Shown piece by piece: positions 1 to 64,000 of a DNA stretch of 64,000 nt (its first letter is position 1; every line of letters starts with the position of its first letter). The position numbers and the translations under genes are program-made. Origin of the DNA: Cyanobacterium aponinum PCC 10605 (GTDB lineage: Bacteria; Cyanobacteriota; Cyanobacteriia; Cyanobacteriales; Cyanobacteriaceae); contig NC_019776.1 of assembly GCF_000317675.1 (NCBI RefSeq), positions 2,108,001-2,172,000 of the forward strand, written 5' to 3'. Under the pieces are notes generated by a model. That model had not been told where the DNA came from, made no database searches, and worked only from the letters and a program-made list of their open reading frames with translations.

Positions 1-829
1 GAAATACCGCAGAGTTACGATTTTCATTCCCCGCCGCCGCTACGATGACAACTCCTTTATCGTGGGCATATTTGATGGCAGACTGCATTAATTGACTATC
101 TCCTCCTCCCCCTAAACTCATATTAATTACATCCGCTCCTTTATCGGCGGCAAATTTAATGGCTTCGGCTATGTCTGCAATACTACCACCATGCTCTCCT
201 AACACTTTTAAGGGCATAATTTTTGCTTTGTAAGCAATACCTGCCACACCATAGTTATTATTGGTAGATTGTGCGATTGTACCTGCTACGTGCGTTCCGT
301 GACCTATATCATCGTCAGCATTAATGGTATTATCAACAAAATTATATCCTTCTACAAACTCGGTATTTTCTAAGTCGGGTACTTTACTTACTCCTGTGTC
401 AATTACCGCAATGGTGACACCTTCTCCTTTGCTGTCTTCCCATGCTTGTTCAATATTGATACTGCGCAAATTCCACTGTTGAGAATAGGCGGGATCGTTG
501 GGAACTTCTAAACTATGATAAATATAGTTCGGTTCTACATATTCAATATCACTTTTAAAAGGAGATTTTCTGATTTTTTTGATGGTTTTCTTATCTCCCT
601 CTACAATGTAAATTCTTTCTTCTTCGGAAAAAATACTATTCAAAATCGGTACTTGTTTCAGTTGAGATGCGATCGCACTCAGGTTATATTCTAACTCTGT
701 TTGAGAAATATCTTGACGAAAATTAATAATAATAGAATCAAATTCACCCTTAACTGCTAAACCTTGAAAATTAAGTAAGGCAAGGCTAACACCGACAATA
801 AAAGCACAGGTAAGTAATAGTTTTTTCAT
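1..829 (-). CDS. S8 family serine peptidase (subtilase), C-terminal part beyond window
   Basis: The visible 276 residues begin with a signal peptide (MKKLLLTCAFIVG, hydrophobic to about residue 25). A pro-region of the inhibitor-I9 type follows, to about residue 110, then the subtilase catalytic domain. The catalytic Asp lies in AVIDTGV (about D144) and the catalytic His in GHGTHVAG (about H177). The oxyanion Asn lies in AAAGNEN at the extreme edge. The catalytic Ser box (GTSMA) would fall left of base 1, so activity cannot be judged. It is probably an exported or periplasmic protease. The gene is read leftwards from an ATG at 829 and nothing visible is co-transcribed with it. Confidence 0.93.
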   Translation of the reverse strand, partial: MKKLLLTCAFIVGVSLALLNFQGLAVKGEFDSIIINFRQDISQTELEYNLSAIASQLKQVPILNSIFSEEERIYIVEGDKKTIKKIRKSPFKSDIEYVEPNYIYHSLEVPNDPAYSQQWNLRSINIEQAWEDSKGEGVTIAVIDTGVSKVPDLENTEFVEGYNFVDNTINADDDIGHGTHVAGTIAQSTNNNYGVAGIAYKAKIMPLKVLGEHGGSIADIAEAIKFAADKGADVINMSLGGGGDSQLMQSAIKYAHDKGVVIVAAAGNENRNSAVF

Positions 830-1221
830 AATAAAGACTTAATGAGAGGCAACTAGAACCATTATAAACCCAACTAGAATGCTCAAAATCTGAAGGGGAA
901 TAAAATCAAACTTTTGTAACTTTATTTAATCTGAGTTCGGGATAAATTTTCACTGATGAGTGATGGCAAAAAGGGTAATAGTAAATAGTGTTGGGGCGAA
1001 TAATTAATCATTGATAACTCCGAACACTCATTACTCATTACTCGTTACTTATTACTTTCTCCAACACCTGCAACCTGAAACCTGACACCTGACACCTACT
1101 CTTATCCGATATTCTTAAACCGAACTGAGGTTATTTATTATTTATCTGAGTTCGATATAAAGTTGTCGCTTAGGGTGGATAACGGATAACAATATTTATC
1201 AAGATGAGCGTAAAAATAGCC
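830..1221. other. Gene-free spacer with repeat fragments
   Basis: No credible ORF was seen in these 392 bases. The stretch holds an inverted copy of the dispersed TTCGGTTTAAGAATATC module with its heptamer tail (1065-1132). Two short fragments of the same end sequence (CTGAGTTCG near 931 and 1147) and genome-typical filler of the TTACTCATTACTCG kind are also present. It separates the subtilase promoter from the 3' end of the fibrillin-like gene. Confidence 0.6.
1065..1132 (-). repeat. Dispersed module R1 with heptamer tail, inverted copy
   Basis: On the minus strand this reads AACCTCAGTTCGGTTTAAGA, then ATATCGGATAAG, then heptamer units AGGTGTC/AGGTTTC/AGGTTGC. The same module occurs at 11556, 34230, 38131 and 47417, with a degenerate copy near 60346. 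Its first 13 bases match one end of the ~100 bp TA-flanked element R2. Confidence 0.8.
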
Positions 1222-1806
1222 TTATTTTTTCTTCCAAAAAGCTAATCCTCCTCCCTTACCTCTGGCACAAATAAAATTTTCATCCACTAGAAAATAACGA
1301 AAAAAAGCTAAGTCTTTTAAAGAGGCATCCCAAAAAGTAGTTTCATTTTCTTTACCACCTCTAATTTCCGTTTCATATATTTTTGCTCCTAATATAAACA
1401 TTTTTAGGTATAAAAAGTCAAATGCTAAGATATTTTTATTATTAATAAATTTACAAACGCCACTAACATTAAACTGTACTAAGCCGAATTTAACTATATT
1501 TTCAATTATGCCTTGATTTTTATTTTGTTGGAGATTTTCAGGAATAGAATAATTAATTATAATAGATGCGATCGCTGGTAAATAAAAGCCATTTTTTAAG
1601 AAGTTTCCCCTTTGTTGTTGACTTTTTTTTGTCCCAGTAATAAAACATAATTGCCAACTACCTAATAATTGAGAAAAATCATATTTAATCTTATTTTGAT
1701 TAGCGTATTTTTCCGCCGAAATTAAAGCCTCATAGACATTTTTTGTGGAAGGGTTAGAAGAAGACTTATCAATAATTTGATTAAAAGTTGCTAAAAAATC
1801 AGTCAT
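1222..1806 (-). CDS. PAP/fibrillin-like conserved protein
   Basis: This 194-residue soluble protein has no signal peptide. The segment LLGSWQLCFITGTKKSQ (about residues 47-63) resembles the start of the plastid-lipid-associated (PAP/fibrillin) lipocalin-like domain. The Gly-rich, aromatic end GGGLAFWKK also fits that family's last strand. Fibrillins associate with thylakoid lipids and plastoglobule-like bodies; the role of this member is unknown. A second fibrillin-like gene lies at 12222-12872. The assignment rests on pattern recognition only, because overall divergence is high. It could instead be a cyanobacteria-only family with a similar fold. Confidence 0.6.
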   Translation of the reverse strand: MTDFLATFNQIIDKSSSNPSTKNVYEALISAEKYANQNKIKYDFSQLLGSWQLCFITGTKKSQQQRGNFLKNGFYLPAIASIIINYSIPENLQQNKNQGIIENIVKFGLVQFNVSGVCKFINNKNILAFDFLYLKMFILGAKIYETEIRGGKENETTFWDASLKDLAFFRYFLVDENFICARGKGGGLAFWKKK

Positions 1807-1984
1807 TTTTTGGCTTTCTCACTTTGAGTATATAAATTGTTGCTTAGGAAAGGTGTCAGGTTAAATAAAAATGTTAATTTATAACGATTTTATTTTTGAA
1901 ATAATTAAAACCATAGCTATCAAAGTTCCTGTTAATTATTTTCTGTTAATTTATCATAACTACTGTATAAAAGCTGATTTTGCT

Positions 1985-2347
1985 TTACAAAAAAACACCC
2001 ATACTCAAAGAAATTGCCCTTTGAATTTTGGTTAAATAAGATTGACTAATTACACCATAAACACTGGATTCAAGATAATTCTTTTTTATATTAGTAATTA
2101 AATCCGCCATTGCTACAGAATCAACCATTAAACCCCCTTCACCTTTTTTAACTAAAACTCGACAAGGATTATTTTCAATTCCTTCGATAAAAGAAGAAAA
2201 AGGCACAACTAAAACGGTTGAACTATATTGATTTCTGACATCTAAAGATACCACCACTACGGGGCGTTTTTTTGTATCCCCAGATTGTTTTGAGGCTCGA
2301 CAAAGATATATTTCTCCTTGACGGGGAAAAACATCAAAATCTGACAT
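1985..2347 (-). CDS. Type II toxin, PemK/MazF family endoribonuclease
   Basis: The 120-residue protein opens with the MazF-type strand RQGEIYLCRASKQSG. The family segment KKRPVVVVSLD follows, then the second strand block STVLVVPFSS. MazF/PemK toxins cleave mRNA at short sequences and are neutralised by the cognate antitoxin. The start codon overlaps the stop of the upstream gene at 2347-2349 (TAATG), so the two are translationally coupled with the antitoxin first. Activity and cleavage specificity cannot be read from the sequence. Confidence 0.88.
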   Translation of the reverse strand: MSDFDVFPRQGEIYLCRASKQSGDTKKRPVVVVSLDVRNQYSSTVLVVPFSSFIEGIENNPCRVLVKKGEGGLMVDSVAMADLITNIKKNYLESSVYGVISQSYLTKIQRAISLSMGVFL

Positions 2348-2619
2348 TAACTATTCTCCGTTGATTCATCCCAATTTGCGATAGCATTATCTTGAGTAGT
2401 TTCACTCCAATTCTCATCATCTTTTAAAGCATTACCAGAGCGATTCAAATAAAATTCACGCAATTTAGCCTCAAATTGTTGTTGTCGCCATAAAAAAAGA
2501 GCTTCTTCCACTGCGGCAGAGCGATTATTAGTAAAGTTATCAATATCAGCAATCAGATTACTATCAACTGTCACAGTAATTTTTTGTTTTGTTCCTGATG
2601 AAATTAAAACTTTCTCCAT
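2347..2619 (-). CDS. Ribbon-helix-helix antitoxin of the MazF-type module
   Basis: This 90-residue protein has an N-terminal strand KITVTVDSNLIADIDNF followed by NRSAAVEEALFLW, the beta-alpha-alpha pattern of RHH (CopG/MazE-like) DNA-binding antitoxins. The acidic C-terminal half (from about residue 60) is likely the toxin-binding tail. It lies directly upstream of and overlaps the MazF-like gene. By analogy it represses its own promoter, which should lie in 2620-2700. Confidence 0.85.
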   Translation of the reverse strand: MEKVLISSGTKQKITVTVDSNLIADIDNFTNNRSAAVEEALFLWRQQQFEAKLREFYLNRSGNALKDDENWSETTQDNAIANWDESTENS

Positions 2620-2793
2620 AACTTACTTTTTAATAGGATAAATAGCCCTTACATTATCATCATATCATGAATTATCAATGATCTTAAACCCTATCTGCAA
2701 AAAGCATTAGTCTAGTTTCAAGTGTCAAGTTTGATTTAATTTTTCCCTACTTCGCCACACTAAAAGTAGGGATTTTCACTCCGATTGTTACAG

Positions 2794-5049
2794 TTAGCCA
2801 ATTTCACTGACACGGCGAATATTTAAAACATCGCTCATATCTTTAATTTTACCTATCACACATTCATACTGATGATAATCCTGCACATCAATAGTTAAAG
2901 AAATTAAGGCAGGTTTACCCACATAAGTTTTTACTCCTGCATTACTAACATTAATATTTTGATCACTTAAACGTCCTAAAATATCTCGTAAAATACCGAC
3001 TCTGTCAATAGTTTCAATGACTATATCAATGGGATAAGTAGCATTCCGTTGATTGGTTTTGCGAGGATTCCAACCCACTGGAATTAGTCTTTCACCGGGG
3101 ATATTATGAACATTAGGGCAGTCATGATGATGAATGGAAATACCACGAGTATTTGTTACAACCCCAATAATATTTTCTCCTGGTAGGGGTTTACAACATC
3201 CGGCAATGTGATACATCAAACCCTCTATCCCCGCAATGGGATATTTATTGCCATCAATTTCTCGATAATTAGTTTTTTGTTGAGGGGTGTTAGTAAGGGT
3301 TGCACTGCTTTCTTCTGCTAAGGTTTGAGGTTTTTCCGTGGTTTGTTGTTTATTTTCCTCTCGCAAACGGTTAATAATTTGGGTGCAGGTTAACTCTCCA
3401 TAGCCCAAAGCCGCTAATAAGTCATCTACTTTTTGAAAATTGCATTTTTGGGCTACTTTCTGCATGGTGTCAGATTTCAGCAAAGATTCTAAACCATTTT
3501 TACCCAATTCTTTCTCTAATAACTCCCTTCCTCTGGCTATATTCTCATCACGGTGCGATCGCTTGTACCATTGACGAATACGATTTTTTGCACTAGGAGT
3601 AACAACAAAATTCAACCAATCAAGACTCGGATGGCTATTATTTGCCGTAATAATCTCCACTATATCACCATTTTGCAGGGGTTGATCTAAAGGAGACCAT
3701 TTATCGTTAATTCTTGCACCTTTCATATGATTGCCTACTTCGCTATGGATGCGATAAGCAAAATCTACTGCTGTTGCACCTCTGGCTAAAGCAATGACAT
3801 CCCCATTAGGAGTAAAAGCATAAACATCATCATCGAATAAATTTTCCTTGAGGTTATCAACATATTCTTGGGCATCTTTTAAATCTTTTTGCCAATCTAG
3901 TAATTGCCTTAACCAAGTGAATTTTTCATCATCACTAGAAAGATGACGATGATTAGAATGCCCCGTTTCCTTATATTTCCAGTGGGCAGCAATCCCATAT
4001 TCAGCCACATAGTGCATCTCGAGGGTGCGAATTTGAATTTCTAAGGGGCGCCCGTTACTATTCACCACAGTAGTATGTAACGATTGGTATAAGTTGGGCT
4101 TAGGTAAACCAATATAGTCTTTAAATCTGCCCGGAATAGGGCGAAAAGCATCATGCACCACGGCTAAGGTACGATAACATTCATCATTGGTATTAACAAT
4201 TATACGCACGGCGGCGATGTCATAAATTTGCTCAAATTCCTTTTTTTGACGCATCATCTTATGATATATTCCATAAAGATGCTTTGGTCTTCCTTTCACT
4301 TCTACAGGATGAATGCCTAAGTTTTCTAAACGTTGGTTAATGGTGTCGATAACGTTTTCAATTCTTGCCTCTCTATCAGTGCGTCTTTCGGCAATTAAGT
4401 TTTTTATTTTGTTGTAGGCTTCGGGATGAAGATACTTGAAAGATAAATCTTCTAATTCCCATTTAAAATGCCAAATACCTAGGCGATTGGCTAAAGGTGC
4501 AAAAATTTCTTTAGTTTCTTCAGCAATGAGGCGTTGTTTTTCTGGGGGCAAAAAGTCAAGGGTGCGCATATTATGAAGTCTATCAGCCAATTTTACCACG
4601 ATCACTCGTATATCTTGAGCCATAGCGATAAACATTCGGCGAAAATTTTCCGCTTGTCTCTCGGTTTTGCTAGAAAAGTTAAATTTAGATAATTTGGTAA
4701 CTGCTTCTACTAACTGACGCACATTTTTACCAAACATTACTTCTATATCTTCGGGAGTTGTAGGGGTATCTTCTACCACATCATGCAAGAATCCCGCCGC
4801 AATCATTTCGCTATCTCCTCCCAAGTCTCTTAATAACTCGGCAACAGCTATGGGATGGGCTATATAGGGCTCTCCAGATTTACGCATTTGCCCTTCGTGT
4901 AAGGAATAGGCGAATTGAAAAGCTCGACATATTAGGTTATTATTTTCATCGTTTTGATCTCCAATTAAGCAGTTATTTAGCCAATTGGGAATATAGACTT
5001 GATAAGTTTTGTTGTCTGTGGATTCAGGTATTAGTGTAATAGGACTCAT
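2794..5049 (-). CDS. rel: Bifunctional (p)ppGpp synthetase/hydrolase, RelA/SpoT family
   Basis: The 751-residue enzyme has the full long-RSH layout. The HD hydrolase domain includes AHPIAVAELL (about 64) and FLHDVVEDT (about 87-95). The synthetase domain carries RFKDYIGLPKPN and YQSLHTTVV. A TGS domain (VYAFTPNGDVIALARGATAV) and a C-terminal ACT domain (about 675-751) follow. The RFKD motif is the form found in bifunctional rather than synthetase-only enzymes, and the HD pair is intact. Both making and breaking of (p)ppGpp are therefore expected, coupling amino-acid starvation and darkness to growth. It starts at ATG 5049 and appears monocistronic. Confidence 0.96.
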   Translation of the reverse strand: MSPITLIPESTDNKTYQVYIPNWLNNCLIGDQNDENNNLICRAFQFAYSLHEGQMRKSGEPYIAHPIAVAELLRDLGGDSEMIAAGFLHDVVEDTPTTPEDIEVMFGKNVRQLVEAVTKLSKFNFSSKTERQAENFRRMFIAMAQDIRVIVVKLADRLHNMRTLDFLPPEKQRLIAEETKEIFAPLANRLGIWHFKWELEDLSFKYLHPEAYNKIKNLIAERRTDREARIENVIDTINQRLENLGIHPVEVKGRPKHLYGIYHKMMRQKKEFEQIYDIAAVRIIVNTNDECYRTLAVVHDAFRPIPGRFKDYIGLPKPNLYQSLHTTVVNSNGRPLEIQIRTLEMHYVAEYGIAAHWKYKETGHSNHRHLSSDDEKFTWLRQLLDWQKDLKDAQEYVDNLKENLFDDDVYAFTPNGDVIALARGATAVDFAYRIHSEVGNHMKGARINDKWSPLDQPLQNGDIVEIITANNSHPSLDWLNFVVTPSAKNRIRQWYKRSHRDENIARGRELLEKELGKNGLESLLKSDTMQKVAQKCNFQKVDDLLAALGYGELTCTQIINRLREENKQQTTEKPQTLAEESSATLTNTPQQKTNYREIDGNKYPIAGIEGLMYHIAGCCKPLPGENIIGVVTNTRGISIHHHDCPNVHNIPGERLIPVGWNPRKTNQRNATYPIDIVIETIDRVGILRDILGRLSDQNINVSNAGVKTYVGKPALISLTIDVQDYHQYECVIGKIKDMSDVLNIRRVSEIG

Positions 5050-5402
5050 AATCAGATAATTTGGGGTAAAATAAAGATTAGATAAACTCTAGGTATAATT
5101 AACTATTTTTGTTCTATAAATGCTTAAATAAATTACTCTCTCTCAAGCAAATTTATAGAAGTATCAAAGAAGTCTATATTTTCACTTTCTTTGATGTTTT
5201 TACTCTCATCTGAATTAGTTAATAAGCCTTTAGTGATAACTATTAGGACATCTCTCTCTGGTATTTTCATTAATCCTGATAATCAGAGGGAGAATCAATT
5301 TATCCTGATTTATCTTGTTTCTACTAAAGATTGTTTAAACTTTTTTTCAGAGTTGATATTAATTGTAATTAGATTTTTTTATTCTAACTCAATTTTGTAT
5401 AA

Positions 5403-5756
5403 ATGTTACCTAAATCACATTTTCCCTTATTATCTGACTGGTTAAATTTATTGGTAGAATTCCAAAAGATTTTTATGAGTAATTCTGATGATATAGATCA
5501 AATATTTTCTCAATGGCGAAAAATTCAAAATTATTTACAAACAGAGATAATAACTTTTGAAGAGAATAATATAGATGTTTCTGCTTTTCCTCAATGGCAA
5601 TCTTGGCAAAGGGAAACTCATCGTTATTGGAAGTTGATAAATACAGAGTTATTGTTTTGGAAATCTAGTGTTTCTCCTTCAACGAAACAAAAACGGAAAG
5701 AATCGGTTTTACAACATTTACAAGGGATGATTCAGTTGACTATTAACAATCAATAA
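5403..5756 (+). CDS. patD: PatD-family protein (heterocyst frequency control homologue)
   Basis: This is a 117-residue, largely helical protein without signal peptide or membrane segment. The register MLPKSHFPLL...IFSQWRKIQNYLQTEI...LLFWKSSVSPSTKQKR matches the cyanobacterial PatD family as I remember it. In Nostoc, PatD influences heterocyst frequency. Nothing else in the window suggests a heterocyst former, so the function here is probably more general. The ATG at 5403 is preferred because MLP near the start is typical of the family; an internal ATG at 5477 is an alternative. An overlapping upstream reading frame at 5191-5445 is not supported as a gene. Confidence 0.65.
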   Translation: MLPKSHFPLLSDWLNLLVEFQKIFMSNSDDIDQIFSQWRKIQNYLQTEIITFEENNIDVSAFPQWQSWQRETHRYWKLINTELLFWKSSVSPSTKQKRKESVLQHLQGMIQLTINNQ

Positions 5757-5803
5757 TCACTTAATTTTATAAAAGCTATAATTTTTATGCAAATTACCAT
5801 AAA

Positions 5804-6361
5804 CTAAAATAAAATGCGATCAAGTTTTACGGTGATAGTTTCTGGTTGAGTTAAAGTAATAGAATCTTGAGAAGAAAGTTTTTTGATATTTTGATAATAG
5901 TTTGTCTGAGGATTTTGATATACTTCTAATAAGTTTTGATTGAGATCAACTAACCACACTTCTTGTACTTTATTTTCTGCATAAATGGGAATTTTAAAAG
6001 TGCGATCGTATTCTATACTACTATCCGCCACTTCAATTAATAAAAAAATATCTTCAACGGTAGGATGCTGATTTGCATAAAAATCATGACGAGGTTTTAA
6101 TAAAACAATATCGGGTTGTGGTTCTGAATTATCATTAAGTTTAATCGGATCTTGTACCCCAATGATCACTTTTGAACCTAATTTTTCCGCAAATAAATAA
6201 TTAATTTTTTTGACACAAGATGCGTGTCTAAATCCCACTGGTGACATTTCAAAAATTTCCCCATTAATTAACTCAATTAAATAATCTTCTTTCAATACTC
6301 CTGAAGCTATTATTTGATGATATTCTTCAAGGGCAAATTTTTTCCGAGGTAAAGTTAACAT
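5804..6361 (-). CDS. Uma2-family (DUF820) putative endonuclease, tandem copy A
   Basis: The 185-residue protein has the Uma2 PD-(D/E)XK-like core: EPQPDIVLLKPR (about 77-88), then LLIEVADSSIEYDRTFKIPIYA, with the catalytic-type Asp and Glu present. EVWLVDL forms the next strand. The family is hugely expanded in cyanobacteria and its role is unclear. Copy B lies 60 bp upstream (6421-6978) and is nearly identical in nucleotide sequence, except for a central patch. The pair probably arose by a recent tandem duplication followed by local recombination. Confidence 0.9.
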   Translation of the reverse strand: MLTLPRKKFALEEYHQIIASGVLKEDYLIELINGEIFEMSPVGFRHASCVKKINYLFAEKLGSKVIIGVQDPIKLNDNSEPQPDIVLLKPRHDFYANQHPTVEDIFLLIEVADSSIEYDRTFKIPIYAENKVQEVWLVDLNQNLLEVYQNPQTNYYQNIKKLSSQDSITLTQPETITVKLDRILF

Positions 6362-6420
6362 ATTCTTCTATTTCGACTGATTTCAATATAATATTTTTCA
6401 TTCAATCAAATTACCATAAA

Positions 6421-6978
6421 CTAAAACAAAATGCGATCGAGTTTTACGGCGATAGTTTCTGGTTGAGTTAAAGTAATAGAATCTTGAGAAGAAAGTTTTT
6501 TGATACTTTGATAATAATTTGTCTGAGGATTTTGATATACTTCTAATAAGTTTTGATTGAGATCAACTAACCACACTTCTTGTACTTTATTTTCTGCATA
6601 AATGGGAATTTTAAAAGTGCGATCATATTCTATACTACTATCCGCCACTTCAATTAATAAGAAAATATCTTCAACGGTAGGATGCTGATTTGCATAAAAA
6701 TCATGACGAGGTTTTAATAAAACAATATCGGGTTGTGGTTCTGAATTATCATTAAGTTTAATGGGATTTTGAATGCTAATAATAGCTTTATTTCCTAATT
6801 TTAAACTTAGTAATTGATTTAATTTATTTACGCAAGATGCGTGTCTAAATCCCACTGGTGACATTTCAAAAATTTCCCCATTAATTAACTCAATTAAATA
6901 GTCTTCTTTCAATACTCCCGATGCGATTATTTGATGATATTCTTCAATGGCAAATTTCTTGCGAGGTAAAGTTAACAT
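6421..6978 (-). CDS. Uma2-family (DUF820) putative endonuclease, tandem copy B
   Basis: This 185-residue sister of copy A has the same start and stop context, and even similar 3' flanks (AAATTACCATAAACTAAAA before each stop). The two proteins match almost perfectly over residues 1-50 and 75-185. Residues about 51-73 differ heavily (VNKLNQLLSLKLGNKAIISI here against VKKINYLFAEKLGSKVIIGV in copy A). The nuclease-fold Asp and Glu (PDIVLLKPR, LLIEVADSS) are intact. Confidence 0.9.
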   Translation of the reverse strand: MLTLPRKKFAIEEYHQIIASGVLKEDYLIELINGEIFEMSPVGFRHASCVNKLNQLLSLKLGNKAIISIQNPIKLNDNSEPQPDIVLLKPRHDFYANQHPTVEDIFLLIEVADSSIEYDRTFKIPIYAENKVQEVWLVDLNQNLLEVYQNPQTNYYQSIKKLSSQDSITLTQPETIAVKLDRILF

Positions 6979-7096
6979 ATCCTTTTATTTCCATTGATGT
7001 TGGTCATACTAACTCGTTTTAATATAACAAGTTTTCAGCAAAGAAGAGCAAATTTAAAGTTACAATGAAAAGAAAGGTTTAAGGAAGTAGATAAGA

Positions 7097-7831
7097 ATGG
7101 TAACACAAATACAAATACCAACAGGTAATGAAGTTGAATTTATCCCCAAACCTGATGTTAGTCATTTAATTACAGAGGATGATACCCCCGTGGATAATTT
7201 TGGTTCAGCAAAACAACAAAGATTTTTAACTAGCATTCTTTACCATGCCAGAAAAGAAGTGATTTTTTTAGCAGATGCCAATGTTGGTATTTATTATAGT
7301 ATTGGAAAACCCCCCATTGTTCCAGATTTTTTCTTGAGTTTAAATGTTACTACTCCTGAGAATTTCTGGGAAAAAAATCATCGTTGTTATCTAATCTGGG
7401 AATTTGGTAAGCCTCCTGAATTTGCCCTCGAAATTGTCTCTAATAAAGTAGGAGGAGAATTAGAAGAAAAACTAAAAATTTATCAAGATATGAGGGTGAG
7501 TTATTATGGAGTTTATGATCCACAAAAATATCTAAGTGATCAAGTTTTAAAGATATTTAAACTAACGGGAATACATTATCAGGAAACTTCTGATACTTGG
7601 TTAGAAGGAGTTAATTTGGGGTTAACGGTATGGGAGGGAGAATTTGAAAATGTTAACGGGGTATGGTTGCGTTGGTGTGATCAAAGTGGTAATCTACTCT
7701 TAACGGGAGACGAGTCCGTACAAAAAGCTATTTTAGAACAAAAAGAACAAGAAAAAAGAGCAGAAAAGGCGGAAAAAGAGTTACAGGAATTAAAAGAAAA
7801 GTTGCGTCAACAAGGAATTAATATTGATTAG
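7097..7831 (+). CDS. Uma2-family protein with C-terminal coiled coil
   Basis: The 244-residue protein is a third, divergent Uma2/DUF820 gene, read divergently from the tandem pair. The core includes YYSIGKPPIVPDFFLSL, FALEIVSNK and KLKIYQDMRVSYYGVYDP. Residues about 205-240 are a charged Gln/Glu/Lys helix (KEQEKRAEKAEKELQELKEK) typical of the long Uma2 form. The start at 7097 has a purine-rich AAGGAAG upstream. It lies just ahead of speA, but the 30 bp between them do not prove co-transcription. Confidence 0.88.
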   Translation: MVTQIQIPTGNEVEFIPKPDVSHLITEDDTPVDNFGSAKQQRFLTSILYHARKEVIFLADANVGIYYSIGKPPIVPDFFLSLNVTTPENFWEKNHRCYLIWEFGKPPEFALEIVSNKVGGELEEKLKIYQDMRVSYYGVYDPQKYLSDQVLKIFKLTGIHYQETSDTWLEGVNLGLTVWEGEFENVNGVWLRWCDQSGNLLLTGDESVQKAILEQKEQEKRAEKAEKELQELKEKLRQQGINID

Positions 7832-7864
7832 AGTTATATAACGACATAGTTGGTAGAAATAAAC

Positions 7865-9811
7865 ATGAACGATTTATGGACTATTGAAGATAGTAATAAT
7901 TTATATCAAATTGAAGGTTGGGGGCATCCCTATTTTGCCATAAACGAGTTAGGAAACATTACCGTTTCTCCTCAAGGTAATGATTATAAAATTGATTTAT
8001 TTGAATTAGTTAAAAATTTACAAAAAAGAGATATTCAGTTACCTTTATTAATTCGTTTTTCTGACATTTTAGCTGACCGTTTACAACGCTTACATTCTTG
8101 TATTGAAGATGCGATCGCACGCTATGATTATAACAATGTTTATCGAGGGGTTTATCCAATTAAATGTAACCAACATCGTCAATTGGTAGAAGCTTTGGTA
8201 GAGTACGGAAAACCTTATCATTTTGGCTTAGAAGTGGGTTCAAAACCAGAATTAATGATTGCTTTGGCTACTTTAGAAGTAGATGAAACGGGAGAAACTT
8301 TACTTATTTGTAATGGTTATAAAGATGAAGATTATTTAGAAACTGCCCTTTTAGCTCAACAGGTAGGACATAATTTAATTATAGTAATTGAGCAAATAAA
8401 TGAGCTTTATATTATCTTAGAATTAAGCAAAAAATTTAACTTAAAACCTCAATTAGGAGTAAGGGCAAAATTACAAACAAAAGGCTCTGGGCATTGGGGA
8501 GATTCCACCGGGGAAAAAGCTAAATTTGGTTTAACTATTCCCGAAATTGTTGCAGTGGTGAATAGACTAGAAAAAACTGATCAATTAGAGTGTTTACAAT
8601 TGTTACATTTTCACATTGGTTCGCAAATTTCTTCCATTGCTGTTATCAAAGATGCTATTAGAGAAGCTAGTCAAATTTATGTGCAGTTGGTAACGATGGG
8701 GGCAGGGATGAAATATCTTGATGTTGGTGGTGGTTTAGCTGTGGACTATGATGGTTCAAAAACCAATTTTTATGCCTCTAAAAACTACAATATGCAAAAC
8801 TATGCCAATGATATTGTGGCGGCGGTAAAAGATGCCTGTGATGAAAAAAATATTCCCCATCCAATTCTTGTTAGTGAAAGTGGAAGAGCGATCGCATCTC
8901 ATCATTCTGTGTTAATATTTAATGTAGTAAATAGTAATAATCCGCCTCAAGAATTACCGATTATTGGAGAAGAAAAAGAACATTTAGTTATTAGAAATTT
9001 ATGGGAAACTTACGAAAATATTGATGAAGAAAACTATCAAGAAATGTACCATGATGCGGTGCAGTTTAAAGATGAAGCTATCAGTTTATTTAACTTTGGC
9101 TATTTAACCTTAAAAGAAAGGGCAAAGGCTGAACAAATTTATTGGGGATGCTGTCGTAAAATTTATGAAATTACCCAAAAAGAATCTTATGTTAGTGATG
9201 ATTTAAATGATTTAGCTGACTTAATGATTTCTACCTATTATGTTAATTTGTCCGTATTTCAATCCGCCCCTGATGCTTGGGCAATTGATCAATTATTTCC
9301 TGTTTTACCTATTCATCGACTTAATGAAAAACCAAATAAAAAGGCAATTCTAGCTGATTTAACTTGTGATAGCGATGGGAAAATAGATAAGTTTATTGAT
9401 TTATTAGATGTAAAAAAATCTTTAGAATTACACTCTTTAGAGACTAATAAAAATGATGAAAATATTGATAATTTAATTCCTGAAAGTAATGATTTTAAAC
9501 CCTATTATTTAGGTATGTTTTTAGTCGGAGCTTATCAAGAAATTATGGGGAATTTGCATAATCTTTTTGGGGATATAAATGTGGTGCATATTGAATGTAA
9601 AAAAGATGCTTATCAAATCAAATATGTCGTCAAAGGAGATACTGTAACAGAGGTGTTAAAATACGTGGAATATTCTGCTGAGGATTTAACAGAAAAACTT
9701 CGTTGTTTGACAGAAAATGCTTTAGCAAAAAATCAAATTGACTTAGATAATTCTCAAAGATTGATTAAAAACTATGAGGAAAATTTACGCAGTTATACTT
9801 ATTTAATTTAA
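7865..9811 (+). CDS. speA: Biosynthetic arginine decarboxylase
   Basis: The enzyme is PLP-dependent and converts arginine to agmatine, the first step of polyamine synthesis. The reading frame opens at a TTG (7850), but the ATG at 7865 gives MNDLWTIEDSNNLYQIEGWG, the usual family start (648 residues). The PLP lysine lies in YRGVYPIKCNQHRQLVEAL, the glycine-rich phosphate loop in YLDVGGGLAVDYDGS, and LLHFHIGSQISS is the conserved His block. Length and domain order (TIM barrel, then beta domain, then C-terminal extension) are normal for SpeA. Confidence 0.96.
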   Translation: MNDLWTIEDSNNLYQIEGWGHPYFAINELGNITVSPQGNDYKIDLFELVKNLQKRDIQLPLLIRFSDILADRLQRLHSCIEDAIARYDYNNVYRGVYPIKCNQHRQLVEALVEYGKPYHFGLEVGSKPELMIALATLEVDETGETLLICNGYKDEDYLETALLAQQVGHNLIIVIEQINELYIILELSKKFNLKPQLGVRAKLQTKGSGHWGDSTGEKAKFGLTIPEIVAVVNRLEKTDQLECLQLLHFHIGSQISSIAVIKDAIREASQIYVQLVTMGAGMKYLDVGGGLAVDYDGSKTNFYASKNYNMQNYANDIVAAVKDACDEKNIPHPILVSESGRAIASHHSVLIFNVVNSNNPPQELPIIGEEKEHLVIRNLWETYENIDEENYQEMYHDAVQFKDEAISLFNFGYLTLKERAKAEQIYWGCCRKIYEITQKESYVSDDLNDLADLMISTYYVNLSVFQSAPDAWAIDQLFPVLPIHRLNEKPNKKAILADLTCDSDGKIDKFIDLLDVKKSLELHSLETNKNDENIDNLIPESNDFKPYYLGMFLVGAYQEIMGNLHNLFGDINVVHIECKKDAYQIKYVVKGDTVTEVLKYVEYSAEDLTEKLRCLTENALAKNQIDLDNSQRLIKNYEENLRSYTYLI

Positions 9812-9876
9812 GGTAGTTTTTTGTGGTTTTAGGTGTTAGCTATTGGTTTAACTAAAAGCTATTATTATTAGAAATT

Positions 9877-11331
9877 ATGATCAAAAAATTAGGCAAAATA
9901 TGGCAATGGTTGGGATTCACTTTTATAACCATCGCTATTGTCATTACTACCCATCATGTTGCTTTTGCGGATGTTACTCCCTCTACTTATCGGGATTTAC
10001 AATTTCCCCCTCTAGCGGAAATTAAGTTGCCTGAATATGAACGTTATCAATTGGATAATGGTATGGTAATCTATCTGATAGAGGATCATCGTTTACCCTT
10101 AATCAGTGGTAATGCTGTGATTCGCACAGGGTCAAGGTTTGATCCCCCTTCTCAAGTCGGTTTAGCTGAATTAACGGGGAGTTTAATTCGTTTAGGTGGT
10201 ACGGCTAATTATTCTCCAGAGCAATTAAATTCTATTTTAGAGCAAAAAGCGGCTGCGATCGAATCTTCTATTGATGAAACGATGGGTAGTGTTAGTTTTT
10301 CCTCTCTCAGTTACGATTTAGACACTATTTTTCCTCTTTTTGCCGAAGTAATACAATCTCCAGCCTTCGACTCTCAACAGCTAGAAGTATTGAAAACTCA
10401 AGCAAAAGGTGCGATCGCACGTCGTAATGATGACCCCGGAAACATAGCCAGTAGGGAATTCAAAAAACTTGTTTATGGAGAAAATAACCCCTATGCAAGA
10501 ACAATTGAGTATAATACCCTAGACAATATACAACAATCAGACATTAAAAATTTTCATAGTAAATATGTTCGTCCAGAGGGAATTATTTTGGGTATAGTCG
10601 GAGACTTTGATTCTTCCCAAATAAAAGAAAAGATTGCTCAATACTTTGGTAACTGGCAAGGAAATTCACAGGTAAAACCAACATTTGACACAATCACTTC
10701 AAAACAAGAAAAGAGCAAAGGAATATTTATTGCTGATCAACCACAACTAACTCAAAGTAATATTTTACTCGGTCATTTAGCTGGTAAATTAAATGATCCT
10801 AATTATCCTACCCTTAGCGTCATGAATGGGGTTTTAAATGGCTTTGGAGGCAGACTACATAATGAAATCAGATCTCGCCAAGGATTAGCTTATTCTGTCT
10901 ATGGTATTTGGCAAGGTGCTTATGACTACCCCGGTTTATTTGTAGCAGGAGGCCAAACAAAAACTGATACAACAACTCAATTCATCAAAACGATGAAAGA
11001 AGAAATCGAGAAATTACGCACTCAACCCATTACAGAAGCGGAATTAAACTATGCCAAAGACTCTATACTTAACTCTTTTGTCTTTAAATTTCAGAATCCT
11101 AGTCAAACCCTATCTCGAATGATGACTTATGAATATTATGATTACCCCCAAAACTTTATATTTGACTATCAACAAGGGGTAAAAAATACTCAAATAGATG
11201 ATGTTTTGAACGTTGCTCAAGAATATTTACACCCAGACAAAATTGTGACTTTAGTGGTAGGAAATGAAGAAGAAATAAAGCAAGAGTTACAAACTTTAGG
11301 ACAAAATATCAAACAGATAGAAATTGAATAG
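9877..11331 (+). CDS. M16 family peptidase homologue lacking the zinc motif, exported
   Basis: This 484-residue protein starts with a signal peptide/anchor (hydrophobic residues about 12-31, ending HHVAFADV). Two M16 domains follow. Where active M16 enzymes have HXXEH this protein reads VGLAELTGSL, so the zinc ligands are absent. The second half carries the peptide-cradling block (NEIRSRQGLAYSVYGIW). Cyanobacteria often encode an M16 heterodimer with one active and one inactive subunit, but no active partner is adjacent here. It is likely a periplasmic regulatory or substrate-binding subunit rather than a protease. Confidence 0.88.
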   Translation: MIKKLGKIWQWLGFTFITIAIVITTHHVAFADVTPSTYRDLQFPPLAEIKLPEYERYQLDNGMVIYLIEDHRLPLISGNAVIRTGSRFDPPSQVGLAELTGSLIRLGGTANYSPEQLNSILEQKAAAIESSIDETMGSVSFSSLSYDLDTIFPLFAEVIQSPAFDSQQLEVLKTQAKGAIARRNDDPGNIASREFKKLVYGENNPYARTIEYNTLDNIQQSDIKNFHSKYVRPEGIILGIVGDFDSSQIKEKIAQYFGNWQGNSQVKPTFDTITSKQEKSKGIFIADQPQLTQSNILLGHLAGKLNDPNYPTLSVMNGVLNGFGGRLHNEIRSRQGLAYSVYGIWQGAYDYPGLFVAGGQTKTDTTTQFIKTMKEEIEKLRTQPITEAELNYAKDSILNSFVFKFQNPSQTLSRMMTYEYYDYPQNFIFDYQQGVKNTQIDDVLNVAQEYLHPDKIVTLVVGNEEEIKQELQTLGQNIKQIEIE

Positions 11332-11486
11332 GGTATTGGGGGGTTGAGGGGAAATGAGTTTGGAGGAGAGGGTGATGAGGTGATGAGGTGAGAGGGGGAA
11401 GTAGGGGCAATGGCTATTCGCCCGTACAGGTGTTCGGAGTTTTTAATTCTTAATTCTCAACTATTCACCATTTACCTTTGCCCTCG

Positions 11487-11518
11487 CCCCTCTTGAGGGG
11501 GGATAAAGCAGGGTTTTT
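11487..11518 (+). terminator. Possible rho-independent terminator after the M16 gene
   Basis: A 6-bp stem CCCCTC (11487-11492) pairs with GAGGGG (11495-11500). A purine stretch and a TTTTTT run follow at about 11514-11519. It lies 155 bp after the M16 stop. The T run is some distance from the stem, so the call is weak. Confidence 0.3.
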
Positions 11519-11555
11519 TCATTCTCAAAAATGTCAAGTTTTGAAACTAACAAAT

Positions 11556-11762
11556 AACCTCAGTTCGGTTTAAGAATATCTGATAAGGTTAGGTGTCAGG
11601 TGTCAGGTTGCAGGTTGCAGGTGGTAGGGGTTTTTAGCAAGGGGCTTAAGCCCCTTGTTTAAGTCAGTTCGGATTAAGGCAATTTTATCGTTATTTCTAA
11701 GAAACCATAAGGTTTTCTGACTGCGAGTTGGGATGCTTTCAGCTTATCCAAAACTCAGGTTA
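11556..11762 (+). mobile_element. R1-R2 composite miniature element, TA-flanked
   Basis: It begins at TA (11555-11556) followed by ACCTCAGTTCGGTTTAAG (module R1) and a heptamer tail (11591-11623). A perfect palindrome CAAGGGGCTTAAGCCCCTTG lies at 11638-11657. The ~100 bp module R2 (11662-11760) ends in AACTCAGGT, followed by TA at 11761-11762. The outer ends are imperfect inverted repeats, and TA on both sides suggests a TA target duplication. No ORF is present. Confidence 0.65.
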
Positions 11763-11980
11763 ACAAATAGTAACAGATACCTTAAGGGGGGACAATAACT
11801 CTAAAAACCTTATAGGTAGCAGGTAGCAGGTGTTAGGTTTTGTCTCCACTAATATTTATCATTATCTCTATTTACTCAATGGTTCAAATAATAGGCAAAA
11901 CTATTGGATTATCAACATTTTGAGATAATATGTCTGGCTATTTATTTCGTAAATACAAAACACTATTCATGTATTTAAAA

Positions 11981-12013
11981 CCTGCAACCTGAAACCTGAA
12001 ACCTAAAACCTAC
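11981..12013 (-). repeat. Heptanucleotide tandem array
   Basis: On the minus strand this is a run of 7-bp units AGGTTTT/AGGTTTC/AGGTTGC. Comparable arrays lie at 1065-1100, 11591-11623, 11814-11839, 17178-17203, 22345-22378, 38166-38201 and 61288-61326. Units vary at their last three bases. Cyanobacterial genomes are known to carry short tandem heptamer repeats (STRR). Confidence 0.7.
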
Positions 12014-12221
12014 CCTCACTGCAGTTTCATTGTCTCCCCGTCAGAACAGATACAGGAGTTTTTAAGTATTAATTAATCAATTATTAATAAAAAACGCTCC
12101 CCCCTACTGTGGGAGAGGGGTTGGGGGTTAGGGCAAGATAATTTTACCCAGACTTTGAAAAAACCTTGGGGATAAAGGGGGGTTTGCCCCTTGCCCTTTG
12201 CTCATTACCCCTAAAATAAAC

Positions 12222-12872
12222 TTATGAATCAGCAATTTTGTTAACTTTAGAAAGTATAAATAGACTGCCGTCACCTCCTCTACCAATACGCATTGATTCG
12301 TCAATATAAGTGACTTTTAAACTAGGTATTCGCCCTTGAGGATTTCTGGCGTTAAATACTTTGACAGGTTCAAAAATGGGGGTTTTTATATTAACTATTT
12401 TTTGAATAGCTAAAAAACGCTTATCAAAATTAACGTTAATAGTATCTTGGGGAAGCAAATCACCATCTTTAATTTGAGGGGAAAAAGTAGCGGTAACTTT
12501 TACATAACCTTTAACCAAACCAGAGGAATGTTCCACAAAAGCCACGTTAAAAAAAGATGTTTTTTGGGTATCAATTATTTGATAAACTTGCCTCAACTTT
12601 AAACCTAAAGGTAATTTATTTAAAGACCTTATTTCCCTTGCAGTTGAATAATTTAATTGCCAAATTCCATCTAATAAATTTACGCCATAAACTAATGGTT
12701 TAGGAAAAGGATTAAGGGCTTCTAAATTAAGTGTTATTTTCTCTATTTTAAGGCTATCGTCTCCGGAAATCAGGGTATCAGTAATCGGATATTGAGGATT
12801 AATATTGAGAGTTTGAGCGACTTTACTAATACTGTCTAATAATTCTTGCTTCAGAAGTAATCTACTATTCAA
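12222..12872 (-). CDS. PAP/fibrillin family protein
   Basis: The 216-residue protein has the fibrillin opening KQELLDSISKVAQTLNINPQ, the domain signature NLLDGIWQLNYSTAREIRSL (about 85-104) and VYQIIDTQKTSFFNVAFVEH. It closes with the family's terminal strand TYIDESMRIGRGGDGSLFIL. These proteins bind thylakoid lipids and plastoglobule-like bodies. The first codon is TTG at 12872. It is supported by AAGAGG just upstream on the minus strand and by the lack of any nearby ATG in frame. Confidence 0.88.
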   Translation of the reverse strand: MNSRLLLKQELLDSISKVAQTLNINPQYPITDTLISGDDSLKIEKITLNLEALNPFPKPLVYGVNLLDGIWQLNYSTAREIRSLNKLPLGLKLRQVYQIIDTQKTSFFNVAFVEHSSGLVKGYVKVTATFSPQIKDGDLLPQDTINVNFDKRFLAIQKIVNIKTPIFEPVKVFNARNPQGRIPSLKVTYIDESMRIGRGGDGSLFILSKVNKIADS

Positions 12873-12977
12873 AGTAACCTCTTGCTTTTTGATAAAACTA
12901 ACGGATGATAAGCGTCAGATAACTTTTGTTTGGAAGAGTTTGTAATCTCTTCATTCCTCATTCCCCATTGAAATAGG

Positions 12978-13271
12978 CTAGTCAGTTAAGTAAAGTAGTC
13001 TTTTGCCGTGAATCAGGGCGGCTACGGTTACTGTTTCTCCTTCAATGCGATACAATAAACGATAGCTATAAGCAAATTGTTCCATTACTTTTGATTCCTC
13101 AATTTCTGGAATTAGTCTGCCTTTAGTGGCATCTTGGGTTAATTCATCGGTTATTTCAATTACTTTTTGTACTACTGCCGCCGCATAAGACGGTGAATCC
13201 CTTGCAATATAAGCTGCGATCGCCTCTACATCTTCTACTGCTTTAGGAGACCAAACTACTCGATAAGCCAT
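12978..13271 (-). CDS. Type II toxin, RelE/ParE family
   Basis: The 97-residue protein has the ParE start YRVVWSPKAVEDVEAIAAYI and KGRLIPEIEESKVMEQF. The basic C-terminal strand YSYRLLYRIEGETVTVAALIHGKRLL is also present. It overlaps the antitoxin gene by 16 bases and is read after it. ParE toxins poison DNA gyrase while RelE toxins cut mRNA; the sequence alone does not decide which, though the helix-rich start looks ParE-like. Confidence 0.9.
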   Translation of the reverse strand: MAYRVVWSPKAVEDVEAIAAYIARDSPSYAAAVVQKVIEITDELTQDATKGRLIPEIEESKVMEQFAYSYRLLYRIEGETVTVAALIHGKRLLYLTD

Positions 13272-13444
13272 TTATTTAACAACCCTTCTACTTCTGCTTG
13301 TTGTAAAACTCCTTGAGTATCGGCTATTTGTAAGCCTTGACGAATTTTTCCCAGTACATATAAGTGATACTGTATATCTTCAATTGTGCAATCATCTGGT
13401 AATTTTCTCAACATAGATTGTACTTTTTCTTTGGTAGAATTCAT
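13256..13444 (-). CDS. Small antitoxin paired with the ParE-like toxin
   Basis: This 62-residue acidic protein (KLPDDCTIEDIQYHLYVLGKIRQGL...VEGLLNKWL) lies directly upstream of and overlaps the ParE-like gene. The pattern MLRKLPDDCTIEDIQYHLY is the common small-antitoxin form paired with ParE in cyanobacteria. Helices replace an obvious DNA-binding N-terminus, so autoregulation is uncertain. Confidence 0.8.
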   Translation of the reverse strand: MNSTKEKVQSMLRKLPDDCTIEDIQYHLYVLGKIRQGLQIADTQGVLQQAEVEGLLNKWLIE

Positions 13445-13501
13445 AGTAATAGGGATAAAACTTAATAAACTTAATATATCGATTCATTTATCAGTTATTT
13501 T

Positions 13502-13598
13502 AGCTTCTTCCGTAAGAAGCCTCACACCTAGTTTTCGACAAAAACAATAATTAAACAGGTGTGAGACGGGGCTTTTAAAGAGCGGAAATAGTTCTGCC
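13502..13598 (+). other. Three successive stem-loops, possible mobile-element end
   Basis: GCTTCTT(CCGT)AAGAAGC is a perfect 7-bp hairpin at 13503-13520. CTCACACCT (about 13521-13529) pairs with AGGTGTGAG (about 13557-13565). CGGGGC (about 13567-13572) pairs with GCCCCG further on (ending about 13601). Three hairpins ahead of a promoter-like TATAAT resemble the end of an IS200/IS605- or IscB-type element, but no transposase is present. They could equally be the terminator region of an unknown transcript. Confidence 0.4.
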
Positions 13599-13639
13599 CC
13601 GGTTCCCCTCATGAATTACGGGCAAGGTTTATGGTATAA

Positions 13640-13940
13640 TTAACTTAATCGGTGCTAGAGAGATGTAGCCGTAGTCGGCGAACTCCCCGTTGTATAAAGG
13701 CTAGAGACTACCTATCTTCAAGGATAGCCCCAATACTTCACTGTTCCTCTTGTAAGCAATGATCATAAATGAGCACTCATTGGGTGACAAAACTAAACAA
13801 AATTATGACCTCTGGAATGGGGGATAAAGCCTATCGCCAGAAAGTAAGTCTGGTTACTTCTCGAAGTAAAAAGCATTTCTTTGGGTAGGAAGCCTAGACT
13901 TTACCGTCAGGTCAGTGTGGGTAGTTCACTCTAGTTCGGA
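13640..13940 (+). ncRNA. Candidate structured RNA, possibly HEARO/omega-RNA-like (orphan)
   Basis: A TATAAT box at 13635-13640 precedes a segment with many short stems. These include CTATC/GATAG (about 13711-13726), AATGA/TCATT (about 13758-13780), CCAGA/TCTGG (about 13837-13853) and TTACTT/AAGTAA (about 13854-13869). The blocks GTCGGCGAACTCCCCGTTGT and AAAGGCTAGAGACTACC remind me of HEARO RNAs, the omega RNAs of IscB elements. That resemblance is from memory only. No IscB gene or other HNH nuclease gene is in the window. It could be an orphan RNA left by a decayed element or an unrelated RNA. Confidence 0.4.
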
Positions 13941-14193
13941 TTGATAAAGATTAATTCGTTAACTGACGTTATACACTTATTTAGTAGAAAAAGAATTTTT
14001 ATTTCGTTTTGCCCTCACAAAGGCTACGAGGTTGATTACCTTTCCTCCAAAAAAATATTATATATCACTAATGCCGTAAACGGCAGGGAATCTAAGACCC
14101 ACGATTTTTGGGAAAAATGACGTTTTCTAATTTGTACTCAATTTACACTAAAAACCTGCCACCTGATACCTGATACCTAAACCTATTCAATAG

Positions 14194-15240
14194 TTAATTA
14201 GTAATTCCTAACTGCTCATTACTAACGGATTTCTCTCCTTGAAAATTGCGGATACGGTCTAATACTTGATTATCCACCGCTTCTTTAGCGATACGAATGG
14301 CACTAAAGATAGAAGGCGCCTGAGAACTACCGTGACTTATAATACAAACTCCATTTACCCCGAATAATAAAGCCCCTCCATGCTCTGCGTGATCAATTCT
14401 TTGCTTGATGCGACGCAAATTTGGTTTCAAAATACCTGTACCAATTTTACCTCTGACTCCATAGGGTAATTCCTCTTTGATTATTTGTAACATAATCTCC
14501 CCTACCGCTTCGGCAAATTTTAACAAGACATTTCCCACAAAGCCATCGCAAACGATGACATCAAAGTTTCCGGAAAGAACGTCTCTGCCTTCTGCATTAC
14601 CGATAAAGGGGATTTTCGGATTCTCAGAAAGTAATTTATAAGTTTCTTTTGCTAATTCATTCCCTTTGCTTGATTCCTCACCGATATTGATCAAGCCTAC
14701 TTTTGGATCTTCAACTCCCAATACATACTTACTATAAACTGTTCCCATGAGGGCAAATTGTTCTAAGTATTTAGGTTTAGAGTCCACATTTGCTCCAACA
14801 TCGAGGACAATTACTGATTTATTGGCATACATGGTGGGAAAAACAGCACCAATAGCGGGGCGATCGATTCCTTTGAGTCTGCCGAGTCCGAGTAAAGCGG
14901 CGGCCATTGCGGCTCCTGAATGTCCAGCCGAAACTACTGCTTGGGCTCTATTTTCCCTTACTAACCCCATTGCCACATTAATAGAAGCATTCGGCTTACG
15001 ACGAACCCCCACAAGAGCCTCTTCTTCCATCGAGACAACTCCATCGGCGGCTACTATTTCAATATTGGTCGAGGTACAACCATGGTGATCTAATTGTGCC
15101 TGAATAGCTTCAGGATCGCCGACTAAAAGTATATCGACATCTAGTTCTGCTGAAGCTCTAATTGCACCAGCTACGATTTCTTGAGGGGCATTATCTCCGC
15201 CCATTGCATCCACTGCTATTTTTGCGCGCGTCTCTGCCAT
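14194..15240 (-). CDS. plsX: Phosphate acyltransferase PlsX
   Basis: The 348-residue enzyme converts acyl-ACP and phosphate to acyl-phosphate, which feeds glycerophospholipid synthesis. Family blocks are present in order: KIAVDAMGGDNAPQEIV at the N-terminus, VSAGHSGAAMAAALLGLGRL (about 104-123), NVDSKPKYLEQFALMG and the C-terminal AEHGGALLFGVNGVCIISHG. It lacks membrane segments, as expected of this soluble peripheral enzyme. The usual cyanobacterial partner fabH does not follow within this window. Confidence 0.96.
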   Translation of the reverse strand: MAETRAKIAVDAMGGDNAPQEIVAGAIRASAELDVDILLVGDPEAIQAQLDHHGCTSTNIEIVAADGVVSMEEEALVGVRRKPNASINVAMGLVRENRAQAVVSAGHSGAAMAAALLGLGRLKGIDRPAIGAVFPTMYANKSVIVLDVGANVDSKPKYLEQFALMGTVYSKYVLGVEDPKVGLINIGEESSKGNELAKETYKLLSENPKIPFIGNAEGRDVLSGNFDVIVCDGFVGNVLLKFAEAVGEIMLQIIKEELPYGVRGKIGTGILKPNLRRIKQRIDHAEHGGALLFGVNGVCIISHGSSQAPSIFSAIRIAKEAVDNQVLDRIRNFQGEKSVSNEQLGITN

Positions 15241-15291
15241 TGGTCAATCTATTGGGTTTAAAATCTCTCAAATTATATCATAATTGAGTCT

Positions 15292-15621
15292 TTATGCCTT
15301 GTCTTCTTCTTCCTCAGTGATAATTTCAATGATGCGAGGCTCTGAAGAGTTGCTATTTTCTTCTTTGCTGGTTTTTTGATTATTTTGTTGTTGGAGAATT
15401 TCATCGACAAATTTACGGGCTTCTTCTGTATTCATTTTCCCTTTATTAACCATTTCATCGGCTATTTGTTGTAGTCTGTGGGGAAACTCACCATTAATGA
15501 CTAATTTATCGGCTTGTTCTTTTAATTCTTGTAGGGCATCGTTAGCTTTTTCTACGGCTAATCCTGCAATACCTACTCCTAGATAAAATGCTTTTTGTAA
15601 AAGGTTTTCTGGTTCACTCAT
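15292..15621 (-). CDS. Phasin-like small protein
   Basis: This 109-residue, highly charged protein has the start NLLQKAFYLGVGIAGLAVEK followed by amphipathic helices (NDALQELKEQADKLV) and an acidic low-complexity tail ending EEEEDK. The pattern matches the short phasin-like/PhaF-type family common in cyanobacteria. No PHA synthesis gene is nearby, so a granule role is unproven. It lies 51 bp upstream of plsX in the same orientation and may be co-transcribed with it. Confidence 0.7.
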   Translation of the reverse strand: MSEPENLLQKAFYLGVGIAGLAVEKANDALQELKEQADKLVINGEFPHRLQQIADEMVNKGKMNTEEARKFVDEILQQQNNQKTSKEENSNSSEPRIIEIITEEEEDKA

Positions 15622-15715
15622 AATGGTTTAAGTTTTTTGTGGATATTTACTATATCTATGTTATCTCGAACTGAAGTTATAATTGGGTTTGATTTTTACG
15701 GGAGGTATTAACTTT

Positions 15716-16468
15716 ATGAATCTGAAGGCAATTATATTTGATGTAGATGGTACGATCGCAGAAACGGAAAGAGATGGTCATAGAATAGCTTTTAATCGGG
15801 CTTTTGAGCGAGAGAATTTGTCATGGCATTGGGATGTGGATTTATATGGAGAGTTATTGGAGATTGGGGGCGGAAAGGAGCGTATTAGATATTATATTTC
15901 TAATTATTTGCCTTCTTTTAATATTAATCAGTCTTTAGATGAGTTTATTGCCCATTTACATTTACTAAAAAGTAGATATTATCGTCAATTACTGGAAAAT
16001 AATTCTATTCCTTTACGTTTGGGAGTGAAAAGATTAATTCAAGAGGCTTATTCTCAGGGGGTAAAAGTTGCGATCGCATCTACGGCTTCTGTAGCAAATG
16101 TGGAGGCACTATTAGAAACCAGTTTAGGAAATCCTATGGCTAGTTGGTTTGAAGTGATAGCGGCGGGGGATATGGTAGAGAGAAAAAAACCAGCACCAGA
16201 TATTTACTTATTAGCACTGGAAAAACTTAATTTATCACCCCATGAATGTATTGCCATTGAAGATACAAATCAAGGATTAACTGCCGCCGTTAAAGCAGGT
16301 TTGAAAACAGTTGTCACTGTAAATCAATATACGGAAAAGCAAAATTTTGATGAAGCAATATTAGTTTTAAATCATCTGGGAGAAAAAGACTTACCATTTC
16401 GGGTGATACAGGGTGAAAATTATGGGGAAAAATACTTTAATTTATCCCTAGCGGAAAAATTGATTTAG
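15716..16468 (+). CDS. cbbY: HAD hydrolase, CbbY/beta-phosphoglucomutase-like
   Basis: The 250-residue enzyme has HAD motif I IIFDVDGTIAETERDGH, motif II ATASV-type (AIASTASVANVEALL), motif III lysine in ERKKPAPDIYLLAL and motif IV CIAIEDTNQGLTAAVKAGLK. CbbY proteins of photosynthetic organisms dephosphorylate xylulose-1,5-bisphosphate, a Rubisco inhibitor, which makes that the best guess. The start at 15716 is chosen over an upstream TTG (15683) because GGGAGG lies 10 bases ahead and the HAD motif should begin near residue 6. Confidence 0.88.
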   Translation: MNLKAIIFDVDGTIAETERDGHRIAFNRAFERENLSWHWDVDLYGELLEIGGGKERIRYYISNYLPSFNINQSLDEFIAHLHLLKSRYYRQLLENNSIPLRLGVKRLIQEAYSQGVKVAIASTASVANVEALLETSLGNPMASWFEVIAAGDMVERKKPAPDIYLLALEKLNLSPHECIAIEDTNQGLTAAVKAGLKTVVTVNQYTEKQNFDEAILVLNHLGEKDLPFRVIQGENYGEKYFNLSLAEKLI

Positions 16469-16551
16469 TGAAGCGATCGGGCAAAAGGTTGATAAGGTGT
16501 TAAGATACTTTAAAATTTAATTCAGTCATTTAATTAAAACAGGATTGGTTC

Positions 16552-17142
16552 ATGTTGTCTCTGTTATCTTCTATGAGATTTAGTCAATGTTTAGGATTAG
16601 TTGTCTCTCTTACTGCTTTTCAACTTCCTAGCTACGCACAAACTAATATAAATTCTTCTTTAGTAGCTCAAAATGAAACAGTTACGGAGGAAGTAATTAT
16701 CGAAGAAAATACCGTTACCCCGATAAATCAAACGGAGAGTTTACTTAGCTTAGAAGGAGGACAAAGATTAATGCAGGAAGCAGAAGAAGCGATTAGTCAA
16801 GAAAATTATGACTTGGCGGCGACTAAATTACAACAAGCGAGAAGAATTTTTAACCAATTGTCCAATTTTTATCTACAATTAGCAGAAAGTTTTGCTGGTA
16901 TAGATAATCGCATCACAGAAGAGCAAAGGGCAGGTGCTTTAAAAACCGCTAGTTTTAGAGATGAATCAACTTATCAATTAGCTTTAGTACATAGGGCTCA
17001 AAATAAACCTGAATTAGCTGTACCTCTTTTAATTCAAATTATTCGTTCTCAAAACCCTAGTAGTGAATTAGGTAAAAAATCTTACCAACAATTATACGAA
17101 ATCGGTTTTGTGCAAACTCCCATTGAATCTCCCGATCAGTAA
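16552..17142 (+). CDS. Exported conserved cyanobacterial protein, helical repeat type
   Basis: The 196-residue protein has a cleavable signal peptide (hydrophobic to about residue 28, then SYAQ). A short acidic linker leads into helices that resemble TPR units: LMQEAEEAISQENYDLAATK and LVHRAQNKPELAVPLLIQII. I do not recognise a named family. It is likely periplasmic or thylakoid-lumenal and may act as a protein-protein adaptor. It stands alone, followed by repeat-rich spacer. Confidence 0.7.
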   Translation: MLSLLSSMRFSQCLGLVVSLTAFQLPSYAQTNINSSLVAQNETVTEEVIIEENTVTPINQTESLLSLEGGQRLMQEAEEAISQENYDLAATKLQQARRIFNQLSNFYLQLAESFAGIDNRITEEQRAGALKTASFRDESTYQLALVHRAQNKPELAVPLLIQIIRSQNPSSELGKKSYQQLYEIGFVQTPIESPDQ

Positions 17143-17708
17143 TTAGGGATTGATGAAAAAGTTGTGTCGCCGAGGGTAGGTGTCAGGTTTCAGGTGGCAG
17201 GTTTAAAGTATAGTCCTTAGAAATCAAAGACTTTATTTAGCATAGTTATTATTTTTCAATGGCTGACTTGTATCAAAAATATTTGACTAGATAGGCAAAA
17301 AATCCTTTATTTTTACGGAAAATTTGGGTTTTAGAGGCTTTTTTTAGTTAGTGATGGCTCAAAACTCTTGATTTTGATGGGCTTATGACTCCCAATAGTA
17401 AACTCTAATTAGAAAAAAGATCAGGGAAAAAAAATTTATTGACAAAAATTTTGGTTAATAGATAAAGGACAATAGATAGTAAAAGTATTTATTAATACCA
17501 ATAAATTTATGTTAGTACTAAAAAACTAAAACTCAAAAAAAGTAAAAATCAATGTTTATATTATTAAAGTCAATTTAGTTACTTTTTGCTCTTGTTTTTC
17601 TCATTATTTCATTTTTTATAATACTGCTTTTGAAGTAAATCTCATATTGAGATATGATAAAAATAACTATTATTTAAGCATCAAAAAATATTACCAAGCT
17701 AAAAAAAT
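17143..17708. other. Intergenic region before bolA
   Basis: These 566 bases contain no gene-like ORF. They hold a heptamer array (17178-17203) and very AT-rich DNA with a TTGACA at about 17440 that could belong to a bolA promoter. No recognisable riboswitch was seen. Confidence 0.5.
17178..17203 (+). repeat. Heptanucleotide tandem array
   Basis: Units AGGTGTC, AGGTTTC and AGGTGGC repeat head to tail, the same family as the other arrays in the window. Confidence 0.65.
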
Positions 17709-17963
17709 ATGGTCAGTTTGGAACAGGTTAAAAAAACTATTCAGCAAGAAATTCCAGACGCTGAGGTAGTAATTAAGGATTTGACGGGAGGAGGAGATCA
17801 CTTAGAAGCGATCGTTGTTTCCTCCCAATTTGAGGGTAAAACCAAAGTTAAACAACATCAACTGGTTTATTCCGCCCTTCAAGCGGAGTTACAATCAGAA
17901 GCGATTCACGCTTTGGCTTTAAAAACCTATACCCCTTCTACTTGGTCTGGTTTAAAGAGTTAA
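17709..17963 (+). CDS. bolA: BolA family protein
   Basis: The 84-residue protein has the BolA fold: [20 protein letters not shown], the strand-loop [20 protein letters not shown] with the invariant His near the start, [12 protein letters not shown] and [10 protein letters not shown]. BolA proteins form [2Fe-2S]-bridged complexes with CGFS glutaredoxins in iron and redox sensing. The gene is followed 88 bp later by exactly such a glutaredoxin, read the same way, which supports a functional pair. Confidence 0.94.
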
Positions 17964-18050
17964 TCTTAAATCCTGAATATATCAGAGATAATTTTGAACC
18001 TGTAATTCTTAATTTTTTGTATTTATTGTTTTTTATCTTATTGAAGACTT

Positions 18051-18374
18051 ATGACTCCTGAATTAAAACAACGTATTGAAGATATTCTTAAGAGCGATCG
18101 CATCGTGGTATTTATGAAAGGCACAAAATTAATGCCCCAATGTGGTTTTTCTAATAATGTCGTCCAAATATTAAATACTATCGGTGTTCCTTTTCAAACA
18201 TTTGATGTATTATCTGATTATGATATTCGTCAGGGAATTAAAGAATATTCCAATTGGCCTACCATACCCCAAGTATATGTTAATGGTGAATTTATCGGCG
18301 GTAGTGACATCATGATTGAAATGTATCAAACTGGTGAACTACAGCAAATGATTGAAGTTGCTTTAGCATCATAG
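18051..18374 (+). CDS. grxD: Monothiol CGFS glutaredoxin (Grx4 type)
   Basis: The 107-residue protein has the diagnostic active site PQCGFSNN, preceded by VVFMKGTKLM. It is followed by the glutathione-binding WPTIPQVYVNG and GGSDIMIEMY blocks. CGFS glutaredoxins bind a [2Fe-2S] cluster and pass it to client proteins. The upstream bolA gene is its predicted partner. Confidence 0.95.
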   Translation: MTPELKQRIEDILKSDRIVVFMKGTKLMPQCGFSNNVVQILNTIGVPFQTFDVLSDYDIRQGIKEYSNWPTIPQVYVNGEFIGGSDIMIEMYQTGELQQMIEVALAS

Positions 18375-18591
18375 ATAATCAGTAATTAGTAATTAAGACA
18401 AGACAACAGGGAAACCCCTCTGTGTCTCCCCTTTTTAGGGGAGAAGGGTAATGGATAATGGTGAATAGTTTATATTTATAGTTGACAATAAATAATAAAA
18501 AACACCTGAAACCTGAAAACTCTTTCCGAACTCCAAACCCCGAACTCCAAACTTCTAACCCCCTCTCATACTCAAATAAATCGTTTATGTG

Positions 18592-20304
18592 ATGTCTATT
18601 AATGAGTCTCAATCCTCAATCAATGTCATTTTATTAGATGAAGATCCTATTTTTTCTTTAGGGTTAAAAGAGATTTGTAAAGATGAGATTTATCAAGACA
18701 TTAATATTATCGCTACAGGAAAATTAAAAGATATTTTTTCTCTGATCAAAAATTATAATTGTGATTTAGTTGCCGTCGCTCTTGATTGGGAAAAGTATCC
18801 AGATAGGGTAAAAAAATTTTTCCAAGATTTATCTTTATTGGTTAAAGAATATCCAGAGTTAAATATCTTATTAATGGTTAATCCGAGAGGATTAATTTAT
18901 GATTTAACTTCCCTTTCTATTGTTAAAGGATATTGTTATAAAAATATTGAAATTGATGAGCTAATTAAAATTATTCGAATTTGTGCGAAGGGAGAACAAT
19001 ATTTAACTCAAAATCAGAGCTTATCAAGCAATCAAAATAATTTCAATAGTTGGTTAGCCCTTCAATGTCAGGGAGGAATCAAAGAAATTGAGAGACAAAT
19101 AAAAGAAATTAATAATCACACAAAAACTCATCAATTATCCCCCGCAGATGTGATTTATTGGCATGGTAGAAAAAGAGAATTAAAATTAGCAAAATGGTTG
19201 ATTAATCGTTTTCTGTCAGAGAGCGATCGCACTTTATTAAATTTTCAACTAAATTTTAATCAAATATCAAATTCAAACGGTGATGACAATACTAATAGAG
19301 TAAAAAAGCAAGATAAAAATAAGGCTAAAACAGAAAAATCCAATGCTATTATTCTGGTTAATCAACCTGAAAATGTCTATGATTTAACCCTGTTAAAAAT
19401 TCAGAAAAACCTGACAAATTATACAAAAAAAATTCAAGCAACAGACATATTAATCAATAGTAAACAAAAAGAATTACTGATTATTATTTTACAAGAATGG
19501 GAAGAATTAATATTAGAAACAGAGAAATTACAACTCAATAGGGAAGAACTGGAAAAAAGAGTTGAAACCTTTATTAAAGAATTATGGCAAAACTCAACTC
19601 TCAAATTTTTACAAAGATACTTACCCTCATCCATAGAAAATGAATCCAAACAAAATTTAGAATTAGTTAATTTAATTATTAATCAGGGAGAGAAATTAGG
19701 AACCAATGAGTTAATAAAAATTCCTTTTATTCAAGACTTTCTTATATATGAAATAGAAAAAAAAGAAATTACCATTGATAATTTTACTTACTCTTATGGA
19801 AATGAAAATAGCCTAGAAATAGAAGAAATTATTTTACAAAATACCATCTTAAATATCGCTAACTTTACTGTAGAATTCATCCTTAACAATTTTGCTGATA
19901 ACTCTATTCTTAAACATAATATTTTCCAACCAGAATTAAAATCTTCCCGTAAAGTAGCAATGTTTCGCAATAATTTAGTTTGGAAATATCGCCGAGAAAA
20001 ATACTGGCAAAATCCAAAAAATATATTTGAAGACCAATACGAAATGTTAAGATTGACCTATGAGGGAATAGTCTGTTGTCAGATTACTCATCCCCGTTAT
20101 CAAGAACTAAATACCATCAAGGGAATACCATGGGGTGTTACTATTTTAATTGAATTAAGAGATAGTCTCGCTAAAGGAGTCAAATCTCTAGGGGATAGCT
20201 TAGGCAAGTTGCTGGTTTATTTGCTTACAGAAGTAGTCGGCAAGGGTATTGGTTTAATCGGCAAAGGCATTCTTCAGGGAATAGGAAGTAGAATGAAAAA
20301 TTAA
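18592..20304 (+). CDS. DUF3685-type protein with N-terminal receiver-like domain
   Basis: The 570-residue protein opens with a response-regulator-like fold. It has the acidic pair in VILLDEDPIFSLGL, a candidate phospho-acceptor Asp in LVAVALDWEK and a Lys in GYCYKN near residue 120. The C-terminal half ends in WGVTILIELRDSLAKGVKSL plus Gly-rich amphipathic helices, as I recall for DUF3685, a family shared by cyanobacteria and plastids. No output DNA-binding domain is visible. The ATG at 18592 is used; a GTG lies one codon earlier. Function unknown. Confidence 0.75.
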   Translation: MSINESQSSINVILLDEDPIFSLGLKEICKDEIYQDINIIATGKLKDIFSLIKNYNCDLVAVALDWEKYPDRVKKFFQDLSLLVKEYPELNILLMVNPRGLIYDLTSLSIVKGYCYKNIEIDELIKIIRICAKGEQYLTQNQSLSSNQNNFNSWLALQCQGGIKEIERQIKEINNHTKTHQLSPADVIYWHGRKRELKLAKWLINRFLSESDRTLLNFQLNFNQISNSNGDDNTNRVKKQDKNKAKTEKSNAIILVNQPENVYDLTLLKIQKNLTNYTKKIQATDILINSKQKELLIIILQEWEELILETEKLQLNREELEKRVETFIKELWQNSTLKFLQRYLPSSIENESKQNLELVNLIINQGEKLGTNELIKIPFIQDFLIYEIEKKEITIDNFTYSYGNENSLEIEEIILQNTILNIANFTVEFILNNFADNSILKHNIFQPELKSSRKVAMFRNNLVWKYRREKYWQNPKNIFEDQYEMLRLTYEGIVCCQITHPRYQELNTIKGIPWGVTILIELRDSLAKGVKSLGDSLGKLLVYLLTEVVGKGIGLIGKGILQGIGSRMKN

Positions 20305-20352
20305 GAACCATTTGCCATTATTCTCATAATTATTTTTCAGGAATCATTAATA

Positions 20353-22224
20353 ATGAGTATTTTTAAATTAGAGCGTCGTCAAAAAAGTAAGAGAAATAAA
20401 ATAGTTAATTTAATTGCTAGTAGTTTAGTCTTGATGCAAACTTTCATGGTGGGAAGTTCTGCTTTTGCTCAACAAAATAAAACTCAACAGTTTAGCTATA
20501 GTGATTTACTTCGCAGTATTGAAACAGGAGAAGTACAGAGAATAGTTATTGATCCCACTACGAATATAGCTAGTGTTTATTTAAAAAATGGTGATCAAAA
20601 ATCCCCAGAAAGAGTTGATTTATTCAATCAAAATCCAGAATTAATTGCCAAAATTAGAGAAAAAGGCATTGATTTTGTGGTTGAGTCAGGTTCTGCTAGT
20701 AGCACTCAAGTTATTAATACAATCCAAGTAGCTATCCTTTTCATGCTCATTGTTGGCTTATTTTTGTTAATCAAACGCTCGGCTAGTAGTGCCGCCGGGG
20801 CAATGAATTTTGGTAAGTCACGGGCAAGGTTTCAAATGGAATCAGCAACGGGTATTGAATTTAAAGATGTAGCAGGAATAGAAGAAGCGAAAGAAGAATT
20901 ACAAGAGGTAGTTACGTTTCTCAAAAGTCCTGATAAATTCACAGCTATCGGGGCTAGAATTCCTAGGGGTGTATTATTAATAGGACCTCCCGGTACAGGG
21001 AAAACTCTTTTAGCAAAAGCGATCGCAGGTGAAGCACAAGTTCCCTTTTTCAGTATTTCTGGCTCTGAGTTTGTAGAAATGTTTGTGGGGGTTGGGGCTT
21101 CCCGTGTCCGTGATTTGTTCCGTAAAGCCAAAGAAAATGCTCCCTGTCTAATTTTTATTGATGAAATTGACGCAGTGGGCAGACAAAGAGGTAGTGGTAT
21201 CGGTGGTGGTAATGATGAAAGAGAGCAAACCCTTAACCAGCTTTTAACTGAAATGGACGGTTTTGAGGGAAATACAGGAATTATCGTCATCGCCGCTACT
21301 AACCGCCCAGATGTCTTAGACAGTGCCTTATTACGCCCCGGAAGATTCGATCGCCAAGTTATGGTAGATTATCCTGATTTAGAAGGCAGACTAGCCATCC
21401 TTGAAGTTCATGCCGCCAATAAAAAAATTGACCCCGAAGTTTCTCTTAAAACCATTTCTCAACGCACTCCCGGGTTTTCAGGAGCAGATTTAGCAAACTT
21501 ACTCAACGAGGCGGCAATTCTTACCGCTAGACGCAGAAAAGAAGCGATTACCATGGAGGAAATTGATTTAGCCATTGACAGGGTAATTGCGGGAATGGAA
21601 GGCACTCCCCTTGTAGATAGTAAAAGTAAAAGACTAATTGCTTATCATGAAATTGGTCATGCGATCGTTGGAACATTAACAAAAGGGCATGATCCTGTTG
21701 AAAAAGTTACCTTAGTACCCCGGGGACAAGCAAAAGGTTTAACATGGTTTACCCCAGAAGAAGACCAAGGATTAGTTTCTAAAACCCAATTATTTGCCCG
21801 TGTCACTGGCTTGTTAGGAGGTAGAGCCGCAGAAGACGTTATTTTCGGTAATGATGAAGTAACCACAGGGGCGGGAAATGACATTGAAAAAGTAACTTAT
21901 TTAACCCGTCAGATGGTGACAAAATTTGGGATGTCCGACTTAGGTTTATTCGCTTTGGAAGAAAATGATCAACCCGTTTTCCTTGGAAATGACCCCATGA
22001 GTCGCTCTGAATATTCTCAGGAAATAGCCGCAAAAATTGACTCTCAAATTCGCTTTATGGTTACTCAATGCTATGAAAATGCAAAAGCTATTATCCGAGA
22101 AAATAGACCTTTAATAGATTCTTTAGTTGATTTGTTGATTGAAAAAGAAACTATAGACGGAGATGCTTTTCGTAAAATAGTTAATGATTATCAAGAGGCA
22201 AAAAAACCAGTGTTAGTTAAATAA
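20353..22224 (+). CDS. ftsH: ATP-dependent zinc metalloprotease FtsH
   Basis: This 623-residue membrane AAA protease has a first membrane/signal segment (about 19-40), a lumen-side domain and a second membrane segment (about 118-137, [15 protein letters not shown]). Walker A GPPGTGKT, Walker [10 protein letters not shown], the second region of homology [20 protein letters not shown] and the zinc motif HEIGH follow. Cyanobacteria carry four FtsH proteins, and members of this type degrade damaged D1 during photosystem II repair. Which paralogue this is cannot be fixed here, though [13 protein letters not shown] resembles the FtsH2/FtsH4 branch. Confidence 0.95.
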
Positions 22225-22552
22225 ACTTATATCGTTGGGTAATTGGAAAGTTAAGGTTTTGGGGGTTCAGGGTTCGGAGAATTTGGAAAGAGGTTTTAGG
22301 TGGCGGATATTGGGGGAATGGGGGGATGAGGGGAGAGGGAGATAAGGTGTCAGGTGTCAGGTTTCAGGTTTCAGGTTTTAGAAGAAAGTAATGAGTGTTC
22401 AGAGTTTTTAATTCTTAATTCTTAATTATCAACTATTCACTATTCACTAATTGCCTTGTCTTAATTACTAATTCCCAATTCCAAATTGTTAACTGCCTGT
22501 TATGCTATTTTGTTAATTATTCAGAAACATTAGCTGTCTAAATTTAAGTGTA
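22225..22552. other. Spacer between ftsH and chlG
   Basis: These 328 bases have no ORF. They consist of G-rich filler, a heptamer array (22345-22378) and AT-rich filler of the AATTCTTAATTATCAAC type that recurs in other spacers of this window. Confidence 0.55.
22345..22378 (+). repeat. Heptanucleotide tandem array
   Basis: About five head-to-tail units (AGGTGTC twice, then AGGTTTC twice, then AGGTTTT). This is one of the cleanest arrays in the window. Confidence 0.75.
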
Positions 22553-23551
22553 ATGACTAATACAGAAGATAAAGACTATACAAAAGTAGAGTTAGATCGA
22601 GAGGATAAAGGATCTAAAGCCCGTCAACTACTAGGAATGAAAGGGGCTTCTCAAGCAAAAAGTATTTGGCAAATTAGGCTTCAGTTAATGAAACCGATCA
22701 CGTGGATTCCTCTGATTTGGGGTGTTGTCTGTGGTGCGGCTTCTTCAGGGGGTTATGTGTGGGGATTTGAGGATTTTATGATGGCTTTAACTTGTATGTT
22801 AATGTCTGGACCCCTTTTAGCTGGTTATACTCAAACTATTAACGATTTTTATGATCGTGACATTGACGCTATTAACGAGCCTTATCGCCCTATCCCTTCT
22901 GGAGCTATTTCTGTCCCCCAAGTGGTAGCTCAAATTTTAATTTTATTGTTTGCAGGAATTGGGGTTGCCTACGGTTTGGATGTGTGGGCAGGTCATGAAT
23001 TTCCTATTCTTACTTGTTTAGCAATAGGTGGTTCTTTTATTTCTTATATTTATTCTGCTCCGCCATTGAAATTAAAACAAAATGGTTGGCTGGGTAATTA
23101 TGCTTTAGGTTCAAGTTATATTGCTTTACCTTGGTGGGCAGGTCATGCTTTATTCGGAGAGTTAAACTGGACTGTTGTTATTCTTACTTTAGTTTACAGT
23201 ATGGCAGGTTTAGGTATTGCCGTTGTTAATGATTTCAAAAGCGTGGAGGGCGATCGCACTTTAGGTTTAAAATCATTACCTGTTATGTTTGGGGTAACTA
23301 CTGCCGCTTGGATTTGTGTAATTATGATTGATGTGTTTCAGATTGCCATGGGGGGATATTTAATTTATCTAGGTCAAAATCTTTACGCTACTATACTATT
23401 ACTCCTAGTTATTCCCCAAATCACCTTCCAAGATATGTATTTTTTGCGTGATCCCTTAAAAAATGATGTTAAATATCAAGCCAGCGCTCAACCTTTCCTT
23501 GTTTTAGGAATGTTGGTTATGGGATTGGCGTTAGGACATTCTACTATTTAG
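22553..23551 (+). CDS. chlG: Chlorophyll a synthase
   Basis: The 332-residue integral membrane UbiA-type prenyltransferase attaches the phytyl/geranylgeranyl tail to chlorophyllide. The first Asp-rich motif is NDFYDRDIDAINEPYRPIPS; the second (VNDFKSVEGDRTLGLKSLP) lies near residue 225. About eight membrane helices are visible. The unusual N-terminal 35 residues are soluble and charged, as in other cyanobacterial ChlG. ChlP, which supplies the phytyl donor, is encoded at 31412-32635. Confidence 0.97.
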   Translation: MTNTEDKDYTKVELDREDKGSKARQLLGMKGASQAKSIWQIRLQLMKPITWIPLIWGVVCGAASSGGYVWGFEDFMMALTCMLMSGPLLAGYTQTINDFYDRDIDAINEPYRPIPSGAISVPQVVAQILILLFAGIGVAYGLDVWAGHEFPILTCLAIGGSFISYIYSAPPLKLKQNGWLGNYALGSSYIALPWWAGHALFGELNWTVVILTLVYSMAGLGIAVVNDFKSVEGDRTLGLKSLPVMFGVTTAAWICVIMIDVFQIAMGGYLIYLGQNLYATILLLLVIPQITFQDMYFLRDPLKNDVKYQASAQPFLVLGMLVMGLALGHSTI

Positions 23552-23643
23552 TTAGGATTCCGGAGTTTGGGGTATTTTAGGTATTGGGATATTGGGGAGA
23601 AGCTAATTAATTTTTCATTCTTCATTATCAATCCTTTATCATC

Positions 23644-25812
23644 ATGGCAACATCCTTCTCTCAATGGTTAAATCAAAAATCATGGCGAAAAACCAGTTTT
23701 GCTGTGATTAGTGCTTCGGTTATTGCTAGTACATTAACAGTAATTCTTAAACAAGGGGGAGGATTTGAATATTTTGATTTAGGAACATATGACAAACTTA
23801 TTAGATTACGTTTAGCTGAAAAAGAAGATAATCGCATACTGACAGTATTAATAACGGAAGACGATATTCAAGCAGAAGGAAAATGGCCGATTAGTGACGC
23901 TACTTTAGCTAAAAGCCTCAATAATCTTTCACAACATAATCCCTATGGTATTGGTATTGATTTATATCGTGATTTGCCTGTTGAGCCGGGAGCAGAAAAG
24001 TTAAAAAATATTTTTAGTGTTAGTAACAATATTTCTGCGGTTTGTAAGTTAGAATCGCAAAATCAACCTGCGGTGTCTCCTCCTTCAACTATTGCTATGG
24101 ACTTAGTCGGTTTTGCAGATATAGTGATAGATGGTGATGGAGTAGTAAGGCGTAATTTATTTTATGTTGATCCTCAAGAAAGTAGATGCCCCACTCCTTA
24201 CTCTCTGGGGTTACAAATGGCATTGAGTTATTTAATGGCGGAGGGAATTGAGCCAGAAATCACCGAAGACGGTTTATTAAAATTAGGTAAAACAACCCTT
24301 AAACCCCTTAATCAGACTATTGGAGCTTACCAAAATATTGATGCGAATGGTTATCAAATTATGATTGACTATCGCCGAGGAGATAAGCCCACTCCCACGG
24401 TAACTTTAAATGAGGTTTTGCAAGGGAATGTTAGCCCCGAATTAATTACTAACAAAATTATTTTCATGGGTGTTTCTGCACCTAGTTTGAAAGATACTTT
24501 TTATACCCCCTTCAGTCGTCAAGGTGAGGATGTGGTGTTAATGCCGGGGGTAACTCTTCATAGTTATATGGCTAGTCAAATTTTAACTTCTGCCATTGAC
24601 GGGCAACCTTTAATCTGGAGTTGGCAAGAGTGGCAAGAAATTCTCTGGATTTATTTTTGGGGTTTGATAGGTAGTTGTTCTATTCTGTTTCTTTCTCGCC
24701 CTTTAGTGATGATTTTAGGGCAAGGTGTTGCCATTGTGATTATTGTTGGTAGTGCCGTTATTATTTCTTTTTGGGGGGGATGGATTCCCATTATTTCTCC
24801 TCTATTTGCTTTTTTTGGAGGTGCGATCGCACTTGTTAGTTATAATGCTTATCAGGCAAAACAAGAACAATTAACCATTCAAAAACAAGTAGCAGACCAA
24901 GAAAAATCCATCGCTATGCTACAAATGTTATTGGAGAATCGATCGCAAATTACCGATGCTCCTTCAATCATCAACTATGAGCAAGGCTCTTTAATTGTTA
25001 ATCGCTATGAAATTGTCAAAGCCCTAGGGAAAGGTAGTTTCGGCAGTACCTATTTATCGAGAGACTTACAACGCCCCGGTAAACCCTACTGTGTCGTTAA
25101 AAGGTTAACACCCTCTTCAAAAGAGCCAAAATTTTTAAAAATTGTTCAACGTTTGTTCAGAACGGAAGCTAAAATTTTAGAAAAAGTTGGTACTCATGAA
25201 AAAATACCTCAACTACTAGCATATATAGAAGAAAATAATGAGTTTTTCTTGATTCAAGAATATATTGAAGGAAAAACCATTATGAGAGAAATAAGAGAAA
25301 AAGGAAAATATAGAGAAAAAGATGTTTTAATTCTTATAGAAGAAATCATGTCAATTCTGACTTTTATTCAAGAATATAATTTAATTCACAGAGACATAAA
25401 ACCCGATAATATTATTCGTCGCAACACCAATAATTCTATTGTTTTGATTGACTTTGGAGCGGTTAAGCAAATATCTCGTAAAAGCGACCAGAAAACCGTT
25501 ATCATTGGCAATGAAGGCTATGCCGCTCCCGAACAATTAGCAGGACAACCTTGTCTCGGTAGTGATATTTACGCCACGGGAATGTTAGCAATTCACTGCC
25601 TAACAGGTAATTTTCCTAATAAACTACCCAGAGACGATAAAACAGGGGAAATTATTTGGAATAGTCAAGAATATGTCAGCCGCCCAACTGCTAGTATAAT
25701 CAAAAAAATGACTCGTTATCACTTCAGCGATCGCTATCAAAATGCAGAAGAAGTAATGAAAGACTTGCGTAAGTTTAGACAGAAAATAAGAAATAAAGAA
25801 ACTAATAATTGA
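23644..25812 (+). CDS. CHASE2-domain serine/threonine protein kinase
   Basis: In this 722-residue membrane kinase a first membrane helix (about 17-36) leads into an extracytoplasmic CHASE2 sensor (about 40-315). Three closely spaced membrane helices follow (about 330-400). The cytoplasmic kinase domain starts near 455. The glycine loop is LGKGSFGSTY, the ATP-binding Lys lies in CVVKRL, and the catalytic loop is IHRDIKPDNI. IDFGAVK and YAAPEQ complete the set, so all active-site residues are present. Cyanobacterial STKs of this layout are thought to sense periplasmic signals; the ligand is unknown. Confidence 0.94.
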   Translation: MATSFSQWLNQKSWRKTSFAVISASVIASTLTVILKQGGGFEYFDLGTYDKLIRLRLAEKEDNRILTVLITEDDIQAEGKWPISDATLAKSLNNLSQHNPYGIGIDLYRDLPVEPGAEKLKNIFSVSNNISAVCKLESQNQPAVSPPSTIAMDLVGFADIVIDGDGVVRRNLFYVDPQESRCPTPYSLGLQMALSYLMAEGIEPEITEDGLLKLGKTTLKPLNQTIGAYQNIDANGYQIMIDYRRGDKPTPTVTLNEVLQGNVSPELITNKIIFMGVSAPSLKDTFYTPFSRQGEDVVLMPGVTLHSYMASQILTSAIDGQPLIWSWQEWQEILWIYFWGLIGSCSILFLSRPLVMILGQGVAIVIIVGSAVIISFWGGWIPIISPLFAFFGGAIALVSYNAYQAKQEQLTIQKQVADQEKSIAMLQMLLENRSQITDAPSIINYEQGSLIVNRYEIVKALGKGSFGSTYLSRDLQRPGKPYCVVKRLTPSSKEPKFLKIVQRLFRTEAKILEKVGTHEKIPQLLAYIEENNEFFLIQEYIEGKTIMREIREKGKYREKDVLILIEEIMSILTFIQEYNLIHRDIKPDNIIRRNTNNSIVLIDFGAVKQISRKSDQKTVIIGNEGYAAPEQLAGQPCLGSDIYATGMLAIHCLTGNFPNKLPRDDKTGEIIWNSQEYVSRPTASIIKKMTRYHFSDRYQNAEEVMKDLRKFRQKIRNKETNN

Positions 25813-26532
25813 TAAATTAAGCAATATTATAAGCAAACATAATTATTATTAAATAATAGGTGTAAACAAAAACTAAATTTTGTCAACTTCAATAAATAAG
25901 ACAAAGCGTCTTTAAACGACAAAAATTCATAAAAACAATAACTTTAATTAACCTTTTAAGAAGATTTTTCGCTAATAATTTTCAATGAGTGTTTCTACCT
26001 TTTCCGTTTCTTAAATATTTTCCACATGGACTTTATTCTTTTTCAATTATATTTCTATCTGACTTTAATGAAAAAAGTGTTGAAAAATAAGGAGTTTAGA
26101 TCTATATAATCGACAAAATTTTTCCTGAAAAAATCATTAAATTTAGGAAAATGTATTTAAAATCAATTTAACCCCAGTTTATGTCAACTATAAACTCTAT
26201 TCCCTGTTCCCTATTCCCCTTTGCTAACCTTAACCGATAATTTTATATCAAGCTCAGATAATGTTAGGTCTAAAATCTAGTTAATATATCTAACACTAAA
26301 GTAAACATTACAAATTTATGATAATAATTTTTGATATTTATTTCCATACTATATTTATGATATATAATCAATATTTTAAAAAGATTTCACAAAAAGAGTA
26401 TATCCACTAAAATTTATTTTCTATTTTCGTCCACTTTTAACCATAAATATCTTGATTTTGGGATCATGAAAATAGTATGCTTATAATTAGTATTACTATT
26501 GACAAATTTTATTGAAGGACAATATTAAAGCT
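25813..26532. other. AT-rich region upstream of grpE
   Basis: These roughly 720 bases contain no convincing ORF. I saw no CIRCE-type inverted repeat (TTAGCACTC...GAGTGCTAA) ahead of grpE, and no other recognisable RNA or repeat. The promoter of the chaperone pair should lie at its right end, where TATAAT occurs near 26481. Confidence 0.5.
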
Positions 26533-27315
26533 ATGATGAGTGAAGCGGACAACTATCCTGAATTAGACAAAAAAACAGATATTGCCGATCATGAAACAAA
26601 CTCTTCCCCTTCCGAAGAAATAAATAACCAAGAATTAGAAGTTATGGACACAGATTTTGAACAGCAACCAGTTTCTGAAACTGTTGTAAACGATGAAGAA
26701 AACGCTGAACCTTCAAAAGCTGATACCACAGAACCACAGACTGAAAATAATGAATTAAATAGTGTTGTTGAATCCTTACAAAAAGAAATAGAATCTCTAA
26801 AACAAGAACTAGAACTAAAAGAAGAGCAGGTAAAAAGTGCTACCAGTCAGTTTATGCGCCTGACTGCCGATTTTGATAATTTCCGTCGTCGTACCAGTAG
26901 AGAAAAAGAAGAATTAGAATCTCAAGTCAAGAAAAAAATCATTAATGAAATTTTACCAGCCGTAGATAACTTTGAGAGAGCTAGAAGTCAAATTAAACCT
27001 GCCAATGAAGGAGAAATGACTATTCATAAAAGTTATCAGGGAGTATATAAAATTTTAGTCGAAGGTTTAAAAAAAGTTGGTGTATCAGCAATGCGTCCAG
27101 AAAATCAACCTTTCGATCCAAATTTCCATGAAGCAATGCTCAGAGAACCCACAAATGAATATCCTGAAGGTACTGTCATAGAGCAGTTGGTGAGAGGTTA
27201 TATGATTGATGACCAAGTATTGCGCTACGCTATGGTAAAAGTAGCTATGCCGGGGGAAAATGAATCTGAAAATACCGATTCAGAATCGGAAACCCCAGAA
27301 AATAGTCAAGAATAG
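26533..27315 (+). CDS. grpE: Nucleotide exchange factor GrpE
   Basis: The roughly 260-residue protein has an acidic low-complexity N-terminus and a long coiled coil (about 70-130). The GrpE core follows: [31 protein letters not shown] and the C-terminal beta domain (NPNFHEAML-like [26 protein letters not shown]). GrpE releases ADP from DnaK. The ATG at 26533 (or 26536) is preferred over the upstream TTG at 26512 because AAGGA precedes it. dnaK follows after 84 bp. Confidence 0.95.
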
Positions 27316-27399
27316 TCAAGAAATTGTTTAAATCATCAAAGGTTCTGACTATAATTAAATTACAATAACTCAAATGTAACACCGCCATCACTATTAACT

Positions 27400-29412
27400 A
27401 TGGGAAAAGTAATAGGAATAGATCTAGGAACAACCAATAGTTGCGTTGCTGTCTTAGAAGGGGGAAAACCCCTCGTCATCACTAACCAAGAAGGTTCAAG
27501 AACGACTCCCAGTATTGTCGGTTTTGGCAAGGGTAGTCAGCGCCTAGTTGGTCAATTAGCCAAAAGACAAGCTGTCACTAATGCTGAAAATACTATCTAT
27601 AGTATCAAGCGTTTTATTGGCCGTAGATGGGAAGAGACGGAAGAAGAAAGAAATCGAGTGACTTATAAATGCGTCAAAGGAAAAGATAACACCGTTGACG
27701 TCGATATTCAGGGGAAGCAATATACTCCTCAGGAAATTTCCTCGATGATTTTGCAAAAGCTAAAAACTGATGCAGAAAGCTTTTTGGGAGAAACGGTGAC
27801 TCAGGCGGTGATTACAGTTCCAGCTTATTTTAGTGATGCTCAAAGACAAGCAACTAAAGATGCAGGGGTAATTGCGGGTTTGGAGGTAATGAGAATTATT
27901 AATGAACCCACGGCGGCGGCGTTAGCTTACGGTTTAGATAAACAAGATGAGGATCAACACGTTTTAGTTTTTGACTTAGGCGGGGGAACATTTGATGTTT
28001 CTTTACTACAGTTAGGTAATGGTATCTTTGAGGTTATTTCCACTTCTGGGAATAATCAGCTAGGAGGGGATGATTTTGATGCCATAATTGTTAAATGGTT
28101 GATTGAAAAGTTTAAAGAACAGGAAGGAATTGATTTAAGTACGGATAAAATGGCTCTACAACGTTTGAGAGAAGCCGCCGAAAAAGCAAAAATAGAATTG
28201 TCTAATTTATCGGAAACATCGATCAATTTACCTTTTATCACGGCAGATGATAATGGACCAAAACATTTAGAATTAGAGTTATCTCGTCCCCAATTGGAAG
28301 AATTAATTGCTCCTTTGGTAGAAATGATTATTCCGCCGATGGAACAGGCTTTGAAAGATTCTGAATTGACGAAAGAAGAAGTAAACAGAATTGTATTAGT
28401 TGGTGGTTCAACTCGTATTCCTGCTATTTCCAATAAGATAGAAGAATATTTTGGAAAACAAATTCCCATAGATCGATCCGTTAATCCTGATGAGGCGGTA
28501 GCGTTGGGGGCGGCAGTACAAGGTGGTGTTTTAGGTGGAGAAGTTAGAAATCTTTTATTGTTGGATGTAACCCCTTTATCTTTGGGATTAGAGACATTAG
28601 GAGAGGTATGTACCAAAATCATTGACCGCAATACAACTATTCCCACTAGTCGGACTCAGGTTTTTTCAACAGCCGTGGATGGTCAAACTTCGGTAGAAGT
28701 CCATGTTTTACAGGGCGAGCGCCCTATGGCAAAAGATAATAAAAGTTTAGGAAAATTCCTCTTGACTGGAATTCCACCAGCACCGAGGGGAGTTCCCCAA
28801 ATCGAGGTTTCTTTTGATATTGATGTGGATGGAATTTTAAAGGTTTCGGCAAAAGATAAGGGTACAGGACAAGAAAAAAGTATTCTTATTACAAATACGG
28901 GGGCTTTGAGTTCTTCTGAAATTGAGAGTATGAAAGAAGCCGCTCAGAAATATGCGGCTCAGGATCGTCGTCGCCTAGATTTAGTGGAGTTCAAAAAACA
29001 ATTAGACAGTTTGATGTACAATTACCAGCTCATGGTAGAAAAAACTCCTAATTTAGTGGGGGAAGATTTTAAACAAGAAATACAAACCCTTGAGCGCAGA
29101 GCTACTGAGGCGATGGAGAATACAAATATCTCCGTTTCAGAAGTTGAGCTTATGGTTAATGAATTACGAGATAAAGTAGTTAATATTGGTGCGCAGGCTT
29201 ACAATTCTACAGAAGACGCAACTGTTATGGGGAATGATTCTCCTTCAGCGGAATCGACTGTTTATGAAAGTTTGGAAGATGACGACGACTTTAAGAGTAT
29301 TGAGGACGAAATTTTGAGCGGTTTAAGTCAAATATCTGAGGATGATAGTGATTTAGACTTTGACTATGATAAAGATGAAACTATTACCGGAGATTATGAA
29401 ACTGTAGATTAA
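27400..29412 (+). CDS. dnaK: Molecular chaperone DnaK (DnaK1-like)
   Basis: The 670-residue Hsp70 has [19 protein letters not shown] at the N-terminus, [29 protein letters not shown] and the linker [17 protein letters not shown]. The C-terminus is an acidic tail ([15 protein letters not shown] onward) rather than the EEVD-like end. Linkage to grpE matches the dnaK1 locus of Synechocystis. Cyanobacteria usually have three DnaKs, of which DnaK2 is the essential heat-shock form, so this is probably the accessory DnaK1. Confidence 0.94.
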
Positions 29413-29528
29413 TAAAATAAGTAGGCGGTAAGGTTATTAAATTCAATTCAAAGTAAAGTGCGATCGCACCGAGATAGTTAAAAAATCAAAAAGATGCGAT
29501 CGCTTTTTCGTATATATGGAGTTAATAA

Positions 29529-29957
29529 TTAATAGACGCCAGCGTTATAACGCTCATCACCTTCATTAAAAACACTAGACTGAGGATTAGCAGTGAAATT
29601 ATCTAAATTAGCTTGTAATCTTTCCTTTTGGCTTTCACTTAAGCCGGGGATATTTAAAACATCCTCTACTTGCTCATAGGGAGCATTCTGGATAATAATA
29701 CTAGCTAACTTAGGATAAAAGCCTTTCAACTCACGAAAATCACGAATATCACTGTTATTGATGTCGATTTTTTGACCGAATTCAGTGGTTAACAAATCAT
29801 CTGCCGCATTGCGACGATTTGTTTCCGCCGCTACCATGCGAGGACTAGCCTGTAGTACGGTGTTAAAATCTAAAGCCTGTACAGGTGCATGAAAAACTCC
29901 AGCACAAACAAAAAAAGTAACAGCAATAAAAGTAATAAAGTTACGCCATAATTTCAT
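29529..29957 (-). CDS. psbU: Photosystem II extrinsic protein PsbU (12 kDa)
   Basis: The roughly 142-residue lumenal protein has a signal peptide (to about residue 29, APVQA). The PsbU core follows: LTTEFGQKIDINNSDIRDF, then FYPKLASIIIQNAPYE and the helix-hairpin-helix VLNIPGLSESQKERL. It stabilises the oxygen-evolving complex in cyanobacteria and red algae. The ATG at 29957 is chosen because GGAGG sits 11 bases ahead on the minus strand; an extra TTG lies one codon upstream. Confidence 0.96.
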   Translation of the reverse strand: MKLWRNFITFIAVTFFVCAGVFHAPVQALDFNTVLQASPRMVAAETNRRNAADDLLTTEFGQKIDINNSDIRDFRELKGFYPKLASIIIQNAPYEQVEDVLNIPGLSESQKERLQANLDNFTANPQSSVFNEGDERYNAGVY

Positions 29958-30255
29958 CAAAATTTTACCTCCAAGAATTGAGATTATTTTAATAATTATC
30001 TTATATTTATTGATTTTATTGAACCAGAGAAATTCCCATCTTCAGGGGAAAATACTCCCATATTTACCAAATGGATAGTATTACTAGACTCGGTTGCTAT
30101 AAGATTCTATCAGTGAAATAACCCTTTAACCCAGAAAATAAGTAAAGATTTGTAAAGAATAACAGAAAAAATGATAATTGGTACAATGAATACAGAAAAA
30201 TATGAGACAATTTTAACTAGAAATTTTAGTTGAAATATAAACAAAGATAAAATTT

Positions 30256-30891
30256 ATGACATTACAGTTAGGAGATCAAGTTCCTGATTTTACCCAGGCA
30301 TCTAGCCAAGGAGAAATTTCTTTTTATGATTGGGCTGGAGACAGTTGGGTCGTCTTGTTTTCCCATCCTGCTGACTATACACCAGTTTGCACCACAGAAT
30401 TAGGCACTGTAGCTAGTTTAAAATCTGAATTTGATAAACGCAACGTCAAAATTTTAGCCTTAAGCGTTGATGGTGTTGAATCTCATCAAGGTTGGATTCA
30501 AGATATTAATGAAACTCAAAACACTCAAGTTAACTACCCTATTCTTGCCGATGAAGACCGTAAAGTAGCTGACTTATATGGTATGATTCATCCGAACTCT
30601 CTCAATAATCTTACTGTGAGAAGTGTTTTTATCATCGACCCTAACAAAAAATTACGCTTAACTATTACCTATCCTGCTAGTACGGGGCGTAACTTTGATG
30701 AAATCTTAAGAGTTATTGATTCTTTACAGTTAACTGACAACCATCAAGTTGCAACACCAGCTAACTGGCAAGATGGTGGAGATTGCGTAGTTGTTCCCTC
30801 CATTCCCACTGAAGAAGCGAAACAAAAATTCCCCAAAGGAGTTACAGAAATTAAACCTTATTTGCGCATGACTCCTCAGCCTAACAAATAA
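30256..30891 (+). CDS. 1-Cys peroxiredoxin (Prx6 family)
   Basis: The 211-residue enzyme has the peroxidatic Cys in HPADYTPVCTTELG (about Cys46) and the family block GMIHPNSLNNLTVRSVFIID. Its C-terminal extension holds CVVVPSIPTEEAKQKFP, typical of the Prx6 subfamily. No resolving Cys of the 2-Cys type is seen. It reduces peroxides using an external thiol. A terminator lies 30 bp after the stop. Confidence 0.95.
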   Translation: MTLQLGDQVPDFTQASSQGEISFYDWAGDSWVVLFSHPADYTPVCTTELGTVASLKSEFDKRNVKILALSVDGVESHQGWIQDINETQNTQVNYPILADEDRKVADLYGMIHPNSLNNLTVRSVFIIDPNKKLRLTITYPASTGRNFDEILRVIDSLQLTDNHQVATPANWQDGGDCVVVPSIPTEEAKQKFPKGVTEIKPYLRMTPQPNK

Positions 30892-30921
30892 ATAGTTTAA
30901 TTTTTCTTTGATCTAATTTGA

Positions 30922-30951
30922 GGGTGGGCAATGCCCACCTTTCTCTTTTTT
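30922..30951 (+). terminator. Rho-independent terminator after the peroxiredoxin gene
   Basis: GGTGGGCA (30923-30930) pairs with TGCCCACC (30932-30939) and is followed by a T-rich run (TTTCTCTTTTTT). It lies between the 3' ends of the peroxiredoxin gene and petM, which converge, and could serve both. Confidence 0.75.
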
Positions 30952-30960
30952 ATTACTTTA

Positions 30961-31071
30961 TTACTCGCTTTCACCTGTGAGTTTTAGTAAAAGAAAGCCC
31001 CAAGCTAAACCAATTAAAACAACAACAAAACAAAGAATTGCTCCGTTAAACAACATACTTTCAGCAGTCAT
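30961..31071 (-). CDS. petM: Cytochrome b6f complex subunit VII, PetM
   Basis: This 36-residue gene was found by translating the spacer. The protein opens [12 protein letters not shown] and has a single hydrophobic membrane span (about 11-30) containing [10 protein letters not shown]. The short hydrophilic end is LTGESE, matching the cyanobacterial PetM pattern closely. The ATG at 31071 has AGGAGA upstream on the minus strand. PetM is a one-helix peripheral subunit of the b6f complex in thylakoid membranes. Confidence 0.93.
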
Positions 31072-31411
31072 TGATTATTCTCCTAATAAATTTATTGATA
31101 TATTTTTTGTTGATAGTTTCCTGAAATCAGTTAAAAAACTATTCTAATATAATTCATTAATCCCATGATAAAGGGTTTTGTGATGGATTCCAAGATTTTT
31201 CTAATGGGAAATAAATTTGCAAAAAAAATAAGATGAACCATTGCTCATCTTAAAAACCTATAAAGAATCTTTATCAAATCAAGTTCCGAATAAAGTATCC
31301 ATTAGTACTAGGATATTAGGGGAATATTAGTTGGGGGTTAGGAGTTTTTAATTATTAACTATTCATCATTCACCTTTGCCCCTTGCCCTTTGACGTGAAA
31401 CAGGGATTTAA
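31072..31411. other. Spacer between petM and chlP
   Basis: These 340 bases hold the petM promoter on the left, a minus-strand hairpin (31221-31251) and filler DNA. No gene was seen. Confidence 0.5.
31221..31251 (-). terminator. Possible terminator downstream of chlP
   Basis: AAGATGA (31230-31236) and TCATCTT (31245-31251) form a 7-bp stem with an 8-base loop. On the minus strand it is followed by a run of eight T. It is 160 bp past the chlP stop but is the only strong hairpin before petM. Confidence 0.55.
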
Positions 31412-32635
31412 TTAAGGTGCTAAGGCGTTACCTCTTAAAAGGCTACCAATGGTTTTAGCAGTAATTTTCATTTGTACCAATGGATTACTGGGGACAACGG
31501 TTTTGTAGAGATAGCTATCAAAGGTAATTTTTTGTACATCAATGTCAGCACACATTTCCACAAAAGCCTCACGAGTTGCATCACTACGGTAAAAGACTCT
31601 CTGTAAAATGTCTAATACTAGGTAGGTAGCACCATATTTTTTATCCCAACGTTTGATATAGGTTTTGAGATCGGCTTCAGAAGGCACTTTTTGACCGTTA
31701 TTACTAGCTTCCACAATCATTTCTGCACACATTCTGCCAGATTTAGCGGCGAAGTAAATACCTTCCCCAGAAGATTTGGTAACAGTTCCAGCCGCATCGC
31801 CCACAAGGGCAACTCTACCCACTACACGACGGGGACGAGGATGTTCAGGAATGGGGTGGGCTTCCACTTTGATGATTTCTCCCCCTTCAAGGCGTTTAGC
31901 GGCACGTTTACGAATACCCGCTTGTAAATCCTTGATAATGGCTTTATTAACTTTCATTGTACCCGTACCAACGGCAACGTGGTCATATTTAGGGAATACC
32001 CACGCATAAAAGTCTGGAGAGACATCATTACCAACATACATTTCTGCAAGATCTTCATAGTATGCCATTTTATCTTCAGGCAATCTAATTCTTTCTTGGA
32101 ATGCGATCGCATAGTTGTAATCTCCAGCATCGATGGCTTTTGCAATACGAGAGTTAGCACCATCCGCACCAACGACTAAATCCACTTTTAATGTTTTCAT
32201 TTCCCCTTGGGCCGTACCATTGGAGTGATCTGCATAATGAAGCACATAAGGGTCACGGTCGTTAGAAGGAATATCTAATTGATATACTGTTCCATTAATT
32301 AAATTTGCCCCTAATTTAGCGGCGCGATCGCGCATAAAACCATCTAAAACTTCCCGACGACACATCCCGATATATTCATCATCTTTGAGGGTTTGTCCAA
32401 TATTCACCTCAATATTAGAAGGGGAAATCATCTTCATTTTGCGCACACGGCGATCAATAATTTCGGGGGGTAAATCAAATTCGCTAACCATACAAAGAGG
32501 AATTGCCCCTCCACAAGGTTTAGCGTTGTCTAACTTTCTTTCAAATAGATAAGTTTCAATACCAGCCTTCGCCAACACTTCTGCGGTAGAAGAACCTGCA
32601 GGACCTCCGCCAACTACTGCAACCCTAATTGTCAC
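31412..32635 (-). CDS. chlP: Geranylgeranyl diphosphate/chlorophyll reductase ChlP
   Basis: The 407-residue FAD-dependent reductase has the N-terminal dinucleotide fold VAVVGGGPAGSSTAEVLAKA and the substrate/flavin motif KPCGGAIPLCMV. DLVVGADGANSRIAKAI and the FAD phosphate motif GRVALVGDAAGTVTKSSGEG follow. It reduces the geranylgeranyl chain to phytyl for chlorophyll and tocopherol, supplying the donor used by ChlG (22553). It is transcribed alone. Confidence 0.97.
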   Translation of the reverse strand: MTIRVAVVGGGPAGSSTAEVLAKAGIETYLFERKLDNAKPCGGAIPLCMVSEFDLPPEIIDRRVRKMKMISPSNIEVNIGQTLKDDEYIGMCRREVLDGFMRDRAAKLGANLINGTVYQLDIPSNDRDPYVLHYADHSNGTAQGEMKTLKVDLVVGADGANSRIAKAIDAGDYNYAIAFQERIRLPEDKMAYYEDLAEMYVGNDVSPDFYAWVFPKYDHVAVGTGTMKVNKAIIKDLQAGIRKRAAKRLEGGEIIKVEAHPIPEHPRPRRVVGRVALVGDAAGTVTKSSGEGIYFAAKSGRMCAEMIVEASNNGQKVPSEADLKTYIKRWDKKYGATYLVLDILQRVFYRSDATREAFVEMCADIDVQKITFDSYLYKTVVPSNPLVQMKITAKTIGSLLRGNALAP

Positions 32636-33136
32636 GATTTATCTCCTAAAAATTAATGTTGTTAAAAATATCTTATTTGATTATAAATGGCTTATGTTTA
32701 GGAATTTAAGCTAAAACGGTCACACCGATAAATTTTTCCCTGTTTTTGCAACAGTCTTTAACATTTTTCTTAATATTTCTTAATATTAATTGACAATGTA
32801 TAGGCATATATCCATTGTAGCTATTCTTTTTCATTTATAAAGCGTTGATTAATCACAAAAGAGATTTATCGGTAAAATAGACTTCTTGGAGAAGTGAGGA
32901 AACAGGGAACAATGATAAAGATTGGTTGTAAATTCCACTAATTCTATCTTAAATTCTTATTTTGCAAGAGGTCTAACAACCTCTGTTGGGCATAAAAGTA
33001 TTAGGACAAGAGAAACTGTTAAGTAGTAAGTAGTTTTAATTACTTTGTAATTGCCTTTGCCTCTTTTCCTTTGCCTCTTTCCCACCTAAACTAAAAATCA
33101 TATCTAAAACTCAGAAACGCCAATTTTTGTATTATC
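32636..33136. other. Divergent promoter region chlP/rmlA
   Basis: This roughly 500-bp spacer between divergent genes shows no ORF, riboswitch or repeat of the main families. TTGACA at about 32788 is a possible -35 element for a rightward transcript. Confidence 0.45.
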
Positions 33137-34210
33137 ATGAAAGCATTAATTCTATCTGGTGGAAAAGGGACTCGTTTAAGACCCCTCACTTATACGGGAG
33201 CAAAGCAACTTGTACCGGTGGCAAATAAACCGATTCTTTGGTATGGTATCGAAGCGATTGTGAGAGCGGGAATTACGGATATAGGTATAATTATCAGCCC
33301 TGAAACAGGGGAAGAAATACAGAAAAAAACTGGTGATGGTAGCAGATTTGGAGCAAAAATAACTTATATTCATCAAGATAGCCCTGACGGTTTAGCCCAT
33401 GCAGTAAAAATCGCTCAGCCTTTTTTGACGGATTCCCCTTTTGTTATGTACTTGGGAGACAACTTAATTGCAGAGGATTTAGATTTATATTTACAAGATT
33501 TTAAGGAAAAACAATTAGATGCTTTAATTTTACTTAGAAAAGTATCTAATCCTACGGCTTTTGGAGTAGCAAAAATTAATGAAAAAGGGGAGGTTTTAGA
33601 ATTAATAGAAAAGCCAAAAAATCCTCCCTCTAATTTAGCGTTGGTGGGCATTTATTTTTTCTCTTCTGCAATTCATGAAGTGATTAATCATCTAAAACCT
33701 TCTGCTAGGGGAGAGTTGGAAATAACAGATGCCATTCAATCTTTAATTGAAAATAAAAAACCTGTTTCAGCTCAAGAATTAAAAAATTGGTGGTTAGATA
33801 CGGGAAAAAAAGATGATTTATTAGAGGCTAACCGTATTATTTTGGATACTAATTTAACAGCAGATTATAAATATGAAATTACAGATAATAGTCAAATTAT
33901 TGGCAGAGTTAAAATAGGAAAAAACACAACAATTATTAACTCAACTATTAGGGGTCCTGTGATTATTGGAGATAATTGTCATCTGGAAAACTGTTTTATC
34001 GGTCCTTATTCGAGTATTGCTGACAATGTTCACTTAAGTGAGATTGATCTTGAGCATAGTGTAATTTTAAAATCGGCGGAAGTAAAAGGTATTGAGCAAA
34101 GAATAGTTGATAGTGTGATTGGGCAAAGAGCAAAAATACATTTTGTGCCGAAACGCCCTAAAGCCTTAAGTTTTATGATTGGTGATGACTCACAAATTGA
34201 GTTAACTTAG
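33137..34210 (+). CDS. rmlA: Glucose-1-phosphate thymidylyltransferase, long form
   Basis: The 357-residue nucleotidyltransferase has the signature ALILSGGKGTRLRPLTYTGA and the catalytic/substrate segments YLGDNLIAEDL and LIEKPKNPPSN. The C-terminal extension (about 245-357) has left-handed beta-helix-like hexapeptide repeats (IGDNCHLENCFIGPYSSIAD), the long form that joins the RfbA/RmlA family. It makes dTDP-glucose, the first step to dTDP-rhamnose. rfbC, a later step, lies at 41638. Confidence 0.9.
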   Translation: MKALILSGGKGTRLRPLTYTGAKQLVPVANKPILWYGIEAIVRAGITDIGIIISPETGEEIQKKTGDGSRFGAKITYIHQDSPDGLAHAVKIAQPFLTDSPFVMYLGDNLIAEDLDLYLQDFKEKQLDALILLRKVSNPTAFGVAKINEKGEVLELIEKPKNPPSNLALVGIYFFSSAIHEVINHLKPSARGELEITDAIQSLIENKKPVSAQELKNWWLDTGKKDDLLEANRIILDTNLTADYKYEITDNSQIIGRVKIGKNTTIINSTIRGPVIIGDNCHLENCFIGPYSSIADNVHLSEIDLEHSVILKSAEVKGIEQRIVDSVIGQRAKIHFVPKRPKALSFMIGDDSQIELT

Positions 34211-34550
34211 TCTATAAAAATGAATAATTAACCTCAGTTCGGTTTAAGAATATCTGATAAGGTTAGGTGTCAGGTTGCAGGTGTTAGAGTGATGAGAGGA
34301 TGAGAGAGAGAAGTAGGGGCTTGGGGTTTTGGGGTATAACCTCAGTTCGGGTTAAGACAATTTTATTATTATTTCTAAGAAGAAGCTATAAGGTTTTCTG
34401 ACCACAGGATAATGCTTTCAGCTTATCCAAAACTCAGGTTAATTAATAATTAGGGATTGATGAAAAAGTGGTGTCGCCGAGGATAAGCAATTTCGCATCT
34501 GGAAAGAGGCAACAGTTCAAATTCCTTACTCTCTCACCATAATTATATTT
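34211..34550. other. Spacer filled by a composite miniature element
   Basis: Almost the whole 340 bp is the R1-R2 composite (34230-34441) plus flanking filler including ATTAGGGATTGATGAAAAAG, which also occurs at about 17144-17163. No gene was found. Confidence 0.6.
34230..34441 (+). mobile_element. R1-R2 composite miniature element, TA-flanked
   Basis: TA (34229-34230) precedes ACCTCAGTTCGGTTTAAG (R1) with a short heptamer tail. A second TA then precedes R2 (34339-34439), whose ends ACCTCAGTTCGGGTTAAG and, inverted, ACCTGAGTTTTGGATAAG match at 14 of 18 positions. TA follows at 34440-34441. This is the clearest R2 copy for judging the inverted ends. Confidence 0.7.
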
Positions 34551-35009
34551 TTATGGTGTAACACCATTTGGGCAATTAACGGGCAAATTGCTATTTTCTG
34601 GACGTTGTGTAACGGTTACTAACCAACCATTTTTGTTCCACCATTGACGACGAGGATTAGGCTCTAGCCAAAAGTCCAAACTTTCAGGTTTGCCGTCTTT
34701 AAGAATCAATTGGGGGTATTGGGGATAGTCAGAGTCTTTAGTTTCGTCATAGTTTTTATTAAAGAAATTCATACAGACTTTTAAACCATCCTCAACTGTA
34801 ATCATTTCTTCTTCCGCACCTGTAACTGTTTCATCATCATAGATAATAAAGCCATCGTAAGTATTGTCTTTGAGAGAGCCTTCTGTTACGTTAACAGTGA
34901 AATCATAAATAACAGGTTCTGCACAAACAGAGTTTAGGGGTATTATTGATAGGCTAAGGGTTATAAAAATTTGTTGATAAATATATCTTTTGTTTATTTT
35001 TTGTTTCAT
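34551..35009 (-). CDS. Exported hypothetical protein
   Basis: The 152-residue protein has a signal peptide (to about residue 30, SVCAEP). The mature part starts VIYDFTVNVTEGSLKDNTYD and is rich in acidic and aromatic residues, with a WWNKNGW segment near 124. The start resembles mature parts of cyanobacterial extracellular proteins, but no sorting motif such as PEP-CTERM is present. Function unknown. Confidence 0.7.
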   Translation of the reverse strand: MKQKINKRYIYQQIFITLSLSIIPLNSVCAEPVIYDFTVNVTEGSLKDNTYDGFIIYDDETVTGAEEEMITVEDGLKVCMNFFNKNYDETKDSDYPQYPQLILKDGKPESLDFWLEPNPRRQWWNKNGWLVTVTQRPENSNLPVNCPNGVTP

Positions 35010-35054
35010 CAGACTATTTTTTGAGAGATTTTAGTATTTTTAAGTAATATTGTA

Positions 35055-35246
35055 GGTTCTTCAGAGTGTGGTTATGATAAATTAATAAAAAATAACTTCC
35101 ATAACCTTTATTGAATAGTGTTTATAGTAAAATAAAAATTAAAAGTTTATAAATTATTAATTGTTTAATAATCCCCTATTGCCTATTGCCTCTTGCCTCT
35201 TGCCTACCAAACACTAATAATTTACACGACGAGAAGTGATAGAGCC
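35055..35246 (+). mobile_element. Miniature ISL3-like element, copy A (192 bp)
   Basis: The ends are GGTTCTTCAGAGTGTGG at left and, inverted, GGCTCTATCACTTCTCG at right. A perfect 8-bp target duplication ATATTGTA flanks it (35047-35054 and 35247-35254). The body has no ORF. It includes TTATTGAATAGTGTTTATAG and a tract of 7-bp TTGCCTN units near 35177. Ends beginning GGYTCT and 8-bp duplications are known for the ISL3 family; no transposase is in the window. Confidence 0.88.
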
Positions 35247-35263
35247 ATATTGTATTTTTAAAA

Positions 35264-36349
35264 TTAATTAAAATTCAAATAACCTTCAATTAAAAAATCA
35301 GCATCTATTTGACGAATAGAAGTGTTTTTTAGAGCCAAAGCATTATTCATGTTATCTATTTTCATGTCTCCAATGGGAGAAAAAAGACCCTTTCCACCGA
35401 TAATTTTGGGAGCAATGAAACAGTATATTTTTTGAATATTACCAGATGCGATCGCATCTTTTGCCAAATTTCCGCCACATTCCCATAAAACAGAATTACA
35501 TCCCCTTTTGGCTAAATTTTCCATAACCATAGTCGTGTTAAGATTCGCTATTTCCACAATTTCCACCCCCTGAGACAGTAAACTATCTTTTAAAGAAGAA
35601 TCAGGCTGAGGAGTGGTAAAAACAACAGTTTTAGCCGTATCTTGTTGCCATAATTGAGCAGAAGTAGGTAAATCAAAAGAAGCAGTTATCACCACCCGCA
35701 GAGGATTATGAGACGTTAAACCGTGAGTAGTAAGCAAAGGATTGTCTCGTCGTAAGGTATTACCTCCAATAATTACAGCTGATGATATACTTCTCAACTC
35801 ATGAACAAAATGTCGTGCCGACTTTCCTGTAATCCATTGACTATGCCCCGTATCCGTCGCTATTTTCCCATCTAATGTCATAGCATACTTAAAAACCCCA
35901 AAAGGCAATCCTGTTTTAACACGATGAATAAAAGCCTCATTCAAACGCAAACAAGCATCTTCTGCTACCCCAATTTTTACTTCTATGCCTGATTCGGCTA
36001 ATCGTTTTATTCCCCTGCCAGAAACCCTCTCATCAGGGTCAATCATTCCTACTACAACCCTCTTTACTCCCGCCCCAATTAAAGCCTCAGTGCAAGGGGG
36101 AGTTTTACCATAATGGTTACAAGGTTCTAAATTAACATAAACCGTAGCATTCTTCGCCCTTTCTCCTGCTTGTTTTAGGGCATAAACTTCCGCATGGGGT
36201 AATCCTGCTTGAGGATGATACCCTTCTCCGACAATCTCTCCATTTTTGACAATGACTGCTCCCACTAATGGATTAGGAGATGTTTTTCCCTCTGCTTGTT
36301 TAGCCAGTTGGATACACCGATTCATCATTAAGAGATCTATATCTGTCAT
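35264..36349 (-). CDS. ribD: Bifunctional riboflavin deaminase/reductase RibD
   Basis: The 361-residue enzyme has two domains. The N-terminal deaminase shows zinc motifs HAEVYALKQAG and EPCNHYGKTPPCTEA. The C-terminal reductase starts near residue 148 (GLPFGVFKYAMTLDGKIATD) and includes the NADPH-binding LWECGGNLAKDAI. It catalyses two consecutive steps of riboflavin synthesis. The copy A miniature element ends just 17 bp downstream of its stop. Confidence 0.96.
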   Translation of the reverse strand: MTDIDLLMMNRCIQLAKQAEGKTSPNPLVGAVIVKNGEIVGEGYHPQAGLPHAEVYALKQAGERAKNATVYVNLEPCNHYGKTPPCTEALIGAGVKRVVVGMIDPDERVSGRGIKRLAESGIEVKIGVAEDACLRLNEAFIHRVKTGLPFGVFKYAMTLDGKIATDTGHSQWITGKSARHFVHELRSISSAVIIGGNTLRRDNPLLTTHGLTSHNPLRVVITASFDLPTSAQLWQQDTAKTVVFTTPQPDSSLKDSLLSQGVEIVEIANLNTTMVMENLAKRGCNSVLWECGGNLAKDAIASGNIQKIYCFIAPKIIGGKGLFSPIGDMKIDNMNNALALKNTSIRQIDADFLIEGYLNFN

Positions 36350-36502
36350 TTGAAAAATTATAGTTAAGTTTTATCAAGATACAAATGTACAGTCAATATT
36401 AATCAAAAAATATTAGGAAAATAATAAATAGTCATTAGAGTATTCTAAAAAATCCTTTCCCTTTTACTCCTTGCTTTTTACTTTTTTGTCCGTTGAGCTA
36501 AA

Positions 36503-37153
36503 TTATCTTCTTCTTTCTTGCAATTTTTTGTAAACATCCCGTAAGTTAACCTTATGGTAAGCTAAAGCAACAAGGGTATGATAAAATAGATCAGCAACTT
36601 CAGCGACAATTTCATCGGGGTCATTATCTTTACAAGCCATAACAACCTCGGCACTTTCTTCGCCAATCTTTTTGAGAATTTTGTTATCTCCCCCTTCGTA
36701 CAATTTACAGGTGTAAGAACCTTCAACGGGGTGTTCTTTGCGATCGCATATTATTTTAAACAATTCTGTTAAAGTATCCGCAGATGGGGCAGACTTGGAA
36801 TGATCAATTTGATGAAAACAACTTCTTTCTCCTGTATGACAGGCAACATCACCAACCTGCTCAATGGTAAGTAAAAGGGCATCACTATCACAATCGTAAC
36901 GGATTGTTTTCACTTTTTGAATATGCCCAGAAGTAGCTCCTTTGTGCCATAATTCTTGACGAGAACGACTCCAATACCATGCTTCTCCTGTCTCAAGGGT
37001 TTTACGTAGAGATTCCTTATTCATCCACGCCATCATTAACACTGTACCATCAAGATAATCTTGGGTAATAGCTGGTACTAATCCTTGCTCATTATATTGA
37101 ATTTTATCCACAGGGATTGATTGACTGAGGGGAATTGAAGGATTAATAGACAT
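36503..37153 (-). CDS. hisIE: Bifunctional HisIE (phosphoribosyl-AMP cyclohydrolase / phosphoribosyl-ATP pyrophosphatase)
   Basis: The roughly 216-residue protein fuses HisI (about 1-125, with metal-binding CDSDALLL and [11 protein letters not shown]) and HisE (about 135-216, with [16 protein letters not shown] and LVALAYH). It performs steps two and three of histidine synthesis. The frame is open 22 residues further upstream from a TTG, but the ATG at 37153 (MSINPSIPL) gives a normal length. Confidence 0.95.
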
Positions 37154-37300
37154 TTGAGGATTACTGGTAACTATTAAATATGATTGGGTCTTTATCATCA
37201 TATCAGTATTGGGCAACAAATTTCCCTTTTTTGATTACATTTTCTGTTCGATAAATGAAGTTAATGTTATACTTATACATTGCACCTTTAAGCGTTTGTG

Positions 37301-38158
37301 ATGACCATTAGACCCCGAAAACAGTTTGGACAACACTGGTTAAAAAGTCAAAAAGCCTTAGATACAATAATTTTTTCTGCTGAGTTAAATAAAAGTAATC
37401 CCCAAACTGGTACTCAGGGCGATCGCATTTTAGAAATAGGACCGGGTACAGGGGTTTTAACAAAAAGATTATTACCCTTAGTTGACAAATTATTGGCAGT
37501 GGAAATTGATCGGGATTTATGTAAAAAATTAGTAAATGACTATGGAAAAACAGATAATTTTCTCTTGTTAGAAGGAGATTTTTTAGAGTTAAATTTACCA
37601 GAAATTTTACAACCTTTTCCTGATTTTTTAGCTTACAACAAAGTGGTTGCGAATATACCTTATAATATCACAGGTCCTATTATCGAAAAACTTTTAGGCA
37701 CTATTAGTAAACCTGCAGAAAAACAATTAGATGCGATCGTTTTATTAATTCAGAAAGAAGTAGGGGAAAGACTTACAGCAGAGCCGAATAATAAAGTTTA
37801 TGGGGCGCTAACCCTAAAAGTGCAATATTTAGCAGACTGTGAAATAGTTTGTACTGTTCCAGCTAGGGACTTTTATCCTCCGCCAAAAGTTGATTCTGTA
37901 GTAGTAAAAATAACGCCTCGAAATCTAGTTAATCCTGCTAAAAATCCAGCTTTTTTAGACAGTTTAATTAAATTAGGTTTTTCTAGTAGAAGAAAGATGC
38001 TGAAAAATAATTTAAAATCTTTAATTTCTCCTGAAAAATTAAATGACACTTTAGAAAAACTTAATCTCAATCCTCACGCTCGTGCAGAAAATTTAAGTCT
38101 TGAAGAATGGATAAATTTAAGTAATTATCTAACCTCAGTTGGGTTTAAGAATATCTGA
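37301..38158 (+). CDS. rsmA: 16S rRNA dimethyladenosine transferase RsmA/KsgA
   Basis: The 285-residue methyltransferase has KQFGQHWLKSQKALDTI at the N-terminus, the SAM motif ILEIGPGTGVLT and the target-base motif NIPYNITGPIIEKLL. The C-terminal helical domain runs to LSNYL. It dimethylates two adjacent adenosines of 16S rRNA. The last eight codons (TSVGFKNI) and the TGA stop are supplied by the dispersed R1 repeat that begins at 38131, so the native C-terminus was rewritten by a repeat insertion. A GTG one codon upstream is an alternative start. Confidence 0.95.
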   Translation: MTIRPRKQFGQHWLKSQKALDTIIFSAELNKSNPQTGTQGDRILEIGPGTGVLTKRLLPLVDKLLAVEIDRDLCKKLVNDYGKTDNFLLLEGDFLELNLPEILQPFPDFLAYNKVVANIPYNITGPIIEKLLGTISKPAEKQLDAIVLLIQKEVGERLTAEPNNKVYGALTLKVQYLADCEIVCTVPARDFYPPPKVDSVVVKITPRNLVNPAKNPAFLDSLIKLGFSSRRKMLKNNLKSLISPEKLNDTLEKLNLNPHARAENLSLEEWINLSNYLTSVGFKNI

Positions 38159-38426
38159 TAAGGTTAGGTGTCAGGTTGCAGGTTACAGGTGGTAGTGGAT
38201 GGGGGGATGAGGTGATGAGGGGAAAGGGGGAAGTAGGGGCGAATGGCCATTCGCCCGTACAGGTATTCGTGGTTTTTCATTCTTAATTCTTAATTTTTAA
38301 TTCTTAATTCTTAACTATTTAACGTCAGTTCGAGTTAAGGGAATTTTATCGTTATTTCTAAGAAGAAGCTATAAGGTTTTCTGACTAGGAGAAAATAATG
38401 CTTTCAGCTTATCCAAAACTCAGGTA
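38131..38426 (+). mobile_element. R1-R2 composite element fused to the 3' end of rsmA
   Basis: It starts at TA (38130-38131) inside the rsmA reading frame. R1 carries a heptamer tail (38166-38201), a G-rich stretch and the palindrome GGGCGAATGGCCATTCGCCC (38237-38256). AT filler and R2 (38322-38424) follow, ending CAGG with TA at 38425-38426. This is the longest composite in the window and the only one that overlaps a gene. The ISL3-like copy B begins only 18 bp further right. Confidence 0.7.
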
Positions 38427-38444
38427 ATTGTTATAAGTTAATAT

Positions 38445-38617
38445 GGTTCTTCTATAGTGGTTATGATAAATTAAGAGAAACAGGACTTCCATAACCTTTA
38501 TTGAATAGTATTTATAGTAAAACAAAAACTAAAAGTTTATAAATTATTATTTAATAATCCCCTATTGCCTCTTGCCTACCCTAACTAATAATTTACACGA
38601 CGAGAAGTGATAGAGCC
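38445..38617 (+). mobile_element. Miniature ISL3-like element, copy B (173 bp)
   Basis: The ends are GGTTCTTCTATAGTGG and, inverted, GGCTCTATCACTTCTCG. A perfect 8-bp target duplication GTTAATAT flanks it (38437-38444 and 38618-38625). The body is colinear with copy A, with a shorter TTGCCT tract. Confidence 0.88.
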
Positions 38618-38680
38618 GTTAATATTTATTATTTTTATTCTTTAACCGTCAAACCTGCCACCTACCACCTGACACCTTTT

Positions 38681-38718
38681 CCTAACCAATAATTTACACG
38701 ACGAGCAGTAAGAGAGCC
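38681..38718 (+). repeat. Right-end fragment of the ISL3-like element
   Basis: CCTAACCAATAATTTACACG followed by ACGAGCAGTAAGAGAGCC matches only the last ~38 bp of copies A and B. No left end or target duplication was found, so it is a truncated remnant. Confidence 0.65.
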
Positions 38719-38763
38719 ATATTTTTTTTAAATAACCTCACCGAGGATAATTTGTCATGAAAG

Positions 38764-40080
38764 TTAATTTTTGGCATAAATTCTTCTCAAGAAAGACATA
38801 TCAACATTACCAAAATTAACACTAAAAGCTACATGGACTTTTTCCAAACTTCTAACTAGCCACCCTGCACCTTCTCTGGTGAAAGACTCGTAGTGATTGA
38901 ATAAGATAGAGAATCTTTTTTCTAAGTATGGTTTAACTTTACTGCAAACTAAGACTAACTTTAACATTAAGCCAATGGTTTTTGTTGTTCCCATATTACT
39001 AATCATATCCATAAATACCAAATGATTTGGATTTTGGGGACTTTCGACAATAAGATAATTAAAAACCTGACTATAAGTACGCATTTTTAGAAATTCATCG
39101 GGTTTGGTTTGATTATATTTGGGGTATAAATCCTGCATTTTGTCATAAAGTCTTTTATTGAAGCTATGTTTGCCATACTTGCCATCTACGGATTGTATTA
39201 TGTACTCATATAAATCATCTTTGAATAATTGATAATTACGCACATCACTAGTATGGGTTAAAAAACTACGGGATAAATCCTGATAGGAATAGCCATTTTC
39301 CACAGGTCCTACATAATGTTTCAAACTTCTTCCTAAATCACGATCACTTAATAGGGTAGGATTAGTAACAGGTTTAATAATTCTTTCTCTTTCCTGTTGT
39401 GCCATTTTTTCTCTACCTGCCTGTGCTACCCTTATTTGATAAGTAACAAATTGAGATAATTCCGTTTCAAATTTTTTCTCTAACTGATTTTTGACTTGAT
39501 AAACAGTTTGTTGTTGTTCAGAACTACTATCAACACTTAATAAACAATGATCATACAAATAAGGATAACGAGTGATTAGGTTTCCCACTGTTTCTTGTTT
39601 CGGCTTTGTGGGAATGAGGTTATTTTTTCGCCCTTGATTCTCGCCAATAATAACTGCGAGACGTTGAATTTGTTTATAGTAATCAGTGGTTAAAAAATGT
39701 CTAACCAACTGCACCATACGACTAGAATAAGATTTACCAATACCTACTCCAGAAGGAAGATAGTTAAACAGCTCAACCAACTCAACGATAAAAGGTTGGG
39801 TTTTCGGGTTCAACTGCCACATATTGATGAGAATATGGCAACAACGATTTAACACGGAAGGGAAGTTTAATTCTGCCCGTTTGGTGGCAATTAATTTGGC
39901 TAAAACTTCTAATACTTTCTGATCGTCGTAATTTCTTGCCTGAATGAATAAATGTCTAAATCTATCCAACACCTGCTGAGGTGATTTGGTCTTAACACAC
40001 TCTAGCAAATGATCATAGAGATATTGTTCATCTCCTATGATATTGTTGTATTGGCGTTTTGATAAAGAGTTGATATTCAC
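38764..40080 (-). CDS. Conserved cyanobacterial protein of unknown function
   Basis: The 438-residue protein has no signal peptide, no membrane helix and no recognisable catalytic motif. It is predicted mainly helical, with Gln/Arg-rich stretches (QIRVAQAGREKMAQQERERI, about 218-237) and an ordered C-terminus (LMLKLVLVCSKVKPYLEKRF). No upstream ATG fits; the frame begins with GTG at 40080. I do not recognise the family. It is read divergently from murF. Confidence 0.8.
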   Translation of the reverse strand: MNINSLSKRQYNNIIGDEQYLYDHLLECVKTKSPQQVLDRFRHLFIQARNYDDQKVLEVLAKLIATKRAELNFPSVLNRCCHILINMWQLNPKTQPFIVELVELFNYLPSGVGIGKSYSSRMVQLVRHFLTTDYYKQIQRLAVIIGENQGRKNNLIPTKPKQETVGNLITRYPYLYDHCLLSVDSSSEQQQTVYQVKNQLEKKFETELSQFVTYQIRVAQAGREKMAQQERERIIKPVTNPTLLSDRDLGRSLKHYVGPVENGYSYQDLSRSFLTHTSDVRNYQLFKDDLYEYIIQSVDGKYGKHSFNKRLYDKMQDLYPKYNQTKPDEFLKMRTYSQVFNYLIVESPQNPNHLVFMDMISNMGTTKTIGLMLKLVLVCSKVKPYLEKRFSILFNHYESFTREGAGWLVRSLEKVHVAFSVNFGNVDMSFLRRIYAKN

Positions 40081-40222
40081 GGCAGTTCATGATGTGATAT
40101 ATTTTTGTTTAATTATTGTTGAAGAATTTTGCGTAAGGATGTTTTCACCTCTAACTAAAATTCTAATATAAATGCTTATTTTTCATATCGTTTAAATTAC
40201 TGATTTTTTATATTTTCTTTTT

Positions 40223-41575
40223 ATGAAAACTTTTGCAAATGTTGATTTTATCCGTGAAATTACTGAGGCTAAATGTTCTTCTTTTTCTTCTCAGATTTTA
40301 GCAGAAAATTGTTTGGGAATTAGTACCGATACTCGTACTTTAAAAAGAGGAGAAATTTTTTTAGCTTTAGAGGGCGAAAATTTTAATGGTCATGATTTCC
40401 TTGATAATGCTTTTGAAAAAGGTGCGATCGCATCTATTGTTAATGAAAAATATAGTAACTTAATTAACAAAAATTCTCCCATTTTACAGGTAAAAAATAC
40501 TCTTGAAGCCTATCAAAAAATAGCTCAATGGTGGCGACAAAATTTAGGATTACCAGTTATTGGGGTAACAGGTTCAGTAGGAAAAACAACTACAAAAGAA
40601 TTAATTAGTGCTGTTTTAAAAACACAAGGAAAAGTCCTAAAAACAGAAGCCAATTATAATAATGAAATTGGTGTACCAAAAACTCTTTTACAAATAGATG
40701 AAACTGATAATTATGCCGTCATAGAAATGGCGATGAGAGGGAAAGGGCAAATTGCTTTATTAACTGAAATTGCCCAACCAAATATTGGTGTAATTACGAA
40801 TGTAGGAACTGCTCATATTGGTTTATTAGGTTCACGAGAAGCTATCGCCGAAGCAAAGTGTGAATTATTAGCAAATATGGATAATTCAGGAGTAGCAATT
40901 ATTAACGGAGATAATGATTTATTGGTAGCAACAGCAACAAAAGTTTGGACAGGAGAAACTATTACCTATGGTTTGAAATCGGGAAATTTTCGGGGAGAAT
41001 TAATCAACGACTCCACCCTTAAAGTAGATAATCAACTCTACCCATTACCTTTACTTGGAGAACATAATGCCCTAAATTATCTAGGAGCAATAGCTACAGC
41101 CAAAGTTTTAGGGTTAGATTTAACTCTTTTACAACAAGGTATAGAAGTTAATTTACCAAAAGGAAGAGCAAAACGTTATTCTCTGCCCAATGATATTTTG
41201 GTGTTAGACGAAACCTATAATGCGGGTTATGAATCCATGTTGGCTTCCTTAAAACTTTTAGCCCAAACTGATGGAAAACGTAAAATAGCAGTGTTGGGGA
41301 CGATGAAAGAATTAGGAGACTATGCACCTATATTACATCGTCAGGTAGGAGAAACTATAAAAGAGTTAAACCTTGATTTAGTCTTGATTTTAGCCGATGA
41401 GGAAGCAACAAAACAAATTGCTGAAGGTGCAAATGGTATTCCTTCTCAAATTTATAGCAACCATAAAGATTTAATTTCCGCTTTACAAAATATAACAAAA
41501 GAAGGCGATCGCATCTTATTTAAAGCCTCTAATTCCGTTGGTTTAAGTAAAGTAGTAGAAGTCTTTATTAATTAA
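40223..41575 (+). CDS. murF: UDP-N-acetylmuramoyl-tripeptide--D-alanyl-D-alanine ligase
   Basis: The 450-residue Mur ligase has an N-terminal substrate domain (STDTRTLKRGEIFLALEGEN) and the ATP P-loop GVTGSVGKTTTKELI (about 114). The central motif is NYNNEIGVPKTLL, followed by MRGKGQIALLTEIAQPNIGV and the C-terminal LVLDETYNAGYESMLASLKL. It adds the D-Ala-D-Ala dipeptide in peptidoglycan precursor synthesis in the cytoplasm. rfbC follows 62 bp later in the same direction and may be co-transcribed. Confidence 0.96.
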   Translation: MKTFANVDFIREITEAKCSSFSSQILAENCLGISTDTRTLKRGEIFLALEGENFNGHDFLDNAFEKGAIASIVNEKYSNLINKNSPILQVKNTLEAYQKIAQWWRQNLGLPVIGVTGSVGKTTTKELISAVLKTQGKVLKTEANYNNEIGVPKTLLQIDETDNYAVIEMAMRGKGQIALLTEIAQPNIGVITNVGTAHIGLLGSREAIAEAKCELLANMDNSGVAIINGDNDLLVATATKVWTGETITYGLKSGNFRGELINDSTLKVDNQLYPLPLLGEHNALNYLGAIATAKVLGLDLTLLQQGIEVNLPKGRAKRYSLPNDILVLDETYNAGYESMLASLKLLAQTDGKRKIAVLGTMKELGDYAPILHRQVGETIKELNLDLVLILADEEATKQIAEGANGIPSQIYSNHKDLISALQNITKEGDRILFKASNSVGLSKVVEVFIN

Positions 41576-41637
41576 AAATCTGGGCAATCAATACAAGGTA
41601 TTTTTTATTCTCAAAAACTAGACAAATTATATATATT

Positions 41638-42186
41638 ATGGAAATTATCACTACTGAAATCCCCGAAGTTTTTATCATTCAACCTAAAGTTTTTCAAGAT
41701 GATAGAGGTTTTTTTTATGAAAGTTTTAACGCTCGAACTTTTCAAGAAAAAACAGGCTTAAATCCCAACTTTGTCCAAGATAATCACTCCCATTCTCAAC
41801 GAAATGTCTTAAGAGGATTACATTATCAAATACAACAAAAACAAGCCAAATTAGTTAGAGTGATTAACGGAGAAATATTAGATGTAGCAGTTGATATAAG
41901 AAAATCATCACCCACTTTTAAACAATGGGTTGCTGTCAAACTGAGTGCAGAAAACCAAAAACAACTCTGGATTCCAGAAGGTTTTGCTCACGGCTTTTTA
42001 GTGCTTTCTGAAACTGCCGATGTTTTGTATAAAACCAATAATTTTTATAGTTCACAATATGATAGATCAATTCGTTGGAATGATCCAGAAATTGACCTTA
42101 ATTGGAACTTAAAAGAAACTCCAATTCTTTCAGAAAAAGACAAAAACGCTCCCCTGCTTAAAGAGGCAGAAATCTTTAGTAATTAG
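41638..42186 (+). CDS. rfbC: dTDP-4-dehydrorhamnose 3,5-epimerase
   Basis: The 182-residue cupin-type epimerase has FQDDRGFFYESFNARTFQEK and QDNHSHSQRNVLRGLHYQIQ with the catalytic His. LVRVINGEILDVAVDIRKSS, WIPEGFAHGFLVLSE with the partner residue region, and YDRSIRWNDPEIDLNW complete the pattern. It acts in dTDP-L-rhamnose synthesis together with RmlA (33137), for surface polysaccharide. RfbB and RfbD are not in the window. Confidence 0.96.
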   Translation: MEIITTEIPEVFIIQPKVFQDDRGFFYESFNARTFQEKTGLNPNFVQDNHSHSQRNVLRGLHYQIQQKQAKLVRVINGEILDVAVDIRKSSPTFKQWVAVKLSAENQKQLWIPEGFAHGFLVLSETADVLYKTNNFYSSQYDRSIRWNDPEIDLNWNLKETPILSEKDKNAPLLKEAEIFSN

Positions 42187-42517
42187 CCATTAAATAATCA
42201 GCAAAAATTGAAAATAAATTTGGTTCTTCTACAGTGGTTATGATAGATTAGTAGAAAATAACTTCCACACCCTTTATTGAATAGTGTTTATAGCTAAGAT
42301 AAAAACTAAAAGTTCATAAATTATTATTTAATAATCCCCCATTGCCTCTTGCCTTTCAGCCTACCCTAACTAATAATTTACATACTCAAACTGATAGAGC
42401 CATAAATTTTTCCCACTTTAGCTCATTATTTCTCGCTTCTTACCTAATACAACCCAAAAACCTCATCTTAAACAGCTAAGTGAGCTTAATTTTTTAATTA
42501 AAAATAACTAATCTCTG
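42187..42517. other. Spacer occupied by an ISL3-like miniature element
   Basis: Of 331 bases, 180 are copy C of the ISL3-like element and the rest is AT-rich filler. No gene was seen. Confidence 0.6.
42222..42401 (+). mobile_element. Miniature ISL3-like element, copy C (180 bp)
   Basis: The left end is GGTTCTTCTACAGTGG; the right end, inverted, is GGCTCTATCAGTTTGAG. A perfect 8-bp target duplication ATAAATTT flanks it (42214-42221 and 42402-42409). Its subterminal right part (CATACTCAAACTGA) differs from copies A and B but resembles copy D, so at least two sequence subtypes exist. Confidence 0.88.
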
Positions 42518-42916
42518 TTAGAAATTAAATAAAGGAATTGTACCTCCTTGATTAACTGGAACATCCCCCTTGTTTGTGTTAATTTTTTCCTCTGTAGAGG
42601 TTTTGGGAGGTTCAGATTGCTTTTGTAATAAAGAATCAAAAAATTCATTTCCCGTGCTAAAACTGGGTTTTTTCTTTTCCCTTTCAACGGTTACATCCCA
42701 TTTTGGAGTATTGGACTGATTTCCAGCAAGACTACTAGAGTCCAAGCCCTGTAAGGAATCTCCAGTAATAGACACATCTTCTTCTATGGGTGAGGAAGAA
42801 GTTTGGGCAAAACTGGGTTCAACCATTAAACTATTGACACTTATAAGTGATAATATGACAAAAATTCCTAAAGAATTTGTATGACAGTTCAAGTTATTTT
42901 TCAACATAATTATCAT
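42518..42916 (-). CDS. Exported hypothetical protein
   Basis: The roughly 132-residue protein has a signal peptide ending near PSFAQT. The mature part is disordered and rich in Ser, Thr, Lys and Pro (SSSPIEEDVSITGDSLQGLD). There is one ordered-looking motif, FFDSLLQKQSEPP, and no known domain. An ATG at 42916 or 42907 is preferred over the TTG at 42934. Function unknown; the gene could be a rapidly evolving surface or periplasmic protein. Confidence 0.6.
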   Translation of the reverse strand: MIIMLKNNLNCHTNSLGIFVILSLISVNSLMVEPSFAQTSSSPIEEDVSITGDSLQGLDSSSLAGNQSNTPKWDVTVEREKKKPSFSTGNEFFDSLLQKQSEPPKTSTEEKINTNKGDVPVNQGGTIPLFNF

Positions 42917-43515
42917 TTCAGTCTTGAATTCCAAATTTCTGACTGCCTCTTAATTAATATATTAACTCTAAATTAATAAAAATGAGATCTAGTAATTTAT
43001 TTTTTGTCTATAGATAAATCAAGATGTTAAATGTTAAATTATTTTCAATTTTTTCAACCATATATCTGTTAAATTAACCATCAAGAATATTTATCTTTTT
43101 CTTGATATATAGTACTTATAAATCATTGATAAAAAATTAATTATTAGAAAAAAACACCGAATATATAATCTTCATTACCTTTTGCCTCTTACCTTTTGCT
43201 TTTTACAACAAAAGAATTAACACAACTCAAATAGCATTGCTATATAAGACACTTACTTAAAAAATACTGTAGAATCACTTATTAAAAATACTAACCATGG
43301 AAAATGGTAAATATTTGTCTGATTTTAGTCAATATGTTAAGATTTGCTCCATAAAAATACTTTAAGAAAATTTAATAATTATAAAGTTATTATTCTTAAC
43401 ATCTTGAAAAAAAATATCTACCTTAGAACAAGAGAATAAAGGTTTATTATTAAAAACCCTGTCATTGTCCTTTAAAATAAAATTGATTATAAACAATAGC
43501 CATAAAAGCAAGACG
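42917..43515. other. AT-rich region upstream of ispG
   Basis: Nearly 600 bases without a supportable gene. It is very AT-rich, with no recognisable repeat or riboswitch. Only very short reading frames occur (for example 22 codons from 43297). Confidence 0.45.
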
Positions 43516-44733
43516 ATGCAAACTATTGATAAACCTCTAAGGGATTTAGACAATAACTTATTTGATACTACTATTCATAGACGCAAAACTCGCCCTGTCA
43601 AAGTCGGAAACGTAACTGTTGGGGGTAACAACCCTGTTGTAGTACAATCTATGATCAACGAAGATACTCTCGATGTTGATGCCTCCGTTGCGGCTATCCG
43701 TCGTTTACATGAAATTGGTTGCGAAATTGTTAGGGTGACAGTGCCAAGTCTTGCCCATGCGAAAGCAGTTGGGGAAATTAAAGCCAAATTAGCACAAACT
43801 TATCAACCTGTTCCCTTAGTTGCTGACGTGCATCATAATGGAATGAAAATTGCCCTAGAAGTGGCTAAACACGTTGATAAAGTAAGAATAAATCCGGGGT
43901 TATACGTATTTGAAAAACCAAGCAGCGATCGCACCTCTTATTCTGCGGAAGAATTTGCCCAAATTGGGGAAAAAATCAAAGAAACATTAGAACCATTAGT
44001 TGTTTCCTTAAGAGAACAAGGAAAAGCAATGCGTATCGGCGTTAATCATGGCTCTTTATCAGAAAGAATGCTTTTTACCTATGGTGACACTCCAGAGGGG
44101 ATGGTAGAATCAGCCCTAGAGTTTATCAAAATTTGTGAGTCTTTAGATTTTCGTAATCTAGTCATTTCCATGAAAGCCTCTCGTGTGCCTGTAATGTTGG
44201 CGGCATATCGTCTCATGGTAAAAAGAATGGATGAGTTGGGAATGGATTATCCTCTACATTTAGGAGTTACCGAAGCAGGAGATGGAGAATATGGCAGGAT
44301 AAAATCCACAGCAGGAATTGGTACTTTGTTAGCAGAAGGGATTGGCGACACCATCCGAGTATCCTTAACAGAAGCCCCAGAAAAAGAAATTCCTGTTTGT
44401 TATAGCATTTTACAGGCTTTAGGATTACGGAAAACAATGGTAGAATATGTGGCTTGTCCTTCCTGTGGACGTACTTTATTCAACTTAGAAGAAGTATTAC
44501 ATCAGGTTAGAGAAGCAACCAAACACCTAACAGGATTAGATATAGCTGTAATGGGCTGTATTGTTAATGGACCGGGGGAAATGGCGGACGCAGACTATGG
44601 GTATGTAGGTAAGCAACCCGGCTATATTTCCCTGTATCGTGGTAGAGAAGAAATCAAAAAAGTACCAGAGACAGAGGGAGTAAAAGAGTTAATTAATTTA
44701 ATCAAAGCCGATGGTAAATGGGTTGATCCCTAA
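43516..44733 (+). CDS. ispG: 4-hydroxy-3-methylbut-2-enyl diphosphate synthase (flavodoxin/ferredoxin type)
   Basis: This 405-residue enzyme of the MEP isoprenoid pathway has the TIM-barrel start [20 protein letters not shown] and [20 protein letters not shown]. The [4Fe-4S] ligands lie in the C-terminal CPSCGRTLF and in [20 protein letters not shown]. The ATG at 43516 gives the family start [11 protein letters not shown]; the frame extends upstream to a TTG at 43465, which is not supported by family length. Confidence 0.96.
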
Positions 44734-44877
44734 AATTGCCTTAGTTGTAAGGGTTTAAGATGTTAGGGGAAACGAGTTCGGAGTTTTTAATTCTTAATTA
44801 TCAACTATTCACTATTTACCATTGCCCATTGCTCAATTGCTGAATATAAATATCATTCAAATATATTATTCAAAACG

Positions 44878-45549
44878 ATGACAAACAACGAAAGATTAAA
44901 TCAATATAGTGATAAACAAATTTCTGCATGGTTACGGGGTTTACTAACTGTTGCCTATGCCGATGGCAATTTTGATCCTGAAGAGAAAGAATTTATTGCT
45001 AGTTTAACTCAAGATGAATTAGCACCTAACACAAATTTAGGTGATTTAGAACCTATTACCCCTCAAGAATTAGCCGAGGCTTTAGGAGATGAACTCGATA
45101 CTAAAGAAAATTTCCTCCGTACCGCAGTCATGATGGCGATCGCAAATGGGGTATATAGCCAATCAGAAGCGGATGCAGTTCATGCTTTTCAGGAGGCTTT
45201 GGGTTTAGATATTGAAGCCTTAAAATCCTTAGAAGCCACCTTATGGAATCCAGAGAAAGAAGAAGATACAAGTCAAGAAGAAAGTCACCCTCCAGACTTA
45301 TTGAAACCTGTTAAAAACTGGTTGGATGACATGAACGTTCAAGATCCTAGATTAGCTCGTTTTATTTGTAAAATGGTACCTTCTCAATGTCCTTTTGAAC
45401 GTGATATTGTTTTATTTGGCAAAAAAATTGTTCATATTCCCCCTATGTGTAAATTAAATCCTCTATATGAACAGTTAGTAGGCTTAAGATTTCGCTCTTT
45501 ATCCTTTTTAGCTGATGAGTGTAAAGAAGATGTTACCCCTTATGTTTAG
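44878..45549 (+). CDS. TerB-like domain plus Mo-dependent nitrogenase C-terminal domain protein
   Basis: The 223-residue protein has two parts. Residues about 10-125 are a TerB-like helical domain (LLTVAYADGNFDPEEKEFIA, then MMAIANGVYSQSEADAVHAF). Residues about 145-223 match the Mo-nitro_C family: VKNWLDDMNVQDPRLARFIC, VPSQCPFERDI, IPPMCKLNPLYEQLVGLRFR and LADEC. The family name comes from occurrence near or fused to nitrogenase components, but standalone copies are widespread in cyanobacteria and do not imply nitrogen fixation. Conserved Cys residues hint at metal or redox binding. Confidence 0.85.
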   Translation: MTNNERLNQYSDKQISAWLRGLLTVAYADGNFDPEEKEFIASLTQDELAPNTNLGDLEPITPQELAEALGDELDTKENFLRTAVMMAIANGVYSQSEADAVHAFQEALGLDIEALKSLEATLWNPEKEEDTSQEESHPPDLLKPVKNWLDDMNVQDPRLARFICKMVPSQCPFERDIVLFGKKIVHIPPMCKLNPLYEQLVGLRFRSLSFLADECKEDVTPYV

Positions 45550-45920
45550 TTTTAGTTCAATGTGAAAATATAAGCGGTAGGTAATTAGTAATTAACCTGA
45601 GTTTTGGATAAGCTGAAAGCGTTATTTTCTCGTAGTCAGAAAACCTTATAGTTTCTTAGAAATAAGAATAAAATTGCCTTAACCCGAACTGACGTTAAAT
45701 AGTTAAGAATTAAGAATTAAAAATGAAAAACCACAAATACTTACTAAATACTTACTACTTATTTATTACTTGTTTCCCCCTTTCCCCTCATCACCTCATC
45801 ACTTCATCCCCCCATCCCCTAACACCTGAAACCTGACACCCACTTCCCTGACATCACTTTTTTATCAACCCCCATTAATAGTTACCATAAAGAATGAACA
45901 CAAAATCAAGGCTAACTATA
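45550..45920. other. Spacer before glpK with an inverted R2 element
   Basis: It holds the inverted R2 copy (45593-45697), AT filler (TTAAGAATTAAGAATTAAAA), C-rich filler and a short heptamer stretch (about 45826-45845). The frame of glpK is open to 45894, but no other gene was found. Confidence 0.6.
45593..45697 (-). mobile_element. R2 miniature element alone, inverted, TA-flanked
   Basis: TA (45593-45594) is followed by ACCTGAGTTTTGGATAAG and the element ends in CCGAACTGACGT, with TA at 45696-45697. The 101-bp body is colinear with the other R2 copies. This copy has no R1 module attached, showing that R2 is a separate unit. Confidence 0.7.
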
Positions 45921-47411
45921 ATGGATAAATACATTTTGGCAATCGATCAGGGAACAACCAGTTCGAGAGCATTAATATTTAACAAAGATGGTAACGTTAT
46001 TTCTTCGGCACAGCAAGAGTTTACCCAATACTATCCTAATCCCGGAGAAGTAGAACACGATCCCCTTGAAATTTGGCAATCTGTTTTATCAGTGGTAGAA
46101 AAAGCCATTGAACAAGGAAATATTGAGAAAAAACAAATAGAGGGTATTGGCATCACCAATCAACGAGAAACAACGGTTGTGTGGAATAAGGAGACGGGGA
46201 AACCTATTTATAATGCAATTGTTTGGCAAGACAGAAGAACTTCAGCAAAAATTGACAATCTTAAGGAAAGAGAATTACAAAAAGAGGTTAAAAATCGCTC
46301 GGGATTGCTTTTAGATGCTTATTTCTCTGCTAGTAAAGTAGAATGGATTTTAGACCATGTAGAAAATGCTCGAAATCTTGCAAATCAAGGAAAACTAGCT
46401 TTCGGTACGATCGATTCTTGGTTAATTTGGCATTTGACGGGGGGCAAAAAACATATTACCGATGTAAGTAACGCTTCTCGCACCCTTTTACTCAATGTCA
46501 ACAAGGTAAAGTGGGATGTTGTTTTATTAGACTTATTCAATATTCCCGAATCTATGTTACCTCAACTATGCGATAATAGTGGTATCGTTGCATACACTTC
46601 TTCAGAAGTTTTCGGAGAGCAAATACCCATTTCAGGAGTTGCAGGGGATCAACAAGCGGCAACCTTTGGACATACAGGCTTTCATAAGGGTATTGCTAAA
46701 AATACATACGGCACGGGTTGCTTTTTAATTTCTCCCACAGGTAAAACTTTAGTACCTTCTGCTAAAAGCCTCTTGTCAACTATTTGTTGGCGTTTTAATA
46801 ACGAAATTACTTACGGTTTAGAAGGCAGTATATTGGCTAGTGGTTCGGCAATTACATGGTTAAGAGATGGTTTAGGTATCATCAATAATGCCGATGAAGT
46901 AAATACCCTAGCTAATTCAGTGCCTGATACTGGAGATGTTTATTTTGTTCCTGCTTTAGCTGGTTTAGGTTCTCCTTATTGGGATCAATATGCTCGTGGT
47001 ACAATCGTTGGAATAGACAGAGGTACAACAAAAGCTCACATTGCAAGGGCAACTTTAGAGGGTATTGCTTTTCAAGTTTATGATGTAGTAAAGGCTTTAG
47101 AAGAAGACTCCCATACACCTTTGGAATTATTAACTGTTGATGGTGGGGCGGCAAGAAGTGATTTCCTTTTGCAATTTCAAGCTGATATTCTCGGCATTCC
47201 TGTGGAAAGACCCCAAGAAATTGAGCTTACAGCAAAAGGTGTTGGTTATCTTGCAGGTTTAGGAGTTGGTTACTGGGATAATTTAAGCCAAATTCAGCAG
47301 ATTAAAAGTGATACTAAAGTTTTTGAACCAAAAATGTCGGAAAATGAACGAAAACAAAGATGCGATCGCTGGCTAGAAGCTGTTAATCGTGCTAAAACTT
47401 GGGCTTCATAA
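45921..47411 (+). CDS. glpK: Glycerol kinase
   Basis: The 496-residue FGGY kinase has ILAIDQGTTSSRALIFNKDG, then GITNQRETTVVWNKETGKP, AIVWQDRRT, the FGGY signature near GDQQAATFGHTGF and the ATP-site block LTVDGGAARSDFLLQFQADI. It phosphorylates glycerol to glycerol-3-phosphate. The ATG at 45921 is the usual family start; the frame is open nine codons upstream. An R1 repeat starts six bases after the stop. Confidence 0.97.
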   Translation: MDKYILAIDQGTTSSRALIFNKDGNVISSAQQEFTQYYPNPGEVEHDPLEIWQSVLSVVEKAIEQGNIEKKQIEGIGITNQRETTVVWNKETGKPIYNAIVWQDRRTSAKIDNLKERELQKEVKNRSGLLLDAYFSASKVEWILDHVENARNLANQGKLAFGTIDSWLIWHLTGGKKHITDVSNASRTLLLNVNKVKWDVVLLDLFNIPESMLPQLCDNSGIVAYTSSEVFGEQIPISGVAGDQQAATFGHTGFHKGIAKNTYGTGCFLISPTGKTLVPSAKSLLSTICWRFNNEITYGLEGSILASGSAITWLRDGLGIINNADEVNTLANSVPDTGDVYFVPALAGLGSPYWDQYARGTIVGIDRGTTKAHIARATLEGIAFQVYDVVKALEEDSHTPLELLTVDGGAARSDFLLQFQADILGIPVERPQEIELTAKGVGYLAGLGVGYWDNLSQIQQIKSDTKVFEPKMSENERKQRCDRWLEAVNRAKTWAS

Positions 47412-47416
47412 TAGAT

Positions 47417-47497
47417 AACCTCAGTTCGGTTTAAGAATATCGGAGAAGGATAGGTGTCAGGGTTCGGAGTTAGTTAGGGGCGAATGGCCATTCGCCC
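47417..47497 (+). repeat. R1 module and 20-bp palindrome after glpK
   Basis: TA (47416-47417) is followed by ACCTCAGTTCGGTTTAAGAA and a short degenerate heptamer tail. The perfect palindrome GGGCGAATGGCCATTCGCCC follows at 47478-47497. The same palindrome occurs at 38237-38256, and a degenerate form at 11404-11423. No R2 module follows here. Confidence 0.6.
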
Positions 47498-47551
47498 GTA
47501 CAGGAGTTAGAAGTTATTAATTATCAACTATTCACTATTTTCCTTTGCCCT

Positions 47552-47585
47552 CCCCCCTCGGGATGAAGGGGGGTTTGCTCTTTTA
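47552..47585 (+). terminator. Possible terminator between converging glpK and rlmD
   Basis: CCCCCCT (47552-47558) pairs with AGGGGGG (47567-47573) around an 8-base loop and is followed by TTTGCTCTTTT. It lies between two converging genes and could act for glpK. Confidence 0.45.
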
Positions 47586-47618
47586 ACTTTGCCCTTAAAA
47601 TACTCATTAGCGTCTCTC

Positions 47619-48971
47619 TTAGGATATTCTTGTCAAGATAACAGCAGTTTCAACATGGGGAGTTTGAGGGAAAAAGTCAGCAGGTTGTACAAACATAATT
47701 CGATAATCTCCTTCTTGACAAAGTAATTGTAAATCTCTGGCGAGGGTAGCAGGATGGCAACTAATGTATAAGATAAAATTAGATTTAATCTGTTTTAAAG
47801 ATTCAATTACTTCCGTTTGACAGCCTTTGCGGGGAGGATCAAGGATAACTAAATCTGGTTTTGTCTCTAAAGTAGGTAAAAATGTTTCTGTAGTTTCAGT
47901 GATAAATTCTACATTGTCGATATTATTAATTTCTGCATTTCTTTGGGCTTGTTCAATGGAAAGAGAATAAGACTCAACACCGATGGCTTTTTTCACTTTT
48001 TGAGCAAAGGGTAGTGTAAAAGTACCAACTCCACAATAAAGATCAAGGACTGTTTCTTCTCCTGTTAGAGATAATTTATTTAAAATAGCGGTCAACAAAT
48101 CCTCGGCAACAGTTGTATTAACTTGAAAAAAGGTTTCTGCCCTTAAATGGTAATTTAGTCGGGCAAATTGCTCTATTAAATAAGGTCTTCCTGCCAGTAA
48201 TTCTGTTTTTTGCCCAAAAATAACGTTTGTTTTTTGAGGATTATAGTTAAGAGTTACTCCGACTAAATTGGGATAACGTTTCATCCATTTTTCTGCTTGT
48301 TTATCCATGGCATCATCACTTAATTCGGCACTAACAAGGGTTAGTAATATCTCTCCCGTATTTTTGCCGATGCGAAAACAGAGATGACGCAATGCACCCT
48401 TATGGTTTTTTTCATCATAAATGGGTATTTGCAATTGTTGTAAATCCTGCTTTATTTCTGCAAGGAGAGGATTTAAACGTTGATCTTGAATAGGGCATTG
48501 ATTTATATTAACAATTTGATGACTGCCCTGACGATAATATCCTGCTTTAATTTGTCCTGTGTGCGAAACTCCGAGGGGGTAGTTAACTTTGTTACGATAA
48601 CTTAAGTCTTCTCCTGAAATAATGGGTTCTACCTGTAAATCAGCAAATCCACCGATGCGAGTTAGGGTTTCTTTTACTTGGTTTTGCTTAAGTTGTAATT
48701 GATATGAATAATTAATATGTTGCCACTGACAACCACCACATTTATCGGCAACGATACAACGAGGGCGAATACGATAAGCTGAGTTTTTTCTGAATTCTTC
48801 TAATTGCCCTTGAGCATATTTCTTTTTAACTCTCACTATTCTACTTGAGATGCGATCGCCTGTTACGGTATTGGGGATAAAAACTACTTGTTGATCAACC
48901 CTTGCTACTCCACTGCCTTCGCTACTAACATCATCGATTTCAACTTCTACCAAATCCCCTTGCTTAATCAT
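47619..48971 (-). CDS. rlmD: 23S rRNA (uracil-C5)-methyltransferase, RlmD/RumA type
   Basis: The 450-residue enzyme starts with a TRAM domain (LVEVEIDDVSSEGSGVARVD). The Cys-rich iron-sulfur region C...CGGCQWQHI (about 72-90) follows. The SAM motif is VLDLYCGVGTFTLPFA and the catalytic block is LDPPRKGCQTEVIESL, with the nucleophilic Cys in LYISCHPATLARDL. Cyanobacteria often have one or two such uracil methyltransferases, so the exact rRNA position is not certain. Confidence 0.9.
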   Translation of the reverse strand: MIKQGDLVEVEIDDVSSEGSGVARVDQQVVFIPNTVTGDRISSRIVRVKKKYAQGQLEEFRKNSAYRIRPRCIVADKCGGCQWQHINYSYQLQLKQNQVKETLTRIGGFADLQVEPIISGEDLSYRNKVNYPLGVSHTGQIKAGYYRQGSHQIVNINQCPIQDQRLNPLLAEIKQDLQQLQIPIYDEKNHKGALRHLCFRIGKNTGEILLTLVSAELSDDAMDKQAEKWMKRYPNLVGVTLNYNPQKTNVIFGQKTELLAGRPYLIEQFARLNYHLRAETFFQVNTTVAEDLLTAILNKLSLTGEETVLDLYCGVGTFTLPFAQKVKKAIGVESYSLSIEQAQRNAEINNIDNVEFITETTETFLPTLETKPDLVILDPPRKGCQTEVIESLKQIKSNFILYISCHPATLARDLQLLCQEGDYRIMFVQPADFFPQTPHVETAVILTRIS

Positions 48972-49046
48972 TAATCTATACTTTTGAACTTAGATAATAA
49001 ATATAATTATAACCTCGATGATGAGGATAAAAAAGGGTAGTATTTA

Positions 49047-49065
49047 TAAGGGGTAAAACCCCTTA
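49047..49065 (-). terminator. Weak hairpin downstream of the ABC permease gene
   Basis: TAAGGGG (49047-49053) and CCCCTTA (49059-49065) form a 7-bp stem. On the minus strand a T-rich run begins about eight bases after it. It lies between the permease stop (49168) and the rlmD start. Confidence 0.4.
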
Positions 49066-49167
49066 CTCACTGAAATTTAATGATAATTTAAAAATTAATT
49101 AGTGAAGTTGGTATTTAGAAAAAAGAGATAAAAAAATGCTTTAGTTTAAGATGAAAAATCGAGGGAA

Positions 49168-49998
49168 TTAGGCAAAACGGCGACTTAAAAGGGGTTTAAT
49201 AGTTAGTAAAATAACTAAGTCAAAAGTCAATAGTATAGATAATACGGTAACTAAACTAAAATCAACCCAGGGAGTATTCATCACGACACTAGAAAGACTC
49301 CAATCACTATTTTGATAAATATAGCGTATGGGTTCAATAGCATAGGTTAAAGGGTTGAGACTTGCAACTATCTGTAACCATTTTGCCATGAAAGATAATG
49401 GTGCTAAAGCAGTACTAGCAAACAATAAGGGTAAATTAATTACGAAAATGACGGCAATTAATTCGATATGCCCCGGCAATGCAAAAGCAAATCCTAGACT
49501 TAAACCCGTAACTCCTAAGACGATTAAAAAGACAATAAGTGCGATCGCGCTTAGTCCAGCAAAACTAGGTAAACCAGCACCAATAAAAGCACTAGCAATA
49601 ACAATTACGGCGGTTTGAATCAGACTAAGAGTAATAATATAAATTACCGAAGCCATGACAATGGAAAAACGAGAGGTTAAAGGAGCAACTAAAAGACGAT
49701 TTAAAAAACCAAATTCTCGATCGAACATTACAGGTAAACCAGCATTCAATGCTCCAGAAAAAGCTGTAAAAACAATAATACCGGGGGCTAAAAATTGAGC
49801 ATAATTAAGATCATTGCCAAATAATCCTTGAGGCGCGCCCCTAAATAATGCCCCAAATAAAATTAACCACATAAAAGGCTGAATTACCCCCGCTACAAGG
49901 GTAGAAGGACGACGTTTTAACTGTATGAATAAACGTTTGTTTAGAGCAAAAGTCTCCTGCCAAAATTGAGAGATAGAACTACTCTGAGCAACTGTCAT
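49168..49998 (-). CDS. ABC-2 type transporter permease
   Basis: The 276-residue membrane protein has six predicted helices and the ABC-2 signature region FDREFGFLNRLLVAPLTSRF (about 92-111). The end segment is LNPLTYAIEPIRYIYQNSDW. Such permeases usually work with a separate ATPase in export of drugs, lipids or polysaccharide. No ABC ATPase is adjacent; the ATPase at 56966 is of a different class. The substrate cannot be inferred. Confidence 0.9.
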   Translation of the reverse strand: MTVAQSSSISQFWQETFALNKRLFIQLKRRPSTLVAGVIQPFMWLILFGALFRGAPQGLFGNDLNYAQFLAPGIIVFTAFSGALNAGLPVMFDREFGFLNRLLVAPLTSRFSIVMASVIYIITLSLIQTAVIVIASAFIGAGLPSFAGLSAIALIVFLIVLGVTGLSLGFAFALPGHIELIAVIFVINLPLLFASTALAPLSFMAKWLQIVASLNPLTYAIEPIRYIYQNSDWSLSSVVMNTPWVDFSLVTVLSILLTFDLVILLTIKPLLSRRFA

Positions 49999-50077
49999 AT
50001 TTCTTCACAATAAATAATTTCTTTTCTATTTTAGTGGAGATAGGAAAAAGAAAAGAGAGAAGAGACAAGAGTGCGAA

Positions 50078-50249
50078 AGCTCTATTGCTTTGAGTCTGTC
50101 AATTATTGGTTAGGGTGGGCAACAGGCAATAGGCAATTATTAAATAATAATTTATCAACTTTTAGTTTTTATTTTACTATAAACACTATTCAATAAAGGT
50201 TATAGAAGTTGTGTTCTATTAATTTATCATAACCACACTTTGAAGAGCC
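50078..50249 (-). mobile_element. Miniature ISL3-like element, copy D (172 bp, inverted)
   Basis: On the minus strand the left end is GGCTCTTCAAAGTGTGG, and the body matches copies A-C. The other end has decayed to AGCTCTATTGCTTTGAG. Flanking octamers AGTGCGAA and AGTGTTAA agree at six of eight positions, so the target duplication is probably degraded. It looks older than A-C. Confidence 0.75.
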
Positions 50250-50382
50250 AGTGTTAATATCTAACATTGTAATAAAAAAACCAGAGCTACGAAAAGCATC
50301 TAATCTATTAAGATACAACTAATATGCTACCGATAATAAATAATATGTTACTGTACAGGTTTTAATTTTCATGAAAAAACTC

Positions 50383-50412
50383 AGAGAATGCGGACGGAGA
50401 GACTCGAACTCT
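50383..50412 (+). repeat. Left attachment-site repeat (tRNA-Leu 3' fragment)
   Basis: The 30 bases are identical to 56171-56200 and contain the acceptor and T-arm 3' half of tRNA-Leu(UAG) on the minus strand. The rest of the tRNA is absent here, so this is an attachment-site duplication and not a gene. The identity includes six bases beyond the tRNA 3' end. Confidence 0.9.
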
Positions 50413-50523
50413 AGTTAATTTATATTAATGTTTATTTTTCAATGATTATCGGCAATTTAAAATTAACTCTAACTTACTAAATATCAAGGTTTTAAGTGAT
50501 TTGTTGAAAAATTGTTGAAAAAT

Positions 50524-51936
50524 ATGGGAAAAGATTATCAAGGTTATAACGATATACTTGAATACTTTAAATATATCAAGTCTCAAATGCCTAAAGGTAT
50601 ATCACTGTTTAAACGTGGTAATAAGTTATATTTTTTATTCAAAACACAATACAAAAAAAGATCTGATCATGCCACTGGAGAAAATTTTACGACTTTAGGA
50701 TTAAACCGTTGCTTAGAAAAAGCAATCCAAATTAATGAACAATTAAAGGGTTATGAGTCAGAAATAGAGTTTTGGGCTTGGTATGATGAAACCATCAAGG
50801 GAATAAATCAAAACGCTACTAATGACCTTATAACCGTTGCTAATGCCATCAATAAAGTTGAATCATGGTTTTTCAGTCAAAATGATCGGCGTGGCTTACA
50901 ACGTAGTAAAGAAACTGACTATAAAAGCTATAAACGAGCTTATGGTTATTATTATCAAAAAATACATAATCAAGAGAAACAAGTATCTTATGAATTGTTA
51001 TATGACTCTTTAATTAGCTATGAGTCAGATAGAGAAACACAAAAATATCAAGAATGTTTAAATGCTTTTCTTAAACTATGTGAAGTCAATCAACTAAAAA
51101 CAATTTATAACAAATTAAGCAAATTAAAACTAAAAACTAATGCAAAGAAAAAAAATACATTTAATCGTGAAGAACAATCAATTAGTATTGAAGATTTTTT
51201 AAAATTAAGAGTTGCTGTATTATCTATTAAAGATAGTCATTCATTAAGGGAAAATAATCGTAAATTTTGGTTATGGGTTTATTCTATTCAGTTGGTTTAT
51301 GGTTTAAGAATAGCTGAGGTAGCGGCTATTAAAAACTTAACTAGAGACTATATTCCAGCAAATGATCCTCAAGAAAATAGTAAGGATAAAACCATATTTA
51401 AAGCATTAAATAATCCTGATAATAAAGATAATATAATTTATATTGGTAATTTCACTTTATGGGGTAATCAAAAAGTAAAAACAGGAGCTAGAATTGCTAT
51501 GCCATTAATACCCCCTACCTATCCAAATATTATTGATTTATTAGAGATTAAGAATGTACCTAACTTTTATCATAAAAGTTTTAATATTTACTCAAGAAAT
51601 GCTAATCAAAGAATAGAACAATGGTCAACTAAATTTTTAGGCTATAAAGTATCACAAACACACACTTTAAGAAAATTAGGTAATGCTAATGGTATCCAAG
51701 CAGGTATTAGTGACACCGTTCGTTGTAAATCTTTAGGACATTCTGAAACGGTTAATGCCAAATACTATCAAGATTTCTCAGGTCAAACAACTATAGATTT
51801 ATACAAAAATGCGAAACGTAATCCGATCCCCTTTGAAACTGCGTTAAAACTCTTAGATGATTTGCCAACTAATCCCAAAAAAGAAGATTTAATAAAACTT
51901 CTTTGTCAGATTTATCAACTACAGTATCCTGATTAA
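50524..51936 (+). CDS. Tyrosine recombinase (integrase)
   Basis: The roughly 470-residue protein carries the tyrosine recombinase catalytic set. Box I Arg is in LVYGLRIAEVAAIK, the second cluster is HTLRKLGNANG (His and Arg), the third His is in KSLGHSETVNAKYYQDF, and the nucleophile is a Tyr in KYYQ. The long N-terminal part (about 1-250) would bind arm and core sites. The ATG at 50524 follows TTGTTG alternatives. It lies about 110 bp inside the left attachment repeat, so it is the likely integrase of this element. Confidence 0.88.
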   Translation: MGKDYQGYNDILEYFKYIKSQMPKGISLFKRGNKLYFLFKTQYKKRSDHATGENFTTLGLNRCLEKAIQINEQLKGYESEIEFWAWYDETIKGINQNATNDLITVANAINKVESWFFSQNDRRGLQRSKETDYKSYKRAYGYYYQKIHNQEKQVSYELLYDSLISYESDRETQKYQECLNAFLKLCEVNQLKTIYNKLSKLKLKTNAKKKNTFNREEQSISIEDFLKLRVAVLSIKDSHSLRENNRKFWLWVYSIQLVYGLRIAEVAAIKNLTRDYIPANDPQENSKDKTIFKALNNPDNKDNIIYIGNFTLWGNQKVKTGARIAMPLIPPTYPNIIDLLEIKNVPNFYHKSFNIYSRNANQRIEQWSTKFLGYKVSQTHTLRKLGNANGIQAGISDTVRCKSLGHSETVNAKYYQDFSGQTTIDLYKNAKRNPIPFETALKLLDDLPTNPKKEDLIKLLCQIYQLQYPD

Positions 51937-52281
51937 TTATTGTCACATATAAATCTAAAATACTTATTGCATAAATATGTAGTTAAAATGAAATGTAAAC
52001 ATAAACTTTCATCTTCAAATGAAGAAAAAGGATCATATTCTGTCTAAAATCCTCTACTTTATCTACGATTACGTTGTAATAATACCTTAAACCTTTATTA
52101 TATAAGCATTCCAAAAAGTAGAGGTAAAAGTAGAGGTCAAAAAAAAGAAATACTTAAAACCCTTATTATCAAAGAGTTAAAAGCATCTTTTTTAAAAGTA
52201 GAGGATTCATCTACTTTTAGTTTTTAGGTTAATTCTTAGTCACTATGTTTCAATACTTTGTAAGTATATATTTTAAGCGAG
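51937..52281. other. Non-coding region with AAAGTAGAGG repeats
   Basis: The 345 bp between the converging integrase and replication genes have no ORF. They hold a cluster of the decamer AAAGTAGAGG in both orientations; see the separate entry. Confidence 0.6.
52051..52219. repeat. Cluster of AAAGTAGAGG decamers, left side of element
   Basis: Inverted copy CCTCTACTTT lies at 52051-52060. Direct copies AAAGTAGAGG lie at 52115-52124, 52127-52136 and 52195-52204, and a variant AAAAGTAGATG appears inverted at 52209-52219. The same motif clusters again at 55843-56045. Candidate roles are iterons or arm-type recombinase sites. Confidence 0.75.
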
Positions 52282-52734
52282 TTACATTACCTTGATTTTG
52301 ATACCCTTTTTAGTCGGTATTTGTTGGGCTTTACTTAATTCCACTAAGGATAATAGCAACTCGTTAATATCACCATTAGGAACGCTCTTAAACTCCCAAA
52401 TAAACCGTTTTACATCCGTGCTAGTAATCTCACCTTTTTTCTTTAACAACTCAAAGATTTTTAACAATTGACTGTTAAGCATACCCTCTTGACATTTAGT
52501 CACGATATAAGCAAAAATCATAGAACGGATAATAAAAGGCACAATATAACGAGTATTAGGATTAACAATGATTCTTGATCTTGTACCGATAACCGATGCT
52601 AAAACAGGTAAAAGTATCGTGACTATAGCATCTGGATTAGTAGGAATTTCTTTAGCTGATTCTTTAATATATTCTGCCAAATAATCCCCAAAAATATAGT
52701 TTAAATCTAATGACTCATGGGGAACATTAATCAA
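52282..52734 (-). pseudogene. C-terminal remnant of a DUF3987-type replication protein
   Basis: The 150-residue frame begins in the middle of a family. Residues about 10-50 (LAEYIKESAKEIPTNPDAIV then LPVLASVIGTRSRIIVNPNT) resemble the start of DUF3987 helicase-like domains. The expected P-loop segment is missing. The frame passes directly to a C-terminal winged-helix-like part (SQLLKIFELLKKKGEITSTD). It is in the same reading frame as the primase gene at 52816 and separated from it by one TGA. The region is likely an internal-deletion remnant, not a free-standing gene. Confidence 0.65.
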
Positions 52735-52815
52735 ATCATCTAAATTAGATTTTACATTCTCTAATTCAATGGTTTTATTTACCCGTTCTATTTTGGCATT
52801 AATCGCTGTAACCAG

Positions 52816-53850
52816 TCAGCTAGGGGCTACTTTATATTGTGTGCAGAATTGACCTATTTCTAAGAATCTTTGTGACTCATTAATCTCAGGTTGTGCTAAC
52901 TTATTTACTAATTGTTCAAACAAAAAAGGAACGTTATTTTCATTAATATCGTTCCCAGATTTTTCATAAGTTTTAGACAGTATTTTGACATTTCTTTTGA
53001 GGTTCTCTCTCATCCATTGAGACTGATTAAAACCATTATTTTTTGCAAGGTAAAATAATGTACCTATCCCTACTTTATAACCCTTTTTAAAACTATCCCA
53101 TTTTTTCTCTATTCCCTTGCCATCATATTTAGCACTGGTAGCACTCCATTTATCCCAAATATCAAAATCAACTCCATGATTGTACAATGCCATACCCACT
53201 GTTACCCATTGATGGTAGTCATCACTAAGAATATGAGATAAAGCGGTTTCAATTAATCTCAATTCATCTTGAGGAGATAAGTCATTATCCTTGATGAAAA
53301 TTAAACAGGTATTGAGTAAATCATAAGACTCTTGAAAAGATAGACAACGGGGGGAGATTTCCTTAATCCACTTATAATAACCTGTTTCAGGGTGAACAGA
53401 GGGGGGTAAGACACTCGCACAACCTTTATAGCGTATTTCAAGATGATCGCCATTGATAGCAGAATAGTTTTTATATTTGGTTAAGTCATATTTGCTGATA
53501 TGTTGCCATAGAGCTAAGTGTTCAGTGGGTATCTGATATGCAATCTGATAATGACCTTTTTTGCCACTTGACCAACACATACTATCTTGATTGAGTAACC
53601 ATGAACCAATAGCTTTAGCTACTTGATCCGCACTATCACCATCAAAGTCTATGGAAACAATACCTACTCCATTAAATTCACCTGTTAACAATCCATAGCC
53701 ATTAGGTTTACCGATTTTTAATTGTTTTTGGCAATAGTCATAAGATTTACCTTTTTGCCATGATTTTTCATAGTATTCTTTATCACGACATACAGCAAAA
53801 CGATCTGAACTAAAAAGCTCAGTTAGGGAAAAACTGTTATTTTTTGTCAT
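52816..53850 (-). CDS. Primase-polymerase/PriCT-type replication protein, truncated by an in-frame TGA
   Basis: The 344-residue protein resembles the N-terminal prim-pol region of plasmid replication proteins. YGLLTGEFNGVGIVSIDFDG (about 52-71) carries an acidic catalytic-type motif, and SSGKKGHYQIAY and HLEIRYKGCASVLPPSVHPE fit the family. A PriCT-2-like domain follows (YHQWVTVGMALYNHG, then WDKWSATSAKYDGKGIEKKW). The frame ends at TGA (52816-52818) but continues open into 52282, so the original protein was longer. Likely role: replication initiation for the element. Confidence 0.75.
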   Translation of the reverse strand: MTKNNSFSLTELFSSDRFAVCRDKEYYEKSWQKGKSYDYCQKQLKIGKPNGYGLLTGEFNGVGIVSIDFDGDSADQVAKAIGSWLLNQDSMCWSSGKKGHYQIAYQIPTEHLALWQHISKYDLTKYKNYSAINGDHLEIRYKGCASVLPPSVHPETGYYKWIKEISPRCLSFQESYDLLNTCLIFIKDNDLSPQDELRLIETALSHILSDDYHQWVTVGMALYNHGVDFDIWDKWSATSAKYDGKGIEKKWDSFKKGYKVGIGTLFYLAKNNGFNQSQWMRENLKRNVKILSKTYEKSGNDINENNVPFLFEQLVNKLAQPEINESQRFLEIGQFCTQYKVAPS

Positions 53851-54027
53851 ATAATTAAATTAATTAATTTTTTAATTGAATTAATTGAAAGTAGTTAGAT
53901 ACTTTCAAAAACTAAGTAATCACACGGTTTTGGGGTGTACCGCAAACACCTTCTGGTTTTTTTGTAATGTCCTTTCAGGTAGGAATTGAAAGGATGTTTT
54001 TAATATAACAAAAAAACAGTCATAAGA

Positions 54028-54447
54028 TTATAATAATCTATGCCTTTTAAATCTTAGATTATTTTCCGCAGATATAAACTTAATTAAGATTGATACTACT
54101 TTTTCAAAACCGTATTTTTCAATCATTTCAGGATATTCATGCCATTTAACATTTTCTTCTTCAAGAATTTTATCGGGTTCAATATCCTCATCTTGATAGT
54201 AAGAGTCCCATAAATCATATAAAAAATCATCAACGGCTAATCTTAACCAATTACAATCAGAAACAGAATAATAGGCAAGAGATAATAAATTCAAATCATT
54301 TTCAATAGAATTAACAAAGTGGTTTAATGCTCTCTCTAAAAATTCTGTTCTTTTAATGTTATGCTTTTTGCAAAAATCATCCATTTTGATTAAGTCTTCT
54401 TCTTTAAAATAAGTCGTGACTCTTTTTTTTATTCTTTGCTCTTTCAT
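54028..54447 (-). CDS. Ribbon-helix-helix-like regulatory protein of the element
   Basis: The 139-residue protein starts with basic MKEQRIKKRVTTYFKEEDLI followed by FCKKHNIKRTEFLERALNHF, a beta-helix-helix pattern typical of RHH DNA-binding proteins. The acidic C-terminal half is of unknown role. It lies one base downstream of the 54449-54739 gene, which suggests translational coupling. It probably controls replication or partition of the element. Confidence 0.65.
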   Translation of the reverse strand: MKEQRIKKRVTTYFKEEDLIKMDDFCKKHNIKRTEFLERALNHFVNSIENDLNLLSLAYYSVSDCNWLRLAVDDFLYDLWDSYYQDEDIEPDKILEEENVKWHEYPEMIEKYGFEKVVSILIKFISAENNLRFKRHRLL

Positions 54448-54448
54448 T

Positions 54449-54739
54449 TTAAATCTCTTTAATTAAATCTTTTAAATCTTTGATTAGTTGACTAGCAGAA
54501 TTACTCTTATAGCCTTTTTCTTTATTATCAATTTTATTTGCTATTTCAATTAAAAACTTTTGTACACTCCGATTATTATTATGATTATCAGAACTTAAAC
54601 ATAGATCTAATTGTTGTGCATAAGCTAATATTTTATCCTCAAATATTACTGGTATTCTTATTGCTTTTGTTGGGGTATTTTTCCATTTTGTCGGTTGTCC
54701 TCCTTGCTTAAGATTCTTAAGACTATTTAAACTAACCAT
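54449..54739 (-). CDS. Small plasmid-type DNA-binding protein
   Basis: The 96-residue protein has PTKAIRIPVIFEDKILAYAQ near residue 23, a motif I associate with small regulators common on cyanobacterial plasmids. A Lys-rich helical tail (LIKDLKDLIKEI) follows. It is the first gene of the minus-strand cluster. A repeat TTTGTACACTCCGATT occurs twice upstream of it and once inside its coding region, suggesting autoregulation or an origin. Confidence 0.6.
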   Translation of the reverse strand: MVSLNSLKNLKQGGQPTKWKNTPTKAIRIPVIFEDKILAYAQQLDLCLSSDNHNNNRSVQKFLIEIANKIDNKEKGYKSNSASQLIKDLKDLIKEI

Positions 54740-54741
54740 AA

Positions 54742-54830
54742 ATTTTTGTACACTCCGATTATACTTTTTTATCTAGTCCCCTAAGTATAACATATTTATT
54801 GACCAAAAATACTTGTACATTCCGATTTTA
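54742..54830. repeat. TTGTACA-TCCGATT direct repeats
   Basis: TTGTACACTCCGATT occurs near 54746 and TTGTACATTCCGATT near 54813, with a third TTGTACACTCCGATT inside the upstream gene near 54560. The copies lie around the start of the minus-strand cluster, fitting operators or iterons. Confidence 0.65.
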
Positions 54831-55842
54831 AGTAGTGTGCTTACTTTATAAGTTTAATTACTGTAATTATTGTAGTGATTTTTTCCTAATATATATACGT
54901 TTATTTGCGATTATTACATAATAATATTTTGATTAATCCTGAAGGTATTGAAAGGGCAAAATAAGTCCTTCTAGGTGTCTTAAATTGAATATTTATTTTT
55001 CGTATTTATAATTTGTTGGTACTCTCATCAAAGTATTTCAAAGACATGCAACCATAAATTACTTTGTTTCGTGCTTCAATAATTCATACTTCATTGAGTT
55101 TCTGGAAGTGATTAAGTAAAAATTCTTGTAATTTTCTCTAATCTTCTGGCGGTGAAAAATACCTCAAGAGCTTTTGGATTTTGCAGAATTTTCTCCTCAG
55201 CTTCTTTTTTCCTTGAAAACAACCATTAAATATCCCTATGTTAGTTGCTCTGAAAAGTTTTCAAGTAATCAGTTTTCCGTTATCGCTCGATATAGACCTA
55301 TATTTAAGGTCTGTCAATGAAACGGTTTAGAAATTGCCTCAAAAAGTGCAATAGAAACGAAGAAAAAAGGTAAGAGGGATTATTCACTTTTCTCTAAGAT
55401 TTCAGATGAATTTGAAAGATATGGTACAGAACAGCATAAATAGTGATTCAGTCGGTGAGAAGGCTTTTTGAGGAGTTCTCTTTTGCTCCACCGTTCGTTA
55501 GCGAGCTATATTTAAGGTCGCCAAATGAATTGTTTAATTAGCTTGAGTGAGCTAAAGTCCTGAAATCATTAAAAATTAAGGGTGATCACTCTTTCTTTTT
55601 TCTCGGAGAAGATGAAAGGTGGAAACAAAAAGAAAGAAATTAGACAAGTGCAAATCTAGCCCACAGCCTTCGCACTTATTTTGGGATGTGATTGAACCAG
55701 AACTAACTAAAACGAGTTTGGATTAATAACCTAGAATTGACGAGATTATAATCCTGTCAAAATGGAAACCGTCAAAACAGAAACGTGTTGCCAATAATAA
55801 AAAACAAAACCCGTTTCGGATTTAGTGGTAATGAATAAAAAT

Positions 55843-56045
55843 TCTCTACTTTCATCTACTCAATCCTCTACTTTTTAGCTTTTGTTTAAATGCTTATAAA
55901 ATATAAGTTTATAAATAGCTATATAAGTATTATTCTACTTTTCCTCTACTTTTAATCTACAAGCATTGATATATTTATATTTGACAATGTATTATTATTT
56001 TCTGAAAGGTTGTTTTGTCGTTATTTTTTTATTAAAAGTAGATGG
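55843..56045. repeat. Cluster of AAAGTAGAGG decamers, right side of element
   Basis: Copies in the CTCTACTTT orientation lie near 55843, 55865 and 55943, with shorter TCTACTTT variants at 55853 and 55934. One AAAAGTAGATGG lies at about 56034. With the cluster at 52051-52219 this gives about ten copies in both orientations, all within the integrated element. Confidence 0.7.
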
Positions 56046-56176
56046 TTTACGTTTATTTTCATGTAACTTGTCACAAGTATCTTAATGTTTTTTAACTATT
56101 GAAGAATAATTGAAAAAAACTAATTAATATAAAAGAAAGTTTCTGAAACGATGAAGAGAAAAGAAACCTAGAGAAT

Positions 56177-56256
56177 GCGGACGGAGAGACTCGAACTCTC
56201 ACATCAGAGATACTAGAACCTAAATCTAGCGCGTCTACCAATTCCGCCACGTCCGC
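56177..56256 (-). tRNA. tRNA-Leu (anticodon UAG)
   Basis: The 80-nt cloverleaf starts GCGGACGTGGCGGAATTGGT. The anticodon arm is CTAGATTTAGGTTCTAG (loop TTTAGGT, anticodon TAG). There is a long variable arm as in class II tRNAs, the T-arm GAGAGTTCGAGTCTCTC and acceptor CGTCCGC plus A. CCA is not encoded. Its 3' end is the right attachment repeat of the integrated element, and the gene is intact. Confidence 0.95.
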
Positions 56257-56321
56257 TTAAGACCAAATACTATCATAACAGTCTTAATAGAATAATTCAA
56301 CGATTTTGGCTAAATTTTTCT

Positions 56322-56870
56322 TTATCCACCTCCAAATCTCATCTTCACCAATGCCTGTTGAGTTTTACTATCAAGGGAATTGAACAGAAAACGACCTTGA
56401 GACTTTGGTCGATAACGTAAGTTTTTTTTCTGCCTTATACTTGTAAAATCAACTTCTTTGGCTAGTTTTTGAGCAGACATCCATTCTGCCCCATAACCTA
56501 CTACCGTGTGACGTTGAGCTTGATCTGATGTTGCAACTATTATCCTTGTGCGACTCTCTGGGTTTTGACGAACAAAAGAAGCACAAAATTTTTCTATGTA
56601 AGTATCTGCCGTTTCTGAATATGATGTGTAGTGAACAGAAAGACTTTTACTGTATTTTTCTTCATTTTTAACAGTTTTTTGATAATGGGCATCAAAAACT
56701 ATTTTTGTTTCTAACTCTTTATAACCAGAATAGTTAATTAAACTTTCAATTAAAGAGTTTCTGGCGTATTCAAGGCCTTTTTGGTCTCTTATACTCTGGA
56801 GGTAAGCCCATGAACCGATGACATTGTAGCCATCCACTAATAAGATAGCCTGAGAAATAGTAGCATTCAT
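56322..56870 (-). CDS. NYN-domain (YacP-like) putative ribonuclease
   Basis: The 182-residue protein has ILLVDGYNVIGSWAYLQSIR at the N-terminus, KIVFDAHY, SETADTYIEKF and VATSDQAQRHTVVGYGAEWM, the acidic residues expected of the PIN-like NYN fold. The basic C-terminus (KKNLRYRPKSQGRF) may bind RNA. YacP/Rae1-type proteins cut mRNA on the ribosome. It lies just left of tRNA-Leu in the opposite-facing chromosomal flank and is not part of the element. Confidence 0.88.
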   Translation of the reverse strand: MNATISQAILLVDGYNVIGSWAYLQSIRDQKGLEYARNSLIESLINYSGYKELETKIVFDAHYQKTVKNEEKYSKSLSVHYTSYSETADTYIEKFCASFVRQNPESRTRIIVATSDQAQRHTVVGYGAEWMSAQKLAKEVDFTSIRQKKNLRYRPKSQGRFLFNSLDSKTQQALVKMRFGGG

Positions 56871-56965
56871 TTCCTTGCATATATATTTTACTAAGATTAA
56901 TTTTTGGTGCTGTCATAATGGTAGATTTTAACAAAAATTTAATCTTGAAGTCGTAACAATTGCCA

Positions 56966-57622
56966 CTAATTCTTAAATAATTCCCTTGGATTCCCTTGTG
57001 ATACTACTTTACCTTCTTTTAATAAAAAATAGCCGTCTGCATAATTTAATTCCTCGAGACGATGTGTCACCCATAAGGCAGTAATATTTCTTTCTTTGAC
57101 AATTTTTTGTACGAGAGCTACTAGCTCTATTTGAGTATCTGGGTCTAATAATGCTGTAGGTTCATCTAATAATAATACCTGACAATGACGTGCGATCGCA
57201 CCTGCAATGGCTATACGTTGTTTTTGTCCACCACTGAGGGCATAAATGGGTCTATCCTCTAATTCGAGGAGATTAACAGCACAGAGGGCTTCTCTTACCC
57301 TTACTTTAATCTGAGATAAGCTCAATTTTTCAGAAACTAAGCCAAAAGCAATATCTGCGGCCACCGTTGGCATTACCAATTGATGATCTGGATTTTGGAA
57401 GACAAAGCCGAGAGGAGAATCAGTATAAATATGACCTTCATCGGCAATTAGTAAATTCGCTAATAATCTCAATAAAGTAGATTTACCACAACCGTTATTT
57501 CCTAGTAACATCCACAACTCACCTTTTGGCACAGTAAGACTACAAGAGTTTAAAACCGATGTTTGTGGACTCCAAGAAAATCTGAGATTTTCAACTGCGA
57601 TCGCAATATCTGATTTACTCAA
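56966..57622 (-). CDS. ABC transporter ATPase, ECF/CbiO type
   Basis: This 218-residue ATPase has Walker A LLGNNGCGKSTLLRLLA, Q-loop GFVFQNPDHQLVMPTV, signature YALSGGQKQR, Walker B VLLLDEPTALLDP and the H-loop VTHRLEELNYADG. The FQNPDHQ Q-loop form is typical of energy-coupling-factor ATPases (cobalt, nickel or vitamin uptake). No membrane partner is adjacent. The start is TTG at 57622; no nearby ATG is in frame. Confidence 0.9.
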   Translation of the reverse strand: MSKSDIAIAVENLRFSWSPQTSVLNSCSLTVPKGELWMLLGNNGCGKSTLLRLLANLLIADEGHIYTDSPLGFVFQNPDHQLVMPTVAADIAFGLVSEKLSLSQIKVRVREALCAVNLLELEDRPIYALSGGQKQRIAIAGAIARHCQVLLLDEPTALLDPDTQIELVALVQKIVKERNITALWVTHRLEELNYADGYFLLKEGKVVSQGNPRELFKN

Positions 57623-57713
57623 AATAAAAATTTAGAATGTAGAACCAAAAAATTTTCCTAATACCCTAACACCCGAAAACCCTAAAAGTATAACGTTGAA
57701 CTATGTACTTAAC

Positions 57714-57986
57714 TTACTTCTCGGCAAGGGCGGCAAAGAATCCGGGTACGTTGTTGCCTTTACTTGTACCGTCTTTCTGAGAAATTACTACTCCCGTAAT
57801 TTGATCACTAATAACAGCAATTTTTTTATCAGTTTGTTTATCGCAAGTGAGTTCTACAATTTGAGTTTCTGAACTTTTCATCGCTTCGATGATCTGATTG
57901 TAAAGGGTTTGAGCTTCACTTTCTTCTTTTTTTTCTACGGATAAAGGAACAGGAATATATCTCACTAATAAATCAATTGTAATCAT
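57714..57986 (-). CDS. Conserved small cyanobacterial protein
   Basis: The 90-residue soluble protein shows alternating strand-like segments (DLLVRYIPVPLSVEKKEESE, KKIAVISDQITGVVISQKDG) and the end VPGFFAALAEK. No known catalytic motif is visible. I recognise the general pattern as conserved in cyanobacteria but cannot name a function. It is read the same way as the ATPase 90 bp downstream. Confidence 0.7.
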   Translation of the reverse strand: MITIDLLVRYIPVPLSVEKKEESEAQTLYNQIIEAMKSSETQIVELTCDKQTDKKIAVISDQITGVVISQKDGTSKGNNVPGFFAALAEK

Positions 57987-58232
57987 ATTAATAATTGCAG
58001 TGTAATCTTATAAATAGGCTCTAATTTTAGCTTAACCGATTTTAATATTTTTAATCTTTTTTTAACAAATGAGTTGTCAAATTTTGATATTTTCCCATAG
58101 AATGGTACTATAAATATAACGTTAAGAAAAGTAAACTTTTCTCAGTAAGTCATTGTAAACTGATTTTAACAGTAATTTAGACTTGAGAAATAAGAAACGT
58201 TGTTGTAATTATATTCATTCGGAGTTTATTTT

Positions 58233-59288
58233 ATGACCATTGCAGTCGGACGTGCGCCAGAAAGAGGATGGTTTGATGTCCTTGATGACTGGCTTAAAAG
58301 AGACCGCTTTGTATTCGTTGGTTGGTCTGGTATCCTTCTTTTCCCTTGTGCTTATTTAGCTTTGGGTGGTTGGTTAACTGGTACAACTTTTGTTACTTCT
58401 TGGTACACCCACGGTTTAGCTAGTTCCTATTTAGAGGGTGCTAACTTCTTAACCGTTGCTGTTTCTTCTCCTGCGGATGTTTTTGGACATTCCCTCTTGT
58501 TTTTATGGGGTCCTGAAGCTCAAGGAGATTTCACCCGTTGGTGTCAAATCGGCGGTTTATGGACTTTCGTAGCATTACACGGAGCTTTTGGTTTAATTGG
58601 CTTCATGTTACGTCAGTTTGAAATTGCTCGTCTTGTGGGTATTCGTCCTTACAATGCGATCGCATTTTCTGCTCCTATCGCTGTATTTGTAAGCGTATTC
58701 TTAATGTATCCTTTAGGACAATCTAGCTGGTTCTTTGCACCTAGCTTCGGTGTTGCGGGTATCTTCCGTTTCATCTTGTTCTTCCAAGGATTCCACAACT
58801 GGACTCTCAATCCTTTCCACATGATGGGAGTTGCTGGTGTGTTAGGAGGAGCTTTACTTTGTGCAATTCACGGTGCAACAGTAGAGAACACATTATTCCA
58901 AGACGGCGAACAAGCAAACACTTTCCGTGCTTTTGAACCTACTCAGGCAGAAGAAACCTATTCCATGGTGACAGCTAACCGTTTCTGGTCTCAAATCTTC
59001 GGGATTGCTTTCTCTAACAAACGTTGGTTACACTTCTTCATGTTATTTGTTCCTGTAACAGGATTATGGATGAGTGCGATCGGTGTTGTTGGTTTAGGCT
59101 TCAACCTCCGTGCTTATGACTTCGTATCTCAGGAGTTAAGAGCGGCAGAAGATCCTGAATTTGAAACTTTCTACACCAAAAACATCTTATTAAATGAAGG
59201 TTTACGTGCATGGATGGCACCTCAAGATCAACCTCATGAAAGATTTGTCTTCCCTGAAGAAGTATTACCTCGTGGTAACGCTCTCTAA
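58233..59288 (+). CDS. psbD2: Photosystem II D2 protein, standalone copy
   Basis: The 351-residue protein is full-length D2: [20 protein letters not shown], five membrane spans, [57 protein letters not shown] and [12 protein letters not shown] at the end. In cyanobacteria psbD usually overlaps psbC. Here a terminator follows within 30 bp and no psbC is present. This points to the monocistronic second copy, often induced by strong light. GGAG lies 11 bases before the ATG. Confidence 0.96.
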
Positions 59289-59316
59289 TTTCTTAAGATT
59301 AATCCAATAAGAAGTT

Positions 59317-59343
59317 TTAAGCCCCATGATTGGGGCTTTTTTG
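59317..59343 (+). terminator. Rho-independent terminator of psbD
   Basis: AAGCCCCA (59319-59326) pairs with TGGGGCTT (59331-59338) around the loop TGAT and runs straight into TTTTTT. It is the strongest terminator in the window and shows the psbD transcript ends without psbC. Confidence 0.9.
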
Positions 59344-59399
59344 ATGGTGATTAATGAATGATAAAACTTTTCAATCAAAATACTTTTTTTAATCAACCC

Positions 59400-60032
59400 T
59401 TAAATTAATGGCTTTTTTGCCTGAATAACCTGTAAACTGCCTCCTGCATATAATTTTTGTTTTAAAATACTAAATCCAGAATCAATTAATTTGACCGATA
59501 AATCCGTCTTCAATAACTGCCATGCAGTATCGGTTTCAAATAACCACATAAAAGCAAAAATACCCGGAATAAATAGGGGATTATGAGGCTTATGTAAATC
59601 AATAAAAGTAAATATTCCTTCTGGCTTTAAGACTCGATAAACTTCCGCAAAGATTGCCTCTAATTCATCTGTCGTCATTTCGTGTAAGGCAACGCTGGTA
59701 TGTACAATATCAAAGTATTGATCAGGTAAGGGCATTTTTTGAGCAAAACCCTCAATATATTTTGCTTGAGGAACATTTTTCTTAGCTTTTTCTAAGGAAA
59801 GAGGAGAAATATCTAAACCTGTTACATTAGTGGAATAATTGATTAAAAATTTAGTAGTTTGTCCTGCACCACAACAAAGGTCTAATATTTTGCTCTCCTT
59901 GGTTATTGGTAAATCTAATAAGGCTAATTCACGAAATTTTTTTTCTCCCCCCACAGGAATTGCCGCCAGACGAGAAATTGTATCGTATAACCATTGATAT
60001 TTATAACTTAAGGGACGAAGAAAGGTTGCCAT
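59400..60032 (-). CDS. Class I SAM-dependent methyltransferase
   Basis: The 210-residue soluble enzyme has motif I ILDLCCGAGQTTKFLI (about 49-64), a motif II-like acidic Asp in VTGLDISPLSLEKAK, motif III-like IVHTSVALHEM, and the post-motif region VYRVLKPEGIFTFIDLHKP. The order and length fit the UbiE/MenG-like subfamily, but the substrate is not identifiable. Confidence 0.88.
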   Translation of the reverse strand: MATFLRPLSYKYQWLYDTISRLAAIPVGGEKKFRELALLDLPITKESKILDLCCGAGQTTKFLINYSTNVTGLDISPLSLEKAKKNVPQAKYIEGFAQKMPLPDQYFDIVHTSVALHEMTTDELEAIFAEVYRVLKPEGIFTFIDLHKPHNPLFIPGIFAFMWLFETDTAWQLLKTDLSVKLIDSGFSILKQKLYAGGSLQVIQAKKPLI

Positions 60033-60044
60033 GGGGTTTAAGTC

Positions 60045-60338
60045 TTAAAGTTTTGTTGAAACTGCTCTTAATTCATCAGGGATCAAGACATCGTCCTCAA
60101 ATTCTAACATGGTTTCGCGATCGCCCAAGTAACCAGAATTATAGAAAAATAACAACATCCTACCTAAAGCAATCCAAATTTCAGAACAAAATTCCCAATC
60201 ACCATTAAAAGGTGCATAGTCGCTGATAGATTTTAACGCCCAAAAATAATTATTTCTAACGACAGATTTCCCTTTTTGATACTCAGGAATGTCCTCTTTA
60301 TTGATGTAAAGAATATTGTCTCTAATGTACGCTTTCAT
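60045..60338 (-). CDS. Hypothetical protein
   Basis: The 97-residue protein has no signal peptide or membrane helix. It contains an aromatic-rich core (NYFWALKSISDYAPF, WIALGRMLLFFY) and ends in acidic EFEDDVLIPDELRAV. No family recognised. It lies 12 bp upstream of the methyltransferase gene in the same direction, so co-transcription is plausible. Confidence 0.6.
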   Translation of the reverse strand: MKAYIRDNILYINKEDIPEYQKGKSVVRNNYFWALKSISDYAPFNGDWEFCSEIWIALGRMLLFFYNSGYLGDRETMLEFEDDVLIPDELRAVSTKL

Positions 60339-60650
60339 TACTTTAACACCTCAGTTTCATGCAAAAATATCGGATAAGGGTAAGTTTCAGGTTGCAGGTG
60401 TCAGGGTGTTGGGGGAGACTAGTTCGGAGCTATTAATTATCAACTATTTACCTTTGCCCGGTCTTAATTCCTAATTTTTCATCCGTTACCATAACCAAAC
60501 AAATTTATTCTAAACTTAGGTTAATTTGAAATTCATAACCAATAAACTGGGTAAATTTATCGATTTTTAGGGAAATTTGGACGAGAAACCACAGAAGAAA
60601 AAGAAGAAAATTAGTAAAATTATAAGAAACAACCTACAAAAATAAAAATT
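60339..60650. other. Spacer with a degenerate R1 repeat
   Basis: The 312 bases hold a decayed R1 copy (near 60346-60412, ending in AGGTTGC/AGGTGTC heptamers) and filler. No gene was found. Confidence 0.5.
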
Positions 60651-61289
60651 ATGGCATCATCCTCCATTGCAGTAAGAGAATTACCATTATTTCCCCTCCC
60701 TGAAGTTGTGCTATTTCCGGGGCGCCCTTTACCCCTACATATTTTTGAGTTTCGTTATCGCATGATGATGAATACAATTCTTGAATATGATCGACGTTTT
60801 GGAGTATTAATGATAGACCCTATTAGTGGAGAAATAGCAAAAGTGGGATGTTGTGCTGAGATAATTCACTTTGAAAGATTACCAGACGATCGCATGAAGG
60901 TGCTTACCCTAGGACAACAAAGGTTTAGACTACTCGAATATGTGAGACAAAAACCTTATAGAGTTGGTTTAGTGGAATGGTTTGAAGACCTACCCCCCCA
61001 AGAAAATCTCCAACCAAAAGCCGAAGAAGTAACCACATTACTCCATGATGTTGTTAAACTTTCAGCTAAATTAACAGATCAAAAAATAGAGTTACCTGAA
61101 AACTTACCTACTCAACCGATAGAATTATCCTACTGGGTTGCTAGTAACCTTTATGGGGTAGCGAGTGAACAACAAGCACTGCTGGAAATAGATAACACAG
61201 GGGAAAGGCTACAAAGAGAAGCCGACATTTTAGCAACCACAAGAAGCAACTTAGCGGCTCGTACGGCTTTAAAGGACGCTTTTAACTAG
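60651..61289 (+). CDS. Lon N-terminal (substrate-binding) domain protein
   Basis: The 212-residue protein has LFPLPEVVLFPGRPLPLHIF at the start, FGVLMIDPISGEI, EIIHFERLPDDRMKVLTLGQ and the coiled/helical C-terminal half, matching the Lon N-terminal/PUA-like domain. The ATPase and peptidase parts of Lon are absent, as in the standalone family. A heptamer array begins within its TAG stop codon. Confidence 0.9.
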   Translation: MASSSIAVRELPLFPLPEVVLFPGRPLPLHIFEFRYRMMMNTILEYDRRFGVLMIDPISGEIAKVGCCAEIIHFERLPDDRMKVLTLGQQRFRLLEYVRQKPYRVGLVEWFEDLPPQENLQPKAEEVTTLLHDVVKLSAKLTDQKIELPENLPTQPIELSYWVASNLYGVASEQQALLEIDNTGERLQREADILATTRSNLAARTALKDAFN

Positions 61290-61326
61290 GTGTCAGGTGT
61301 CGGGTTTCAGGTATCAGGTTTTAGGT
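61288..61326 (+). repeat. Heptanucleotide array overlapping a stop codon
   Basis: AGGTGTC, AGGTGTC (as AGGTGTCG variant), GGTTTC, AGGTATC and AGGTTTT units follow each other. The first two bases belong to the TAG stop of the Lon-N gene, so the array abuts the coding sequence exactly. Confidence 0.65.
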
Positions 61327-61398
61327 TAATTAGGCATTTTTTTGAGCTAGATAAGATTAAAGTTGAGACTGAGTAAAGACTTATCACAATAAGATTGA

Positions 61399-62478
61399 TC
61401 AGGAAACAGCAGAAGCGTAGGTTTTAGCAAAAATCATTCTACCAGCAGAGGTTTGTAAAGCTGAAGTAACAACAACTCTTAGCTCTTCTCCTACATGGCC
61501 ATTTGCTTCTTCAACTACGACCATTGTACCGTCATCTAAGTAACCAATTCCTTGAGTAGGTTCTTTTCCGTGTTTAAGAATTTTGAGATCTATATAATCC
61601 CCTGGTAGATAAATTGGGCGTACTGCCTGAGCTAAATCATTGACATTGAGTATGGTAATTTTCTGCAAAGTTGCAACTTTACTCAAGTTAAAATCATTGG
61701 TGATTAAAACTGCATTAATATCATGGGCTAAATGAAGTAGTTTAGCGTCCACAGTTGTAACTTCTTCATATTCTTCAGGATGAATGACTATTTTATCGGG
61801 ATATTCTTCTTGCATTTGATTGAGAATATCTAAGCCTCTTCTGCCTCTCACTCTTTTTTGGTCATTAGTGGCATCGGCTAGTTGTTGCAATTCGGCGAGA
61901 ATAAATTGAGGGACTAAAATTTGACCTTCAATAAAACCAGTGGCTAATAATTGTTGTATTCTGCCATCAATAATACAACTGGTATCTAAAATTTTTGTGG
62001 CAACAGGGGTTAATGTGCCTTCTGCAACTAACATTGACTCAATACTGTTAGGATTAATCAGACGTAAAAAAGTACGTCCGTGAGTGTCGGCTAAAGATAC
62101 TCCTAAAACAGTAAACATAACGCTACCCAAAATCGCAATCATGGGTTTTATAAAGCTAAAGTTGTTCGGCACGGGCAATAAGAAAATAGGTGCTAATAAT
62201 AAGTTTGCTAATAATAAACCCATTGCCAAGCCAATAGCTCTGGTGATAATAACTTCAATCGGTGTTTGACGGATTTTTTGTTCTAAACGACGGTAGGTAG
62301 TTTGTGCCACTAAACCTATGGCTAAACCGATAATGGATGCAAAACCTGCCACCAACCATCTTAAGGCTTGGATGTTCGATACCTGATTTTGAATTTCGGA
62401 GGGGAGAAGTTCGACTATGTCAAAACCAACACCTCCAAAGGCAAGGACAAAAATTGTAATAATAATTATATCAATCAT
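61399..62478 (-). CDS. PIN-TRAM domain membrane protein, putative RNase
   Basis: The 359-residue protein starts with four predicted membrane helices (about 3-135). A PIN domain with DTSCIIDGRIQQLLATGFIE (about 165) and the acidic DAKLLHLAHDINAVLITNDF follows. The C-terminus is a TRAM-like domain (GYLDDGTMVVVEEANGHVGE). This is the layout of YacL-type PilT/PIN-TRAM proteins. Its target is unknown. The helical N-terminus argues for membrane anchoring. Confidence 0.9.
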   Translation of the reverse strand: MIDIIIITIFVLAFGGVGFDIVELLPSEIQNQVSNIQALRWLVAGFASIIGLAIGLVAQTTYRRLEQKIRQTPIEVIITRAIGLAMGLLLANLLLAPIFLLPVPNNFSFIKPMIAILGSVMFTVLGVSLADTHGRTFLRLINPNSIESMLVAEGTLTPVATKILDTSCIIDGRIQQLLATGFIEGQILVPQFILAELQQLADATNDQKRVRGRRGLDILNQMQEEYPDKIVIHPEEYEEVTTVDAKLLHLAHDINAVLITNDFNLSKVATLQKITILNVNDLAQAVRPIYLPGDYIDLKILKHGKEPTQGIGYLDDGTMVVVEEANGHVGEELRVVVTSALQTSAGRMIFAKTYASAVS

Positions 62479-62778
62479 AGATTTAGATCCTTATGGGATA
62501 CTGATAACTAATTATAGGCGTTTAATCCTGTTCATTTTGTTAACTATAGTTAACCTAGGTTCTATTTTAACGTTACTTAAAAAAAATAAAGAGCGATCGC
62601 ATCTGTGCGAGTTTTTCACAGACTTGTTGAGGGAATCAAGGAGTGATTAAGCTAGGAGTGCATTTAAGTTGTCTGGTTAAGATAGGGAAGAAGGTTGATG
62701 AAAAAGTGGTATCAGGAAAGTAGAGAACAAGAAACAGTCTCAAAGACCTTAAAAATGATAGTTATTTTTCATAAATTG
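62479..62778. other. Spacer between the PIN-TRAM and GH116 genes
   Basis: Three hundred bases with one HIP1 site (about 62592) and no gene, RNA or member of the repeat families identified. Confidence 0.45.
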
Positions 62779-64000
62779 CTATTTTTTCTCCAGACTATAG
62801 TAAATAGCCCACACTGCCATTGCCCTTAGATAATGACTCGCTCGAAATGTACCTACTGCTGTAATCGCTTCAGGGGTGCGAAATTGTAGCCCATTTTCAT
62901 AGACTTGTTTCACCACCGTTTCTGCGACTCTTAACCCCTCTTGTTTCATGCCGTTGAGAATCATAAAAGCAACGATACCATAATTAATACCTGTCCACAC
63001 TTCTAAAGGATGAGTGTCATTTTCTTTAACAGGTTTTCCGTCGGGTTTTACTCCATTGGCAATACCAAATTTACCATCATGAAATTTTAAGAAACAAGCA
63101 TCATATACTTTTCTGAGGGTAGATTTTACATATTTCGATTCTACAACATCGGGTAATCCTAATAATTGAGCATAAAACTGTCCGCATAGTTGATCAGCCA
63201 TAACCACATCTGAACCACTTTCACTGTCGAGGCGGTAATATTCCCCATTCCAAAGAGTTTCATGATAAAGACTTCTTGCTTGAGTTAACCATTGTTGAAA
63301 AACTGCGATCGCATCTTTAATTCCTTGGGGGTAATCATCAGGTTGTAAACTAGGATTCATAGGGGGATTTGCAATCAATGTATTGCCAATAGCGATAGCC
63401 GCTTCTAATCCTGCAATCCATAAACCGCCACAGTAAGCACTAATACCCTGTAAACGCCAATCATCAAAAGTTTGATCAGGAGCGCCAGAATTTTCAGGGA
63501 TACCATCACCATCTAAATCAAAAGTTTTCACATAATGGAGAGTTTCCACCACACTATCCCAACATTCCCACAAGAAATCTTGATCTAAACCACCAGTAAA
63601 TAAATAATCTCGATAAACTAGCAAAACAAAATCACAGCCCAAATCTTTCCATAAATTACAGTCTTGATAACTGGTATAGTTACTTTTTTCCCAAGGATGC
63701 TCATTTGGTGCGCCTAAATCGTGGGGGGTTGCTCCTTTTGCCTTCCTGATAGCCTGTGTCTGATTATAACCGATGATACGAGGGGTTTTATCTTCTGTAG
63801 GAATTGCCCGACTAAAAGCCTCCATAATTGATTTATCTAAACGAGGCCACATCATGATTAGAGGAAAAGAACCATATAAACGTACATCTAAACTTTCATA
63901 CCAACGATAATCAATACATTCTAAAACCCCAAATTGTCCCACAGGGTCATTTTCTGTTGCCGCAGTCCATAAACTTCCTCCTTCACTCAACAAATATAAT
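62779..64000 (-). CDS. GH116-family glycosidase (bile-acid/glucosylceramidase-like), N-terminal part beyond window
   Basis: The visible 407 residues are the C-terminal catalytic (alpha/alpha)6 domain. They include ENDPVGQFGVLECIDYRWYE, LRKVYDACFLKFHDGKFG and the family block PDQTFDDWRLQGISAYCGGL. The frame is open to base 64000, so the true start lies outside. GH116 enzymes hydrolyse beta-glucosides such as glucosylceramide; in cyanobacteria the substrate is unknown. The catalytic nucleophile region probably lies past the edge and cannot be checked. Confidence 0.85.
   Translation of the reverse strand, partial: LYLLSEGGSLWTAATENDPVGQFGVLECIDYRWYESLDVRLYGSFPLIMMWPRLDKSIMEAFSRAIPTEDKTPRIIGYNQTQAIRKAKGATPHDLGAPNEHPWEKSNYTSYQDCNLWKDLGCDFVLLVYRDYLFTGGLDQDFLWECWDSVVETLHYVKTFDLDGDGIPENSGAPDQTFDDWRLQGISAYCGGLWIAGLEAAIAIGNTLIANPPMNPSLQPDDYPQGIKDAIAVFQQWLTQARSLYHETLWNGEYYRLDSESGSDVVMADQLCGQFYAQLLGLPDVVESKYVKSTLRKVYDACFLKFHDGKFGIANGVKPDGKPVKENDTHPLEVWTGINYGIVAFMILNGMKQEGLRVAETVVKQVYENGLQFRTPEAITAVGTFRASHYLRAMAVWAIYYSLEKK

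Follow-up and report, generated by a model that had tools for sequence, protein, structure and literature searches.

The window analysed here is a 64,000-nucleotide stretch of the genome of Cyanobacterium aponinum PCC 10605. Between an ORF of 152 residues with no Pfam match on one side and a RibD-like gene on the other, it contains a 192-bp element (copy A; positions 35055 to 35246, plus strand), which we assign to the non-autonomous ISL3-type elements, or MITEs, on grounds developed below. The octamer ATATTGTA was read directly both upstream (35047 to 35054) and downstream (35247 to 35254) of the element, confirming that copy A is a transposon copy bordered by an 8-bp target duplication, as the original prediction had claimed. 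The element begins with GGTTCTTCAG and ends, read inverted, with GGCTCTATCA. The terminal inverted repeat is imperfect, the very ends having only GGYTCT in common and agreeing poorly beyond. Heptad repeats (CTATTGC/CTCTTGC), variable in number, are present inside the element (35175 to 35207) and inside other copies. The body was said to contain no ORF; indeed, the longest closed ORF of copy A has 18 codons for amino acids.

Related copies and empty sites

Copies B (38445 to 38617; 38437 to 38625 with duplications) and C (42222 to 42401; 42214 to 42409 with duplications), both on the plus strand, are flanked on both sides by GTTAATAT and ATAAATTT, respectively, in agreement with the claim that their octamers are perfect and different. 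Copy D (50078 to 50249, minus strand; 50070 to 50257 with octamers) is bordered by imperfect octamers that agree at 6 of 8 positions (AGTGCGAA and AGTGTTAA). The four predicted copies were thus all found, but the window holds more than four traces of the family, because it also contains a doubtful, diverged candidate (1812 to 1975, minus strand), with 4 and 3 mismatches at its ends and octamers agreeing at 5 of 8 positions, and an isolated right end (38696 to 38718, plus strand; pattern match) that belongs to a related subfamily and has no left end of its own, apparently a truncated copy.

The sister genome G001 belongs to the same genus and is 90-96% identical to the source genome over long aligned blocks. 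The site of copy A is empty in this genome, the two flanks meeting with an 8-base overlap that corresponds to a single ATATTGTA. The site of copy C is also empty, with an 8-base overlap and one octamer. Clean empty sites were therefore obtained for two of the four window copies. For copy B, no alignment to the sister genome was obtained for the segment 38136 to 38718 taken as a whole. For copy D, the alignment of the left flank stops at the element, and that of the right flank lacks the first 70 bases. Copies of the family were found in the sister genome and in genomes G006 and G008, and in each case the best copy (L031, L032, and L033, respectively) is flanked by a perfect octamer on either side, as read by eye. 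Pattern searches of wider genome contigs, in which near records may be left out, returned one stretch with the left end, in Geminocystis sp. GBBB08, and none with the right end. The element had no match in plasmids and phages.

The window contains other repeats. A further repeat family, whose ends are TTAACCTSAGTT and AACTCAGGTTA, is represented at 34230 to 34443, with related repeats at 11555 to 11778, 38130 to 38443, and 45581 to 45730 (minus strand). Copies of this family are nested within some of the ISL3-type elements, and its heptads (GTCAGGT) resemble those described above. It is probably another MITE family. The repeat at 34230 to 34443 is absent from the sister genome, where its flanks lie two bases apart; a 4-bp duplication was considered for this family and rejected, since the flanks show this gap and no overlap. 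Elsewhere in the window, the 3' end of a tRNA-Leu gene (56176 to 56256, minus strand) is repeated at 50374 to 50412. The interval delimited by these repeats (50374 to 56256) contains a primase gene with Prim-Pol and PriCT_2 domains (52816 to 53850) and an ORF of 474 codons for which no Pfam or PHROG family scored above the cut-off. It gave no alignment with the syntenic region of the sister genome and looks like a small element integrated at the tRNA gene. A 300-base direct repeat (5759 to 6058 and 6376 to 6675; 93% identity) lies over two minus-strand ORFs of 185 residues and looks like a tandem gene duplication.

Copy number and target duplications across the genome

The source genome consists of two contigs totaling 4,176,973 bases, of which contig C1 accounts for 4,114,099. 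BLAST with the element gave at least 45 matches in this genome, including partial ones (40 of 323 first-look candidates were scored). Pattern searches detected 77 right ends of one type and 102 left ends (100 among the matches listed); when both right-end types and as many as 3 mismatches were allowed, 170 right ends were detected (100 among the matches listed). The reversed patterns used as controls for the three end searches gave 0, 1, and 2 matches. Paired elements were drawn from stretches around 217 listed ends, amounting to about 535 kb of the 4.18 Mb; one of the 77 right ends, located on contig C2, was left out. The 107 pairings of a left and a right end separated by less than 900 bp were reduced to 102 by keeping one right end per left end: four left ends had several candidate right ends, and five surplus pairings were removed, the one with the best octamer being retained.

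The original prediction proposed a genome-wide search for copies with an 8-bp flanking duplication. Among the at least 102 paired elements of these stretches, 64 have a perfect duplication, 14 agree at 7 of 8 positions, and 24 at fewer (5 at 6, 9 at 5, 5 at 4, 4 at 3, and 1 at 1). Perfect agreement was found in only 0.39% of 10,302 mispaired octamers used as a control, indicating that the perfect octamers are not due to chance. Agreement never extended over 9 bases (0/102). The 64 perfect duplications comprise 54 different octamers. They are rich in A and T: of the 64, 47 begin with A and 50 have T as their sixth base. The elements at C1:2853652 and C1:3431418 have the same octamer and similar flanks (39 of 40 bases on each side) and represent a duplicated segment; at most 63 of the perfect duplications are therefore independent. 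In all remaining pairs of the 102, the flanks are identical at fewer than 30 of 40 bases.

The family has the short, multi-copy, transposase-free character of a MITE. The median length of the paired elements is 187 bp, and the longest ORF of the 93 copies not exceeding 232 bp has a median of 17 and a maximum of 43 residues. Terminal inverted repeats are present but imperfect, and are longer in copy L033 of genome G008, as read by eye.

Median pairwise identity among the 93 copies of 120-232 bp is 0.83. Identity to the nearest neighbor has a median of 0.96 for the 61 copies with perfect octamers versus 0.925 for the 32 copies with imperfect ones, as expected if duplications decay. Certain copies, such as copy A and the copy at C1:3482414, are free of mismatches over their aligned columns when gaps are disregarded and yet differ in their octamers, which suggests that the family spread relatively recently. 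The ends fall into two left types (TTCAGAGTGTGG and TTCTACAGTGG) and two right types (CACGACGAGAAGTG and CATACTCAAAGTG). All four combinations occur among the 66 copies with up to two mismatches per end (28, 15, 10, and 13), and also when the count is restricted to the 50 whose octamers are perfect (22, 12, 7, and 9). Either the transposase accepted both types or copies recombined.

Four 187-bp copies (C1:1575104, 2644531, 2785038, and 3645711) form a subfamily that is 98-99.5% identical, with the left end TTCTACAGTTGCTATGGTAAA and a perfect octamer proper to each copy; the body differs from that of the main family in the three copies whose bodies were read. A 773-bp copy (C1:4029923-4030695) has a perfect 8-bp duplication (AAATAGTG) and encloses nested repeats along with what by eye is part of a gene for a four-helix-bundle-like protein; it may have captured this fragment. 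It was considered as the remnant of an autonomous element and rejected, since by eye the insert consists of nested repeats and the gene fragment, with no transposase.

Relationship to ISL3 elements

Genome G010, from the same family as the source genome, harbors an internally deleted ISL3 insertion sequence of 823 bp (L131:2089-2911) flanked on both sides by the 8-bp duplication ATAATTAA and retaining two transposase pieces that match PF14690 and PF01610. Its ends, GGCTCTTCTACAGTAGTTATGATAAATC and GGCTCTTCTACAGTGAGTATGACAAATT, are nearly those of the MITE family. The first 27 bases are identical (27/27) to the end of a copy of the source genome (C1:3147315) that has the perfect duplication ATCTTTCT. 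Comparison of this insertion sequence with the 102 paired elements produced 62 matches, all of them terminal: 38 at one end and 24 at the other. No relation was seen between its body and that of the MITEs.

Similar ends were found in ISL3 elements of other relatives. In a set of 30 ISL3 loci, similar ends together with a perfect 8-bp duplication were obtained for 15; for another 11, the octamers at the ends agreed at 1 to 6 of 8 positions, and for 4 no ends were identified. In a second set of 35 loci, only ends with a perfect duplication were kept, leaving 18 rows that represent 17 distinct loci, as L199 repeats L111; because the rows were selected for it, the duplication is a criterion in this set and not a result. 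The ends of the 18 rows matched the family end consensus at 14-24 of 28 positions in single comparisons and at 15-24 when the better of four comparisons was taken, the highest values being those of L128, L111, and L101. Of 20,000 random tails taken from the same loci and placed behind a fixed GGCTCT, 22 reached 20 or more matches and 229 reached at least 18. A 68% identical transposase, annotated as an 'ISL3 family transposase', is encoded by a Nostoc plasmid (NZ_CP091914.1) within an element that has an 8-bp duplication. The ends expected of an ISL3-derived MITE, those of ISL3-family elements, were thus found together with the 8-bp duplication. The ISL3 link proposed in the original prediction is supported by the ends of the G010 insertion sequence, the 27/27 match, and the 15 of 30 relatives' loci with a perfect duplication.

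The prediction also called for a complete ISL3 transposase gene with the same ends. The source genome had no match to the PF01610 profile, and neither had G001 nor G006. A protein search with a 407-residue ISL3 transposase (E up to 1) gave no match in these three genomes and fragments in G005, G008, and G010. Neither genome examined from the genus, that is, the source genome and G001, shows an ISL3 gene, and PF01610 had a match in 73 of the 149 genomes in the search of relatives. The DNA of the G010 insertion sequence had at least two matches in the source genome, both at ends (the best two of 157 candidates). An ISL3 element with nearly the same ends was thus found in deleted form in G010, and no transposase gene with these ends was found in the source genome. 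A helper in the same genome is usual for a MITE, although not required; as no ISL3 transposase was found there, the helper would have been lost or would reside elsewhere.

Proposed origin, alternatives, and known systems

The most probable explanation, to which we assign a probability of about 0.9, is that the family is a MITE of the ISL3 kind, consisting of ISL3 ends around a non-coding body and moved in trans by a helper not found in the genome. The ends, the duplications, the copy number, the two empty sites, and the ends in common with an ISL3 element of the same family were observed; the transposition chemistry and the ISL3 identity of the lost or absent helper are inferred. The element would retain only the terminal sequences recognized by an ISL3-family transposase (GGYTCTTC followed by the inner sequence TTATGATAAATT). 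A transposase supplied in trans would bind both ends and insert the element at a staggered 8-base cut in the target, and repair would then generate the duplication. The helper would be an ISL3 transposase since lost from the genome or located on a replicon outside the assembly. Several findings stand against this explanation: the failure to find an ISL3 transposase in the source genome, G001, or G006, the 11 and 4 of 30 ISL3 loci without matching octamers or without ends, a body unlike that of the G010 insertion sequence, the weak inverted repeat of copy A, and copies B and D without a clean empty site.

Some 100 copies, certain of them nearly identical, in a genus of which neither of the two genomes examined shows an ISL3 gene could indicate that the helper arrives for short periods with plasmids or phages, to be lost time and again, or that a transposase of an unrelated family now moves the ISL3 ends; we regard this as unlikely. 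If true, the free mixing of end types, two on the left and two on the right, would reflect relaxed recognition. The same presence of near-identical copies without a detected ISL3 transposase is the argument for a MITE mobilized by a transposase outside ISL3 that likewise generates 8-bp duplications, such as those of the IS1595 family, which make duplications of this size. Since the ends match those of ISL3 elements, one of them from the same family at 27/27 bases, and the IS1595 DDE domain (PF12762), which represented the rival families in the search, had no match in the source genome, this origin is very unlikely. Spread by segmental duplication or gene conversion has in its favor the pair C1:2853652/C1:3431418, with its common flanks and octamer, and the mixing of end types in four combinations among 66 copies, which recombination could yield; but this is the only flank-similar pair of the 102 and two sites are cleanly empty in G001, which together contradict duplication as the main route and leave it scarcely credible.

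The copies could alternatively be structured RNAs or regulatory repeats kept for their function rather than transposons. They are mostly intergenic, with 3 of 92 placed copies overlapping an ORF of at least 100 residues; the ORFs around the 82 copies flanked on both sides are in tandem for 39, convergent for 31, and divergent for 12. At its seven positions, a short stem (GGTTATG/CATAACC) forms pairs in 75-94% of the 93 copies, and RNAalifold gave a consensus of 34 pairs (-16.5 kcal/mol) for 17 chosen copies. None of the 34 predicted pairs is changed on both sides, although most pairs are invariant, so that this says little either way. Copy A does not fold clearly better than its shuffles (z of -0.63 and -1.67 for plus- and minus-strand RNA and -0.66 for DNA), 25 copies have average z values of -1.03 and -0.41 (mononucleotide shuffles), and a tRNA is the only hit to Rfam over the whole window. 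The octamer duplications and the empty sites also speak against this reading, and the duplications contradict a structured RNA as the sole explanation, making it extremely improbable; an RNA role may have been acquired secondarily by the element.

Among the papers listed in our literature search, made largely outside the subscription literature, we recognized none that describes this family. The ISL3-type MITE reading adds a large, documented family beyond Microcystis, supported by two empty sites that are exact to the base in a sister genome, and suggests that a MITE family can outlast the helper gene in its genome. Cyanobacterial ISL3 insertion sequences (for example, L111, 1419 bp with a 407-residue transposase, and the one on NZ_CP091914.1) have similar ends and 8-bp duplications but, unlike the MITEs, encode a transposase. 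The deleted insertion sequence of G010 has nearly identical ends and an 8-bp duplication but keeps transposase pieces, and its body does not match.

The closest precedent is the MITE of Microcystis aeruginosa PCC 7806, described as a 187-nt element without transposase, with imperfect inverted ends and 8-nt direct repeats, tied to ISL3 transposases by common ends beginning with GGCTCTTCG and present in 31 identical copies in one genome and 33 in another, with ISL3 elements having matching ends in the genome (PMC11448079). The present family differs in its roughly 100 diverged copies (median identity of 0.83 in 93), in the lack of a detected ISL3 gene, and in the base that follows GGYTCTTC. Both are cyanobacterial and transposase-free, with a length of 187 bp (the median here), imperfect inverted ends, 8-bp repeats, and ISL3-like ends, and on these features the present family is another of that kind.
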